From Cytophagaceae bacterium (GTDB lineage Bacteria > Bacteroidota > Bacteroidia > Cytophagales > Spirosomataceae), in assembly GCA_947464595.1 (NCBI GenBank), contig CANHXO010000012.1, forward strand, positions 1-35,539: DNA of 35,539 bases, written 5' to 3'. Positions 1 through 35,539 of this stretch are shown piece after piece. The position numbers were made by a program, and so were the translations under genes. The notes under the pieces were generated by a model, which was not told where the DNA came from, did no database searches, and saw only the letters and a program-made list of their open reading frames with translations. Each line of letters begins with the position of its first letter. Positions within the stretch are counted from its first letter, which is position 1.

Positions 1-508
1 CTCTTGAAGAGAATTTTGGCATGATGGCTTTTAAATCGGCTCTTAAATGATATATTTTTTTCTGATTTTGATCCTCTAAATCTTCACTTTGAATTCCATA
101 CATGGCGTAAGGCTTATTTGCATAATTCAATTTAAAATTTTGTATGGCTTGCTTAATAATCTCCTCAGCTCCATTGGTGATTTTTACTTCATCTAATTGG
201 TTTTCCTTAGTTTCCAACTCAACGATTAGATTATCTTTGACGTCATTTAGATTTAAATTCTGACTCTTATACCCTAAGAATGAAATCTTTAATTTATTGT
301 TTTTCTGAAGGTCTGCCGGCTTAATGGAAATTTTAAAGTAGCCTTCATGGGAGCTTATGACTCCTCTTAAACCTAATTGTATACTGGCATAGATTAGTGG
401 TTGTTTGCTTATTCGGTCAATAATTCTCCCATGGATTAGTTGGCCAAGGAATACATGAGGGGTCAGCAAATTGATAAAAATACAGCAAGTAAATAGGAGT
501 TTTTTCAA
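1..508 (-). CDS. Exported carboxypeptidase-regulatory-like domain protein (N-terminal part, runs off the window)
   Basis: This is the first 169 codons of a gene that continues past base 1. I chose the TTG at 508-506 because it gives a clean signal peptide (LKKLLF, then a hydrophobic run to about residue 21); no in-frame ATG lies nearby. Residues about 27-95 look like a CarboxypepD_reg-like beta-sandwich domain: GRIIDRISKQPL, then YASIQL, then SSHEGYFKI, then ISFLGYKSQ. Bacteroidota use this domain at the N-terminus of many exported and outer-membrane proteins. The segment after residue 120 (AEEIIKQAIQNF, then NKPYAMYGI) resembles DUF5686-type or related proteins, but too little is present to name the family. 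It lies downstream of the two double-glycine peptide genes on the same strand, separated by a hairpin. Whether it is functionally linked to them cannot be judged from this fragment. Confidence 0.75.
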   Translation of the reverse strand, partial: MKKLLFTCCIFINLLTPHVFLGQLIHGRIIDRISKQPLIYASIQLGLRGVISSHEGYFKISIKPADLQKNNKLKISFLGYKSQNLNLNDVKDNLIVELETKENQLDEVKITNGAEEIIKQAIQNFKLNYANKPYAMYGIQSEDLEDQNQKKIYHLRADLKAIMPKFSSR

Positions 509-532
509 TGCTTTAGTTTTTAGGTATGAGTA

Positions 533-567
533 AAGACTATAAGAATGCATGCGATTCTTATAGTCTT
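533..567 (-). terminator. Intercistronic hairpin between the double-glycine peptide genes and the downstream gene
   Basis: A perfect 14-bp stem (aagactataagaat, 533-546, with its complement 554-567) encloses a 7-nt loop. Read on the plus strand it is followed by a T-rich run; read on the minus strand, the direction of the flanking genes, the tail is only CTTTACT. It may act as a partial terminator or mRNA-stabilising hairpin that lowers expression of the downstream gene relative to the small peptides. Confidence 0.5.
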
Positions 568-573
568 ATTTTT

Positions 574-753
574 TTAAAAAGTCAGGGTTGTCTTAGTATT
601 TGTTGCCGTATTTTTAATTACTCCCCAAGCCCAATTGAAGCCCTCGATAAAACCAAGTTTAAAATCTGACCACCAATTTCCACCTGTGATTGCTAACATT
701 TCTTCTTGATTCATTTCACGCCAATGAATACTGTTTTCTATTGAATTTTTCAT
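574..753 (-). CDS. Double-glycine leader peptide A (bacteriocin-like precursor, 59 aa)
   Basis: A 59-residue ORF starts at ATG 753. Residues 1-25 form a polar leader ending EEMLAITGG, the classic double-glycine processing site cleaved by C39-peptidase ABC exporters. The predicted mature part (residues 26-59) begins NWWSDFKLGF, is rich in Trp and aromatic residues, and carries a GxxxG motif (GFIEG, residues 34-38). GxxxG is a hallmark of class IIb two-peptide bacteriocins. The gene lies 19 nt downstream of a second double-glycine peptide gene on the same strand, which supports a pair. No C39 transporter or immunity gene is visible in the window. It could instead be a signalling peptide or a modified-peptide precursor. 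That it is a secreted double-glycine peptide is fairly secure; its activity is inference. Confidence 0.72.
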   Translation of the reverse strand: MKNSIENSIHWREMNQEEMLAITGGNWWSDFKLGFIEGFNWAWGVIKNTATNTKTTLTF

Positions 754-772
754 TTCCGTTTATTTAAAGTGT

Positions 773-964
773 TTATATTAATGCCATTAATGTGGCCGAT
801 GGGCCTAAAACTGAAATAATGGCTATGGCTGTTACTATGACAGTTGCGATGCCTAAGATGACGCCAAGTGTATGCCAAAATCCTCCTCCTTCAATCTGTA
901 GCAACTCTTCAAATGTTAGCTCTTGAGCTTGCATTTGCTTTAAATCAAATATGTTGTTTTCCAT
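773..964 (-). CDS. Double-glycine leader peptide B (bacteriocin-like precursor, 63 aa)
   Basis: A 63-residue ORF starts at ATG 964. The leader (residues 1-27) has the pattern LTFEELLQIEGG, matching double-glycine leaders (acidic, with hydrophobic residues at -4, -7 and -12). The mature part of about 36 residues is strongly hydrophobic with a short aromatic/His start (GFWHTLG), a GxxxG motif (GVILG, residues 34-38), and alternating Ala, Ile and Val that would form one membrane-spanning helix, ending GPSATLMALI. This differs from peptide A, as expected for the two halves of a class IIb bacteriocin. It is upstream of peptide A by 19 nt, so both are probably on one transcript. No -7 box matching TAnnTTTG fully is seen upstream; TACATTTA about 70 nt upstream is the nearest. 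Function is inferred from sequence features only. Confidence 0.75.
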   Translation of the reverse strand: MENNIFDLKQMQAQELTFEELLQIEGGGFWHTLGVILGIATVIVTAIAIISVLGPSATLMALI

Positions 965-1123
965 TTTACTATTATTTTAAAAGGTTGAAATATTTATTTT
1001 TCGTCTTCGCGATGACTTTGTAAATGTAAATCATGAGATTCCTTTGTCTCATTCTGAAATGGACTAATTCATTCAGCATTTGACTATTTTTGATCGCTAA
1101 CCTGATCATTTTTGCCCACAAAA

Positions 1124-1147
1124 AAAGGCTCCCTGGGAGGAGCCTTT
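1124..1147 (-). terminator. Intrinsic terminator of the marR-nitroreductase unit
   Basis: A 9-bp stem (aaaggctcc, 1124-1132, pairing with 1139-1147) has a 6-nt loop. On the minus strand it is followed by a run of T, so it ends transcription about 50 nt after the nitroreductase stop and isolates the double-glycine peptide genes from that operon. Confidence 0.85.
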
Positions 1148-1195
1148 CTAAAAATAGTTAAATCAGTGTCTGTTCTGAATTACATTAACAATGAG

Positions 1196-1825
1196 TTATA
1201 ATTGAACATACAATTCCGATTTCGGGGTTCTGACTTTTTTCACGTTGACCATATAATCGGTTGCTTCATCGCGTTCTCCGATCGCCAAAATAAGTACAGA
1301 ATGTAGCCCTTTAGCCTCTAGTCCTAATAACTCATCTAATTTAGCGGGCATAAAACCCTCCATGGGCGTGGTGTCGATCTTTAATTCAGCAGCAGCAGCT
1401 AAAGCTGTTCCCATCGCTAAATACACTTGACGGTCAGCCCATTCCGCTTGTTGTTCCTTTGATTTATATTTCATAGATCCTGCAATGGCTCCTTTGAAGT
1501 CGCCTAAGTCAGATACAGACATGCCGCGTGTTTCAGCAATTAAATCCATATAAGCATCAATGTGAGCTGCAGTAACTTCATTCCAAGCGGCCATTATTAG
1601 CAGGTGAGACGATTCTACAATTTGCGGTTGGCCATACGCGATCGGTTGAATTTTAGCCTTTAATTCGGCATCTTCTACTATGAATATTTGGTAGGGTTGC
1701 AAGCCAAATCCTGAAGCAGATAGTTGGATTGCATCCATTAATGTATTCACTTTTTCTTGAGAAACTTTGTTCCCAGTCATTTTTTTAACTGCATAACGCC
1801 ATGATAGCGAATCGATAATTGACAT
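1196..1825 (-). CDS. NAD(P)H-dependent nitroreductase-family flavoprotein
   Basis: The 209-residue protein has the usual length and pattern of FMN-dependent nitroreductases of the NfsB/YfkO type. Visible features are the N-terminal SWRYAVKKM (residues 8-16; FMN phosphate-contacting Arg and Lys), SASGFGLQPYQIFIV (36-50), and the late segment TTPMEGFMPAKLDELLGL, which usually contacts FMN and shapes the active site. The family reduces quinones, nitroaromatics or other electrophiles using NAD(P)H; the true substrate cannot be read from sequence. It starts 20 nt after the stop of a MarR-type regulator on the same strand, so the two are likely cotranscribed. This is a common pairing in which the regulator senses a reactive compound and controls the reductase. 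Confidence 0.9.
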   Translation of the reverse strand: MSIIDSLSWRYAVKKMTGNKVSQEKVNTLMDAIQLSASGFGLQPYQIFIVEDAELKAKIQPIAYGQPQIVESSHLLIMAAWNEVTAAHIDAYMDLIAETRGMSVSDLGDFKGAIAGSMKYKSKEQQAEWADRQVYLAMGTALAAAAELKIDTTPMEGFMPAKLDELLGLEAKGLHSVLILAIGERDEATDYMVNVKKVRTPKSELYVQL

Positions 1826-1845
1826 ATTTATTTGTTTTTTAATTG

Positions 1846-2304
1846 TTAAGTAATACTCTCTCTGAATTGATCCAACAATTCATTTAATTGTTTTAAATTT
1901 TCTTCTCCTAATTGACTTATCTGCTTTCCGAATTCATCTAAGTGCACTTCTATTTGAGCTATTAAAGCTGAACCTGCGGGTAAAATGTATACGTCCACCG
2001 CCCTGCGATCTTTTTTACATTGTACTCTTGAAACTAATTTTTTGGCAAATAGTTTATCGACCAAGCGTGAAGCATTGGACATTTTGTCCAGCATCCTTTC
2101 TGTAATCGATAACACACTGATGGCTTGGCCTTTCTGGCCCTGCAAAATCCTCAGTACATTGAATTGCTGCATCGTAATGCCAAAAGGTTTCATAAATGCT
2201 TGCTGCCTTTGTACAAGGAAATTACCCGTAAAAATCAAATTGATTACGGCTTTTGTTTCCTCATTTTTGAAGCTTGACTGCTTTATTTCATCTGAAATGG
2301 ACAT
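1846..2304 (-). CDS. MarR-family transcriptional regulator
   Basis: The 152-residue protein has the MarR winged helix-turn-helix layout: helices around ITMQQFNVLRIL (43-54), a recognition-helix region KMSNASRLVDKLFAKKLV (74-91), and a wing with the conserved Asp-Arg-Arg (CKKDRRAVDVYI, about 96-107), followed by a C-terminal dimerisation helix. MarR proteins are usually repressors released by small phenolic or oxidising ligands. It is first in a two-gene unit with the nitroreductase. A strong promoter precedes it, and an inverted repeat (AATGT-4-ACATT) sits exactly between the -33 and -7 boxes, suggesting autorepression. The ligand is unknown. Confidence 0.9.
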   Translation of the reverse strand: MSISDEIKQSSFKNEETKAVINLIFTGNFLVQRQQAFMKPFGITMQQFNVLRILQGQKGQAISVLSITERMLDKMSNASRLVDKLFAKKLVSRVQCKKDRRAVDVYILPAGSALIAQIEVHLDEFGKQISQLGEENLKQLNELLDQFRESIT

Positions 2305-2323
2305 AGTACCTAATTAGATGTTA

Positions 2324-2354
2324 CAAAATTAAATGTTTATACATTAATTACAAG
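2324..2354 (-). promoter_or_regulatory. Promoter of the marR-nitroreductase unit
   Basis: On the minus strand CTTG (2354-2351) is followed after exactly 19 nt by TAATTTTG (2331-2324), a full match to the Bacteroidota -7 box TAnnTTTG at the usual spacing from a TTG -33 element. It lies about 19 nt upstream of the marR start. Confidence 0.7.
2332..2345. promoter_or_regulatory. Candidate MarR operator inside the promoter spacer
   Basis: The inverted repeat AATGT-TTAT-ACATT fills the spacer between the -33 and -7 boxes of the marR promoter, and some symmetry continues outward. A bound dimer there would block RNA polymerase. The placement is seen in the sequence; binding by this MarR is inference. 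Confidence 0.5.
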
Positions 2355-2406
2355 TGATTTTAAATTATTTTTTTTCGCCGACAAATATAATTCTCATATT
2401 TTGGGC

Positions 2407-2414
2407 TAATTTTG
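2407..2414 (+). promoter_or_regulatory. -7 box just upstream of maf (possible leaderless transcript)
   Basis: TAATTTTG matches TAnnTTTG fully and ends only 4 nt before the maf ATG, so the transcription start would fall at or next to the start codon. No good -33 box is seen at 19-20 nt, so confidence is modest. Confidence 0.45.
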
Positions 2415-2418
2415 AGAT

Positions 2419-3030
2419 ATGCAATCAACACTCAGTTTAAATTTTCCACTTATTTTAGCTAGCAATTCGCCGCGCAGGCGTGAAATTTTAGGCCAAGCAG
2501 GTTTCGCCTTTTCGGTTGTTGCCTCGGATGTAGATGAGTCTTTTCCAACTGACATGCCCTTGAATGAGGTACCCGTTTTTCTTTCGGAAAAAAAAGCGCG
2601 CGTTCTTGCTGATATAAATCCTCATGCGATCATCTTAGCAGCTGATACGGTTGTTATTTTGGATAATGTAATTTTGAATAAGCCAACTGATAAATCTGAG
2701 GCTAGGGAGATGCTCCAATTATTATCTGCGAAAACGCATGAAGTAGTGACTGGAATTACGCTTATAACGCCCAATGAAACCGTGTCTATCGCGGATTCAG
2801 CCATGGTTTCCTTTAGATCTTTGGCCGACTGGGAAGTGGATTGGTACGTGAAAGGAGGATTTGGATTAGATAAAGCCGGTGCCTATGGAGTGCAAGATTT
2901 TATCGGAATGGCAGGCATTGAAAAATTAGAAGGTTCATTTTATACGGTCATGGGCTTGCCCATATTCCATGTTTTTGACTTATTAAAACCCTATATTTTA
3001 GATGGGAAACAATCCCAAATTCAATTTTAA
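2419..3030 (+). CDS. maf: Maf-family nucleoside triphosphate pyrophosphatase
   Basis: The 203-residue protein carries the Maf signature LASNSPRRREIL (residues 13-24), the conserved EKKA (57-60), AADTVV with its catalytic Asp (74-79), and NKP (87-89). The YhdE-type branch hydrolyses dTTP, UTP and related or modified nucleotides to the monophosphate plus pyrophosphate, acting as a house-cleaning enzyme; older names call it a septum formation inhibitor. The ATG at 2419 follows a -7 box by 4 nt. Its stop codon directly abuts the stop codon of the convergent A-type Fe-S carrier gene with no intervening base. Confidence 0.93.
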   Translation: MQSTLSLNFPLILASNSPRRREILGQAGFAFSVVASDVDESFPTDMPLNEVPVFLSEKKARVLADINPHAIILAADTVVILDNVILNKPTDKSEAREMLQLLSAKTHEVVTGITLITPNETVSIADSAMVSFRSLADWEVDWYVKGGFGLDKAGAYGVQDFIGMAGIEKLEGSFYTVMGLPIFHVFDLLKPYILDGKQSQIQF

Positions 3031-3357
3031 TTAGATCGAGAAACTTTCTCCACAACCACAGGTACGCGATGCATTTGGGTTTTTGAATTGAAATCCTTTG
3101 CCATTTAAGCCGTCTGAAAAATCTAATTCCGTTCCTGCTAAATAAAGAATGGACTTTTTGTCTACCATCACTTTAACTCCCTTATCCTCAAAAATCATAT
3201 CATTGGCCTGTGGCTCAGCCGCAAAGTCTAAATTGTACATTAGGCCCGAGCATCCACCACCCTCCACGGCAACTCGAATATTGAATTCCTCTGTTAAACC
3301 CTCTTTTGACCTTAATTCTTTGATTCTACTCGCTGCTAAATCGGTAATTGTGATCAT
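3031..3357 (-). CDS. A-type iron-sulfur carrier protein (IscA/SufA/ErpA family)
   Basis: The 108-residue protein has the A-type (HesB) fold with all three conserved cysteines: Cys36 in GGGCSGLMY and Cys100 and Cys102 in the C-terminal TCGCG. These ligate Fe or an Fe-S cluster for delivery to target proteins. It faces away from the sufC operon, and a perfect inverted repeat lies midway between the two promoters, so it is probably co-regulated with it. Which of SufA, IscA or ErpA is the best name cannot be decided from the sequence alone. Confidence 0.93.
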   Translation of the reverse strand: MITITDLAASRIKELRSKEGLTEEFNIRVAVEGGGCSGLMYNLDFAAEPQANDMIFEDKGVKVMVDKKSILYLAGTELDFSDGLNGKGFQFKNPNASRTCGCGESFSI

Positions 3358-3387
3358 ATCTGTGTTCGATTAGTCATTTTGTCTCAG

Positions 3388-3395
3388 CAAATATA
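3388..3395 (-). promoter_or_regulatory. -7 box of the A-type carrier gene
   Basis: On the minus strand TATATTTG is a full match to TAnnTTTG and lies 30 nt upstream of the start codon. No clear TTG -33 box is present; the shared inverted repeat begins 24 nt further upstream, abutting the -33 position. Confidence 0.5.
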
Positions 3396-3419
3396 TTCAT
3401 TTTTTTAATAAAATTCGTC

Positions 3420-3444
3420 TTTATTTAGAGTGAATCTAAATAAA
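3420..3444. promoter_or_regulatory. Perfect inverted repeat, candidate shared operator for the divergent Fe-S assembly genes
   Basis: The arms are TTTATTTAGA (3420-3429) and TCTAAATAAA (3435-3444), a perfect 10-bp inverted repeat around the 5-nt centre gtgaa. It is almost exactly midway between the leftward -7 box (24 nt away) and the rightward -7 box (25 nt away), touching both -33 positions. This is a good geometry for a dimeric regulator that controls both genes, for example an iron- or Fe-S-sensing protein. The regulator's identity is not known from this window. Confidence 0.65.
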
Positions 3445-3469
3445 CTATGGTTTTTAAAATTTTTAGACC

Positions 3470-3477
3470 TAATTTTG
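3470..3477 (+). promoter_or_regulatory. -7 box of the sufCDSET operon
   Basis: TAATTTTG is a full match to TAnnTTTG and ends 25 nt upstream of the sufC ATG. The -33 region is weak (TATG at a 20-nt spacing), as often seen for promoters needing or blocked by a regulator at the adjacent inverted repeat. Confidence 0.5.
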
Positions 3478-3502
3478 TGGTTCATTACGCAAAATAATTG
3501 AT

Positions 3503-4252
3503 ATGCTTTCAGTAAAAAATTTACATGCTCGAATAGGAGAGAAGGAAATTCTTAAAGGAATTAATTTAGAAGTACGTGCCGGTGAGGTTCATGCGATCAT
3601 GGGACCTAATGGTTCTGGAAAATCTACTTTAGCCTCAGTTTTAGCGGGTAGGACTGATTATGAAGTAGTCGAAGGCTCTGTTGATTTTTTGGGAAAAGAT
3701 TTATTAGAATTAGCTCCAGAAGAGCGCGCAGCAGAAGGATTGTTTCTTGCTTTTCAATATCCAGTTGAGATTCCAGGCGTTTCAACGACCAATTTCATGA
3801 AGTCGGCCATCAACGAAATACGAACTTATCGGGGGCAGGATCCCATGGATGCCGTCCAGTTTTTGAAAATGTTCAAAGAAAAAATGGCCTATGTGAACAT
3901 AGACCAATCATTATTAAGTAGAGCTTTAAATGAAGGTTTTTCTGGTGGAGAAAAGAAACGAAATGAAATATTCCAAATGGCTGTGCTTGAGCCTAAGTTG
4001 GCCATTTTAGATGAAACAGACTCAGGATTGGATATCGATGCACTTCGTATTGTGGCCGAGGGAGTCAATAAATTAAAAACGCCTCAAAATGCAACCATCT
4101 TGGTCACTCATTACCAAAGACTTTTGGATTATATCATTCCAGATTTTGTTCATGTTCTTTATAAAGGAAAGATTGTGAAATCAGGCAATAAGGATTTGGC
4201 CTTAGAATTAGAAGAGAGAGGATACGATTGGATTATTTCTGCCTTAGATTAG
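3503..4252 (+). CDS. sufC: SufC, Fe-S cluster assembly ATPase
   Basis: This 249-residue ABC ATPase has Walker A GPNGSGKST (34-42), a Q-loop Gln85 (FQYP), the SufC-type signature FSGGEKKRNE (146-155) and Walker B LAILDE (166-171) followed by TDSGLD, all typical of SufC rather than a transporter. SufC works with SufB and SufD as the scaffold on which Fe-S clusters are built; ATP hydrolysis drives the rearrangement that exposes the assembly site. It is the first gene of a tight operon with sufD (5-nt gap), sufS, sufE, sufT and a bacilliredoxin. The usual upstream neighbour sufB is absent; the A-type carrier gene, on the opposite strand, takes its place. Confidence 0.97.
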   Translation: MLSVKNLHARIGEKEILKGINLEVRAGEVHAIMGPNGSGKSTLASVLAGRTDYEVVEGSVDFLGKDLLELAPEERAAEGLFLAFQYPVEIPGVSTTNFMKSAINEIRTYRGQDPMDAVQFLKMFKEKMAYVNIDQSLLSRALNEGFSGGEKKRNEIFQMAVLEPKLAILDETDSGLDIDALRIVAEGVNKLKTPQNATILVTHYQRLLDYIIPDFVHVLYKGKIVKSGNKDLALELEERGYDWIISALD

Positions 4253-4257
4253 ATAAA

Positions 4258-5520
4258 ATGTTAGAGAAAACATTAGTAGATAGCATCAAACAAAATCATT
4301 CATTGACCCAAGCTCAGCAATTGGCTTTAGGGAAATTTATTGATAAAGGTTTTCCCACCAGCAAATGGGAGGAATGGAAATATGCCTCTTTAAAACATTT
4401 AAATGAGTTTAATTGGCTTTGGTCGCCTGAAACATTAAGCGTTAATTTCCCTAAGCCTGATTGGAAGCATAGTGCTATCATTCAAACATTAAACGGGAAT
4501 ACCCATTCAGAAGGGGCCTTGCCTCAGGGGATTGCTCTTTTGTCCGTGTCCGAATTTATGGCCCAAAATCCTACTTTCGAATCAGTTTGGAACGCAAGAA
4601 ATCCTATTTTGGATCAAAATTCTTTGTACGATTTAAATGAAGCTTTAGCTACTGATTATGCTGTATTGTGGGTCAAGAAAGGGGTTAAAATTGCGGAGCC
4701 TTTGTTGCATCATTATTTCGTTTTGGGCCAACAAGACACCGCCGTACAATCAAAAATTTTCATTTATTTAGAGGAGGATTCGGAAATTACTTGGTTTGAA
4801 CAACAACGTTCTGAGTCTAGTCATGCGATTTTGTCGAATTATGTGCAAGACATTTGGGTATCAAAAAACGCCCACATTACCTTAATTAAAGATCAGGATT
4901 TAGGTCAAAACATAACACATGTAGATCATACGTTTATATTCCAACAAGAAAGCTCGTTGGTCGATGCGTTTACCTTCTCCATCAATGCCGGATATATACG
5001 TAACAACCTGCATTTTTACATTGATGGTCCACAGGTCGTTTCTAATTTGAATGGTTTGTATATTCCTGGCGAAGGCCAATTAATGGATACACATTCTGTG
5101 GTTGATCATCGCATGCCTCATTCCGAATCCAATGAATTATACAAAGGTGTCCTAATGGGAAATGCAACTGGTGTTTTCAATGGCAAAATTTTTGTTCGTC
5201 CCGACGCTCAAAAAACAAATGCATTTCAAAGTTGTAAAAATGTGTTAGCCTCTGATCGGGCAACCATGAATACAAAACCCCAATTGGAAATTTGGGCAGA
5301 TGATGTCAAATGTTCTCATGGAACAACGACAGGTCAGCTGAGTGACGAAGCATTGTTTTATATGCAGTCAAGGGGAATTTCAAAAGCTACCGCACAGACT
5401 TTATTGTTGCTCGCCTTCGTTCAGCAGGTGATCGACAAATTAGGCCATGATGAAATTCGAGCTGAATTGTCTGATAAGATTGTGAATAAAATACAGGCTT
5501 CATTAGGTTTAACCATATAA
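4258..5520 (+). CDS. sufD: SufD, Fe-S cluster scaffold subunit
   Basis: A 420-residue SufB/SufD-family protein. I start it at ATG 4258, 5 nt after the sufC stop; a TTG at 4228 inside sufC would only add ten residues unlike the family. The N-terminal helical part has FPTSKWEEWKYASL, typical of SufD. The long beta-helix core ends with the family's most conserved stretch, including KTNAFQSCKNVL, then KPQLEIWADDVKCSHG, then a C-terminal helical domain (LSDEALFYMQSRGI). SufD pairs with SufB on SufC dimers; the Cys and His in DDVKCSHG correspond to the family's conserved cluster-assembly region. SufB must be encoded elsewhere. Confidence 0.96.
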   Translation: MLEKTLVDSIKQNHSLTQAQQLALGKFIDKGFPTSKWEEWKYASLKHLNEFNWLWSPETLSVNFPKPDWKHSAIIQTLNGNTHSEGALPQGIALLSVSEFMAQNPTFESVWNARNPILDQNSLYDLNEALATDYAVLWVKKGVKIAEPLLHHYFVLGQQDTAVQSKIFIYLEEDSEITWFEQQRSESSHAILSNYVQDIWVSKNAHITLIKDQDLGQNITHVDHTFIFQQESSLVDAFTFSINAGYIRNNLHFYIDGPQVVSNLNGLYIPGEGQLMDTHSVVDHRMPHSESNELYKGVLMGNATGVFNGKIFVRPDAQKTNAFQSCKNVLASDRATMNTKPQLEIWADDVKCSHGTTTGQLSDEALFYMQSRGISKATAQTLLLLAFVQQVIDKLGHDEIRAELSDKIVNKIQASLGLTI

Positions 5521-5522
5521 AA

Positions 5523-6743
5523 ATGACCTTGGATATCCATAAAATTCGTCAAGATTTTCCCGTGTTGGACCAACAGGTCAACGGAGCACCCTTGATTTAT
5601 TTTGATAATGCTGCGACGACCCAAAAACCTAAATCGGTTATCGATGCTTTATCTCATTATTATGCGTCAGATAATGCAAATATTCATCGAGGTATTCATG
5701 CTTTAGCTGAACGTGCAACCACTGCATTTGAATTAACGAGAACGAAACTAAAGGATTTTTTAAATGCTCCGTCTTCCGATCAAGTCATTTTGACATCGGG
5801 TACTACGGCCAGCATAAATTTAGTAGCCCAGACTTTTGGCCGAGCTAATTTTTCAAAAGGTGATAAGATTTTAATTTCAAATTTAGAGCATCATTCTAAC
5901 ATTGTGCCTTGGCAAATGATTGCGGAGGAAAAAGGCGCGGTCATTGAGGTTATTCCAGTGGATGAAGATGGGGTTTTAGATGTAGCTGCTTACCGCAATT
6001 TATTGGACGCTACTGTGAAATTAGTGGCTGTAAATCATGTTTCTAATGCGATTGGTACCATTAATCCAATTGCGGAAATGATTGAATTAGCTCATGCACA
6101 TGGAGCAAAAGTATTGATTGACGGGGCACAATCCGTAGCACATTTAGAGGTGGATGTCCAAGCATTAGACATTGATTTCTTCGCGTTTTCTGCCCATAAA
6201 TTATTTGGTCCCACGGGCGTTGGTGTTCTTTATGGAAAACGTGAATTATTAGAATCTATGCCACCGTATCAAGGAGGGGGTGAAATGATTAAAGAAGTTT
6301 CCTTTGAGGGGACCACCTACAACGAATTGCCTTATAAGTTTGAGGCGGGAACTCCGAACATTGCCGACGTAATCGCATTTTCTGCCGCGATTGACTATGT
6401 CAATGGATTTTCAAAAGAGGTTTTATTTAAACAAGAATTAGCCCTTTTAGCTTATGCTACCGAACAATTAAAGGCCATTCCAGGTTTAAGGATTATCGGA
6501 AATGCGCCAGATAAAATTGCCGTTATTAGTTTTGTGATGGATGGTTTACATCCGCAAGATATGGGAGTTTTGTTGGACAAATTCGGTATTGCCATTCGAA
6601 CGGGACATCATTGTGTCCAACCATTAATGAAGCGTTTTGGATTACTGGGAACTTGCCGAGCTTCCTTTGCGTTTTATAATACGTTTGAAGAAATAGATTT
6701 ATTTGTGAAAGCCTTACGTAGGACGATTAACATGTTACAATAA
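5523..6743 (+). CDS. sufS: SufS, group II cysteine desulfurase
   Basis: This 406-residue PLP enzyme removes sulfur from cysteine as an enzyme-bound persulfide for Fe-S assembly. The N-terminal FDNAATTQKP (27-36), SNLEHHSN (119-126), the PLP aspartate and glutamine in LIDGAQS (198-204), the Schiff-base lysine Lys226 in SAHKLFGPTG, and the persulfide-bearing Cys364 in RTGHHCVQP are all present. The Lys and Cys positions match the numbering of E. coli SufS. It starts 2 nt after sufD and its stop overlaps the sufE start by one base, so it is translationally coupled to its sulfur acceptor. Confidence 0.97.
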   Translation: MTLDIHKIRQDFPVLDQQVNGAPLIYFDNAATTQKPKSVIDALSHYYASDNANIHRGIHALAERATTAFELTRTKLKDFLNAPSSDQVILTSGTTASINLVAQTFGRANFSKGDKILISNLEHHSNIVPWQMIAEEKGAVIEVIPVDEDGVLDVAAYRNLLDATVKLVAVNHVSNAIGTINPIAEMIELAHAHGAKVLIDGAQSVAHLEVDVQALDIDFFAFSAHKLFGPTGVGVLYGKRELLESMPPYQGGGEMIKEVSFEGTTYNELPYKFEAGTPNIADVIAFSAAIDYVNGFSKEVLFKQELALLAYATEQLKAIPGLRIIGNAPDKIAVISFVMDGLHPQDMGVLLDKFGIAIRTGHHCVQPLMKRFGLLGTCRASFAFYNTFEEIDLFVKALRRTINMLQ

Positions 6744-7165
6744 TGGCACAAAGCATACAAGAAACCCAAGAGGAGTTGATTGATGAATTCGGTTTATTTG
6801 ATGATTGGGCTGATAAATATGAATATTTAATTGATTTGGGTAAAAAGTTACCCAGTTTATCTGAAGCTTTTAAGACAGAAGAAAATGTGATTAAGGGTTG
6901 CCAAAGTCGAGTGTGGTTGCATGCTGAGAGGAGAGGAGATCTGATCGTTTTCGAAGCTGATTCAGAGGCAGTGATTGTCAAAGGCATGATCAGTATGTTG
7001 ATACGAGTATTGTCTAATCATACAGCACAGGAGATCATGCAAGCCGATTTATATTTTATTGACCAAATAGGAATGAGCCAGCATTTAGCGCAAACGCGTT
7101 CGAATGGTTTGGTTTCAATGGTAAAACAAATGAAAAATTATGCGTTGGCCTTTTCAGCGAAGTAA
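6743..7165 (+). CDS. sufE: SufE, sulfur acceptor for SufS
   Basis: The 140-residue protein has the SufE pattern, with the acceptor Cys53 in VIKGCQSRVW and the downstream FEADSEAVIVKGMI segment. SufE takes the persulfide from SufS Cys364 and passes it to the SufB-containing scaffold, raising SufS activity. The ATG shares its A with the last base of the sufS stop codon, and the next gene starts 7 nt after its stop. Confidence 0.95.
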   Translation: MAQSIQETQEELIDEFGLFDDWADKYEYLIDLGKKLPSLSEAFKTEENVIKGCQSRVWLHAERRGDLIVFEADSEAVIVKGMISMLIRVLSNHTAQEIMQADLYFIDQIGMSQHLAQTRSNGLVSMVKQMKNYALAFSAK

Positions 7166-7172
7166 AAAAAAT

Positions 7173-7514
7173 ATGGAAGAGAAAACGACGACATCCTTGG
7201 CTATGACGGAGGTTGAGCTAAAGGAAAAAGTAATCAAGGCGATAAAAACCGTTTACGATCCAGAAATTCCTGTAGACGTATACGAATTAGGTCTCATCTA
7301 TGAAGTGAAAATATTTCCGGTCAATAATGTGTACATTTTGATGACTTTAACTTCTCCATCTTGTCCTTCTGCTGAAAGTATTCCAGTGGATATTGAAAAG
7401 GCGGTTAGGGAAATAGAAGGCATTGCAGAGGTTTCCGTTGAGCTAACTTTTGACCCTCCATATGCACAAGATATGATGTCCGAGGTGGCCAAATTGGAAT
7501 TAGGTTTTATGTAA
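7173..7514 (+). CDS. sufT: SufT-like MIP18/DUF59 Fe-S maturation protein
   Basis: A 113-residue DUF59 (MIP18) domain protein. I choose ATG 7173, since the alternative upstream start at 7140 lies inside sufE. Hallmarks are TVYDPEIPVDVYELGLIY, then LTSPSCPSAESIP with the conserved Cys, and VELTFDPPYAQDMMSE near the C-terminus. Family members (SufT, PaaD-like, human CIAO2/MIP18) help mature or deliver Fe-S clusters, especially under high demand. Position in the suf operon, 7 nt after sufE, supports the SufT role. The exact client proteins are unknown. Confidence 0.9.
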   Translation: MEEKTTTSLAMTEVELKEKVIKAIKTVYDPEIPVDVYELGLIYEVKIFPVNNVYILMTLTSPSCPSAESIPVDIEKAVREIEGIAEVSVELTFDPPYAQDMMSEVAKLELGFM

Positions 7515-7544
7515 GTAAATTTTAAAATAAATAAATATAAAAAT

Positions 7545-7958
7545 ATGTATCCAGAACATTTAGTACATCCTATGCGGATGGATATTGTTGAAGGTGGTTT
7601 CCAAGAGTTATCTTCTGCGTCTGACGTAGAAAACGTGATGGCTCAACCAGGCACTACGTTATTGTTTATCAATTCGGTATGTGGTTGTTCAGCGAGAACG
7701 GCTAGACCAGGTGTCAAAGAGGCGGTTGCTGCTTCGGCTAAAAAGCCTGCCCATCTCGTAACGGTTTTTGCAGGTGTAGACCAGGAGGCGACTCAAAAGG
7801 CGCGCGAGTATACCTTGCCTTATCCTCCATCATCTCCATCTATTGCCCTATTTAAAGATGGTGAATTGGTTCATTTTGTAGAACGTCACCATATTGAAGG
7901 CCGTTCAGCTGAAATGATTGCAGGACATTTAGAAGGTGTTTTCGAGGAATTCTGTTAA
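7545..7958 (+). CDS. Bacilliredoxin (BrxA/BrxB, YphP/YqiW family)
   Basis: The 137-residue protein is a thioredoxin-fold bacilliredoxin with the unusual CGC active site (SVCGCSARTARPG, Cys46 and Cys48), the family N-terminus MYPEHLVHPMR, PYPPSSPSIALF and a C-terminal cysteine. In Firmicutes and some Bacteroidota these proteins reduce bacillithiol mixed disulfides. Here it is the last gene of the suf operon, 30 nt after sufT, just before a strong terminator, which suggests thiol-redox repair linked to Fe-S assembly. Whether this organism makes bacillithiol cannot be seen in this window. Confidence 0.92.
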   Translation: MYPEHLVHPMRMDIVEGGFQELSSASDVENVMAQPGTTLLFINSVCGCSARTARPGVKEAVAASAKKPAHLVTVFAGVDQEATQKAREYTLPYPPSSPSIALFKDGELVHFVERHHIEGRSAEMIAGHLEGVFEEFC

Positions 7959-7970
7959 GATAAATGGCAT

Positions 7971-8006
7971 AAAAAAAGGGGTTAGCGATGGCTAACCCCT
8001 TTTTTT
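7971..8006. terminator. Strong bidirectional terminator between the suf operon and the M16 peptidase
   Basis: A perfect 16-bp stem (aaaaaaaggggttagc, 7971-7986, with its complement 7991-8006) closes a GATG tetraloop. The A-run on one arm and T-run on the other let it stop transcription from both convergent units. Confidence 0.95.
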
Positions 8007-8019
8007 GTGCTTTCGTTAA

Positions 8020-10875
8020 CTATGGTTTTGGAGCACCTCCCACAGCACCTGATTCAGATGTCGTGTTTTTAGCTTTTTCAGCCATCTTTTTAGCTGCTCC
8101 TTCATAATCACCTGCTTTCACAAACGACATTTTCAGTAAGTCGATGGACTTTCTAGATGCCTGTAAAATTTGCTCAGGTGTTAAGCTCTTCACTTTATTC
8201 TCTAAATCATCCGCCCATTTCATGTTTCGGTTCAAATATAAATTTGAATTTAAGGTAGAACTTAATCCACTATCTTGTGAACGACCCACGGCTCTTGCTT
8301 GAATCCATGATTTTTTAGCTTCGTCGATTTCTTTTTGAGTAAATCCTTCCTTTAAAACTTTTTCAATTTCTTCTTTAAAGGCAGCTTCTAATTTGGCTAA
8401 ATTTTCTGGCGCATAAATCGCATAGCCAACAAATGCACCTGATTGATCTAATGGACTTGCCGCAAATTGAGAACCTACGCCATAAGATAAACCTTCTTTT
8501 TGACGAATGCGGTTCATTAAACGAGAGCTCAATCCTGATCCTCCGCCCAACATATAATTGCTTAATTCTAGTGCCGCATAATCTGGGTCATTGTCCGATA
8601 TTTTAATCGGTTGGTATGCTAAGAAAAAGGCATTTGCTTTATCCGGAGTTTCAATGGATTTTACTTGGCCCCTAATATCTTTGAAAATTTCAGGTACTCT
8701 TGTAAAAGGCTTAGGCGACTTCCAATCAGCAAATTCAGCTTTGATAGTAGCTTTTAACTCGGCCTCATCGAAATCTCCAACAGCAGAAAACGTAGCGTTA
8801 GATGCCCCATAAAATCCTTTATAAAATGCGATGGATTGTTCTAATTTAGCCGTTGAATAACTCGCCGTTTGTTCCGCCATGGTTGGCTGGTAGCGAATGT
8901 CATTTTTTGGATAGTGTCCACTTCTTAATTGACCCAATGCCTCACTCGCTTTGGCCGTTGGCTCACTTTTTTGCGATTCAATTTGCGTTAAATTCTCTTG
9001 CTTTAACTTCTCAAATTCATCTGCAGGGAAATTAGGTTGCTTTAATGCTTCTGCGACTAATTTCAATGCTGGGATTAAATTGTCTTTGGTTGTCTCGATG
9101 GATACGTTGGCCTGAGTAGGTCCTCCCGAGATAGAAACACGTGCTTTTAATTTATCCAATTCATCTTGAAATTGTTGGCGTGTGTGCTTAGCCGTTCCTT
9201 TTGTCAACATATCTGCAGCTAAATCAGCGGCAGTAGCTGTTCCTAACAATGATTTCTCATCTCCAAAACGAAGGGTCATTTTGGCATACACGGAATTACC
9301 GCGTGTTTTTTTAGCCAAAAGCGCTAATTTGATACCAGCAATATTTTCTATCTTAGTTCTTGAATCAATGTTGCTTGGGGATGGATCAAAAGCTTCTCCT
9401 TCTGCCACAGCAGCTTTCCCTTTGAAATCTTTTAGTATTTCAGCTACCTCTTTTGCTTCTGGAATCTCAGCGCGATCAGGTTTTTCGGTTGGGATAAATA
9501 TACCAGACGTACGATTAGATGATTTGAAATAGGCAGCAGCTACTCGTTGAATGTCTGCTGGGGTAATTTTTTCCAATTGGTTTCTTGTGTGAAACAATAA
9601 TCGCCAATCCCCTTGTGCGATGTACTCCGACATGCCTATTCCTACACGTTGAGCATTATTTAAAAGCAATTCAATGTTCTTGATGCCTTTGGTTTTAATG
9701 CGATCTACCTCTTCTTTGGTGGGAGGTGTTTTGGCAAAATTTTCAATGGTCTCGATCATGATTTTTTTCACGGAATCCAATGATTTTTCTTTTAAAACCT
9801 CAGCTGCAAAGTAAACAAGTCCTGGTTCTTTTAATTGGAATGTCATTCCAAATTGGCTTGAAGCCTTTTTAGTGTCAATTAATGCCTTATACAAACGACC
9901 TGATGGAGCATCTGTTAAAAGATCTGCCATAACATCTACAGCTACATAATCTGGATGCAATCCGGAAGGGATATGGTAAGCCATACCTACCACTTGAACA
10001 TCACCTACACGCTTTAATGTTACTTCTCTTTCTCCATCTTGTGTGGGTTCAGCCGTGAATGTTTTAGTTAACTCACGCGTGGGGCGAGGGATTACACCAA
10101 ATTTCTGATTAACTAATTGTAACGTTTTGATGGGATCAAATTTTCCAGCGATCAACAACACCGCGTTATCGGGTTGGTAATATTTATGGTAATATGCCTG
10201 CAGATTCTCTATTGGCACTTTTTCGATGTCAGAGCGAGCCCCTATCGTCGAGTTACCATAGTTATGCCATAAAAATGCAGTGGAAACAATGCGTTCCATT
10301 AAAACACTTCCTGGGTCGTTTTCACCACGTTCAAATTCATTTCGAACCACCGTCATTTCAGTTTCTAATTCACTCTTTGCAATGCGTGAATTGATCATTC
10401 GATCGGCTTCCATGTCAAGTGCCCAATCTAAATTTTCATCAGTCGCTGCAAAAGTTTCAAAGTAATTGGTTCGATCTAACCAGGTAGTACCATTAAATTG
10501 GGCACCATGGTCAGAAATTTCTTTGGCTACTTCTTTATGCTTTTCTTTGGTACCCTTGAAAACCATGTGTTCCAAAAGGTGGGACATACCAGTTTCTCCA
10601 TAACCCTCGTGGCGTGAACCGACCAAATAGGTGATGTTCACCGTAATGGTTTGTTTGGATGGGTCTGGGAATAATAAAACCTTAAGACCATTCGCTAATT
10701 TATATTCAGTAATTCCTTCAGCGGAAGTAATTTTTTCTGGAATGGGCAATGAAGCTGCTGTTGCTGCGACGGCAGGCTGTTTGGTAGGTGTTTTTGAAGC
10801 GGCAGGCTTTTGTTGGGCCCACGTCAACGTAAATGAACTGACCAAAACTAGTCCTGAAAGGAGTATTTTTTTCAT
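8020..10875 (-). CDS. Exported two-domain M16-family zinc metallopeptidase
   Basis: The 951-residue protein begins with a signal peptide (MKKILLSGLVLVSSFTLTWA, cleaved about residue 20) followed by an Ala/Pro/Thr-rich linker. The first M16 domain holds the inverted zinc motif HLLEH (His99, Glu102, His103) and the distal Glu in VVRNEFE (about residue 180). A second, M16_C-like half from about residue 510 lacks HxxEH and ends with GGGSGLSSRLMNRIRQKEGLS-type sequence that binds substrate. This is the pitrilysin-like arrangement common in Bacteroidota, expected in the periplasm, where it would degrade peptides. It ends close to the bidirectional terminator shared with the suf operon. Confidence 0.94.
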   Translation of the reverse strand: MKKILLSGLVLVSSFTLTWAQQKPAASKTPTKQPAVAATAASLPIPEKITSAEGITEYKLANGLKVLLFPDPSKQTITVNITYLVGSRHEGYGETGMSHLLEHMVFKGTKEKHKEVAKEISDHGAQFNGTTWLDRTNYFETFAATDENLDWALDMEADRMINSRIAKSELETEMTVVRNEFERGENDPGSVLMERIVSTAFLWHNYGNSTIGARSDIEKVPIENLQAYYHKYYQPDNAVLLIAGKFDPIKTLQLVNQKFGVIPRPTRELTKTFTAEPTQDGEREVTLKRVGDVQVVGMAYHIPSGLHPDYVAVDVMADLLTDAPSGRLYKALIDTKKASSQFGMTFQLKEPGLVYFAAEVLKEKSLDSVKKIMIETIENFAKTPPTKEEVDRIKTKGIKNIELLLNNAQRVGIGMSEYIAQGDWRLLFHTRNQLEKITPADIQRVAAAYFKSSNRTSGIFIPTEKPDRAEIPEAKEVAEILKDFKGKAAVAEGEAFDPSPSNIDSRTKIENIAGIKLALLAKKTRGNSVYAKMTLRFGDEKSLLGTATAADLAADMLTKGTAKHTRQQFQDELDKLKARVSISGGPTQANVSIETTKDNLIPALKLVAEALKQPNFPADEFEKLKQENLTQIESQKSEPTAKASEALGQLRSGHYPKNDIRYQPTMAEQTASYSTAKLEQSIAFYKGFYGASNATFSAVGDFDEAELKATIKAEFADWKSPKPFTRVPEIFKDIRGQVKSIETPDKANAFFLAYQPIKISDNDPDYAALELSNYMLGGGSGLSSRLMNRIRQKEGLSYGVGSQFAASPLDQSGAFVGYAIYAPENLAKLEAAFKEEIEKVLKEGFTQKEIDEAKKSWIQARAVGRSQDSGLSSTLNSNLYLNRNMKWADDLENKVKSLTPEQILQASRKSIDLLKMSFVKAGDYEGAAKKMAEKAKNTTSESGAVGGAPKP

Positions 10876-10961
10876 GGTTTTAATTGAATGTTGATTTAAA
10901 ATTAAAAATTTAAATTACCTAAAATTTTGTTTGTGACGTGTAATTTTAGGATAGGTGGATG

Positions 10962-10985
10962 AATAAACCCACGATAGGGTTTATT
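10962..10985. terminator. Hairpin overlapping the TPR gene stop codon
   Basis: Arms aataaaccc (10962-10970) and its complement (10977-10985) enclose a 6-nt loop. The T-rich tail is on the plus-strand side, so for the TPR gene, read leftward, it is only a weak terminator or a 3'-end stabilising hairpin. Confidence 0.4.
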
Positions 10986-12384
10986 TTTTATATTGTTGGA
11001 TTAACTTAAAGATTGCTTTTTGGGTTTCTAAATTCGGAAAATACTCAAACATGATGACGTGTTGGTCATAGTCTAAGATAAGTCCTGATTCTAAAAAGTG
11101 AAAGGCTTCCTTAAATTGGCCCGCTTTAATTAAGAAGATGGCTGATCGGTAATAGAAGTCAGCTTCTTCGGGTAACTCATCAATCGCAGATAACATGATA
11201 TCGGCTGACTTCTCAAAATCTTCGAGGTCATAGTGCAATTGGGCCCATTTAACCCAGGTGGGTGCAAAGAATGAATCGAGCTCGATGGACTTTTGGTAGG
11301 CTTCATCGGCCGAAATGGTATTTCCTAAATAAGCTTCCACATCAGCTAAACCAGTCCAGTACAGTGGGTTAGATTCATTTAGTTTGATCGCTTTTTTTAA
11401 AAAATGCAATGATTCAAACCATTTATCCATTTCTGTTAAGCAAACAGCCAATCCATAGTATCCTTCGTCCCAGAGTGGGTCAAGTTTGACAGCATCCTTA
11501 TAATAGGATAATGCGGCTTCAAACTTCTTTTGTCTTTCTAAACTAGCTCCCAAGCAACAAAATAACTCAGGATTGGGATCATCATAAGTTAGGCATTGTG
11601 TATAAGATTCTTCCGCTTTTGGGTAATCTTTTAAGTTCATGTAGGTGTTCCCTAAATTAAACAAGGAGGAGCCAAATGTGGGTTCAATGGCTAAAGAATA
11701 CTCATAGGCGTCGATAGCCTTCTCAAATTGTTTTAATTTTGAATAGGCAATGCCTAAGTTATACCAAGCGGTATAGGAAAAAGGATCTTGGTCTATAAAG
11801 TTTTTGTAAAAAGGAATACTTTCGTCGATTTTGCCAATTTCATCCAGTGCATTAGCTAATTCCACCAATGCATTTTCATTTTCTGGGTTATATTCCAATG
11901 ATTTTTTGAACATGTCAACCGCCTCGCGGGGTTTGAACCAGGCTACATAGCTTAAGCCTAACCTAAAGTAGACTTCATCTTTTTCTTCATAAGCTTCTAG
12001 CGCTTCTAAAAATAGGTTCACCGAAGCTTCATGCTGGCCCATTTGGCTTAATAAAGTTCCTTTCACTAAAACGAGTTCAATATCTGTTGGAAATAATAAA
12101 ATCGCATTTTCAATAATTTCCATAGCGTCCTCAGGCTTTTGCATTTCTCCTAAAACCTGCGCTTTTAATATGATTAATTCCAGTGTGTAGGGAAAATGGG
12201 TCAACCCTAAATCACATGCTTTTAATGCCTCGTCAAACTTTGATTGCATGAAATAATGATCGGCAATTTGTTCTAGCGTGTCAATGTCGAAGAATGAATC
12301 CTCTTGATTATTTAACATCTTTTCAAATCTTTGAACGGAAGAATTAATATCTTCTCTGTTTTCATCGAATTCGGGATCCAGCAT
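10981..12384 (-). CDS. Cytoplasmic tetratricopeptide-repeat protein
   Basis: The 467-residue protein is almost wholly built from TPR-like helical pairs, about ten, for example AWYNLGIAYSKLKQFEKAIDAY and SLFNLGNTYMNLKDYPKAEESY, with an acidic N-terminus (LDPEFDENRED). There is no signal peptide or membrane segment, so it is probably cytoplasmic. Such proteins are scaffolds for protein-protein contacts; its partner is unknown. It is divergent from the Ppx/GppA phosphatase gene. It is a long TPR protein of a type often found in Bacteroidota genomes. Confidence 0.9.
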   Translation of the reverse strand: MLDPEFDENREDINSSVQRFEKMLNNQEDSFFDIDTLEQIADHYFMQSKFDEALKACDLGLTHFPYTLELIILKAQVLGEMQKPEDAMEIIENAILLFPTDIELVLVKGTLLSQMGQHEASVNLFLEALEAYEEKDEVYFRLGLSYVAWFKPREAVDMFKKSLEYNPENENALVELANALDEIGKIDESIPFYKNFIDQDPFSYTAWYNLGIAYSKLKQFEKAIDAYEYSLAIEPTFGSSLFNLGNTYMNLKDYPKAEESYTQCLTYDDPNPELFCCLGASLERQKKFEAALSYYKDAVKLDPLWDEGYYGLAVCLTEMDKWFESLHFLKKAIKLNESNPLYWTGLADVEAYLGNTISADEAYQKSIELDSFFAPTWVKWAQLHYDLEDFEKSADIMLSAIDELPEEADFYYRSAIFLIKAGQFKEAFHFLESGLILDYDQHVIMFEYFPNLETQKAIFKLIQQYKK

Positions 12385-12464
12385 AGAATATTATTGGAGG
12401 TTAGTCGAGATAATTTTTACTAAATTAAAGCAATTATTTTTAAATTTTAAACAGTATTTCAACC

Positions 12465-12472
12465 TAAATTTG
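12465..12472 (+). promoter_or_regulatory. -7 box of the Ppx/GppA phosphatase gene
   Basis: TAAATTTG is a full match to TAnnTTTG, ending 17 nt upstream of the ATG. No convincing -33 box is visible. Confidence 0.45.
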
Positions 12473-12489
12473 TTCCAAAATTTTAATTA

Positions 12490-13422
12490 ATGCCACAGCC
12501 AACTGCAATCATCGATTTAGGTACAAATACCTTCCAACTTTTAGTGGCTATTCAAGGAAATATTTCCCAACCCTTACAGATAATTCGCCAATTGCAAAGG
12601 CCTGTGCAGTTAGGCTCAGGGGCCATGGAAACGGGACTTTTGCAACATGATGCCATGGATCGAGCTTTGATTGCATTAACCGAATTTAAGGCAGTGGCTT
12701 TGGCGGAAGGATGTCACTTGGATCGAATTCATGCGATTGGTACTAGTATATTGAGAAGGGCTAGCAATACGCCAACATTTATCGAGGAAGTAGATCAACG
12801 ATTAGGTATCAAAATTCAGGTAATTTCTGGGATTGAAGAAGCTGATTTAATCTACCATGGGATTTTTCATTCATTGCCTCAACCTTGGGGCCCTACGAGT
12901 TTAGTCATGGATATTGGGGGAGGTAGCGTCGAATTTATTCTATTTAAAGCAAGTTACATCCTTTATAAAGTGAGTTTAGAACTGGGTGGTTTGAGGCTTT
13001 TGTCATTGTTCCAGCAAGATGGTCATTTTCATCAATCTCAATTAATTGACATGCAAATCTATCTTGAAGATCACATGAGGCCTTTGTTCGCGGCATGTGC
13101 ACAACATAAACCTGAGGTTTTAATTGGCGCGGCAGGTGCCTTTGAAACGATTTGGGATTTGGCCCATGCTGAGGAACCTGATCTTGTTATTCCTCCTGCC
13201 TCTGAATTGGTTATTAAGCAATTTTACCAACAAAAGAAACGGGTGGAAGAAAGTGATTTTGAGGGCCGACAGAAAATAAAAGGGATGAAAGCATTTAGGG
13301 CAGGTATATTGCCTTATGCTAATGTTTTGATAGCCACGGTTTTGGAGAAATTATCCATCGAAACTATGTGGGTGTCTTCCTATAGCTTAAAGGAGGGCTA
13401 TTGGTTTCTTCAGAATAAATAA
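12490..13422 (+). CDS. Ppx/GppA-family phosphatase
   Basis: The 310-residue protein has the two-lobed actin-like ATPase fold of exopolyphosphatase / pppGpp phosphatases: phosphate-binding motifs IDLGTNTFQLL (8-18) and MDIGGGSVEFIL (about 140-151), with GIEEADLIYHG between them. It lacks the extra C-terminal HD-like domain of long Ppx proteins, fitting the short form common in Bacteroidota. The substrate may be polyphosphate or (p)ppGpp; sequence alone does not decide. It is divergent from the TPR gene. Confidence 0.92.
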   Translation: MPQPTAIIDLGTNTFQLLVAIQGNISQPLQIIRQLQRPVQLGSGAMETGLLQHDAMDRALIALTEFKAVALAEGCHLDRIHAIGTSILRRASNTPTFIEEVDQRLGIKIQVISGIEEADLIYHGIFHSLPQPWGPTSLVMDIGGGSVEFILFKASYILYKVSLELGGLRLLSLFQQDGHFHQSQLIDMQIYLEDHMRPLFAACAQHKPEVLIGAAGAFETIWDLAHAEEPDLVIPPASELVIKQFYQQKKRVEESDFEGRQKIKGMKAFRAGILPYANVLIATVLEKLSIETMWVSSYSLKEGYWFLQNK

Positions 13423-13443
13423 AGCTAAAAAGATCTGTTTTTT

Positions 13444-13474
13444 TTTGACAAAAACAATAAAAATGATAATCTTT
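13444..13474 (+). promoter_or_regulatory. Possible promoter of exbB-exbD
   Basis: TTTG (13444-13447) is followed after 19 nt by TAATCTTT (13467-13474), a 6-of-8 match to TAnnTTTG at the right spacing. It lies about 40 nt upstream of exbB. Confidence 0.3.
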
Positions 13475-13513
13475 AAGGTTATAAAGTGTTATTAAATTTT
13501 TCAACAAATATTT

Positions 13514-14185
13514 ATGTCATCGATACTTAATTTAATTCTGTTGCAAGCAAGCGCTCAAGAAGAATTCACCATTTTAAGCTTATTGGAAAAAGGAGGGTAT
13601 GTGATGTATCCGATCTTGTTCTTGTTTAGTGCTGCTGTGTTTTTATTTATTGAAAGGTATTTATACATAAGAAAGACGACTAAAATAGACGAGAACTTTC
13701 TGCATAACATCAATGAACTTTTATTGGCCGGTAATATTCAAGCTGCCATTACTTATTGCAAGAATTCTAAATTCCCCATTGCCAATATGTTAGAGCGTGG
13801 ATTAGGTCGCTTAGGTTCTCCGATTCGTGAAATTGAAAGTGCGATAGAAAACAAGGCGAAGCTCGAAATTTATAACATGGAAAAGAATTTAGGTATTTTG
13901 AGCTCGATTGCTCGAATTGCGCCGATGTTTGGATTCTTGGGAACCGTAACGGGGATGATTCGTACGTTTCATAATATTTCGACTTCAAATAAAATTGAAA
14001 TTTCGACGATTGCGTCCGGTATTTATGAGAAAATGGTTACTTCCGCTTCGGGATTAATTGTAGGTATTATCGCTTATGTGTTATACACGTTATTAATGAC
14101 GATGATTGACCGTAGTATTAATAAGATGGAGATTGTAGCAATGGATTTTATTGATTTATTGCATAAGCCAGCTAATAAAAAATAA
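13514..14185 (+). CDS. exbB: MotA/TolQ/ExbB-family proton channel protein
   Basis: The 223-residue protein has the ExbB/TolQ layout: a first membrane helix at about residues 30-48 (MYPILFLFSAAVFLFIERYL), a long cytoplasmic stretch, and two further helices (about 135-160 and 172-195) around the conserved APMFGFLGTVTGMIRTF, whose Thr lines the proton path. With ExbD it forms a proton-driven motor that energises TonB or a Tol-like partner in the outer membrane. exbD starts 4 nt downstream. No tonB is in the window, so the energised partner is unknown. Confidence 0.92.
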   Translation: MSSILNLILLQASAQEEFTILSLLEKGGYVMYPILFLFSAAVFLFIERYLYIRKTTKIDENFLHNINELLLAGNIQAAITYCKNSKFPIANMLERGLGRLGSPIREIESAIENKAKLEIYNMEKNLGILSSIARIAPMFGFLGTVTGMIRTFHNISTSNKIEISTIASGIYEKMVTSASGLIVGIIAYVLYTLLMTMIDRSINKMEIVAMDFIDLLHKPANKK

Positions 14186-14189
14186 TTGT

Positions 14190-14600
14190 ATGAATTTTAG
14201 AAAGCGCGAAAGAGAGGCATCCGAGGTTGAAACAGGTGCGTTAGCGGATATTTTGTTTTTCTTATTGATGTTTTTTTTAATGATATCCACTTTGGCTTCT
14301 CCGGATGCTATTCGTTTATTGCTTCCAAAAGCAGATTCTACGAAGGTTACCCCACCGGTAGTGGAGTCTATTCGTTTGTCCGTAGATGCGAATAATGCTT
14401 TTTATTTGGATGGAAATGCTACTGGTATTGCCATTGAACAAGTAGATTCGGCCTTAAAAATCATCTTGCAAACTAAAAAGGCTACCTCATTAATTATTTC
14501 TATCGACAAAACGCGTACGGTTCAAGATTTAACTGATATATATGATTTAGCTGCCAAAAATAACCTTTCGATGGTAATGGCCGCGGAGAAGAAGAAATAA
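14190..14600 (+). CDS. exbD: ExbD/TolR-family biopolymer transport protein
   Basis: A 136-residue protein with a short cytoplasmic N-terminus, one membrane helix and a periplasmic domain. I use ATG 14190; an upstream alternative overlaps exbB and is not needed. The conserved membrane Asp20 in TGALADILFFLLMFF is the proton-carrying residue of ExbD/TolR. The periplasmic part ends with ISIDKTRTVQDLTDIYDLAAK. It is translationally close to exbB (4 nt) and to the following YetF remnant (6 nt). Confidence 0.92.
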   Translation: MNFRKREREASEVETGALADILFFLLMFFLMISTLASPDAIRLLLPKADSTKVTPPVVESIRLSVDANNAFYLDGNATGIAIEQVDSALKIILQTKKATSLIISIDKTRTVQDLTDIYDLAAKNNLSMVMAAEKKK

Positions 14601-14606
14601 AAATTT

Positions 14607-15118
14607 ATGGAAGGCTACCTGAATATAGCCCTTAAATCAATAGCCGTTTACGTGTTCATCGTGGCGGCTATTCGTGTTTTTGGCAAGAAAGAATTTGCTC
14701 AACTATCGATCATTGATTTAGTTTTTATTTTACTAATTTCTAATTCAGTTCAAAATGCGATGGTTGGAACTGATTCAACCTTAGAAGGTGGATTGGTAGC
14801 CGCATTTTCACTTTTTCTGATGAATTTTGTATTCAAAAAGATCTCTTTGTTCAGTAAGGATTTTTCAAAGGTGATTGATGGGAGCCTATTCTATTAATTT
14901 ATCAAGGAGAAATCAGGTTGGACGGTCTAAAAAAAGCACAAATTTCGGAAGAGCAACTCCATGCGGTGGTCCGTGAACATGGAGTAGAAAGTATTGAATT
15001 GGTTAATCTAGCGATGTTTGAAGTGGATGGTAATATTTCAGTGCTTTGGGATAATTTCAAGAAAAGTACGCAAAGAAAACATAAAGGACATCGCGTGATA
15101 GGCAAAAATACAGCCTAA
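14607..15118 (+). pseudogene. DUF421/YetF-family membrane protein, broken by a one-base frameshift
   Basis: The first part (14607-14897) encodes the membrane domain: VYVFIVAAIRVFGKKEFAQL, then DLVFILLISNSVQNAMVG, and ends in IDGSLFY at a stop. The second part is open in the -1 frame from about 14880 to 15118 and encodes the matching cytoplasmic domain: ILLIYQGEI, then KKAQISEEQLHAVVREHG, then NLAMFEVDGNISVL. Adding one C in the GCC run near 14886 would join them as DGSPILLIYQGEI, the expected family sequence, giving about 170 residues. So this is either a pseudogene or a sequencing indel. No obvious slippery heptamer supports programmed frameshifting. It follows exbD by 6 nt. Confidence 0.85.
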
Positions 15119-15182
15119 TATTGTATCTTTACTGTATTCTAGTCTGTTTGTAGAGATAGGAGTCATTTTGTTTTCGTATTTG

Positions 15183-17645
15183 ATGGAAAAGATTTTAAAA
15201 TTTGGGGGTACGAGTTGTGGTAGTATAGTCAGTATTCAATCCGTTATTTCGATCATCGAATCGAATTTTAAGGCTCAAACTAAATTTGCCGTGGTTTTTT
15301 CCGCTATGAGCGGTGTGACAAACCAATTATTAGAAGCGGGGAACCTAGCTTCTAAGCGTAAAAATACAGACAATTCCATTATTGAGGATATTGAAAACAG
15401 GCATTTTGAGATCATCAAACACTTTATTCCAGTCACTGGCCAGTCTCAGGTCATTGCTCAGATTCGCACATTAATTAATGAACTGCGGGATGTGTTAAAA
15501 GGAATAAGTTTGATCAAAGAGATTTCCCCAAAAACATCTGATTTATTAGTGAGTTTTGGAGAAAGGCTATCGACCCAATTAATCTTTTCGGTTTTAGCCC
15601 AAAAGGGATTACCCGTTCTATATGTTGATGCAAGAAATCTAATAAAAACGAATCGAAATTTTGGCAAGTCAGAAGTCAACTTTTCTGAGACAAATCCGTT
15701 AATTCAACAGTATTTTAATGAAAATGGCCATAAAATTTGTCTAATCACAGGTTTTATTGGGTCTAATGCAGATGGAGATACCACCACCTTAGGAAGAGGT
15801 GGTTCTGATTATACTGCTTCCGTTTTTGGTTCTGCTTTAAATGTTCAGGAGATTGAGATTTGGACAGACGTAGATGGTATGATGACCGCAGATCCGCGTA
15901 AAGTTTTTTCTGCGTTTACGATTCCTTCGATTTCGTATGCTGAAGCGATGGAGTTAACGCATTTTGGGGCCAAAGTTATTTATCCTCCGTCTTTGCAGCC
16001 GGCATTTGCTAAAAATATCCCTATTCGAGTATTGAATACATTCAATTCCTCATTTAAGGGAACAATCATTAGTCGCGAATCGACTTTAAGTCCTTATATT
16101 ATTACGGGAATAAGTTCCATCGATCATTTGTCCCTAGTTAATTTACAAGGATCAGGGATGATCGGCGTGGCGGGGGTTTCCGCTAAACTATTTACTGTTT
16201 TAGCTCGAGAGAAAATTTCTGTGATTTTGATTTCACAAGCATCTTCAGAGCATTCAATTTGTTTTGCCATTGAGCCTCAGGTTTCAGAAAAAGTGAAGGA
16301 GATCTTGTACCGGGAGTTTTCTGCTGAGATTGAATCCGGTGACCTTGAGGGAATTGATATTCAAAATGATCTTTCTGTGATCGCTGTGGTAGGAGAGGGG
16401 ATGCGAAAGCATACCGGTGTTAGCGGTAAATTGTTTTCTGTTTTAGGTAAGAATGGGATCAATATTGTGGCAACAGCACAAGGATCTTCTGAATTGAATA
16501 TTTCGGTAGTAATCGAGCAAAAGGATTTGTCTAAGGCTTTAAATGTCATCCATGAAACCTTTTTCTTTTCTCAGCTAAAGACTTTGCATTTGTTTTTAGT
16601 GGGTGCCGGCTTGATAGGCAAGACCTTATTGGCCCAATTGATAGGCCAAGAACGGTATTTAGCTAAATATAAAGGCTTGAAAATAAAGCTTGTGGGTTTA
16701 GCCAATAGCCGGAAACAATATATTCATGAGGCCGGAATTGACCTAAAGAATGCGATTGAATGGTTGGATTCAAAAGGTTCTACCAATGATTTGAATTCAT
16801 TTGTCTCTGATTTAAAGCAACTGAATTTGCCAAATTCCATTTTTGCAGATTGTACGGCTAGCAAAGATATCTATCAATTTTATTTGGGTTTATTTCATGC
16901 CAATGTATCCGTAGTTACCCCTAATAAAGTCGCTAATTCGGGCCCATATGAACTTTATGCTGAGTTGCATCAAACTGCTTTAGCCAAGGGAGTTAAGTTT
17001 TTATATGAAACGAATGTGGGGGCAGGTTTACCTGTGATTAACACATTGCAAGGTTTAATTTCTTCCGGTGATCGTTTTGAAAAAATTGAGGGCATCTTAT
17101 CAGGAACTTTATCTTATTTATTTAACTCATTTATTCCTGGCAAATCTTTTGCAGAGGTTTTGATGGAAGCTAAGAAAAAAGGATATACTGAACCTGATCC
17201 TCGTGAAGACCTAAGTGGGATGGATGTGGCTCGTAAAATACTGATTTTAAGTAGGGAAATTGGTTTGAAATTAGAGTTTTCAGATATTACTATTTCACCA
17301 ATTATTCCTCGTTCATGTGAAATGGCGCCAACAGTCGATGCATTTTTTGACGAGTTGGAAAATCAAAATGTATACTTTGAGGATTTAGTTAATCGCGCAC
17401 ATGCCCATGGACATGTATTGAGATACATCGCTACACTGGAGGATCAGAAGATTACCATTGGTTTAAAAGAAATTGATTCTTCTCATCCTTTTTATCAAAT
17501 GGATGGAGCTGATAATGTGATTGCATTCACAACAAAAAGATATCACGATAGGCCGCTGGTCATTAAAGGACCTGGGGCTGGTGCGGAAGTTACGGCTTCT
17601 GGCGTGTTTGCTGACATTGTATCATTAGGTAGTTATTTGGGATAA
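15183..17645 (+). CDS. thrA: ThrA, bifunctional aspartokinase / homoserine dehydrogenase
   Basis: This 820-residue fusion runs the first and third steps from aspartate toward threonine and methionine. The aspartokinase domain (about 1-290) starts KILKFGGTSCGS and has TTLGRGGSDYTAS and WTDVDGMMTADPR; two ACT regulatory repeats follow (about 310-455, SGMIGVAGVSAKLF and GMRKHTGVSGKLFSVL), which in the family bind threonine. The homoserine dehydrogenase part (about 465-820) has GAGLIGKTLLAQL, VTPNKVANSG, and GILSGTLSYLFN. I prefer ATG 15183; a TTG at 15168 in the same frame has AGGAG 5 nt upstream and would add five residues. thrB follows after 2 nt. Confidence 0.95.
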   Translation: MEKILKFGGTSCGSIVSIQSVISIIESNFKAQTKFAVVFSAMSGVTNQLLEAGNLASKRKNTDNSIIEDIENRHFEIIKHFIPVTGQSQVIAQIRTLINELRDVLKGISLIKEISPKTSDLLVSFGERLSTQLIFSVLAQKGLPVLYVDARNLIKTNRNFGKSEVNFSETNPLIQQYFNENGHKICLITGFIGSNADGDTTTLGRGGSDYTASVFGSALNVQEIEIWTDVDGMMTADPRKVFSAFTIPSISYAEAMELTHFGAKVIYPPSLQPAFAKNIPIRVLNTFNSSFKGTIISRESTLSPYIITGISSIDHLSLVNLQGSGMIGVAGVSAKLFTVLAREKISVILISQASSEHSICFAIEPQVSEKVKEILYREFSAEIESGDLEGIDIQNDLSVIAVVGEGMRKHTGVSGKLFSVLGKNGINIVATAQGSSELNISVVIEQKDLSKALNVIHETFFFSQLKTLHLFLVGAGLIGKTLLAQLIGQERYLAKYKGLKIKLVGLANSRKQYIHEAGIDLKNAIEWLDSKGSTNDLNSFVSDLKQLNLPNSIFADCTASKDIYQFYLGLFHANVSVVTPNKVANSGPYELYAELHQTALAKGVKFLYETNVGAGLPVINTLQGLISSGDRFEKIEGILSGTLSYLFNSFIPGKSFAEVLMEAKKKGYTEPDPREDLSGMDVARKILILSREIGLKLEFSDITISPIIPRSCEMAPTVDAFFDELENQNVYFEDLVNRAHAHGHVLRYIATLEDQKITIGLKEIDSSHPFYQMDGADNVIAFTTKRYHDRPLVIKGPGAGAEVTASGVFADIVSLGSYLG

Positions 17646-17647
17646 AT

Positions 17648-18583
17648 ATGGAAAAAATACGTGTTTATGCTCCTGCAACTGTGGCCAATGTCGCCTGTGG
17701 TTTTGATATTTTTGGTTTTGCTGTAAACCATCCCGGAGATGAAGTTGTCCTGATTAAAAAGAATTCCCCTGGAATAGAAATCGTTGAAATTACGGGAGAT
17801 GAAGGTCGTTTGCCAAAAGAGGTTTCAAAAAATACAGCGGGCATTGCGATTCAAAAATATTTAGAATTTATAGGTCAATCCGAACAAGGATTTTTGTTAT
17901 CCCTACATAAAGATATGCCTTTGGGTTCCGGATTAGGCTCATCTGCCGCATCTGCTGTAGCAGGGGTTTTTGCTGCGAATGAATTGATGGGTAGACCTTT
18001 AGCTCAAAAAGATTTACTTCCTTTTGCGATGGAAGGGGAAAGAGTGGCTTGTGGATCTGCCCATGCTGATAATGTAGGACCTAGTTTATTAGGTGGCTTT
18101 GTGATCATACGAAGTTATGAGCCATTGGATATCATTCAGATTCCTACGCCCGAAAATTTGTATGCAAGCATTGTTCATCCACAAATTGAGGTCAATACGA
18201 AAGATGCGAGAGGTATTTTGAATAAAGAAATTTTCTTATCTACAGCCATTACTCAGATGGGAAATGTGGCTGGTTTAGTCGCTGGCCTACTTTTGCCAGA
18301 TTATGAACTCATTGGTCGTTCTTTAGTGGATGTAATCATAGAACCCTCACGTGCCATTTTAATCCCCGCTTTCAAAGAGGTAAAATTGGCTGCGCTAAAT
18401 TCTGGAGCCTTAGGTTGCTCTATTTCTGGTTCAGGGCCCTCATTATTTGCCCTTTCAAAAGGGGAGGAGGTAGCCCAAAAAGTCGCTAGTCGTATGTCAG
18501 CAGAATTTGCTAATGTTGGGATTGGGTCGGAAACGTATGTATCTCAAATCAACCAAGCAGGGCCAGTTATTCTGCCTTTTTAG
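17648..18583 (+). CDS. thrB: ThrB, homoserine kinase (GHMP family)
   Basis: The 311-residue GHMP kinase phosphorylates homoserine to O-phosphohomoserine for threonine synthesis. The N-terminal VYAPATVANVACGFDIFGFA (6-25), the ATP-binding loop PLGSGLGSSAASAVAG (about 97-112) and the C-terminal GCSISGSGPSLFAL are diagnostic. It starts 2 nt after thrA, so the pair is one operon. The common third gene thrC (threonine synthase) is missing here; instead the thrB stop overlaps the stop of a convergent Xer recombinase gene by 4 nt. Confidence 0.96.
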   Translation: MEKIRVYAPATVANVACGFDIFGFAVNHPGDEVVLIKKNSPGIEIVEITGDEGRLPKEVSKNTAGIAIQKYLEFIGQSEQGFLLSLHKDMPLGSGLGSSAASAVAGVFAANELMGRPLAQKDLLPFAMEGERVACGSAHADNVGPSLLGGFVIIRSYEPLDIIQIPTPENLYASIVHPQIEVNTKDARGILNKEIFLSTAITQMGNVAGLVAGLLLPDYELIGRSLVDVIIEPSRAILIPAFKEVKLAALNSGALGCSISGSGPSLFALSKGEEVAQKVASRMSAEFANVGIGSETYVSQINQAGPVILPF

Positions 18584-19449
18584 GCCTTAGGGTGTGCTTG
18601 GGAATAAATTTCCTTGATTTTTTCCATCGAATTATGTGTGTAGACTTGTGTGGCAGCTAGGTTAGCATGTCCCAACAACTCCTTGATGGCATTTAGATCG
18701 GCCCCACGGTTTAATAAATGTGTCGCATAAGTATGACGCAATATGTGTGGCGATAGCTTTTCTAAGGTACTTATTTGACTTAATTGTTTTTTAACTAGCC
18801 TCTGAACAAATACAGGATAAAGGATTTCACCTTTATCGGTCAACAATAAGTTCTCGTGCGTATAAGGGCAGACCTTTAAGTAATTTTCAATTAAGGCTTC
18901 AATCAGTTTGGGGATGGGTACTATTCTTTCTTTATTTCTTTTACCAATGACCCGGATGGTTCCAGATAGTAAATTGACCTGCATGCGTTTTAAGGAGATT
19001 AATTCAGCCAAACGGATGCCCGTGCCATATAATAAGAAAAGGATTAATTGATCTCGTAAATCTTCGAATGAGCTAAGGTCGACCGGTAGATTTAATAATG
19101 GTTCTATTTCAGATTCTCGAAGAAATTGTGGCAATTTTTTCTTCGTTTTAATCATTTTAATCGTCGACATAGGATTGTCTTGACGATCACCCCGACGCAA
19201 TAAAAATTTAAAAAAAGTTCTAAGGGTCGCAAGTTTTCGGTTGATGCTGCGGTTTTGAATCGCATCATCTGATAGCTGAATCAACCATCCCCTTATTAAA
19301 TCTGATTTGATTTCGGTAATGTTTGTCTCTAAACCAATAAATGCAAGGAATTGGTTAAGGTCATTTTCATACGCAGTAACGGTATGAATACTTAGTCTTC
19401 TTTCTACTTTGAGGTGGACCAAAAAAAAATTGACTAACTCTCGATTCAT
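18580..19449 (-). CDS. Tyrosine recombinase XerC/XerD
   Basis: The 289-residue protein has an N-terminal SAM-like core-binding domain (about 1-88) and a catalytic domain with all six tyrosine-recombinase residues: Arg146 (GTGIRLAEL), Lys170 (GKRNKERIVPI), His235 and Arg238 (HILRHTYATHLL), His261 (LGHANLAATQVY) and Tyr270. These resolve chromosome dimers at dif near the terminus. It is cotranscribed with rpsU, 39 nt upstream, a common Bacteroidota arrangement, and there are no phage or mobile genes around, so it is a housekeeping Xer and not an integrase. XerC versus XerD is not settled. Confidence 0.93.
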   Translation of the reverse strand: MNRELVNFFLVHLKVERRLSIHTVTAYENDLNQFLAFIGLETNITEIKSDLIRGWLIQLSDDAIQNRSINRKLATLRTFFKFLLRRGDRQDNPMSTIKMIKTKKKLPQFLRESEIEPLLNLPVDLSSFEDLRDQLILFLLYGTGIRLAELISLKRMQVNLLSGTIRVIGKRNKERIVPIPKLIEALIENYLKVCPYTHENLLLTDKGEILYPVFVQRLVKKQLSQISTLEKLSPHILRHTYATHLLNRGADLNAIKELLGHANLAATQVYTHNSMEKIKEIYSQAHPKA

Positions 19450-19488
19450 AGCCCGAAAGTAGTCAATTCTTTAAATATCTGGTAGGAA

Positions 19489-19683
19489 TTAGTTGTTTAT
19501 ATTCCCGTAAGTAGTCTGCTTGTAAGCCGCACGAATTAATTCGGTACGACGAGCAATTGATGGTTTTTCAAATGCCGATCTTCTACGAAGTTCCTTTACA
19601 ACACCTGTTTTCTCAAATTTCTTTTTGAAGCGCTTTAAAGCTTTATCAATTGACTCGTTCTCTTTAATTGAAATAATTAACAT
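19489..19683 (-). CDS. rpsU: 30S ribosomal protein bS21
   Basis: A 64-residue basic protein with the bS21 pattern MLIISIKENESIDKALKRF, then VVKELRRRSAFEKPS. I use ATG 19683 (an upstream in-frame start would add 21 residues unlike bS21). In the related Flavobacteriia, bS21 with bS6 and bS18 hides the 16S anti-Shine-Dalgarno sequence, and rpsU itself keeps a Shine-Dalgarno site for feedback control. Here the leader before the ATG reads AAAAAGAGAATATAC, with no strong GGAGG-like site, so that control is not evident. It is first in a unit with the Xer recombinase. Confidence 0.95.
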   Translation of the reverse strand: MLIISIKENESIDKALKRFKKKFEKTGVVKELRRRSAFEKPSIARRTELIRAAYKQTTYGNINN

Positions 19684-19715
19684 GTATATTCTCTTTTTTT
19701 TATTGAATTGGAATG

Positions 19716-19746
19716 CAAAGATAATTTTATTTTTTTTGAATTGCAA
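19716..19746 (-). promoter_or_regulatory. Promoter of the rpsU-xer unit
   Basis: On the minus strand TTG (19746-19744) is followed after 20 nt by TATCTTTG (19723-19716), a full -7 match. The transcription start would lie about 27 nt upstream of the rpsU ATG. Confidence 0.7.
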
Positions 19747-19803
19747 GTCATTATGTTAAATTTTGAGCTGTATATTTTATCGGCTGGTTGATGATTTTTT
19801 ACT

Positions 19804-19811
19804 TATTTTTG
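19804..19811 (+). promoter_or_regulatory. -7 box of metG
   Basis: TATTTTTG is a full match to TAnnTTTG, ending 22 nt upstream of the metG ATG. No clear -33 TTG is seen at normal spacing. Confidence 0.45.
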
Positions 19812-19833
19812 TATTTTAATTGAAATTTAAGAT

Positions 19834-21864
19834 ATGTCTAAATTTTCACGGACTACGGTAACGGCAGCTTTGATTTATGCGAATGGTCCTATTCACATTG
19901 GTCATTTAGCGGGTTGTTATTTGCCAGCTGACATTTATGTGCGGTTTTTACGTTTACAGAAGAAGGATGTTATTTTTGTTTCTGGGACTGATGAACATGG
20001 GGTGCCCATAACTATTAAAGCGCAAAAGGAGGGGAAAACACCCCAAGAAGTAGTAGACTTTTATTACAAAGAAATTAAATCCTCATTTCAGGATTTTGGT
20101 ATATCGTTTGATTTTTACGGAAGAACTTCAGATCCAGTTCATCATCAATTTTCTCAAGATTTCTTTTTGAAGTTATATGAAGAGGGGAAATTTGTCGAGG
20201 AGACGACGATGCAATATTTTGATGAGTCTGCGAACCAATTTCTAGCTGATCGTTATATAACTGGAGATTGCCCATCTTGCAAGCAGCCTGGTGCTTATGG
20301 AGACCAATGTGAAAAGTGTGGGACTACTTTATCCCCGAATGAGCTTTTGAATCCTAAATCTATGTTGAGTGGAGCTTCTCCAGTCTTGAAGCCAACTAAA
20401 AACTGGTTTTTGCCCTTAGATCAGTGGCAGGGAGAATTAACTAAATACATTGATTCGCATCCAGAATGGAAGCCTAATGTACTGGGCCAAGTTAAATCTT
20501 GGTTGCAGGAGGGCCTCAGGCCGCGAGCAATGACCCGAGATTTAAATTGGGGAGTTCCTATTCCATTGCCTGATACAGAGGGGAAAGTTTTGTATGTGTG
20601 GTTTGATGCGCCTATTGGTTATATGTCAATGACGACACAGTTGACACCCGACTGGGAAAAGTATTGGAAAGCGAAGGATTCGCAAGTCGTTCATTTCATA
20701 GGAAAAGATAACATTGTCTTTCATTGTTTAATTTTTCCTGCGATGTGCATGGCTCACGGGGAATTTCAGTTGGCAGACCAAGTGCCAGCGAATGAGTTTA
20801 TGAATTTAGAGGGAGATAAAATTTCAACCTCTAGAAATTGGGCTGTTTGGTTGCATGAATATTTGCAAGACTTTCCTGGAAAGCAAGATGTTTTGCGTTA
20901 TACATTGACATCTTTAAGTCCTGAAACGAAGGATTCAGATTTCACTTGGTCGGATTTTCAGACCAAAAATAATTCTGAATTAGTCGCCATTTTAGGCAAT
21001 TTTGTCAATAGAGCATTTGTATTGATTGATAAAAATTTCGACTCTCAAGTGCCAGTAAAATCAGCAGAATCAAGTTTAGAATCGGATTTGATGTTGGCTC
21101 TGAAGGATATTCCTGCCAAATTAGATGCTGCTTTAGCCACATTTAAATTCCGGGACGCTTTAGTCATTGCGATGGAAATTGCCAGGCTTGGAAATAAATA
21201 TTTAGCGGAGACTGAGCCTTGGAAGGTGATTAAAGAAGATCGTGAAAAGGCGGGGTCCATTTTAAATTTTGCGGTCCAATTGGTCGCTCAATCAGCCATC
21301 GCCTTAGAACCATTTATCCCCTTTACTTCGAATAAATTAAGAGAAGCTCTTGGGATGTCTGAGTATTCGTGGACACACATTGGCGACTTTGATCTTATTC
21401 CAGCTGGGCAAACATTAAAAAATCCAGGTTTGTTATTTGATAAAATTGAGGATGATGTGATCCAATTGCAAATTGAGAAATTAAATAAAACTAAAAATCA
21501 AATGGAATTAGCCTCTAAATCAGTTCCAAATATCAAGGAAACTATCGAATTTGATGACTTTGCTAAAATGGATATTCGGATTGGTGAAATCGTTGCTGCT
21601 GAAAAAATGGAAAAGAGCAAAAAACTATTGAAGCTCACGGTGAAGGATGGAATAAAAGAACGTACTATTTTGAGTGGGATAGCTGAGCATTTTAACCCGG
21701 AAGAGGTTGTTGGAAAACAGGTTAGTTTCCTGGCCAACTTAGCACCCCGGAAAATGATGGGTATCGAAAGTGAAGGGATGATTTTAATGGCTGAGGACGC
21801 GGATGGGTCACTTTCATTTGTGCAGCCCGATAAGAAAATATGGAATGGAGCAACGGTAAATTAA
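19834..21864 (+). CDS. metG: Methionyl-tRNA synthetase
   Basis: This 676-residue class I synthetase charges tRNA-Met. It has the HIGH motif as HIGH (residues 21-24), a four-Cys zinc knuckle (Cys146, Cys149, Cys159, Cys162), and the KMSKS loop as KISTS (329-333), followed by the anticodon-binding helical domain. The C-terminal part from about residue 565 ([20 protein letters not shown]) is the OB-fold tRNA-binding domain of MetG1-type enzymes, with [18 protein letters not shown]. Length and domain order are normal. It is followed by a strong terminator at 21888. Confidence 0.97.
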
Positions 21865-21887
21865 ATTTTACACCGTTTAATAAATAA

Positions 21888-21920
21888 AAATAAGGCCAGA
21901 AGAGACTTCTGGCCTTATTT
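21888..21920. terminator. Terminator after metG
   Basis: A perfect 14-bp stem (aaataaggccagaa, 21888-21901, with complement 21907-21920) has a 5-nt loop, flanked by A- and T-rich runs on both sides, so it can end transcription in both directions. Confidence 0.9.
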
Positions 21921-21925
21921 ATGTA

Positions 21926-21952
21926 ACCTCTAAACCTATTTAACTATGAAAA
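21926..21952 (+). repeat. 27-bp direct repeat, copy 1
   Basis: The repeat starts ACCTCTAAACC and ends AACTATGAAAA. It begins 5 nt after the metG terminator. An ATG inside it opens a 25-codon ORF (21946-22023). Copy 2 is identical and lies at 22044-22070. Confidence 0.85.
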
Positions 21953-22008
21953 TTTATACAAATATAGCTCTTTTGTGGAAAAAATATAAGTTTAGTGCAA
22001 AAAAAATA

Positions 22009-22037
22009 AAAAGGTGTCGTTAAAAACAACACCTTTT
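22009..22037 (-). terminator. Terminator of the secreted hypothetical gene
   Basis: Arms aaaaggtgt (22009-22017) and its complement (22029-22037), with three more inner pairs (GTT/AAC) beyond a mismatch, are followed on the minus strand by TATTTTTTTT. It lies about 50 nt after the stop at 22087. Confidence 0.85.
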
Positions 22038-22043
22038 CTGAAT

Positions 22044-22070
22044 ACCTCTAAACCTATTTAACTATGAAAA
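22044..22070 (+). repeat. 27-bp direct repeat, copy 2
   Basis: Identical to copy 1 at 21926-21952, with 91 nt between them, starting 6 nt after the 22009-22037 hairpin. The two hairpins differ in sequence, so only the repeat, not a whole block, is conserved. Confidence 0.85.
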
Positions 22071-22086
22071 CTACTAACAATCTAAA

Positions 22087-22551
22087 TTAGAATACAACGA
22101 TCGTATCTACATTTTCTACTGGCAAATTGCTAGAACTTGTATCAATGCTTTTCTCCTCCTCTATCACTGCCCAGACTGCATTAATTGCTTTTGCTGATTT
22201 GCATATTTCTTTTATCCATGTTAACGTATTTACGTCTGAAATATTATCTCCTTGAGAAATAATCGTTTTAACGGTGGAGTTGAAAATGGCTTTTTCTTCT
22301 TTACTTACTTTAAGGTAATTTTGATTATTTTTTTGATAATCCTCTAATATTGAAATGGTTAGGCTAGCCGATGAAGGCTTAGTACCTGAATTTTCTTTTA
22401 ATATTAATGTTTGAATTACTTCTGAAAGAGTTTCACTCTTTGATGACACGATGGCATTTACTCCTTTTCCTGTCAAACCGCTTGCTTGTACTGTTGGGTT
22501 GATTAATCCTAAACCTAGTAGGACGCTAATCACTGTTATTTTACTATTCAT
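22087..22551 (-). CDS. Small secreted protein of unknown function
   Basis: I do not recognise this 154-residue protein. It begins with a signal peptide (MNSKITVISVLLGLGL, probable cleavage after VQA at about residue 23). The mature part is Ser/Thr- and Lys-rich, mainly helical in appearance, with one Cys (EICKSAKAINAVWAV) and an acidic tail ENVDTIVVF. There is no membrane segment, lipobox or repeated motif. It has its own near-perfect promoter (TTTG-19-TAAATTTG) and its own terminator, so it is a single-gene unit likely to be well expressed. The surrounding DNA is unusually AT-rich for the window. Secretion to the periplasm or outside is a prediction; function is unknown. Confidence 0.75.
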   Translation of the reverse strand: MNSKITVISVLLGLGLINPTVQASGLTGKGVNAIVSSKSETLSEVIQTLILKENSGTKPSSASLTISILEDYQKNNQNYLKVSKEEKAIFNSTVKTIISQGDNISDVNTLTWIKEICKSAKAINAVWAVIEEEKSIDTSSSNLPVENVDTIVVF

Positions 22552-22586
22552 TTGTTTTGTTATATTTATTAACTAAATCAACAATA

Positions 22587-22617
22587 CAAATTTATTGCAT
22601 TTTTTTAATATTGCAAA
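22587..22617 (-). promoter_or_regulatory. Consensus promoter of the secreted hypothetical gene
   Basis: On the minus strand TTTG (22617-22614) is followed after exactly 19 nt by TAAATTTG (22594-22587): full matches to both Bacteroidota promoter boxes. It is the clearest promoter in the window; the 5' leader would be about 30 nt. The rest of the AT-rich gap to 22800 shows no other feature. Confidence 0.8.
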
Positions 22618-22800
22618 ACTTTAATTTAGACAATTTTTATATTACAAAATCTGTTTATTTTAAAATATAGCTTAAATTAAGTATAAAATACAAGTTATTA
22701 TGCATTTAGCCAAATTTAATTTGGTTAAATATATTAATAGTTTTTGATAATTCTAATATAGAAATATTTAAATAAATCAAAAATTCTTTAAATAGTACAA

Positions 22801-23361
22801 CTATTGGTTAAATTTATTCATTGTTTGTTGGATTCCTTCCAAGCAAAAGTTCTCTATTATTTCAGAACTGCGGTCTAAGACGAATGAAATTTGATCTAAT
22901 TCTTTAGGTTCGAAGTTGCCCAGTACGTAATCAGCTTGTCTTCCTTTGGGGAAATCACTCCCAATTCCCATGCGCAATCTTCCATATTCAGTCGTTGTCA
23001 AGGATGCTTCTATGCTTTTTAATCCATTATGTCCTCCATTAGAACCTTTGGGTTTCAATCGAATGGTTTCAAAAGGTAAAGCGATATCGTCTAATACAAT
23101 AAGCAATCGATCAATTTCAATTTTTAATTGTTGGCTCCAGTAGAGAACTGATTTACCACTTAAATTCATGTAGGTGTTTGGCTTCAATAAATAAATGGTC
23201 TTTCCTTTCAGTTTATACGAGGTGATTGAACCGAGCCGGTCTGTTGAAAATTTAATATCTTTTTGTCTAGCCAAATAATCGACCGCCATAAACCCTATGT
23301 TATGCCGTGTGAAAAGATATTCTGGGCCTATATTTCCTAGGCCAACAATCAGGTAATTCAT
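22801..23361 (-). CDS. pth: Peptidyl-tRNA hydrolase
   Basis: The 186-residue protein has all Pth signatures: YLIVGLGNIGPEYLFTRHN with Asn10 and the catalytic His20, LKPNTYMNLSG (59-69), VLDDIALP with the Asp at 91-92, and KGSNGGHNGLKS with Asn112. Pth frees tRNA from peptidyl-tRNAs that drop off the ribosome and is essential in most bacteria. The length is standard. It is divergent from the SDR gene; a -7 box (TAAATTTG) lies 18 nt upstream. Confidence 0.96.
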   Translation of the reverse strand: MNYLIVGLGNIGPEYLFTRHNIGFMAVDYLARQKDIKFSTDRLGSITSYKLKGKTIYLLKPNTYMNLSGKSVLYWSQQLKIEIDRLLIVLDDIALPFETIRLKPKGSNGGHNGLKSIEASLTTTEYGRLRMGIGSDFPKGRQADYVLGNFEPKELDQISFVLDRSSEIIENFCLEGIQQTMNKFNQ

Positions 23362-23379
23362 GGAATTGATATTATTTTA

Positions 23380-23387
23380 CAAATTTA
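23380..23387 (-). promoter_or_regulatory. -7 box of pth
   Basis: TAAATTTG on the minus strand is a full match, 18 nt upstream of the pth start codon. No clear -33 box is seen. Confidence 0.45.
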
Positions 23388-23415
23388 GACATTACCTTCG
23401 TTAAAATATTTTGTT

Positions 23416-24162
23416 ATGGAAAAAATTGCTTGCATTACAGGTGCTAGTTCGGGAATTGGACGTGAAACAGCTTTGGTTTTAGCTGAGAATGGATATAAAT
23501 TAATTTTATGTGGTCGTCGGAAAGATCGTTTAGAAGCTTTGCAAAAGGAAATTGCTGTCGATTCCACGATTTTGACATTTGATGTTCGTGAATTGGCTCA
23601 GGTGCAATCTGCTTTTGCCTCATTATCGGAAGAATGGAAAAAAGTTGATGTTTTGATTAATAATGCAGGGAATGCACATGGCCTTTCGCCGATTCAAGAC
23701 GGTGACATTGGGGATTGGGATGCGATGATGCATGGCAATGTCAATGGCTTACTATATGTGTCTAAATCTATTATCCCTTTAATGATTGCTCAAAAAAGTG
23801 GGCATATTATTAACATCTCATCGATTGCCGGTAAGCAAATTTATGCCAATGGAGCGGTTTATTGTGCCTCTAAGGCAGCTGTTGAGGTTTTATCTCAAGG
23901 AATGCGCATCGATCTTAATCCTTTTGGAATAAAAGTTTCTAATTTAGCTCCTGGAGCTGTCAATACGGAGTTTTCTTCTGTTCGATTTAAGGGTGACACA
24001 GAAAAGGCAGATTCAGTTTATAAAGGTTTTGAGCCCCTATTGGCCAAAGATGTAGCTGACGTCTTGCGCTATATGGTGATGGCACCGGCGCATGTTAATT
24101 TATCTGATGTGACATTATTGCCTACTGCTCAGGCTTCAGCCAACCTCATCCATCGAAATTAA
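23416..24162 (+). CDS. Short-chain dehydrogenase/reductase (YdfG-like)
   Basis: The 248-residue classical SDR has the nucleotide loop TGASSGIG (8-15), an Arg-rich strand end CGRRKDR favouring NADP(H), NNAGNAHG (82-89), and the catalytic tetrad Asn108, Ser136, Tyr149, Lys153 (YCASK). The sequence most resembles the YdfG group of NADP-dependent 3-hydroxy acid / serine dehydrogenases, but the substrate is not certain. It stands alone between divergent pth and convergent rlmB. Confidence 0.9.
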   Translation: MEKIACITGASSGIGRETALVLAENGYKLILCGRRKDRLEALQKEIAVDSTILTFDVRELAQVQSAFASLSEEWKKVDVLINNAGNAHGLSPIQDGDIGDWDAMMHGNVNGLLYVSKSIIPLMIAQKSGHIINISSIAGKQIYANGAVYCASKAAVEVLSQGMRIDLNPFGIKVSNLAPGAVNTEFSSVRFKGDTEKADSVYKGFEPLLAKDVADVLRYMVMAPAHVNLSDVTLLPTAQASANLIHRN

Positions 24163-24232
24163 ATTCAACGGATATTCTATTTATCCTAGTTTAATGAAGG
24201 CTATTGCGTGTAAATTAATTCAATTATCGTAC

Positions 24233-25048
24233 TTAAACGCGCTGGCGCGTAGCTTCATATATAACGACTCCTGTAGCTACCGACACGTTTAAACTTCCTA
24301 CTTGGCCACTCTGAGGGATTGCAGCTAATTCATCCGATTTACGGATTAATTCATCTGAAATACCGTCTTCTTCAGAACCCAAAATGATGGCTAACGGTAC
24401 AGTAAAGTCACACGAATAGATGGAAGTTTTTGTTTTTTCTGTACAGGAAACAACTTTTAATCCAGAGTTTTGTAAGAAGTCAACCGTTTGAATTAGATTT
24501 TCTTCCTTGCATACGGGAATAAAATTTAAGGCCCCCGAAGAAGTTTTCATGGCGTCAGCATTAATTTGGGCCGCTCCTCGCGCTGGAATGACAATCGCAT
24601 GGACACCTGCACATTCTGCTGTTCTAGCGATAGCACCAAAATTTCGAACATCTGTAATTCGATCTAAAATTAAAACTAAAGGTATTTGGCCTTTCTCAAA
24701 AGTTGTCGCAATGACATTTTCTAATTTGGCATAATGAATGGCGGATACAAAAGCAATCGCTCCTTGGTGATTTTTTCGAGTAATTCGATTTAATTTCTCC
24801 AAAGGAACTTTCTGTACTTGAACCCCTTTCTCTCTGGCCAATTCCAATATTTCAGTATGACCCAGTTCTCTTTGGACCAACAAACGGTCAATCTCTTTTC
24901 CTGACCTCAATGTTTCTAACACCGATTGTATGCCGAAAACGATTTCTTTATTATCGGTTTGCGGAGTAGTAAAATGCCTAAAAGGTCTTTTAAATGGAGG
25001 TCTTGATTCGTTTTCTTCTGACACGTCGTTTGCTGAAATTTCCGACAA
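24233..25048 (-). CDS. rlmB: 23S rRNA 2'-O-ribose methyltransferase, RlmB-like (TrmH/SpoU family)
   Basis: The 271-residue protein has an N-terminal substrate-binding domain (IVFGIQSVLETL from about residue 36) and the three SPOUT knot motifs: DRITDVRNFGAIARTAECAG, ILGSEEDGIS, and IPQSGQVGSLNVSVATGVV. RlmB methylates the 2'-O of G2251 in the 23S P-loop; related TrmH enzymes modify other sites, so the exact nucleotide is an inference. The start is TTG 25048, since no ATG is available; a GTG at 25024 is an alternative. It begins 27 nt after the AlkB-like gene on the same strand, so the two may be cotranscribed. Confidence 0.9.
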   Translation of the reverse strand: MSEISANDVSEENESRPPFKRPFRHFTTPQTDNKEIVFGIQSVLETLRSGKEIDRLLVQRELGHTEILELAREKGVQVQKVPLEKLNRITRKNHQGAIAFVSAIHYAKLENVIATTFEKGQIPLVLILDRITDVRNFGAIARTAECAGVHAIVIPARGAAQINADAMKTSSGALNFIPVCKEENLIQTVDFLQNSGLKVVSCTEKTKTSIYSCDFTVPLAIILGSEEDGISDELIRKSDELAAIPQSGQVGSLNVSVATGVVIYEATRQRV

Positions 25049-25074
25049 AGGTCGGCAATATTTTTTATAATTCT

Positions 25075-25701
25075 TTATGGTTGGCCAATTTCACATGAAT
25101 CTGCCATTTTTCTAAAGGTTAGATTGATCCTGGCTCCAGTGACTTTTTTGCTTTTGGGTAAGGCATGTAGCCAGTATTCCTGCGTCTCAGCGCGCATATC
25201 TAATAGACTACCTGAGTTGAGCAATAAATCTAATTTTTGTCTCTTCGATTTATGCTTAAACTGAAATTTTCTTATCGCACCTAAGCTCACGGAGGCGATG
25301 CTGCTAAGAGGACTAATGCTTTTTTCGTTGTCACTGTGCCAACCCATACCCTCGGATCCGTGGTGATAGAAATTTAAAAGACATGCATTGTAGGTAGCAC
25401 CGGTCAATTGCTCTACGCGTAATTTTATGTCCATCAATGTGGAAGAAAATGGCAAAGCTGTTTTCGATTGGCCCGAATAGCGATAAATAAATGGTTTTTC
25501 CGCATACCAAGCAACCTTTCTTTCGGTGATATACGTCTTGCCAAACAATTTAATGACATCCTGTTCCCAGGATATTTCCTTGTGTAAATATTCGAAATAG
25601 TGGTTGATTTCTTCTGGTGAAAATGCAAATGGAAAGTAATTTACGATTCCATCGAATGGTAAAAGATTGCTTTGATCCAAATTTTCAAATTGTAATTGCA
25701 T
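25075..25701 (-). CDS. AlkB-like Fe(II)/2-oxoglutarate dioxygenase
   Basis: The 208-residue protein has the AlkB-type jelly-roll metal site: His122 and Asp124 in GMGWHSDNEK and His179 in WLHALPKS, with 2-oxoglutarate-binding Arg191 and Arg197 in GARINLTFR. The LNFYHHGSEGMGWHSD and SLLDMRAETQEYWLHALP segments match the ALKBH2/3-like group of bacterial enzymes, which oxidatively remove methyl groups from 1-methyladenine and 3-methylcytosine in DNA or RNA. The length is typical. It is upstream of rlmB on the same strand. Confidence 0.92.
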   Translation of the reverse strand: MQLQFENLDQSNLLPFDGIVNYFPFAFSPEEINHYFEYLHKEISWEQDVIKLFGKTYITERKVAWYAEKPFIYRYSGQSKTALPFSSTLMDIKLRVEQLTGATYNACLLNFYHHGSEGMGWHSDNEKSISPLSSIASVSLGAIRKFQFKHKSKRQKLDLLLNSGSLLDMRAETQEYWLHALPKSKKVTGARINLTFRKMADSCEIGQP

Positions 25702-25771
25702 GCAGCAAATTATGAAATATCACTTAAAATCTTTTTTATTATCCTTAACTTTATACTTCAATTAATCGATT

Positions 25772-26542
25772 ATGTATAAAACTACTGAAATAGCCTCATC
25801 TGAAATTGCTTCAGATAATCCTGTGCACCAACGACTTTTATTTCCTTATCAATTTGTCAGTCATTTGATCAGTGGAAATGTATTGGAAATTGGCTGCGGT
25901 ACAGGCAGAGGAGTAGGGGTTTTAGCAGATAAAGTTTCAGGATATACGGGAGTTGATAAGAACACAGAATTAATGGAGTCTTTGGGAAAACAGTACCCAG
26001 ATTTCACATTTGTGGACATGTTTTTACCTCCTCTTCAGAATTTGCCTGATAACCATTTTGATTTTGTTATTACTTTTCAAGTCATTGAACACATTGAACC
26101 CGATTCCTTTTTTCTTCAAGAGGCAGCCCGAGTGTTAAAACCAGGTGGTAAGTTGTATTTGACTACGGTGAATAAAAAATTCTCTTTGACCCGTAATCCT
26201 TGGCATGTTCGGGAATACTTTGCGGATGAACTTCAGAAATTGATGGAAAAACATTTTTCCAAAGTGCTTACAGAAGGTATACATGGTAATTCCAAGGTGA
26301 TGGAATACTATGAAGAAAACAAAAAGTCTGTGGAGCGAATCACGAAATTCGATATTTTTAATTTGCAATATCGTCTTCCTAGGACATGGTTGCAAGTTCC
26401 TTATGATTTAGCTAATCGTTTGAGTCGGAATTCACTATCTAGCCAAAATAATTCATTAGTCAATTCAATACAGGTCGATGATTATTTTTTATCGAATGAA
26501 CCTGAAAATTCACTGGATTTCTTTTATACCGGGATCAAATAA
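25772..26542 (+). CDS. Class I SAM-dependent methyltransferase
   Basis: The 256-residue protein has a Rossmann methyltransferase core: motif I VLEIGCGTGRGVG (37-49), FDFVITFQVIEHIEPD (motif II/IV area) and AARVLKPGGKLYLTT (motif III). This is a Methyltransf_11/UbiE-like fold. The substrate is unknown. A second methyltransferase starts 3 nt downstream, so they form a unit. A TAACTTTA box is seen upstream, one base off the -7 consensus. Confidence 0.85.
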   Translation: MYKTTEIASSEIASDNPVHQRLLFPYQFVSHLISGNVLEIGCGTGRGVGVLADKVSGYTGVDKNTELMESLGKQYPDFTFVDMFLPPLQNLPDNHFDFVITFQVIEHIEPDSFFLQEAARVLKPGGKLYLTTVNKKFSLTRNPWHVREYFADELQKLMEKHFSKVLTEGIHGNSKVMEYYEENKKSVERITKFDIFNLQYRLPRTWLQVPYDLANRLSRNSLSSQNNSLVNSIQVDDYFLSNEPENSLDFFYTGIK

Positions 26543-26545
26543 TTC

Positions 26546-27184
26546 ATGGAATTTATCGATTCAAATATTGAAGCGTATTCTCAAGCATTTTCTGATCCCG
26601 AAAGTGATCTTTTAAAAGAACTAAATCGCGAAACACATGCTTTGATTTTACAACCTAGGATGCTTTCTGGTCATTTGCAGGGTAGGTTTTTAGCTTTAAT
26701 CGCCAAAATTTTACAACCTACCTTGATTCTTGAAATAGGAACTTATACGGGTTATTCTGCTTTGTGTTTGGCCGAAGGGCTACGTAAAAATGGTCGAATC
26801 ATCACCATTGACATCAATGAAGAATTAGAAAAATTTGCCCGTTCATTTTTTGATCGATCTCCTTATGCCACTCAAATCGATTATCGAATAGCAGATGCCA
26901 AAGATGAGGTTCCTAAAATTGAAGGTCCACTTGATTTAGTTTTTATTGACGCGGACAAAAGGAATTATGCAGGCTATTTTGATTTAGTTATTGACAAGGT
27001 GCGTTCAGGTGGACTTATCATGGTCGACAATGTACTATGGAGCGGTAAAATAATCGATGCTTCTGCCCAAGATAAATCGACAGTTGCCTTGCGCGACTTC
27101 AATCAAAAATGCCTAGAAGATGATCGCGTTGAAAAAACGCTCTTGCCACTCCGAGATGGTTTATTGTTGCTCAGGAAAAAATAA
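26546..27184 (+). CDS. O-methyltransferase (caffeoyl-CoA/catechol OMT family)
   Basis: The 212-residue protein is a metal-dependent O-methyltransferase: ILEIGTYTGYSALCLA (SAM motif, 61-76), VFIDADKRNY with metal ligand Asp135, and IMVDNVLWSGKI with Asp161 and Asn162. Bacterial members methylate catechols or other vicinal hydroxyls; the substrate here is unknown. It is 3 nt after another methyltransferase, and its stop abuts the stop of the convergent lytic transglycosylase gene with no base between. Confidence 0.92.
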   Translation: MEFIDSNIEAYSQAFSDPESDLLKELNRETHALILQPRMLSGHLQGRFLALIAKILQPTLILEIGTYTGYSALCLAEGLRKNGRIITIDINEELEKFARSFFDRSPYATQIDYRIADAKDEVPKIEGPLDLVFIDADKRNYAGYFDLVIDKVRSGGLIMVDNVLWSGKIIDASAQDKSTVALRDFNQKCLEDDRVEKTLLPLRDGLLLLRKK

Positions 27185-28723
27185 CTAAGGAATAAGTTTA
27201 ATTTTTTGTCCAATTTTCAAACTTGGATTCTTTCCCAGATTATTCCATTTAATCAAGTCTTCTGTAGAAATAGAATAGGTTTTGGAAATTCTAAACAAGG
27301 TTTCTCCAGCTTGAACTATATGGATGGTATGCTTGATTTCAGATGCATTCGAAGTTTCAACGTGTAAATCAGGTTCTGCTTTTTCAATCACCTTATTCTT
27401 GTTATCGACTTTCGTCACTTCAGTCTCCGATTTAATGCTGATCTCTCTTGAATCTGCGGGGGCAATGATAAAGCCATTGGCTTTTTCGCTTGTGTGTATA
27501 GTCCTCGTCGGCTCTTCTTGCTTCGACTTTTCTAAGATTACACTATTATTCTCTTTTTTAGGCGCATTTTTAGCCTTTTTATCGAGCTGCTGGGATATAA
27601 CTTCCAACATAGGAACGACCCGCTTCACTTTGATTTTTTGGCCTAACATGAGCATCGTTTTCATGTCAAAACCATTTAATTTAAGCAGTTCAGGAAGCTT
27701 CATTTCAAATTGAGAGGCAATTGATGATAGTGTTTCTCCGCTTACAACGGTATGCAATCGCGTTTCAACTTGGTCTGACATGATCGATGCATTTTTCGAT
27801 TTCTTTTTAGGATTGGGTTGATATAGCTTACTTGAATCGACGGAAGCGGTTAGAATTTGAGTTTCCAAGGGCTCGACGAATGGCTTTTTGGGACTTGAAA
27901 CAAAAGTTTTGATCTTGCTTGGATGGTAGATCGTGTAAATTTTATCCTTGGGAATCCAATCTTTTAAAATCCACGCATTATGTTTTTTTAGATTATCATA
28001 AGATAATTGAAGCGAATCAGACAAATCGTATAAATTTCTACCGCCTTCCGTTTGTAAAGTAACCATAATGTTGTCCAACTCCAGATTGGGTTCATTTTGC
28101 AATTTATCTTCCCAGAAATGTTTATAAGCAAGGAATCGAATCAAATACCAATCGGTCGACGAATCAACCTCTATTTCTGTTTTTCCTTTCCAATCTTGCG
28201 CGTAATTCGTCTTTTTCAACGTCCCTAGTCCCATTCTATAGGAAAGTAAGGTACTAAGCCAGTTGTCTAAAACACCATTATTTCGGGTAAAATAGTTGAC
28301 GGCTCCTTTAGTTGATTCTATGATATGCCTTCTTTCATCAATTTGCTTATCTACTTTCATGCCCACATCGATGGCCGTCTCAAATTTAAATTGCCAATAA
28401 CCAACAGCTGCAGAAGTGGAAACGGCATTGGGATTTAAATTACTTTCTTGAACACATAAATACTTAAATTCATCAGGGATGTTGCCTTCTTTTAAAATGG
28501 GTTCAATCAAAGGGAAATAAAGGCGCATTTTGGCTAGCAAGGCGGTAGAATAACGCTTATTGGCCCCAAGCATATTGAATTCTTTATCAAAAATAGGTTT
28601 TGCTGAAGGGTGAATAATGACCTTAACATTTCCAATGGAAATAGTATCAGGTAAATCTTTATAAGCCTGAGCATAAAAAGAAATGGAAATAAAAAGCAAT
28701 AAAAGTCGAATGATCCTGTGCAA
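27185..28723 (-). CDS. MltD-like lytic transglycosylase with LysM domains
   Basis: The 512-residue protein has a signal peptide (MHRIIRLLLLFISISFYAQA), an SLT catalytic domain with the likely catalytic Glu93 in YLCVQESNLNP and the following SAAVGYWQFK, a spacer, and two LysM peptidoglycan-binding repeats (about 325-370, HTVVSGETLSSIASQ; and 465-511, HIVQAGETLFRISKTY). It should cleave peptidoglycan in the periplasm during wall turnover. The start is TTG 28723: no in-frame ATG is near, and this start gives the signal peptide. Confidence 0.93.
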   Translation of the reverse strand: MHRIIRLLLLFISISFYAQAYKDLPDTISIGNVKVIIHPSAKPIFDKEFNMLGANKRYSTALLAKMRLYFPLIEPILKEGNIPDEFKYLCVQESNLNPNAVSTSAAVGYWQFKFETAIDVGMKVDKQIDERRHIIESTKGAVNYFTRNNGVLDNWLSTLLSYRMGLGTLKKTNYAQDWKGKTEIEVDSSTDWYLIRFLAYKHFWEDKLQNEPNLELDNIMVTLQTEGGRNLYDLSDSLQLSYDNLKKHNAWILKDWIPKDKIYTIYHPSKIKTFVSSPKKPFVEPLETQILTASVDSSKLYQPNPKKKSKNASIMSDQVETRLHTVVSGETLSSIASQFEMKLPELLKLNGFDMKTMLMLGQKIKVKRVVPMLEVISQQLDKKAKNAPKKENNSVILEKSKQEEPTRTIHTSEKANGFIIAPADSREISIKSETEVTKVDNKNKVIEKAEPDLHVETSNASEIKHTIHIVQAGETLFRISKTYSISTEDLIKWNNLGKNPSLKIGQKIKLIP

Positions 28724-28810
28724 ATTCTTGAGGATGATAGTATAAACAAAATTACCAAAATTATCTTATTAAACGGCAATGACCCAATTTTATTGCCCCT
28801 AGATATTTCT

Positions 28811-28818
28811 TACCTTTG
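28811..28818 (+). promoter_or_regulatory. -7 box of the DUF3109 gene
   Basis: TACCTTTG is a full match to TAnnTTTG, ending 20 nt upstream of the ATG. A TTG lies 15 nt upstream, a shorter spacing than usual. Confidence 0.45.
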
Positions 28819-28838
28819 TTGAAATAAATAATATTTGA

Positions 28839-29411
28839 ATGATTTTAATAGACGATACGGTAATCAGTGAGGATGTTGCAGATGAATTTTTTGTCTGTGA
28901 TTTAGCTAAATGTAAAGGTGCTTGTTGTGTAGAAGGAGATATGGGCGCGCCATTAGAGGAGGAAGAATTAGCGATTCTTGACCGTATTCAGGACCAAATT
29001 CGGCCTTTTTTATCGGCTGATGGCCTAGCTGAAATAGCTAAGCAAGGTAATTATATCAAAGAAGAGGACGGTGATTTTTCTACGCCCATCATTGCTGGCA
29101 GGGAATGTGTGTACGCGTTATATGACGAAAAGGGTCATTTGAAATGTGGCATTGAACAAGCCTATTTTGCAGGTAAAACAGATTTTAGAAAGCCGATTTC
29201 ATGCCATTTATATCCCATTCGTATTCAAAAATTAGCCGAATATCAAGCCTTAAATTATGATCGCTGGTCTATTTGTTCCGACGCTTGTTCCCATGGGAAA
29301 GCATTAGGTGTCCCTATTTATAAGTTTTTGAAAGACCCATTGATTCGCAAATTTGGAACTACTTGGTATCGTGAATTGGAGAAGGAAATAGAAGAACGCA
29401 AGTTGGATTAA
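28839..29411 (+). CDS. DUF3109-family cysteine-cluster protein
   Basis: The 190-residue protein matches the DUF3109 family, found mostly in Bacteroidota. It has four N-terminal cysteines (Cys20, Cys25, Cys29, Cys30 in CDLAKCKGACC), then GRECVYAL and CGIEQAYFAGKTDFRKPISCHLYP. The Cys arrangement resembles YkgJ-type clusters that bind zinc or an Fe-S cluster. The biochemical role is unknown. The next gene, an alkyltransferase-like protein, starts directly after its stop codon. Confidence 0.9.
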   Translation: MILIDDTVISEDVADEFFVCDLAKCKGACCVEGDMGAPLEEEELAILDRIQDQIRPFLSADGLAEIAKQGNYIKEEDGDFSTPIIAGRECVYALYDEKGHLKCGIEQAYFAGKTDFRKPISCHLYPIRIQKLAEYQALNYDRWSICSDACSHGKALGVPIYKFLKDPLIRKFGTTWYRELEKEIEERKLD

Positions 29412-29738
29412 ATGAAAAATGAGAACGCTTTCGATGATATTTATGCATTGGTGAAATTGATTCCACACGGTAGAGTTAGTTCATATGGTGCCATTGCGGC
29501 ATATTTAGGCATGAAAGGTGGCGCTAGAATGGTGGGTTGGGCCATGAATGCCTCCCATACAGATCCTGAAATTCCTGCCCACCGCGTTGTAAACCGTAAT
29601 GGTGTTTTGACGGGTAAGAATTTTTTCGGTGAAGGTGTCATGCAAGACCGCTTGGAATCCGAAGGGGTCAAAATTCAAGAGGATCAAATCATTGATTTTG
29701 CGAGGGTATTTTGGGACCCAACGATCGAACTTCTTTAA
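29412..29738 (+). CDS. Alkyltransferase-like protein (ATL)
   Basis: The 108-residue protein is the C-terminal DNA-binding domain of MGMT alone (IPHGRVSSYGAIAAYLG, then AHRVVNRNGVLTG). The alkyl-accepting Cys of the PCHRV motif is replaced by Ala (PAHRV, Ala56), so it cannot transfer the alkyl group itself. ATLs flip out O6-alkylguanine and mark it for nucleotide excision repair. It abuts the DUF3109 gene and its stop overlaps the convergent mtgA stop by 4 nt. Confidence 0.93.
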   Translation: MKNENAFDDIYALVKLIPHGRVSSYGAIAAYLGMKGGARMVGWAMNASHTDPEIPAHRVVNRNGVLTGKNFFGEGVMQDRLESEGVKIQEDQIIDFARVFWDPTIELL

Positions 29739-30532
29739 TCGATTTTGTATAGAAATTTTTTCCCACCTAGACCACTCATTTGCCTTTTAATGTTTGCAGT
29801 CCTTCTATTGATGTAATTGGATGGGTTTTCTATAGAGAAACGAATGGGATTAGGAAGACATGCGGCAAGTCTAGCGGCTTCTGTGGTGCTAGCTTCTTCT
29901 GACGAATGGTTATAAAAGCGTCTGCTGGCTTGTTCGACACCAAATGTCATTTTACCTGTTTCAGCTACATTCAAATATACTTCTAGAATACGTTTTTTGC
30001 CCCAAACTAATTCGATCATCAGCGTGAAATAAACTTCCAGTCCTTTGCGGATGTAGCTTCTATCTTGCCATAAAAAGACATTTTTGGCAACTTGCTGGCT
30101 TATTGTACTGGCCCCTTTAATTTTTTTACCTTTCATGTTGTACTGAACGGCTCCCCACATTGCCTTAAAATCAAAGCCATGATGTTCAGGAAATAGTTGG
30201 TCTTCAGACGCTAAAATTGCAAGGGGGTAGTTCTTGGAAATCTGTGCATAAGGTGTCCATTGGCTATGAATCTTGCTTGGTTTTCCTTCCATGATGGCAT
30301 CTATCTTCCTGCTGGCCATCGTTGGGGTAAAATAAACAGGAACAAATTTTAAAAGAACGATTACAAAAACAGTGGATAACCAAACATAGAAAAGGTAGAG
30401 TCCCAATTTTCTAAAAAAATACGCAAAACTCCATTTCTGGTTTTTGGTTTTTGAGGATCCACCTACTTTGTCAAATTTCGACCCGGCTGATTTTGATTTG
30501 AAATCTTGATTAAAGTTGACTCGTTTAGCCAT
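29735..30532 (-). CDS. mtgA: Monofunctional peptidoglycan glycosyltransferase
   Basis: The 265-residue GT51 enzyme has a basic cytoplasmic N-terminus, one membrane helix (about 44-64) and a periplasmic catalytic domain with the catalytic Glu110 in LASEDQLFPEHHGFD, and the conserved GASTISQQVAKNVFL and KKRILEVYLNVAE segments. It polymerises lipid II into glycan strands. There is no transpeptidase domain, so it is MtgA rather than a class A penicillin-binding protein. ATG 30532 is a normal start. Confidence 0.95.
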   Translation of the reverse strand: MAKRVNFNQDFKSKSAGSKFDKVGGSSKTKNQKWSFAYFFRKLGLYLFYVWLSTVFVIVLLKFVPVYFTPTMASRKIDAIMEGKPSKIHSQWTPYAQISKNYPLAILASEDQLFPEHHGFDFKAMWGAVQYNMKGKKIKGASTISQQVAKNVFLWQDRSYIRKGLEVYFTLMIELVWGKKRILEVYLNVAETGKMTFGVEQASRRFYNHSSEEASTTEAARLAACLPNPIRFSIENPSNYINRRTANIKRQMSGLGGKKFLYKID

Positions 30533-30580
30533 GAACTAGTTTGAAAATTTTAGGAGTTTAAAATTACAATAAATCTAGAA

Positions 30581-31705
30581 TCAAACAATGAAAAGGTCTG
30601 AAGCTAATTTATCTGCTACGAGTGATCCTTTCTCCGTTAAAACTAAGTGATCATTTAATTCAATAGCCAAACCCGTATTTTGCCATTGAGAAAGAGTAGT
30701 CTCGGGGAATTCGATGTTCAATAAATCAAAGTCTTGCTTGATTTTTGATAGTTCAACGCCCCATTTGGTTCTCAACCGGGTCATGATGTACTCGTTGATT
30801 TTATTGGCCTCCGTCAAAATTTCAATCTCTGCCGGAATTTTATCGGCTAAAATGGACTTCATGTATAGGCCATTTTTGGCGATGTTCCATTGCCTAGATT
30901 GTTGGTTAAAACTGTGTGCGGAGGGGCCAACTCCCAAGTAAGATTCTTGATTCCAGTAGCTGGTGTTATGTTGCGAATACCGTTCGTTTTTTGCAAAATT
31001 TGACGTTTCATAGCCTTCGAATCCCTTTTCGGCCAATAAATTTCGCGTAAAAGTAAACTTTTGCGACAGCATAGATTCTGGTAATTCTTTAAAAACACCC
31101 TTTTTCTTTTGTTGGCCAAACACCGTTTTGGGTTCAATGGTTAAGCTATAGGCTGAAATGTGGGAGACATTGGTGTCAACAGCCTTTTGAATATCGGAAG
31201 CCAAATCAGATAGGTCATTTCCAGGTATTCCATAAATTAAATCAATGCTAATGTTATCAATGCCTATTTTTTGTGCAGTGGAGATGCAGTTTGTCGCTTG
31301 CGCCGATGAATGATTCCGGTTTAGGAAACGTAGATTTTCTTCTCGAAAGGATTGAATGCCAATACTTAGCCGATTGACGCCTAAGCTTTTAATGGCAGTT
31401 AAATAGCTAGGGGTTAAATCTTCAGGATTAGCTTCCAGTGTAATTTCCGCCTCAGTTTCTACGGAGAAATTTTGGTGAACGGTATGGAATATTTGTTCTA
31501 ATTCTACCTCCGTCAGTAGGGAAGGGGTGCCCCCTCCAAAGTAAATCGTTTTTAATTTTTTCAGGGGCAAATAATCTTTTTGTAGAATTATTTCTTTGCA
31601 AATGGCATGTATTAAATCCTTTTTGTAGGCAGTATTGGTACTAAAGTGAAAGTCACAATAGTGACATGCTTGATGGCAAAAGGGAATATGGAGGTATAAG
31701 TGCAA
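30581..31705 (-). CDS. hemW: HemW, radical SAM heme chaperone
   Basis: The 374-residue protein has the radical-SAM CxxxCxxC motif near its N-terminus (Cys10, Cys14, Cys17 in HIPFCHQACHYC), YFGGGTPSLL, and the C-terminal HemW domain (GFEGYETSNFAKN, then SYLGVGPSAHSF). It is often misnamed as oxygen-independent coproporphyrinogen oxidase; HemW binds heme and inserts it into proteins. The start is TTG 31705, giving the family N-terminus; an in-frame stop lies just upstream. It starts 5 nt after the M16 peptidase stop, so it is probably translationally coupled. Confidence 0.93.
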   Translation of the reverse strand: MHLYLHIPFCHQACHYCDFHFSTNTAYKKDLIHAICKEIILQKDYLPLKKLKTIYFGGGTPSLLTEVELEQIFHTVHQNFSVETEAEITLEANPEDLTPSYLTAIKSLGVNRLSIGIQSFREENLRFLNRNHSSAQATNCISTAQKIGIDNISIDLIYGIPGNDLSDLASDIQKAVDTNVSHISAYSLTIEPKTVFGQQKKKGVFKELPESMLSQKFTFTRNLLAEKGFEGYETSNFAKNERYSQHNTSYWNQESYLGVGPSAHSFNQQSRQWNIAKNGLYMKSILADKIPAEIEILTEANKINEYIMTRLRTKWGVELSKIKQDFDLLNIEFPETTLSQWQNTGLAIELNDHLVLTEKGSLVADKLASDLFIV

Positions 31706-31710
31706 ATCGA

Positions 31711-32940
31711 TTAAGGTTCAAAAATGAGGCAACTTAATTGGTCTGGGTTCAACATTTCGTTCGCCAATGATTGAAGTTGGACTGCCGTGACTAGGTCAAT
31801 TTGATCAAATAATTCTTCTAGCGTTTCAATCATTTCACGATCTAACAGGTTTTTAGCCATCATCAGCATGAAATTCAAATTGCTCTCTTCGGCCATGGCC
31901 ATTTGGCCTTTCAATTGGGATTTTATCTTCTCTAAAGCAGATGCTGATAGCTCCCGGTCTTTCAATTTGTTGAATTCTTTGTGAATTAACCGGATGGACT
32001 TGTTGACTTGATTAGGCTCTGTTCCAAAATAAATAGCCCAAAAACCCGCATCCATATAACTTGTAAAATTAGCTTCAATGGAATAAACCAAGCCGTGTCT
32101 TTCTCTAACGGACACATTTAAGAGTGAATTCATGCTGGGACCGCCTAATAAATTGATCAACATAAAGAAGGCCAATCTATTGGGGTTTTCGATGGCATAC
32201 GATTGTTTTCCAATGGCTATATGGGATTGTGTAAGGCCTCTTTTGGTGATTTTTTCAATCGGTACCATGGCCGGCGGAACGATTCGATTAATATGTTCTT
32301 TTTTGCTTTTGATACCTCCCGCATGCTTTTCTGCCCAAGCAAAAACTTTTTCATGCGGCAATTTACCAATCGACGAAATAACGATTCTCGAGGTATCTAA
32401 ATTACGGTCGATGAACTGATGTAAATGACTTTGAGTGAATGATTTAACGGTTTCTTGCGTGCCTAATATATTCACTCCAAGTGGATGATTAGGAAATAAT
32501 AACTCGTCGAAATCATCTTGAATCGCATCTTCCGGCGCCTCATAATACATCGACATTTCCTCCAAAATTACACTTCTTTCTTTTTCTAATTCCTTTTCTG
32601 GAAAAGTAGAATGAAAGGTTATATCGGTAATCAACTCGAGTGCCCTTTCAAAATAGGGGGTTAAAATGGAGGCGTGAAAACAAATTTTTTCTTTGGTGGT
32701 ATAAGCATTTAATTCCCCTCCGATGAGATCAAGCCTATTGATGATCTGAATATTGGATTTTTTTTCAGTCCCTTTAAAGGCTAAATGTTCCCAAAAGTGG
32801 GCTAATCCCTGTTCTGAATCTAATTCGTCCCGGCTTCCAATGTCAAGCATGATGCCCACATGTGAAATCTCGGTATGCAACACTTGGCGATGCACGATCG
32901 TTATTCCATTCGCTAAGGTTTTAATTTGAATTGAATTCAT
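31711..32940 (-). CDS. Single-domain M16-family metallopeptidase
   Basis: The 409-residue protein is an M16B-type peptidase with the zinc motif HFWEH (His48, Glu51, His52) and the distal RSVILEEMSMYYE segment, then LGGPSMNSLLNVSVRERHGLVY in the C-terminal half. There is no signal peptide, so it is cytoplasmic. Such enzymes usually act on small peptides. It is half the length of the exported M16 protein at 8020-10875. hemW follows 5 nt downstream. Confidence 0.93.
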   Translation of the reverse strand: MNSIQIKTLANGITIVHRQVLHTEISHVGIMLDIGSRDELDSEQGLAHFWEHLAFKGTEKKSNIQIINRLDLIGGELNAYTTKEKICFHASILTPYFERALELITDITFHSTFPEKELEKERSVILEEMSMYYEAPEDAIQDDFDELLFPNHPLGVNILGTQETVKSFTQSHLHQFIDRNLDTSRIVISSIGKLPHEKVFAWAEKHAGGIKSKKEHINRIVPPAMVPIEKITKRGLTQSHIAIGKQSYAIENPNRLAFFMLINLLGGPSMNSLLNVSVRERHGLVYSIEANFTSYMDAGFWAIYFGTEPNQVNKSIRLIHKEFNKLKDRELSASALEKIKSQLKGQMAMAEESNLNFMLMMAKNLLDREMIETLEELFDQIDLVTAVQLQSLANEMLNPDQLSCLIFEP

Positions 32941-33007
32941 AAAGGGGTTTTTACCAAAAAGATCCTAAAATTAATTAATTTTATGTCCAATCACTCATTT
33001 TTCTTTC

Positions 33008-34033
33008 ATGTCTCAGACCTCCAAGGTATTAATTATTCAATCTGCCTTTTTAGGAGATGCTGTTTTGATGACTTCTTTGTTGGAGAAAATTAGGGTTGAA
33101 AGTCCATCGTCAATCATACATTTGTTGGTCAGGAAGGGATTAGAAGACATTTTTAAAGCCTATCCGCATGATAATTTGGGCCAAGTTTGGACTTATGATA
33201 AAAGTAATAAGCTGAAATCATGGTGTGCTTTGCGAAATGAATTGACCAAAGAAAAATTTGATCAAGTTTTTGTGGCTCAGCGGTTTTTGGGAATGGGCCT
33301 TTTAAGCATTTCCATAGGTGCAAAAAAAGTGGTCGGTTTTGATAAAAATCCACTTTCCTTATTGTTTGATGAAAAAGTGACGCATGAATTTGGCCAAGGA
33401 AAACATGAAACGGAACGAAATACTCAATTACTAACTTCATGGCTGGGGGGCGCATTGCATAAGCCATTTTTGAATGCTAGCCATTTAAATAATTTTCCAG
33501 TCGGTTTACAAGCCAAAAAATACCTAGCTATTTCTCCCGGTTCTGTTTGGGAAACGAAGCGATTTCCGGTTCACAAATGGATCGAATTTATTCGTTTATT
33601 GCCCTTGGATCAGGAAATTGTCTTAATGGGTTCTGCGGCTGAAAAACATCTTTCAGATGAAATTGAAAAGGCTTTTATCGGTTCAGGACGCAAAATAATT
33701 AATGCCTGCGGTCGATTTAATTTACAGGAGGCTATCGCAGTATACCAACAAAGTCTAATGAGTTTCGTAAATGATTCTGGTCCTTTGCATATATGTTCAG
33801 CAGTGAATACTCCTACGGTGGCCATTTTTTGTTCGACTATTCCAGCTTTTGGTTTTGGGCCTTTGGCTAAACAGCATCAAATTATTGAAGTAAAGGAAAA
33901 ATTAACGTGCCGGCCTTGTGGAGATCATGGAAAAAAATCTTGTCCAGAAACACATTTTAATTGCGCAAATTTGATCGATGTGCAAGAATTGCTGAAGGCT
34001 TATCAAGCTTTTTTACCCTCTAGAAGCGAGTAA
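33008..34033 (+). CDS. Glycosyltransferase family 9 (heptosyltransferase-like)
   Basis: The 341-residue GT9 protein resembles ADP-heptose:LPS heptosyltransferases: LIIQSAFLGDAVLMTSLLEKI at the N-terminus, AISPGSVWETKRFPVHKW, and the nucleotide-sugar site FVNDSGPLHICSAVNTPTVAIF. The C-terminal Cys pattern CRPCGDHGKKSCPE is common in the family. It probably adds a sugar to lipopolysaccharide core or another surface glycan, but the donor is not proven. Its 3' end overlaps the pyrB 3' end by 21 nt. Confidence 0.92.
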   Translation: MSQTSKVLIIQSAFLGDAVLMTSLLEKIRVESPSSIIHLLVRKGLEDIFKAYPHDNLGQVWTYDKSNKLKSWCALRNELTKEKFDQVFVAQRFLGMGLLSISIGAKKVVGFDKNPLSLLFDEKVTHEFGQGKHETERNTQLLTSWLGGALHKPFLNASHLNNFPVGLQAKKYLAISPGSVWETKRFPVHKWIEFIRLLPLDQEIVLMGSAAEKHLSDEIEKAFIGSGRKIINACGRFNLQEAIAVYQQSLMSFVNDSGPLHICSAVNTPTVAIFCSTIPAFGFGPLAKQHQIIEVKEKLTCRPCGDHGKKSCPETHFNCANLIDVQELLKAYQAFLPSRSE

Positions 34034-34930
34034 ATAGAGCACTGCCATTCGAATAGCTACTCCGTTTTCTACTTGGTCTAAGATGATGGAATGTGGCGAA
34101 TCTGCTGCATCAGAGCTTAATTCCACTCCACGGTTGATCGGCCCAGGGTGCATTAATACAATTTCTTTTGGTAATTCGTCCAGCATTTTTCGCGTAATAC
34201 CGAAAGTTTGCGCATACTCGCGAAGGCTAGGGAAGTATTTAATTTGTTGGCGCTCCAACTGTATTCTTAATACATTTGCGGCGTCGCACCAGGCTAAGGT
34301 ACTTTTGACATCATGTGACACTTCGACTCCTAAGGTTTGAATATGTTTAGGAATTAGGGTGCTAGGACCACAAAGTCGAACTTCTGCCCCTTGCTTTTTA
34401 AGTGCATATATATTTGAAAGTGCCACTCTAGAATGAAGAATATCACCTATGATCGCTATTTTTTTACCTGCTAGATCCCCAAACTTCTCGCGTAGAGAAT
34501 AGGTGTCTAAAAGCGCTTGGGTCGGATGTTCATGGGTTCCATCCCCCGCATTTATAATATTCGCTTTTATGTGTTTCGCCAGGTAATGTGGAGCTCCAGG
34601 ACTAGCATGTCGCATGACAATCATGTCCACTTTCATAGCTAGAATATTGTTGACCGTGTCTAATAAGGTTTCTCCTTTTTTGACGGAACTTCCTGAAGCA
34701 GAGAAATTGATGGTGTCGGCTGATAATCTTTTTTCTGCTAATTCGAAGGATAGGCGAGTACGCGTAGAATTTTCGAAAAATACATTGGCAATCGTGACAT
34801 CACGTAGGGAAGGAACTTTTTTAATGGGCCTATTGAGGACCTCTTTGAATTCTTTGGCCGTTTTAACAATTAGGTCGATGGATTCTGCATCTAAATCTTT
34901 GATTCCTAATAAGTGTGGCGATGTTAACAT
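34013..34930 (-). CDS. pyrB: Aspartate carbamoyltransferase, catalytic subunit
   Basis: The 305-residue enzyme joins carbamoyl phosphate and aspartate in pyrimidine synthesis. The carbamoyl-phosphate loop STRTRLSFE (55-63), VKKGETLLDT, GTHEHPTQALLDTYS and MHPGPINRGVE are all present. It starts 6 nt after pyrR, so the two form a unit. No regulatory PyrI chain is in the window. Confidence 0.97.
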   Translation of the reverse strand: MLTSPHLLGIKDLDAESIDLIVKTAKEFKEVLNRPIKKVPSLRDVTIANVFFENSTRTRLSFELAEKRLSADTINFSASGSSVKKGETLLDTVNNILAMKVDMIVMRHASPGAPHYLAKHIKANIINAGDGTHEHPTQALLDTYSLREKFGDLAGKKIAIIGDILHSRVALSNIYALKKQGAEVRLCGPSTLIPKHIQTLGVEVSHDVKSTLAWCDAANVLRIQLERQQIKYFPSLREYAQTFGITRKMLDELPKEIVLMHPGPINRGVELSSDAADSPHSIILDQVENGVAIRMAVLYLLASRG

Positions 34931-34936
34931 AGTTCG

Positions 34937-35473
34937 TTATTGGGTAATTAACCAAATTTTATCTGCGTCATGGCCTTGTTCTGTCCATTCCACTAAAACT
35001 TTTTCTGTTGTTAAAGTATTGACACTTTTACCTACATAATCAGGGTGAATAGGTAAGTCTCGGTTATAAATCCGATCGATTAGCACGCAAAGTTCCACTT
35101 TAGCGGGTCGGCCAAAAGCATTTAAGGCATCCATCGCCGCTCGGACCATTCGGCCAGTCGCCAGCACATCATCGACTAAAATAACGCGTTTATTTTCGAC
35201 TAGAAAGGGTATTTCCGTTGAGTTAGGTGACAATGGATCCCCTCGTCTAAAGTCATCTCGGTAGAAAGTGGCATCTATTTTTCCTAGCAAGGGAGGATTA
35301 GTCAGATGCTTGCTTAATTCAGCTGCGATTCGTTCTGCAAAGTAGATTCCCCTAGGTTGTAAACCCAAGATCACTGTTTCCGTTCCGTCGATTTGATTTT
35401 CAATGAGCTCTTGGCATAACCTTGAGATGGTTATTTCCAACAATGGGCTTGATAAAATCAGCTTGCGAGTCAT
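34937..35473 (-). CDS. pyrR: PyrR, pyrimidine operon regulator / uracil phosphoribosyltransferase
   Basis: The 178-residue protein has the PRPP-binding loop RVILVDDVLATGRMV (about 96-110) and the PyrR-type GLQPRGIYFAERIA and TFYRDDFRRG segments. PyrR binds pyr mRNA and promotes attenuation when UMP is high, and can also act as a uracil phosphoribosyltransferase. It is upstream of pyrB (6 nt). A PyrR-binding attenuator was not found in the 66 bases upstream that are available. Confidence 0.94.
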   Translation of the reverse strand: MTRKLILSSPLLEITISRLCQELIENQIDGTETVILGLQPRGIYFAERIAAELSKHLTNPPLLGKIDATFYRDDFRRGDPLSPNSTEIPFLVENKRVILVDDVLATGRMVRAAMDALNAFGRPAKVELCVLIDRIYNRDLPIHPDYVGKSVNTLTTEKVLVEWTEQGHDADKIWLITQ

Positions 35474-35478
35474 TGCTG

Positions 35479-35486
35479 CAAAGGTA
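35479..35486 (-). promoter_or_regulatory. -7 box just upstream of pyrR (possible leaderless transcript)
   Basis: TACCTTTG on the minus strand is a full match and ends only 5 nt before the pyrR ATG, so transcription would start at or near the start codon. A TTG lies 15 nt upstream. A leader with a PyrR attenuator would need a different promoter. Confidence 0.4.
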
Positions 35487-35539
35487 TTAAAATTTTCTGA
35501 GCAATTATTAATTAAATATTGTCTCGTTTAAATCAAATA

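Follow-up and report, generated by a model that had tools for sequence, protein, structure and literature searches.

A double-glycine peptide pair with a YbaB-like partner in Spirosomataceae: a candidate two-peptide bacteriocin-like cassette

Two-peptide bacteriocins and related systems

Gram-positive bacteria are the best-known source of two-peptide bacteriocins. In class IIb, adjacent genes encode precursors with double-glycine (GG) leaders and are accompanied by a C39 ABC exporter with an accessory protein, as well as by LytTR-style direct repeats in the promoter; the mature peptides, as in class II bacteriocins generally, typically are cationic. The class II microcins of Enterobacterales are single peptides with dedicated immunity proteins. 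As described in the available text of PMC8538875, the two class IIb peptides act as a pair, each carrying a GxxxG or similar motif, and the immunity proteins are membrane-associated. From Bacteroidota, the bacteroidetocins are portrayed as single peptides with four Cys residues and leaders of 15-16 amino acids, whose partners are a thiol oxidoreductase and a transmembrane protein; the portions of this source available to us report no recognisable immunity protein at these loci and self-sensitive producers (PMC6671954). Since IIBacFinder has listed class II candidates across phyla including Bacteroidota (PMC12648078), such peptides are not new to this phylum as such, and the accessible text of that source names no pair of the kind described here, no YbaB partner and not the present genus. 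The literature searched, largely judged by title, contained no description of such a pair or of a YbaB cassette.

The DNA analysed here (the window) is an entire contig, C12, of 35,539 bases, which belongs to a genome of 2.2 Mb in 140 contigs (73.8% complete). Two short genes near its left end very probably give rise to a secreted, matured peptide pair, and the small cassette which they open would, as far as its sequence tells, probably make, export and mature a two-peptide effector working like a class IIb bacteriocin or a two-peptide class II microcin. New here are the cassette-bound YbaB-like protein, the XRE gene at the cassette end, the repeat promoter and the chromosomal site, which in 13 relatives stands empty. 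With the class II microcins the system shares the GG leader, the C39 ABC exporter and a HlyD-type adaptor in a Gram-negative organism, but it has two peptides, and an immunity protein was not recognised. With the bacteroidetocins it shares GG-leader peptides of Bacteroidota, a C39-type exporter and the lack of a recognisable immunity protein (PMC6671954, available text); unlike them it consists of a pair with leaders of 21-29 residues and without any Cys in the window peptides. No thiol oxidoreductase was recognised in the cassettes, and the four-Cys single-peptide form is not what is found here.

The peptide pair

Both precursor genes lie on the minus strand and were established from the open reading frame list and translation. 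The first, pepA (773..964), encodes a precursor of 63 residues with a GG leader of 27 residues (bases 884-964), in which EELLQIEGG precedes GFWHTLGVILG, and a hydrophobic mature part of 36 residues (bases 776-883). The second, pepB (574..753), encodes a precursor of 59 residues, whose leader of 25 residues (bases 679-753) ends in EEMLAITGG; its Trp-rich mature part of 34 residues (bases 577-678) begins NWWSDFKLGFIEG. Only 19 bp separate the two genes in the window, and over 18 aligned pairs from related genomes (all pairs known to us except that of genome G202) this gap ranges from 6 to 35 bp with a constant gene order, leaders of 21-29 and mature parts of 24-37 residues. The original prediction of two adjacent short GG-leader genes thus was borne out: the reading frames were confirmed, and the two profiles hit one and the same set of genomes, with the genes side by side in unchanging order.

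For both peptides a GxxxG spanning residues 34-38 of the precursor had likewise been predicted and is indeed present. GG and GxxxG are kept by both peptides in 18/18 aligned pairs, and reading of the G202 pair by eye finds both motifs there as well, so that the proposed check on related genomes (precursors adjacent, motifs retained, always paired) came out in favour of the pair. It should be noted that a single mature part carries GxxxG by chance in 0.05-0.49 of shuffles, and because this chance is high the argument is not the presence of the motif, but its register across divergent pairs, which is nearly fixed: in pepB it always occupies mature residues 9-13, in pepA it starts at residues 6-8 (n=18), and G34 and G38 are among the invariant columns of both alignments of 18 sequences. 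Comparison of the window with five relatives gave dS of 0.55-1.18 and dN of 0.07-0.15 for pepA and pepB, with dN/dS of about 0.12-0.16 for pepA and about 0.08-0.20 for pepB; judged by these values, pepA and pepB are real genes under purifying selection.

The two mature parts differ in character, as had been foreseen. That of pepA is membrane-helix-like, with a best 19-residue Kyte-Doolittle mean of 2.4-3.0, whereas that of pepB holds two to four Trp residues. The helical moment of pepB exceeds its own shuffled mean in 18/18 sequences, yet since it passes 0.05 in only 9/18 and the window peptide fails (0.19), the "amphipathic" of the original prediction has to be softened to moderate amphipathicity, while hydrophobic A and Trp-rich B stand. 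Net charges of the mature peptides range from -1 to +1 for A and from -2 to +1 for B (18 pairs), and the peptides are therefore not cationic. In neither alignment is a Cys, Ser or Thr column of the mature part invariant.

Distribution among relatives

A pepA scan with one genome per species found six relatives, named as Cytophagaceae, Cytophagales or Sandaracinomonas limnophila FSY-15, and in 6/6 pepB follows directly downstream, and then C600, a gene for a CarboxypepD_reg-like protein of about 600 residues. Four of these loci (L002, L003, L004 and L006) are complete and read pepA-pepB-C600-YbaB-like-HlyD-C39; L005 is cut within HlyD. In S. limnophila FSY-15 (L007, genome G030), pepA, pepB, C600 and the YbaB-like gene (L103:3131-3400) stand together, and HlyD and C39 lie about 40 kb away. 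In genome G088, of another genus, the order is pepA-pepB-YbaB-like-C600-like-HlyD-C39, with genes for a histidine kinase and a LytTR regulator adjoining it. The producer's habitat, going by the names of the relatives, is probably fresh water.

In a profile search of 200 genomes of the family (E<=0.01), pepA matched 28 genomes and pepB 20. Strong matches of both profiles coincide, always adjacent, in 15/34 genomes of the window's genus, in G030 and in G088; G202 (L093) and G203 (L003) add two, which brings the pair to 17/38 genus genomes and two other genera. Weak matches (E about 2e-4 to 0.01), 10 genomes with pepA alone and two with pepB alone, were left uncounted, as was G028, which is weak for both profiles and has its matches inside a peptide array; G200 and G201, outside the profile search, were counted as pair-less on account of their empty site. 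An order-wide pepB search over 390 genomes, which included only some of the genus, matched six, strongly only G000 and G030. Going by these matches the pair may be narrow in distribution, or the pepB profile itself may be narrow.

The contig end and the exporter

On the window, the gene after pepB is C600, of which only the N-terminal 183 codons (2..550, minus strand) precede the contig end. Its start is the ATG at 550 or, in our reading, the TTG at 508, which aligns with the relatives' ATG; the N-terminus is hydrophobic and signal-like by eye, and the window's portion begins with the CarboxypepD_reg-like domain (7e-12). An AlphaFold model of C600 from six sequences reached a mean pLDDT of 30.6, too poor for a fold search.

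The sole C39 match of the same genome (1.0e-35) lies on another contig, C44 (L064), on which the order is the rest of C600, a YbaB-like gene of 85 codons, HlyD (380 aa), a C39 exporter of 720 residues and, in convergent orientation, an XRE gene of 70 codons. Past XRE follow the same genes as after the L003 cassette: a 481-aa PolyA_pol-head protein, a tRNA nucleotidyltransferase type ("CCA") by Pfam on the L003 copy, and reading frames of 209 and 614 residues. Aligned with the complete C600 of L002, C12 covers residues 6-168 and C44 residues 172-600. Because the two ends share no exact overlap, the adjacency of C12 and C44 is inferred, with synteny holding on both sides. The original prediction had noted that no C39 exporter or immunity gene is nearby and had concluded that export is encoded elsewhere. 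The former is, to the letter, correct for the window, but the exporter follows on C44 of the same genome, and its absence is an assembly artefact because the contig breaks off within the operon's third gene; the latter does not hold for this genome, where the next genes carry the exporter across the contig end, and applies only to other members of the genus.

Looking for a C39 exporter genome-wide, as had been suggested, was successful in the producer's own genome and in 15/17 pair genomes, versus 2/21 pair-less ones (genus, n=38; Fisher p 1.2e-6, uncorrected for relatedness); the two pair genomes in which C39 was not found, G195 and G202, are 71-72% complete. C39 and HlyD are encoded in cis with the pair in L002, L003, L004, L006, G088 and the window genome (C12/C44), L005 being cut. 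The L003 exporter contains C39, ABC membrane and ABC ATPase domains (PF03412 3e-33, PF00664 7e-46, PF00005 7e-30). Genus genomes with partial or compact cassettes have the exporter at another locus, with HlyD beside C39 in L065, L068, L069, L070 and L072; in L066, L067, L071 and L073 HlyD was not seen within 4.5 kb of C39. The C39 reading frame of L065 (G132) is split in two frames, by an error or as a broken gene. Both leaders show a weak resemblance to CtA, which is a peptide substrate of PCAT1, a C39 transporter (E 0.16 and 1.2). No outer-membrane factor was recognised in the cassette.

In L048, a reading frame of 187 residues at the HlyD position of full cassettes is similar to part of HlyD (2.5e-16), and L049 has a frame of the same length at the same position; such remnants suggest decay of a full cassette. 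The two pair-less genomes with C39 (G070 and G081) carry GG-leader-like reading frames, picked by pattern, at their C39 loci: the one in G070 (L074, 6249-11978) is a different C39/HlyD locus with three such frames, from which the pair is absent.

Chromosomal site, compact forms and immunity

In the window, the cassette is bordered by a conserved nitroreductase-family gene of 209 codons (1196..1825, minus strand; PF00881 4e-23), which lies outside it and is separated from it by a terminator-like hairpin with a T run (1126..1145, minus strand, read by eye) at the end of the nitroreductase gene. The pair stands downstream of the same gene in 16/17 pair genomes of the genus, and in the remaining one (G165) the contig starts too late. 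Among the 21 pair-less genomes, 13 have matches to the two flanking genes only 53-76 bp apart, that is, an empty site; G107, G186 and G147 hold other genes there, G141 is cut by a contig end, and the count omits G012, G115, G174 and G192. Because such clean empty alleles exist in relatives, we regard the place as a cargo site. In reading these loci we did not come across an integrase.

The interval between the nitroreductase gene and pepA is only 231-233 bp in L002, L003 and L006. In L005 a PIN-domain gene (962-1369) lies between the two. Other cargo was seen between the nitroreductase and CCA genes of G107, G186 and G147 (L090, L091 and L092), among it an ion-channel-like protein (PF00520) at L090:1955-2632.

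Compact loci allow the core of the cassette to be read. Seven of them (L050-L056, of which L054 has a short masked run) have inserts of 1.10-1.16 kb that consist of pepA, pepB, the YbaB-like gene and a convergent XRE gene, and L057 has an insert of 0.89 kb without the YbaB-like gene. XRE ends the cassette in 15/15 visible genus loci (ten partial or compact, five full), and the one XRE protein tested matched HTH_3 at 5.7e-14. When reading frames of at least 25 residues were scanned in the eight compact inserts (0.9-1.2 kb), no membrane immunity gene was seen: the hydrophobic frames of this size other than pepA overlap named genes on the opposite strand, wholly or partly. PADLOC returned nothing for four proteins at 0.01. 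The G+C content is 33% at window positions 1-1000, 30% in the C44 cassette and 38% in the rest of the window, where 1-kb stretches span 28-42%, and the composition of the cassette hence is not exceptional.

The YbaB-like protein

A small YbaB-like reading frame is found in 16/17 pair genomes and in 0/21 others of the genus, the exception being G195; in G202 it sits on a contig apart from the pair. In seven pair-less genus genomes, YbaB-type matches do occur, but inside reading frames of at least 787 residues. PF02575 is matched at E<=0.1 by 11/11 aligned YbaB-like proteins, best at 4.3e-8, with genus members below the 25.5-bit cut-off. A profile of these proteins finds YbaB structures at 4e-4, and the G030 protein is not recognised as YbaB at 0.01. 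An AlphaFold model from five sequences (mean pLDDT 53.5) was too poor for a fold search. None of the 38 genus genomes yielded a YbaB/EbfC protein that passes the Pfam cut-off, and a housekeeping YbaB is therefore not recognisable in the genus.

Outside the genus, the other hits above 60 bits among the 200 family genomes (G001, G088, G113 and G155) all lie within about 4 kb of C39, the gene in G113 holding an internal stop; the hit in G030 (42.6 bits) adjoins the pair. The profile also has a hit of 39.9 bits in G005, where a C39 gene lies 9.7 kb away. Weak YbaB-type matches are common in the family (135/200 genomes); the weaker hits there are mostly longer reading frames, which we take to be the housekeeping gene.

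For YbaB-like proteins in secretion there is a described precedent: EspH and EspL of the mycobacterial ESX-1 system have been proposed, in the available text of PMC6107294 and PMC6319747, as dedicated substrate chaperones. There, as here, a YbaB-like protein is encoded with a pair of secreted substrates (same sources, as far as available), but secretion system and substrates are others, and the analogy is limited to the YbaB resemblance. In the cytoplasm of the producer the protein most likely acts on the peptides, as escort or for protection, rather than on the nucleoid. We put forward more tentatively that it was recruited as a dedicated cytoplasmic partner, be it a chaperone or a non-membrane self-protection, of a two-peptide GG effector, in convergence with ESX-1, and that two peptides, an escort and XRE might make up a new minimal toxin cassette of the two-peptide kind that lacks a membrane immunity gene.

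Promoter region

Upstream of pepA, the window contains a direct repeat GAAT-N16-GAAT with a 20-bp period (1051..1074, minus strand), a candidate activator site, and a TAnnTTT box (TACATTT, 1022..1028, minus strand), a candidate -7 element, 46 bp after the repeat start. The spacing of the repeat recalls LytTR sites, and the Bacteroidota -7 promoter consensus is TAnnTTTG. None of the genus pairs has this strict box upstream. The relaxed pattern, with TAnnTTT 46-47 bp past the repeat start, is present in 16/16 genus pairs examined, and its distance to the start codon varies (-110/-64 in the window). It was picked after viewing the alignment, and shuffle rates of 0-0.005 are therefore optimistic; it occurs once more in the window, where 1.45 occurrences are expected by chance over the whole length. 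G030 and G088 lack it. Nor does the pattern mark exporter genes at other loci, where its matches fall inside a downstream reading frame or, in L075, far off. The three LytTR genes in the window's own genome are uninformative.

Class membership and possible function

The features shared with class IIb are two peptides with GxxxG in each (PMC8538875, available text), together with adjacent GG-leader genes, a C39 exporter with an accessory protein, and the spacing of the promoter repeat. The present pair differs in its Gram-negative host, its near-neutral charge, the lack of any membrane immunity gene in the loci seen and its YbaB-like and C600 partners, and no curated class IIb profile matched above its cut-off: lactococcin G-alpha reached 27.6 bits against 37 (L007), and TIGR03949 reached 18.2 against 21.5 in G088 and 13.9 in the window, bit scores covering 12/18 pepA sequences and E-values alone the other six. 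The only cut-off passed by any peptide of the pair is that of the ComC leader model, by pepB of G088 (24 versus 20.4 bits). Structure searches with the peptide profiles returned no class IIb bacteriocin; the bacteriocin-type hits are leader-like, namely CtA and, for pepB, also a "bacteriocin-type signal sequence" protein (E 1.6). Of the original class IIb assignment, the GG pair, the GxxxG motifs and the C39 exporter remain, whereas charge, immunity gene and profiles speak against it; as these features were tested and not found, we do not claim membership of class IIb.

The system nevertheless is, by the features of its genes, probably an antibacterial two-peptide system. In the mechanism we propose, pepA and pepB stand at the head of a small cassette, which within the genus always occupies one chromosomal site and in which a conserved promoter-like region would drive the pair, followed in full forms by C600, the YbaB-like gene, the HlyD-type adaptor, the C39 ABC exporter and the convergent XRE gene. 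The C39 domain, as its family suggests, would cut both leaders after GG during ABC/HlyD export, while the YbaB-like protein would escort the peptides to the exporter or give protection in the producer's cytoplasm. Hydrophobic A and Trp-rich B could then meet in the membrane through their GxxxG faces and permeabilise competing, probably related, bacteria.

A pair directed against the producer's own population, lysing it as the gonococcal Nap peptides do, would account for the absence of an immunity gene from the compact cassettes and has parallels in bacteriocin-like peptides of a Gram-negative island, which bring about autolysis and for which antimicrobial activity could not be detected (PMC11798529, available text), and in the self-sensitivity of bacteroidetocin producers (PMC6671954, available text). 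We nonetheless consider it unlikely, as the Naps are cationic and come with the immunity protein NapI according to the available text (PMC11798529), whereas the present pair is near-neutral. The near-neutral charge, together with the signal-like N-terminus and the CarboxypepD_reg domain of C600, would also suit a secreted but non-toxic pair that leaves by the same export route and has its role at the surface, in adhesion or in the envelope. This we judge quite improbable, for C600 is missing from the compact forms, and GxxxG in both peptides and a patchy distribution at a cargo site suit conflict genes better.

Could the peptides instead be pheromones, a quorum signal in which both take part or in which one signals for the other? 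Their leaders resemble pheromone models (BlpC, at 8e-5 at best for the window and far short of its cut-off; ComC, whose cut-off is exceeded only by pepB of G088), the promoter has a 20-bp-period repeat, XRE is present in all 15 visible genus cassettes, and in G088 the pair has a histidine kinase and a LytTR regulator as neighbours. Yet the matches to leader models span the leader and a few residues only, in the genus cassettes that we read we noticed no kinase, and two long co-conserved mature parts (24-37 residues), one of them membrane-helix-like, are unusual for a pheromone; we hold this explanation to be very improbable. That the peptides are modified (RiPPs) and their tailoring enzyme escaped notice appears extremely improbable: weak pepA hits to XyeA (0.13) and daptide (2.3; 0.062 in G088) stand against mature parts without invariant Cys, Ser or Thr and against compact inserts and full cassettes in which no tailoring enzyme was recognised.

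If the reading as an antibacterial pair is true, the two-peptide architecture extends to Gram-negative bacteria by way of a conserved, clean-edged Bacteroidota cassette, the problem arises of how a producer protects itself without an immunity protein in its membrane, and a YbaB-like protein gains a testable job in peptide export. Tests are within reach, since the genes are short and a named relative, S. limnophila FSY-15, carries a pair.

Related peptide loci

Further loci with GG-leader-like peptides were observed outside the genus. For plantaricins EF and JK, the available text of PMC8538875 reports immunity proteins of the Abi type (Rce1/CAAX-like). In another genus, a contig of 10 kb (G028:C103, L059) contains, between 545 and 7371, 23 GG-leader-like reading frames picked by pattern, among which a 42/47-aa pair is repeated near-identically several times, and a Rce1/CAAX-like protein at 5223-5951. 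In L101 (G155:C1:7048001-7062000), GG-leader-like reading frames, a CAAX/Rce1-like protein, a C600-like and a YbaB-like protein, HlyD and C39 are found together; such export loci form a wider group in this bacterial family.
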